Positions 1-5,766 of a stretch of 5,766 nucleotides of DNA are shown here, piece after piece. This DNA comes from JALSIF01 sp026981635 [NCBI: bacterium]. Its GTDB lineage: Bacteria; 4484-113; JALSIF01. Location: positions 1 through 5,766 of the forward strand of contig JALSIF010000033.1 of assembly GCA_026981635.1 (NCBI GenBank), given 5' to 3'. The translations under genes were made by a program, and so were the position numbers. Each line of letters starts with the position of its first letter. Within the stretch, counting starts at the first letter, position 1. The notes under the pieces were generated by a model. That model ran no database searches. It worked only from the letters and a program-made list of their open reading frames with translations, and was not told the DNA's origin.

Positions 1-550
1 GGCAACGCCATCTCCATCGACTCGGACGGCATCTACCCCAAGGGTCTCTCGGTGAGGGGCTCGGGGTTCGTAACCCTGGGCGGGATGGTCTGGCCCTGGG
101 AGCTGGCCGAGGGGGAGATCCGCCACAAGCTGGCCTTCAGCTATGACTTCACCAAGGCGGGAGGGCCGGTTCCTCCGGCCACCGAGAGCAACGGTTGGTT
201 CGACCCCCCCCGACGCCATCCCCGAAGGCGCCATCGTCCAGCTTGACCCCAGTCTGGACCTGGACAGTCTGGACCTCACCCCCATTGAGCGCACCATCGC
301 CAAGGCCCTGCAGGACTACGGCATGGTGCTGGTGGACGGGGGTGGGGGCATCCAGCTCTACCTGGCCAGCCCCCTCGCCGCCGGCAAGAACCACTGGTAC
401 AGCCTGCCCGATGTGGACTGGATTGAGCTTAGCGGCATACCGGTGGACCGCTTCCGGGTGCTTAGACTCCCGCCCCAGTATGAACCGGACATAGAGGTGG
501 TGGATACCGGCTGCAACCGTTTCGCCAACCCCAATCCCAATCCCCAATAA
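1..550 (+). pseudogene. 3' end of an unrecognised gene, frameshifted at an 8-C run
   Basis: The 5' end lies outside the window. Frame 1 is open from base 1 and reads as ordinary protein (GNAISIDSDGIYPKGL, then VTLGGMVWPWELAEGEIRHK) up to about base 210. It then degenerates into an Arg/Pro-rich tail and stops at 244-246. From base 212, frame 2 continues sensibly with DAIPEGAIVQLDPSLDLDSL, passes through an AKALQDYGMVLVD segment, and ends at a TAA at 548-550 after an NPNPNPQ tail. Removing one C from the run at 204-211 joins the two frames as ...WFDPPDAIPEGA... with no other change. The combined sequence is rich in Gly, Pro and aromatics and resembles conserved, probably secreted, high-GC bacterial proteins that carry a DAIPEGARLQLDPSLDL-like stretch. 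That resemblance is from memory and I assign no function. The gene is either truly broken or carries a homopolymer sequencing error. Confidence 0.6.
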
Positions 551-582
551 GGACCGGTTAGTCCAGGGACTGATATGCAATC

Positions 583-696
583 ATGCCCCTCCTCATGGCG
601 GAGCTGTGGCTGATCCTGAGAGGGATCGTGGCCCTTTTCTTTGTCGCCCTGTTTATCCGCCTGCTAATGAGCAAGCGCCGCGGCTGGGAGGAGTGA
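583..696 (+). CDS. Possible 37-aa single-pass membrane microprotein
   Basis: A short reading frame (ATG at 583, TGA at 694-696) sits in the gap between the frameshifted gene and paaB. The product begins MPLLMAELWLILRG and has a hydrophobic stretch at about residues 8-28 (roughly LWLILRGIVALFFVALFIRLL). A charged tail, MSKRRGWEE, follows. This is the layout of a single transmembrane helix with a positive cytoplasmic C-terminus. No good Shine-Dalgarno is seen; AGGGAC at 565-570 is 12 bases upstream. An in-frame stop at 571-573 rules out an earlier start, and ATG 595 is an alternative. It lies 27 bases upstream of paaB on the same strand, so it could be co-transcribed. Chance is a real possibility at this length. 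The family is not recognised. Confidence 0.35.
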   Translation: MPLLMAELWLILRGIVALFFVALFIRLLMSKRRGWEE

Positions 697-723
697 TCGG
701 CCGCCCCGGGCGGGCCAGGTAAA

Positions 724-1197
724 ATGGGTGGGATGGTGAGGCGCTGGCACTTCAACCCCTACCACCAGCGGATTGACGAGTCCCTGGAGAAGGACCCCGG
801 TGAGGTGAGGGCCGACACCGAGTGGCCCGCCTGGCACGTCTTTCGCCAGCCCAAGCGGGGGGAGGCCCATGTCCTGGTGGGGATGGTCCATGCCCCCGAT
901 GCGGAGACCGCCCTGCTTCTGGCCAAGGAGCAGTACGCCCGGCGCGAAGACTGCGTAAATCTGTGGGTGGTGCGCACCGACCAGGTCCACGCCACCAGCT
1001 ATGAGGACGCCGACATGTTTGAGTTTGTAAGCGACCGCACCTACCGCCTCACTCGCGGGTTCCCGGTGGGCGAGAAGCTCAAGAAGATCAAGGCGGGAGA
1101 CCCCTACGCCGAGCGCCTGGAGACCCTGGAAGAGATAGAAAAAGAGCACGCGGGAAAGAAAATACCCCAGGAGGCTAGCGGTGACGGCTCCGACTGA
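724..1197 (+). CDS. paaB: PaaB-like subunit of a phenylacetyl-CoA epoxidase-type oxygenase
   Basis: 157 aa. PaaB is a small non-catalytic subunit of the multicomponent phenylacetyl-CoA 1,2-epoxidase, a cytoplasmic complex that activates the aromatic ring in aerobic phenylacetate degradation. The family core lies at about residues 34-112: WPAWHVF (34-40), HAPDAETALLLAKEQYARR (56-74) and NLWVVRT (79-85). All fit the PaaB pattern of an opening WP.WEVF, HAPD.E.AL..A...Y.RR and a WVV strand. The protein is longer than the roughly 95-aa E. coli form. It has a 33-residue N-terminal extension (RRWHFNPYHQRIDESLEKDP) and a charged C-terminal tail of about 45 residues with a helical KKIKAGDPYAERLETLEEIE stretch. 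The start is uncertain between ATG 724, with a weak AGGT at 717-720, and ATG 733. The paaC frame overlaps its end by 17 bases. No paaA lies upstream, where it usually stands. Confidence 0.85.
   Translation: MGGMVRRWHFNPYHQRIDESLEKDPGEVRADTEWPAWHVFRQPKRGEAHVLVGMVHAPDAETALLLAKEQYARREDCVNLWVVRTDQVHATSYEDADMFEFVSDRTYRLTRGFPVGEKLKKIKAGDPYAERLETLEEIEKEHAGKKIPQEASGDGSD
1169..1174 (+). promoter_or_regulatory. Ribosome binding site for the GTG-started paaC
   Basis: AGGAGG six bases before GTG 1181, inside the 3' end of paaB. It fixes the start at GTG 1181 although this is not an ATG, and it implies translational coupling between the overlapping genes. Confidence 0.8.
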
Positions 1198-1987
1198 CCC
1201 CGCCCTGAGGGAGGCCCTGGCCTCCTACCTCCTCGCCCTGGCCGACGATGAGCTGATCATCGGCCACCGCCTCTCCGAGTGGACCGGCCTGGGGCCCATC
1301 ATTGAAGAGGACATCGCCTGCTCCTCCATGGCCCAGGATGAGCTGGGCCACTCCCTCACCTACCACCGCCTGCGCAAATCCCTGGGGGTGGAGGAGGACC
1401 CCGACACCCTAAACTTCACCCGTCCCCCCGAGCAGTTTCTAAACGCCCTCCTCTGCGAGCTTCCCCGGGGCGACTACGGGTTTACCCTGGTGCGCCAGAC
1501 CCTCTATGACCTAGCCGAGTTCACCCGCCTGGAGGCCCACGCCGAGTCCTCCTCCTGGGAGGAGCTGGCCGAGGCCAGCCGAAAGCTCATGCAGGAGGAG
1601 AAGTACCACTTGGCCCACGGCGAGGCCATGACCCGCCGCCTGGCCACCGCCACCGACGAGTCCCGCCGGCGCATCCGCGATGCCTTCCATGAGCTTTTCC
1701 CCTACGCCCTGGGCCTGTTTGAGCCCCTGCCCCAGGAGGAACTGCTGGTCCAGGCGGGGATAAAGCCCGGCGAGAAGGAGCTTATGGACCGTTTCCTGGA
1801 CCGGTTGGACGGTTTCCTGGAGGGGACCGACCTGGAGGTGCCCGCCATTCGCTCCCTGGAAGGTGGCTGGGAACCTAAGGTGAGGCCGGTATTCGGCGGC
1901 CGCAAGGGTGAGCACACTGAACACTTGGCGAAGCTCCTTGGGGCCATGCAGATGCTGGTTCGGGAGCACCCCGGCGCCCAGTGGTAG
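1181..1987 (+). CDS. paaC: PaaC-like ferritin-fold oxygenase subunit with apparent di-iron ligands
   Basis: 268 aa, GTG start. The chain is related throughout to PaaC, the structural partner of the catalytic PaaA. Shared features are LADDELIIGHRLSEW near the N-terminus, DTLNFTRPPEQFLNALLCE (about 75-93) and the C-terminal GGRKGEHTEHL...MQMLVREHPGAQW (239-268), which parallels the end of E. coli PaaC closely. E. coli PaaC has lost its metal site. This protein keeps carboxylates and histidines where a ferritin-like di-iron centre would need them: Glu24, Glu54 and His57 in AQDELGH, Asp110 in TLYDLAEF, and Glu140 and His143 in EEKYH. The spacings are nearly the same as I recall for the catalytic PaaA of E. 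coli (E42, E72, H75, D126, E155, H158). It could be a structural PaaC with a residual metal site or the catalytic subunit of a PaaA-less enzyme. It overlaps paaB by 17 bases and is followed by paaD. Confidence 0.88.
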   Translation: MTAPTDPALREALASYLLALADDELIIGHRLSEWTGLGPIIEEDIACSSMAQDELGHSLTYHRLRKSLGVEEDPDTLNFTRPPEQFLNALLCELPRGDYGFTLVRQTLYDLAEFTRLEAHAESSSWEELAEASRKLMQEEKYHLAHGEAMTRRLATATDESRRRIRDAFHELFPYALGLFEPLPQEELLVQAGIKPGEKELMDRFLDRLDGFLEGTDLEVPAIRSLEGGWEPKVRPVFGGRKGEHTEHLAKLLGAMQMLVREHPGAQW

Positions 1988-2033
1988 GAAGGCGGAGCCC
2001 GAACGAGATAACCTTGACTTAGAAGACCCCAGG

Positions 2034-2540
2034 ATGAGCGAGGAAAAGGGAAAAGAGGGAGAGAGGAGCGAGCGGGAACGCCGGGTCTGGGAGCTTCTAG
2101 CCCAGGTCACCGACCCGGAGATCCCCACCGTAAACATCGTTGAGCTGGGCCTGATTGAGTACGTCCAGGTGGAGGGAAACCAGGTTGAGGTGGGCTTCGT
2201 CCCCACCTTTGCCGGCTGCCCCGCCCTGGGGGTAATAAAGATCCAGATCGCCAAGGTGCTCATGGAGGCGGGCTTTGCCCCCCGGGTAAAGGTTTTGGAC
2301 ATCGTCTGGTCCACCGACCGCATCGCCGAGAGCGCCCGCCAGAAGATGAAGGAGATCGGCCTCTCGCCCCCGCGCCGCCATGGGGGAAGCTTTGACCCCC
2401 ACCTCACTGAGAAGGTGGCCTGCCCCTACTGTGGCTCAACCGAGACGGTGATGGAGAGCCCCTTCGGCCCCACTTTATGTCGGGCCATCTACTACTGCCG
2501 CGCCTGCCAGCAGCCCTTTGAGAAGTTCAAGGAGCTTTAG
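2034..2540 (+). CDS. paaD: PaaD-like MIP18-family maturation protein with a C-terminal zinc-ribbon
   Basis: 168 aa, close to the usual PaaD length. PaaD is needed for a working phenylacetyl-CoA epoxidase and belongs to the DUF59/MIP18 group of Fe-S or metal-centre assembly factors. Residues 18-115 hold that domain: DPEIPTVNIVELGLIEYV from Asp27, then a TFAGCPAL segment with the conserved Cys62. Residues 130-168 form the PaaD-specific Cys-rich tail, with C130-x2-C133, C149, and C155-x2-C158 followed by QQPFEKFKEL. This matches the E. coli tail (CPRCGS...PFDYFK) as I recall it. The first 17 residues are very charged (MSEEKGKEGERSERERR). ATG 2034 is the only reasonable start. Its Shine-Dalgarno is poor, with AGG touching the ATG, so coupling to paaC 46 bases upstream may matter. 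A GTG at 1908 in the same frame would overlap paaC by 80 bases and is unlikely. No paaE follows. Confidence 0.88.
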   Translation: MSEEKGKEGERSERERRVWELLAQVTDPEIPTVNIVELGLIEYVQVEGNQVEVGFVPTFAGCPALGVIKIQIAKVLMEAGFAPRVKVLDIVWSTDRIAESARQKMKEIGLSPPRRHGGSFDPHLTEKVACPYCGSTETVMESPFGPTLCRAIYYCRACQQPFEKFKEL

Positions 2541-2562
2541 CTCTTGGTACATACACCCACTT

Positions 2563-2901
2563 TCAGTAGTACCTGGCCAGCACCCGGGCGATGGTGCGAA
2601 GTTTATCCTCTACCACCCTTCTCTCTTCTCCCTCCTCTCCCAGCCGGTCGGCGGTCTTTTCCAGCAGCAGCGAGAGCATAAAGGAGAAGGACTTGTTCAG
2701 CGCCTGGCGGGCGGCGGCCAGCTGCTGGGCGATGGCCTCGCAGGGGGCTTCCTCCTCCACCATCCGGCGAATGGCCCGAAGCTGCCCCTCAATGCGGGAA
2801 AGCCTTGCCTCCAGGGCCTGCTTCTCCCCCTCGCTGATCAGCCTTACCTCCTCGGTGACCAGGGGGTGCTCCGATTCTGAGCGGTGGTTGTGCTTTGCCA
2901 T
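2563..2901 (-). CDS. CsoR/CstR-family (DUF156) transcriptional repressor with a single cysteine
   Basis: 112 aa, all-helical repressor of the CsoR/RcnR/FrmR/CstR family. The core starts at about residue 30 with LEARLSRIEGQLRAIRRMVE, the family's RLxRIEGQxxGIxRM helix. It continues with EEEAPCEAIAQQLAAARQAL, which contains the conserved first Cys (Cys54). The N-terminus is His-rich (MAKHNHRSESEH). The position 29 residues after Cys54, a second Cys in both CstR and CsoR, is Thr83. The CsoR His position (+25) is Leu79. The copper C-H-C site and the CstR dithiol pair are therefore both incomplete. Being the last gene of a rhodanese/TusA/DsrE2 operon with a matching dyad in front suggests reactive-sulfur sensing and autoregulation. 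It lies 15 bases after dsrE2 with only a weak GGGGAC ribosome site. Its end is 22 bases from the convergent paaD stop. Family is secure; the inducer is inferred. Confidence 0.88.
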   Translation of the reverse strand: MAKHNHRSESEHPLVTEEVRLISEGEKQALEARLSRIEGQLRAIRRMVEEEAPCEAIAQQLAAARQALNKSFSFMLSLLLEKTADRLGEEGEERRVVEDKLRTIARVLARYY

Positions 2902-2916
2902 GATGAGTGTCCCCGG

Positions 2917-3516
2917 CTAGATGAACAGGGCGGTGCGGGCCCTCAGGGCTTCGCCCAGGAAGGTGCCCACTCCCCCAAACTCCACCCCCTCCATGAGCTC
3001 GCCGTCTGATATCCCCATCACCTGCTGGCTCATGTCGCAGGAGACGAAGCGCACGCCGAGCTCTCGGGCAAGCTCCATCAGCTCCTCCAGGGAGCTTACT
3101 CCCTGCTTTTTCATCATCGCCCGAAGCATCTTTGCCCCCATGCCGAAGAAGTTGAGCTTGGATACCCCAAGCCCCCGGGTGGAGGCGGGGCTCATCAGGG
3201 CCATCATCTTCTGCATGAAGTTCTTCCCCGCCAGCTTTTTCCCCTTGCGGATGGCGGAGAGGCCCCAGAAGGTGAAGAACATGGTCACCTCCATCCCCAT
3301 GGCGGCCGCCCCGGTGGCGATGACGAAGGCGGCCAGCACCCGGTCAAGGTCGCCGGAAAAGACCACCATGGCTACCTTGTCCTCCGGCACCCGCCGGCTG
3401 AGCTCCTCCACCCTCTGCTCAAGCTTTTTGATCCGCTCCGCCAGCTCACTTGCTCCACCAGCACCGTTGGCGGTGCCGGCCTCGCCCACGCTCTTTTCCA
3501 TCTGGTTCTCTTTCAT
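2917..3516 (-). CDS. dsrE2: DsrE2-like (DsrE/DsrF/DrsH family) sulfur-trafficking protein
   Basis: 199 aa. The family moves protein-bound sulfur, with the conserved cysteine as persulfide or thiosulfonate carrier. Residues 23-43 form a coiled-coil-like helix (ASELAERIKKLEQRVEELS). The domain follows: VAMVVFSGDLDRVLAAFVIA (48-67), ATGAAAMGMEVTMFFTFWGL (67-86), and a Met/Lys-rich middle around FFGMGAKMLRAMMKK (123-137). The active-site segment FVSCDMSQQVMGI has Cys160 as the only cysteine of the chain. The hydrophobic early segments raise the chance of membrane association, as described for DsrE2 proteins, but here they look like a buried Rossmann-like core. It is the third gene of the operon, 24 bases after tusA. 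ATG 3516 is chosen because a strong ribosome site lies seven bases upstream; ATG 3501 (MEKSVGE) is a weaker alternative. Confidence 0.88.
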   Translation of the reverse strand: MKENQMEKSVGEAGTANGAGGASELAERIKKLEQRVEELSRRVPEDKVAMVVFSGDLDRVLAAFVIATGAAAMGMEVTMFFTFWGLSAIRKGKKLAGKNFMQKMMALMSPASTRGLGVSKLNFFGMGAKMLRAMMKKQGVSSLEELMELARELGVRFVSCDMSQQVMGISDGELMEGVEFGGVGTFLGEALRARTALFI

Positions 3517-3523
3517 CTCCGAC

Positions 3524-3531
3524 TACCTCCC
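3524..3531 (-). promoter_or_regulatory. Ribosome binding site for dsrE2
   Basis: On the minus strand this reads GGGAGGTA, seven bases before ATG 3516, in the 24-base gap after the tusA stop. It supports ATG 3516 over the internal ATG at 3501. Confidence 0.75.
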
Positions 3532-3540
3532 TTGACGGTC

Positions 3541-3804
3541 TCAGGCGGTCTTCCTCAGGTAGTGGAGGTAGAGCTTTCTGCCCTCCTCCTCCACCTCGTG
3601 CTGGGCCAACAGCTCAAAGTCACTGGCGCTCTGGGCCCAGCCCTGAAAGTCCTTGATGGAACCGCGGTCGGTGGCCACCACCCGGAGCACCTGCCCCGGC
3701 TCAAGCTCCTTTAGGGCCTGGCGCGCCTTCACCACCGGCATAGGACAGCTTAGCCCCCTGGCGTCCACCTCCAGGTCAAACTGGATCTCCACCTGGTCAC
3801 TCAT
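3541..3804 (-). CDS. tusA: TusA-like sulfur carrier protein
   Basis: 87 aa, typical of TusA/SirA/YedF proteins, which carry sulfur as a persulfide on one cysteine. The N-terminal VDARGLSCPMPVVKARQAL (residues 13-31) holds the hallmark CPxP motif with Cys20. The betaalphabeta fold continues through LEPGQVLRVVATDRGSIKDF and a C-terminal strand, KLYLHYLRKTA. The open frame extends upstream to 3888, but those residues are the rhodanese/MBL gene read in another frame. ATG 3804 is selected by a GGAGGTG site six bases before it. Start and stop overlap the upstream gene by eight bases (3797-3804), so translation is probably coupled. Association with a rhodanese and DsrE2 matches the known rhd-tusA-dsrE clusters that move sulfur between proteins. 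Confidence 0.9.
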   Translation of the reverse strand: MSDQVEIQFDLEVDARGLSCPMPVVKARQALKELEPGQVLRVVATDRGSIKDFQGWAQSASDFELLAQHEVEEEGRKLYLHYLRKTA

Positions 3805-5062
3805 CACCATCACCTCCATCGGGGTTTCCGTTGCCCTCGGCCCCCTGATAGGCCTGGGCCAGGGCGCAGATGTTCTTGCCCAGCTCAAGCTCGCTTGCCT
3901 TCTCCTCGTCGGGTCTCACCAGCCCGCCGTTTACCCGCTTGATCTCCACATACTGCTCGGGAAACTCGGGCAGGCTGGAAAGTAGATAGCGGATGTAGGC
4001 CTCCTCCCCCTCCTCAAGCTTACTAAGTCCCTCGTTTTCTTTCCTCAGCCGACCAAGCTCGCGGCGAAAGATCCCCCACTCATCGGCCTCGGCCAGCTTG
4101 CTGAAGTGACCCGGCAGCACCACCGTCTCGCCGGGAAGCTCGGCCAGCCGCCTGAGGGAGCGGTAGTGGATGGGCGCCCAGCGCTCCCCCTGTCCGCCCA
4201 GGTCGGGCCGCGCCACCGAGTCAATGAAGATGGTGTCCCCGGTAAGCAGGAAGCGGTCGTCCACCACCAGGGCGGTGTTGCCCAGGGTGTGGCCGGGCAC
4301 ATGTAGCACCCTCACCTTGCTCTCCCCAAAGCCGATCTCGCTTCCCTCCCTCAGGTAGTCATACTCAAGTTCAGCCGGCAGCATGTCAATGGGGTGGATG
4401 CCGTCGTAGGGGTGGAGGTAGTAGGGAACCCCAAGGCGGGCGGCAAGCTCCGGGCCCCCGCTGATGTGGTCGGCGTGGGCGTGAGTATCAATCACCGCAA
4501 CGAGCTTTGCCCCCCGCTCCCTGAGCACCTCCTCGTAGGGGCGAAGATGCCTGCCCGGGTCAACCACCACCGCTTCACCCCGGCTGATGGCCACATAGCT
4601 GAGGCATCCCCGGGCGATGCGCTGTCCCTGGAGTAGGGTGAGCCGCTCCCCCTGCTCCACCAGAGCGAAGCGGTAAAAGTTGCCCCAGGCCACCATCCCG
4701 CCGGCCAGGTTCACCGCCCGGTAGCCCAGCCTGCGCAGCGCCTGGGCCACCAGGTCGGAGGTGTCCCCCTTGGCGCAGACCACCAGGATCTCCCCTTCGC
4801 GGGGAAGCCGGTCGGTCAGGTGGCGCTCGGCGTAGGTGGCGAGGGCCCCCACCACATCGTCTCCCTCCAGGTAGTCAAACATCTCAAAGTAGGGCTGGTT
4901 TACCGCCTCCAGGGGCCCGTCCCGGCCCTCCAGCCGCCAGCGTTCAAACTCGTCCCGGTTGCGCACATCCAGCACGAAGGGGCGCTCCCCGGCCATCAGC
5001 CGATCGGCAAGTGCGCTCGCCCCGATCTGAAAGTCACTCTGAGTTTGGGTCATGCTTTCCAT
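3797..5062 (-). CDS. Rhodanese - metallo-beta-lactamase fusion, persulfide dioxygenase-like
   Basis: 421 aa from ATG 5062. Residues about 12-130 are a rhodanese domain: FVLDVRNRDEFERW (29-42), then ILVVC with active-site loop C96-A-K-G-D-T-S102 and the closing NLAGGMVAW. Residues about 140-345 are a metallo-beta-lactamase domain: THAHADH (193-199), VPGHT with His258, TGDT with Asp276 and LPGHF with His319. The ETHE1-type mononuclear iron triad would be His194, His258 and Asp276. Such enzymes oxidise glutathione or other low-molecular-weight persulfide to sulfite, and the rhodanese domain transfers sulfane sulfur to or from thiols. About 75 C-terminal residues follow (LPEFPEQYVEIKRVNGG, then NICALAQAY), seen in related rhodanese/MBL proteins. 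Sulfide-quinone reductase or glyoxalase II-like activity is less likely, given this context. An upstream ATG at 5086 lies in the operator dyad without a ribosome site and is rejected. First gene of the operon. Confidence 0.88.
   Translation of the reverse strand: MESMTQTQSDFQIGASALADRLMAGERPFVLDVRNRDEFERWRLEGRDGPLEAVNQPYFEMFDYLEGDDVVGALATYAERHLTDRLPREGEILVVCAKGDTSDLVAQALRRLGYRAVNLAGGMVAWGNFYRFALVEQGERLTLLQGQRIARGCLSYVAISRGEAVVVDPGRHLRPYEEVLRERGAKLVAVIDTHAHADHISGGPELAARLGVPYYLHPYDGIHPIDMLPAELEYDYLREGSEIGFGESKVRVLHVPGHTLGNTALVVDDRFLLTGDTIFIDSVARPDLGGQGERWAPIHYRSLRRLAELPGETVVLPGHFSKLAEADEWGIFRRELGRLRKENEGLSKLEEGEEAYIRYLLSSLPEFPEQYVEIKRVNGGLVRPDEEKASELELGKNICALAQAYQGAEGNGNPDGGDGDE
3811..3817 (-). 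promoter_or_regulatory. Ribosome binding site for tusA
   Basis: Reads GGAGGTG on the minus strand, six bases before ATG 3804 and within the 3' end of the upstream gene. It decides the tusA start among three closely spaced in-frame ATGs (3819, 3810, 3804), the first two being too close to the site. Confidence 0.75.
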
Positions 5063-5070
5063 GGCTGTCC

Positions 5071-5077
5071 TACCTCC
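5071..5077 (-). promoter_or_regulatory. Ribosome binding site for the rhodanese/MBL gene
   Basis: Reads GGAGGTA on the minus strand, eight bases before ATG 5062. It places the start 24 bases downstream of the first in-frame ATG (5086). Confidence 0.8.
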
Positions 5078-5084
5078 GATGAGC

Positions 5085-5110
5085 ATACCATACCCCGTAG
5101 GGTATCATAT
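5085..5110. promoter_or_regulatory. CsoR/CstR-type operator dyad
   Basis: The core ATACCCCGTAGGGTAT (5090-5105) has two perfect six-base arms, ATACCC and GGGTAT, around a CGTA centre. Symmetry returns further out with ATA at 5085-5087 and TAT at 5108-5110, so 9 of 11 arm positions pair. G/C-rich TACCC...GGGTA dyads flanked by A/T are the known operator style of CsoR-family repressors, and one such repressor is the last gene of this operon. It lies 23-48 bases before ATG 5062, where a bound repressor would block transcription. It is also about 145 bases upstream of the divergent gene at 5254, which it may or may not affect. Confidence 0.75.
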
Positions 5111-5132
5111 TTATCTACCTCGGGCCTAAATA
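5104..5132 (-). promoter_or_regulatory. Possible sigma-70-type promoter of the sulfur operon
   Basis: Read on the minus strand, TATGAT (5109 to 5104) is a good -10 box and overlaps the outer arm of the operator dyad. The segment 17 bases further upstream (TATTTA, 5132 to 5127) is a poor -35 match, so this call rests mainly on the -10 and the operator placement. A start near 5097 would give a leader of about 35 bases carrying the ribosome site, and would leave the ATG at 5086 only about 11 bases from the mRNA end. The local A/T richness stands out against the window. Confidence 0.3.
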
Positions 5133-5240
5133 CTCTGCCTGACCTAACCATTGACCGCGGGCAGTTAACCTGACCCGCCTTGTTGGAGTCAGATTGGGCA
5201 GACGGGGTTTTGAGGGCGGACCCGCTGGAAGCTAGTTTTT

Positions 5241-5248
5241 GGAGGTAG
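5241..5248 (+). promoter_or_regulatory. Ribosome binding site for the divergent exported protein
   Basis: GGAGGTAG five bases before ATG 5254. It supports that start. The 130 bases between it and the operator show no convincing plus-strand promoter: TTGACC at 5151-5156 has no -10 partner at the right distance. Confidence 0.7.
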
Positions 5249-5253
5249 TTGCC

Positions 5254-5766
5254 ATGGGGAAATCTCTGCTTGGACTTCTGGTGGTCGCTATCTTCCTCGG
5301 GCTGCTTAATTTTGGAACTGCCTCGTCTTGTGCAGGAGCCCTTGGCGGCCCGCCGGAGGTCAGCCTTGCGGGCCACTATCAGATCAGGCCCTTTTGGGGC
5401 TTCGGCAGGCTTAGCCCCACCCGCATCGTCACCTACCTGGACCCCCACCCCTGTCTGCCGGAGGGCTTCCCCCTGCTGGTTAGGCCCGGCTGCGAAGGGT
5501 GGATGAAGGAGAACTTCCCCGCCCATAAAACCGTCTGGATTGGAAATCCTCTCTTTCCCGACTGGCAGGGCTACACCTTCCGCACCCCCCGCCCCCACTG
5601 GGAGGAGCTTTCCCCCGAGGAACAGCTTCTCCTCGGCGACTGGCGCATAGTTGACCGGGATGAACCGGAAAGCCCCATTGATTACTTCCCCCGCCGCACC
5701 ATCCCCGCCCGTGCCGCCCGCTTCCTGGCTGAGCGGGGCAGGCTGCCCCGCACCCTGGGAGAGCTG
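5254..5766 (+). CDS. Exported protein of unknown function, 3' end outside the window
   Basis: 171 codons are open to the window edge with no stop. The N-terminus MGKSLLGLLVVAIFLGLLNF is a signal sequence: Lys3, a hydrophobic core at about residues 5-20, then GTASSCAGALGG. Cys26 after Ala-Ser-Ser could be a weak lipobox (lipoprotein), or cleavage may follow ASSCAGA. The visible mature part is rich in Pro, Trp and Arg (GHYQIRPFWGFGRLSPTRIV, PTRIVTYLDPHPCLPEGF, PLFPDWQGYTF) and has cysteines at 67 and 80 that could pair outside the cytoplasm. It ends with RAARFLAERGRLPRTLGEL, a helix-turn resembling the GxLP.TLxEL stretch of some secreted pilin-like and coat-like proteins; this likeness is weak. 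I do not recognise the family. It runs divergently from the sulfur operon, 191 bases from its start codon. Confidence 0.75.
   Translation, partial: MGKSLLGLLVVAIFLGLLNFGTASSCAGALGGPPEVSLAGHYQIRPFWGFGRLSPTRIVTYLDPHPCLPEGFPLLVRPGCEGWMKENFPAHKTVWIGNPLFPDWQGYTFRTPRPHWEELSPEEQLLLGDWRIVDRDEPESPIDYFPRRTIPARAARFLAERGRLPRTLGEL

What the first reader, a model, noticed from the sequence alone, without database searches (positions are those of the whole stretch)
1181..1987. PaaC-like chain with a complete-looking di-iron ligand set
E. coli PaaC has a ferritin fold without a metal site. Here Glu24, Glu54, His57, Asp110, Glu140 and His143 reproduce the pattern of the catalytic PaaA (E42, E72, H75, D126, E155, H158). 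The spacing Glu24-Glu54 is 30, as for E42-E72. Both ExxH pairs are present, and Asp110-Glu140 is 30 against 29. This chain might bind iron and be catalytic. Some non-enterobacterial PaaC proteins may keep part of this site, so novelty depends on comparison.
Basis: partly seen in the sequence, partly recalled or inferred. Interest (0 to 1): 0.7.

Follow-up and report, generated by a model that had tools for sequence, protein, structure and literature searches.

The report
PaaC subunit with intact metal ligands
The so-called structural subunit of the ring-opening enzyme phenylacetyl-CoA epoxidase carries here, and in many other bacteria and some salt-loving archaea, the full set of six residues that hold two iron atoms in its catalytic sister subunit, so it probably binds metal although the sister subunit, which this genome also has, most likely does the chemistry.

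Summary
The ORF at 1181-1987 is a full-length PaaC (TIGR02158, 216 bits). Its E24, E54, H57, D110, E140 and H143 fall on the di-iron ligand columns of E. coli PaaA (E42, E72, H75, D126, E155, H158); E. coli PaaC has C, L, Q, D, A, H there. A confident fold model (pLDDT 96) puts them on four helices in the usual order. Distances were not measured.

It is not peculiar to this genome. Of 158 distinct PaaC rows readable at all six positions, 66 keep the whole set. On a PaaA-rooted tree the intact site is ancestral, with six losses and no gain; one loss gives the E. coli type.

Catalysis by PaaC is not supported. The genome has a separate PaaA with the complete set. PaaA's lysine-bridge residues (K68, E49) and F108, Q133 and Y144 occur in none of 55 intact PaaC compared. 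One intact PaaC (L026) came from a genome without a detected PaaA.

Best reading: an ancestral, conserved, probably metal-loaded auxiliary site in the partner subunit of a PaaABCD epoxidase. Metal occupancy and role are inferred. No passage seen here describes it, but the 2011 structure paper was not held.

The parts
724..1197 (+). paaB-like bridging subunit, 157 aa; overlaps the start of paaC by 17 bases
   Evidence: PF06243 83 bits, over cut-off; TIGR02157 68 bits, under its cut-off of 85
1169..1174 (+). AGGAGG, ribosome-binding-like sequence before paaC
   Evidence: read in the sequence
1181..1987 (+). paaC, 268 aa, start GTG, with the complete PaaA-type di-iron ligand set
   Evidence: TIGR02158 216.5 bits, cut-off 133.35; alignments; model
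1250..1252 (+). codon of E24 (PaaA E42 column)
1340..1342 (+). codon of E54 (PaaA E72 column)
1349..1351 (+). codon of H57 (PaaA H75 column)
1508..1510 (+). codon of D110 (PaaA D126 column)
1598..1600 (+). codon of E140 (PaaA E155 column)
1607..1609 (+). codon of H143 (PaaA H158 column)
2034..2540 (+). paaD (iron-sulfur assembly-like domain plus zinc ribbon); searched as 2031-2537, one codon more at the start
   Evidence: TIGR02159 161.5 bits, cut-off 108; PF23451 and PF01883; ATG read

Best explanation
This is the PaaC partner subunit of a PaaABCD-type ring epoxidase. It has kept the dinuclear metal site that the common ancestor of PaaA and PaaC had. It folds as a PaaA-like helical bundle and should pair with the PaaA encoded elsewhere in the genome. 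PaaA does the oxygen chemistry. The PaaC site most likely also binds two metal ions (iron, or another divalent metal), giving about two dinuclear sites per PaaA-PaaC pair, and serves the complex by stabilising the bundle and the heterodimer or by handling electrons or oxygen. Shown: the ligand set, its homology to the PaaA site, its ancestral and conserved state, the presence of PaaA in the genome, and the absence of PaaA's lysine-bridge residues. Inferred: metal occupancy, pairing with this PaaA, and the role.
For: All six ligand columns identical to PaaA. Fold model pLDDT 96.4; best solved match E. coli PaaC (TM 0.88 by model length, 0.95 by chain length); PaaA also matches (0.83 by model length). 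A PaaA with all six ligands lies on contig C17 of the same genome. Retention is all or several lost: among 124 PaaC thinned at 75% identity, ligand counts are six: 55, five: 1, four: 17, three: 7, two: 28, one: 16; 8.6 complete sets would be expected if the positions were lost independently, a figure that ignores kinship. Tree rooted on PaaA: intact ancestor, six losses, no gain; a broken root costs nine changes. In a tree-defined 32-row clade the set is complete in 31 rows, at pairwise identities down to 30%. K68, E49, F108, Q133 and Y144 of PaaA are in none of the 55 intact PaaC.
Against: No metal measurement and no coordinates; six aligned ligands do not prove binding. The E. coli complex was reported to have iron only in PaaA and PaaE (PMC4498308, passages), though that PaaC lacks four of the ligands. 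Loss in six lineages shows that the site is dispensable for the complex in general. PaaE and PaaK families found nothing in this 85%-complete genome, so that this copy acts on phenylacetyl-CoA is itself unproven. The tree is a quick one with 44 of 110 inner branches weakly supported.
Confidence: 0.62

Rival explanations
1. The PaaC site is a second catalytic centre: PaaC itself activates oxygen on a substrate of its own, so the heterodimer has two oxygenase sites.
For: Complete ligand set. One genome, G097 (L026, Phycisphaerae), has an intact PaaC and no second PF05138 match at E <= 1e-10. A tyrosine next to the fourth ligand (Y109) goes with the intact site (84% of intact rows, 19% of E. coli-type, 11% of other broken, 0% of PaaA).
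Against: PaaA K68, E49, F108, Q133 and Y144 occur in none of 55 intact PaaC. Of 66 intact PaaC, 62 have a PaaA-type row in the same stretch of DNA and 3 more have one elsewhere in the genome; the one exception may be an incomplete MAG.
Confidence: 0.08
2. The six residues are kept for folding or packing alone, as a buried charge and hydrogen-bond network, and bind no metal.
For: H143 and the neighbouring E139 stay even in PaaC that lost the rest (H in 68 of 69 broken rows, E139 in 69 of 69), so part of the network has a use without the site.
Against: Two ExxH motifs plus a Glu and an Asp/Glu are the dinuclear ligand set of this fold. The other ligands are lost in groups: only 1 of 69 broken rows lacks just one.
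Confidence: 0.2
3. The PaaC site is redox-active and stands in for, or relays electrons from, a reductase other than PaaE.
For: PaaE (TIGR02160, E <= 1e-40) was found in 3 of 40 intact-site genomes and 28 of 40 broken-site genomes (Fisher p 8e-9).
Against: The association is between a few clades: 3 independent pairs on starred branches, sign test p 1. Twelve of 40 broken-site genomes also lack PaaE, and three intact-site Bacteroidia have it.
Confidence: 0.1

Closest known systems
E. coli / Klebsiella PaaC (TIGR02158; PDB 3pvr, 4iit, 1otk), structural subunit of phenylacetyl-CoA epoxidase
   Same: Whole-length family match, fold (TM 0.88/0.95), neighbours paaB and paaD, C-terminal GG(R/K)KGxHTEHL and final W.
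   Different: E. coli PaaC has lost four of the six ligands (E24, E54, H57 and E140 columns are C, L, Q, A) and keeps only the Asp and the last His.
E. coli PaaA (TIGR02156), catalytic di-iron subunit
   Same: All six ligands and the fold.
   Different: TIGR02156 score 26 bits against a cut-off of 280; K68, E49, F108, Q133 and Y144 absent.
BoxB, benzoyl-CoA epoxidase
   Same: Ferritin-like bundle with a di-iron site; VIA-align Z 18.8, rmsd 2.3 over 224 residues.
   Different: 14% identity; BoxB needs no structural subunit (PMC4498308, passage).
SSO1313 of Sulfolobus solfataricus (PDB 4mud) and cyanobacterial aldehyde-deformylating oxygenase (4rc5)
   Same: Same fold, Z 22.5 and 19.4.
   Different: 17% and 13% identity.

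Membership tests
PaaC (TIGR02158) | Score over the curated cut-off of 133.35 bits, full length | tested here: met
   216.5 bits, profile 1-237 of 237
PaaC (TIGR02158) | Lies with paaB and paaD and has a PaaA in the genome | tested here: met
   paaB 724-1197 and paaD 2034-2540 in the window; PaaA on contig C17, not linked to paaBCD
PaaC (TIGR02158) | Metal ligands lost, as in E. coli PaaC | tested here: not met
   All six columns are those of PaaA. This is not a defining feature of the family as a whole: 66 of 158 distinct rows keep the set
PaaA (TIGR02156) | Score over the curated cut-off of 280 bits | tested here: not met
   26.1 bits
PaaA (TIGR02156) | Di-iron ligand set E, E, H, D, E, H | tested here: met
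PaaA (TIGR02156) | Lysine bridge K68 with E49, and F108 | tested here: not met
   M50, L31, C92 here
Dinuclear metal protein of the ferritin-like fold | Ligands on four helices in the order E, ExxH, D/E, ExxH | tested here: met
   helices of the model with the ligand positions
Dinuclear metal protein of the ferritin-like fold | Ligands converge within bonding distance; metal is bound | not testable with these tools
   no coordinates are returned; needs metal analysis or a structure

The most novel reading that the evidence does not exclude
A large, old part of the phenylacetyl-CoA epoxidase family, from haloarchaea to Actinomycetota and Chloroflexota, is a double di-iron enzyme: PaaA and PaaC each hold a dinuclear centre, and the PaaC centre is redox-active in turnover (oxygen or electron handling), a function lost six times, once in the lineage of the E. 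coli and Klebsiella proteins from which the solved PaaC structures found here come.
Probability: 0.2. Interest if true: 0.75.

Novelty: new variant of a known kind. Interest (0 to 1): 0.5.

Why it matters
PaaC is described as the structural subunit, and that picture rests on enterobacterial proteins that have lost the ligands. If PaaC of other lineages binds metal, the iron count, assembly and perhaps mechanism of this enzyme differ from the model, and the family shows living stages of how one half of a duplicated di-iron oxygenase becomes a scaffold. It is directly testable by metal analysis of one purified complex.

Tried and rejected
Rejected: that PaaC is the only PaaA/PaaC-family protein here and hence the oxygenase (a PaaA is present). 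Rejected: that the motif is peculiar to this genome. Not shown: that loss of the site goes with PaaE (strong raw association, no independent support on the tree). Without result: distances between the six residues, because structure prediction returns no coordinates; a radical-tyrosine analogy, because the conserved Tyr after ExxH is one position off the place I recall for ribonucleotide reductase R2 and is shared with PaaA (read by eye). Methane monooxygenase and R2-like oxidases turn up only as more distant fold matches. Literature searches and the passages read gave no statement of a metal site in PaaC; the 2011 JBC structure paper is not held, so a remark there cannot be excluded. Left unused: the second structure job, one genome search, three paper searches.

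Selection and dropped rows. One search kept the best 80 of 82 relatives. In one search all 24 hits over the family cut-off were given as loci. In one search 17 hits over the cut-off had no locus; 16 were fetched, the other (G104) was already held as L023. In one search 7 had none and were fetched. Of 164 PaaC-class rows, 4 were near-copies (98% or more) of others, and 2 (two pieces of one gene, L080) had gaps at the ligand columns: 158 remain; the window's own and E. coli's PaaC are not counted. My first count (70 of 162) still held the near-copies. For one search, 159 rows of at least 215 aa were thinned to 124 at 75% identity; for the tree to 102 at 66%, plus the window and E. coli; the 10 PaaA outgroup rows hold one duplicate. 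The PaaE test used 80 of 134 genomes. 'Intact' allows Asp for the first and Glu for the fourth ligand. In scripts I labelled the phylum of G104 'Pseudomonadota' after its record title (Ectothiorhodospiraceae); the tool does not name the phylum, and the mix of sequences makes me doubt the title.

Full report
Observation. The ORF at 1181-1987 is PaaC: TIGR02158 216.5 bits against a cut-off of 133.35, and PF05138 231 bits. It starts at GTG six bases after AGGAGG, overlaps a paaB-like gene by 17 bases, and is followed by paaD at 2034-2540. That these six are PaaA's ligands is taken from PMC4498308 (passages read): it names Glu42, Glu72, His75, Asp126, Glu155 and His158 as the expected iron ligands and says that iron soaked into crystals bound there.

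Fold. The AlphaFold model from 59 sequences has mean pLDDT 96.4 and pTM 0.93. Its best solved matches are E. coli PaaC (3pvr_C, TM 0.88 by model and 0.95 by chain length, rmsd 1.6) and then PaaA (TM 0.81 to 0.83 by model length); VIA-align gives Z 34.2 for PaaC. The ligands lie on helices 7-32, 41-66, 99-123 and 127-155.

Genome context. The window is the whole of contig C33 of a 1.75 Mb, 317-contig, 85%-complete assembly. PF05138 has two matches in it: this PaaC and a PaaA (275 bits) on contig C17, whose six columns are E, E, H, D, E, H. PaaA is present but not linked to paaBCD. TIGR02160 (PaaE) and TIGR02155 (PaaK) found nothing at E <= 0.001, though both rang in most of the 14 control genomes through related proteins; four enoyl-CoA hydratase matches exist. 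The substrate of this copy is thus open. The nine genomes of the same class that were searched have no PF05138 match, so the genes may have been acquired.

Distribution. PaaC rows came from a scan of genome contigs, genome samples (completed), genomes of earlier loci and plasmid records. Of 160 distinct rows, 158 can be read at all six positions and 66 have the complete set. By source: 22 of 34 in the phylum of G117 (Actinomycetota by record title), 14 of 23 in the phylum of G109 (Chloroflexi by title), 4 of 45 in the phylum of G104 (not named; title Ectothiorhodospiraceae), 21 of 40 in the genome-contig scan (titles of intact ones include Planctomycetota, Chloroflexi, Armatimonadetes, Actinomycetota and Bacteroidia), 2 of 9 and 1 of 2 in the two mixed samples, 2 of 2 haloarchaeal and 0 of 3 other plasmid rows. 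These samples are not even draws from nature, and one search was aimed at relatives of this very protein, so the fractions describe the sets only. Of 213 rows classed as PaaA-type, 191 are EEHDEH; of the other 22, 19 are cut off or gapped but agree where they can be read, and three divergent rows differ (EEQDEH, SEHDEH, -TDDEH). The 142 PaaA rows over 35% identical to E. coli PaaA agree throughout, one of them with a gap.

PaaA partner. Of the 66 intact PaaC, 62 have a PaaA-type row in the same stretch of DNA; L028, L035 and L249 have one elsewhere in the genome; L026 has none. In one search, 22 of 23 genomes have two PF05138 matches; the exception is G097 (L026, Phycisphaerae). In one search all 24 genomes with a match over the PaaC cut-off have at least a second match.

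Conservation of the site. Among 124 thinned PaaC the number of kept ligands is six in 55, five in 1, four in 17, three in 7, two in 28 and one in 16; 8.6 complete sets are expected if the six were lost independently, ignoring kinship. On a tree of 104 PaaC and 10 PaaA built without the six columns (quick method, SH-aLRT only, 44 of 110 inner branches under 80), the intact state needs six losses and no gain from a PaaA-like root, against nine changes from a broken root. Starred branches alone force at least four changes of 'broken'. The losses are the E. coli-type clade (37 rows), a Bacteroidota-like clade (13 rows, Lys or Gln for E54 and Leu or Ile for E140), one row near it (L044), a pair with Lys for E140 (L031, L156), a Deinococcus row with Lys for E140 (L104) and one row in the phylum of G117 (L278). 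In a 32-row clade (SH-aLRT 96) with mean identity 45%, 31 rows are intact.

Why PaaC is probably not the oxygenase. PaaA's Lys68, Glu49, Phe108, Gln133 and Tyr144 are each found in 142 of 142 PaaA rows and in none of 55 intact PaaC. PMC4498308 (passages) ties Lys68, Glu49, Glu72 and Asp126 to the lysine bridge near the di-iron centre and Phe108 to placing the ring. The intact PaaC site has a second shell of its own: Q52 is shared with PaaA and lost in the E. coli type, while Y109 and L117 go with the intact site and are not found in the PaaA rows of the tree. So the centre, if filled, is differently tuned.

Reductase. PaaE (E <= 1e-40) was found in 3 of 40 intact-site and 28 of 40 broken-site genomes (p 8e-9). 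The tree gives only three independent contrasts and no support (sign test p 1), and incomplete assemblies add noise. It is a lead, not a result.

Literature. Seen: passages of PMC4498308 and PMC9493321; abstract, outline and passages of PMC13186573; search listings. In these PaaC is the structural subunit, and I saw no mention of PaaC proteins with a full ligand set. The 2011 JBC paper on PaaAC was not held. I therefore call this a new variant of a known kind; specialists may have seen it in alignments.

Verdict. Metal binding I put near 0.7; catalysis on substrate near 0.08.

Noticed in passing
L061-L066 and L069-L102 (for example L062:5845-6789); L106: A second paired system in Ktedonobacterales, Solirubrobacter, Chloroflexi and Thermus: a PaaA-like chain, usually a PaaD-like gene, and a PaaC-like partner with Lys in place of the first ligand (KEHDEH in 31 of 36 fully readable genome-contig rows). 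BLAST with E. coli PaaB found a weak PaaB match in only one of these genome-contig loci (L078).
   Followed up: partly
L026:5905-6750 (genome G097, Phycisphaerae): An intact-site PaaC without PaaA, PaaB or PaaD matches in its 12.7 kb locus and without another PF05138 match in the genome.
   Followed up: partly
window 2563-5086, - strand: A metal-sensitive repressor (PF02583), a DsrE2-like protein, TusA, and a rhodanese/metallo-beta-lactamase protein in a row: looks like sulfur handling.
   Followed up: no
G000 contig C17:1829-2788, - strand (L001:1456-2415): paaA stands apart from paaBCD, beside a gene for a 227-aa protein that looks to me like a DtxR-type metal regulator (read by eye, not searched).
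   Followed up: no
window 143-550: ORF of 135 aa upstream of paaB without a Pfam or NCBIfam match at E <= 0.001.
   Followed up: no
window 1505-1510 (Y109-D110): Tyr directly before the fourth ligand goes with the intact site in PaaC (84% of intact rows) and is absent from the 10 PaaA rows of the tree; a candidate second-shell residue.
   Followed up: partly
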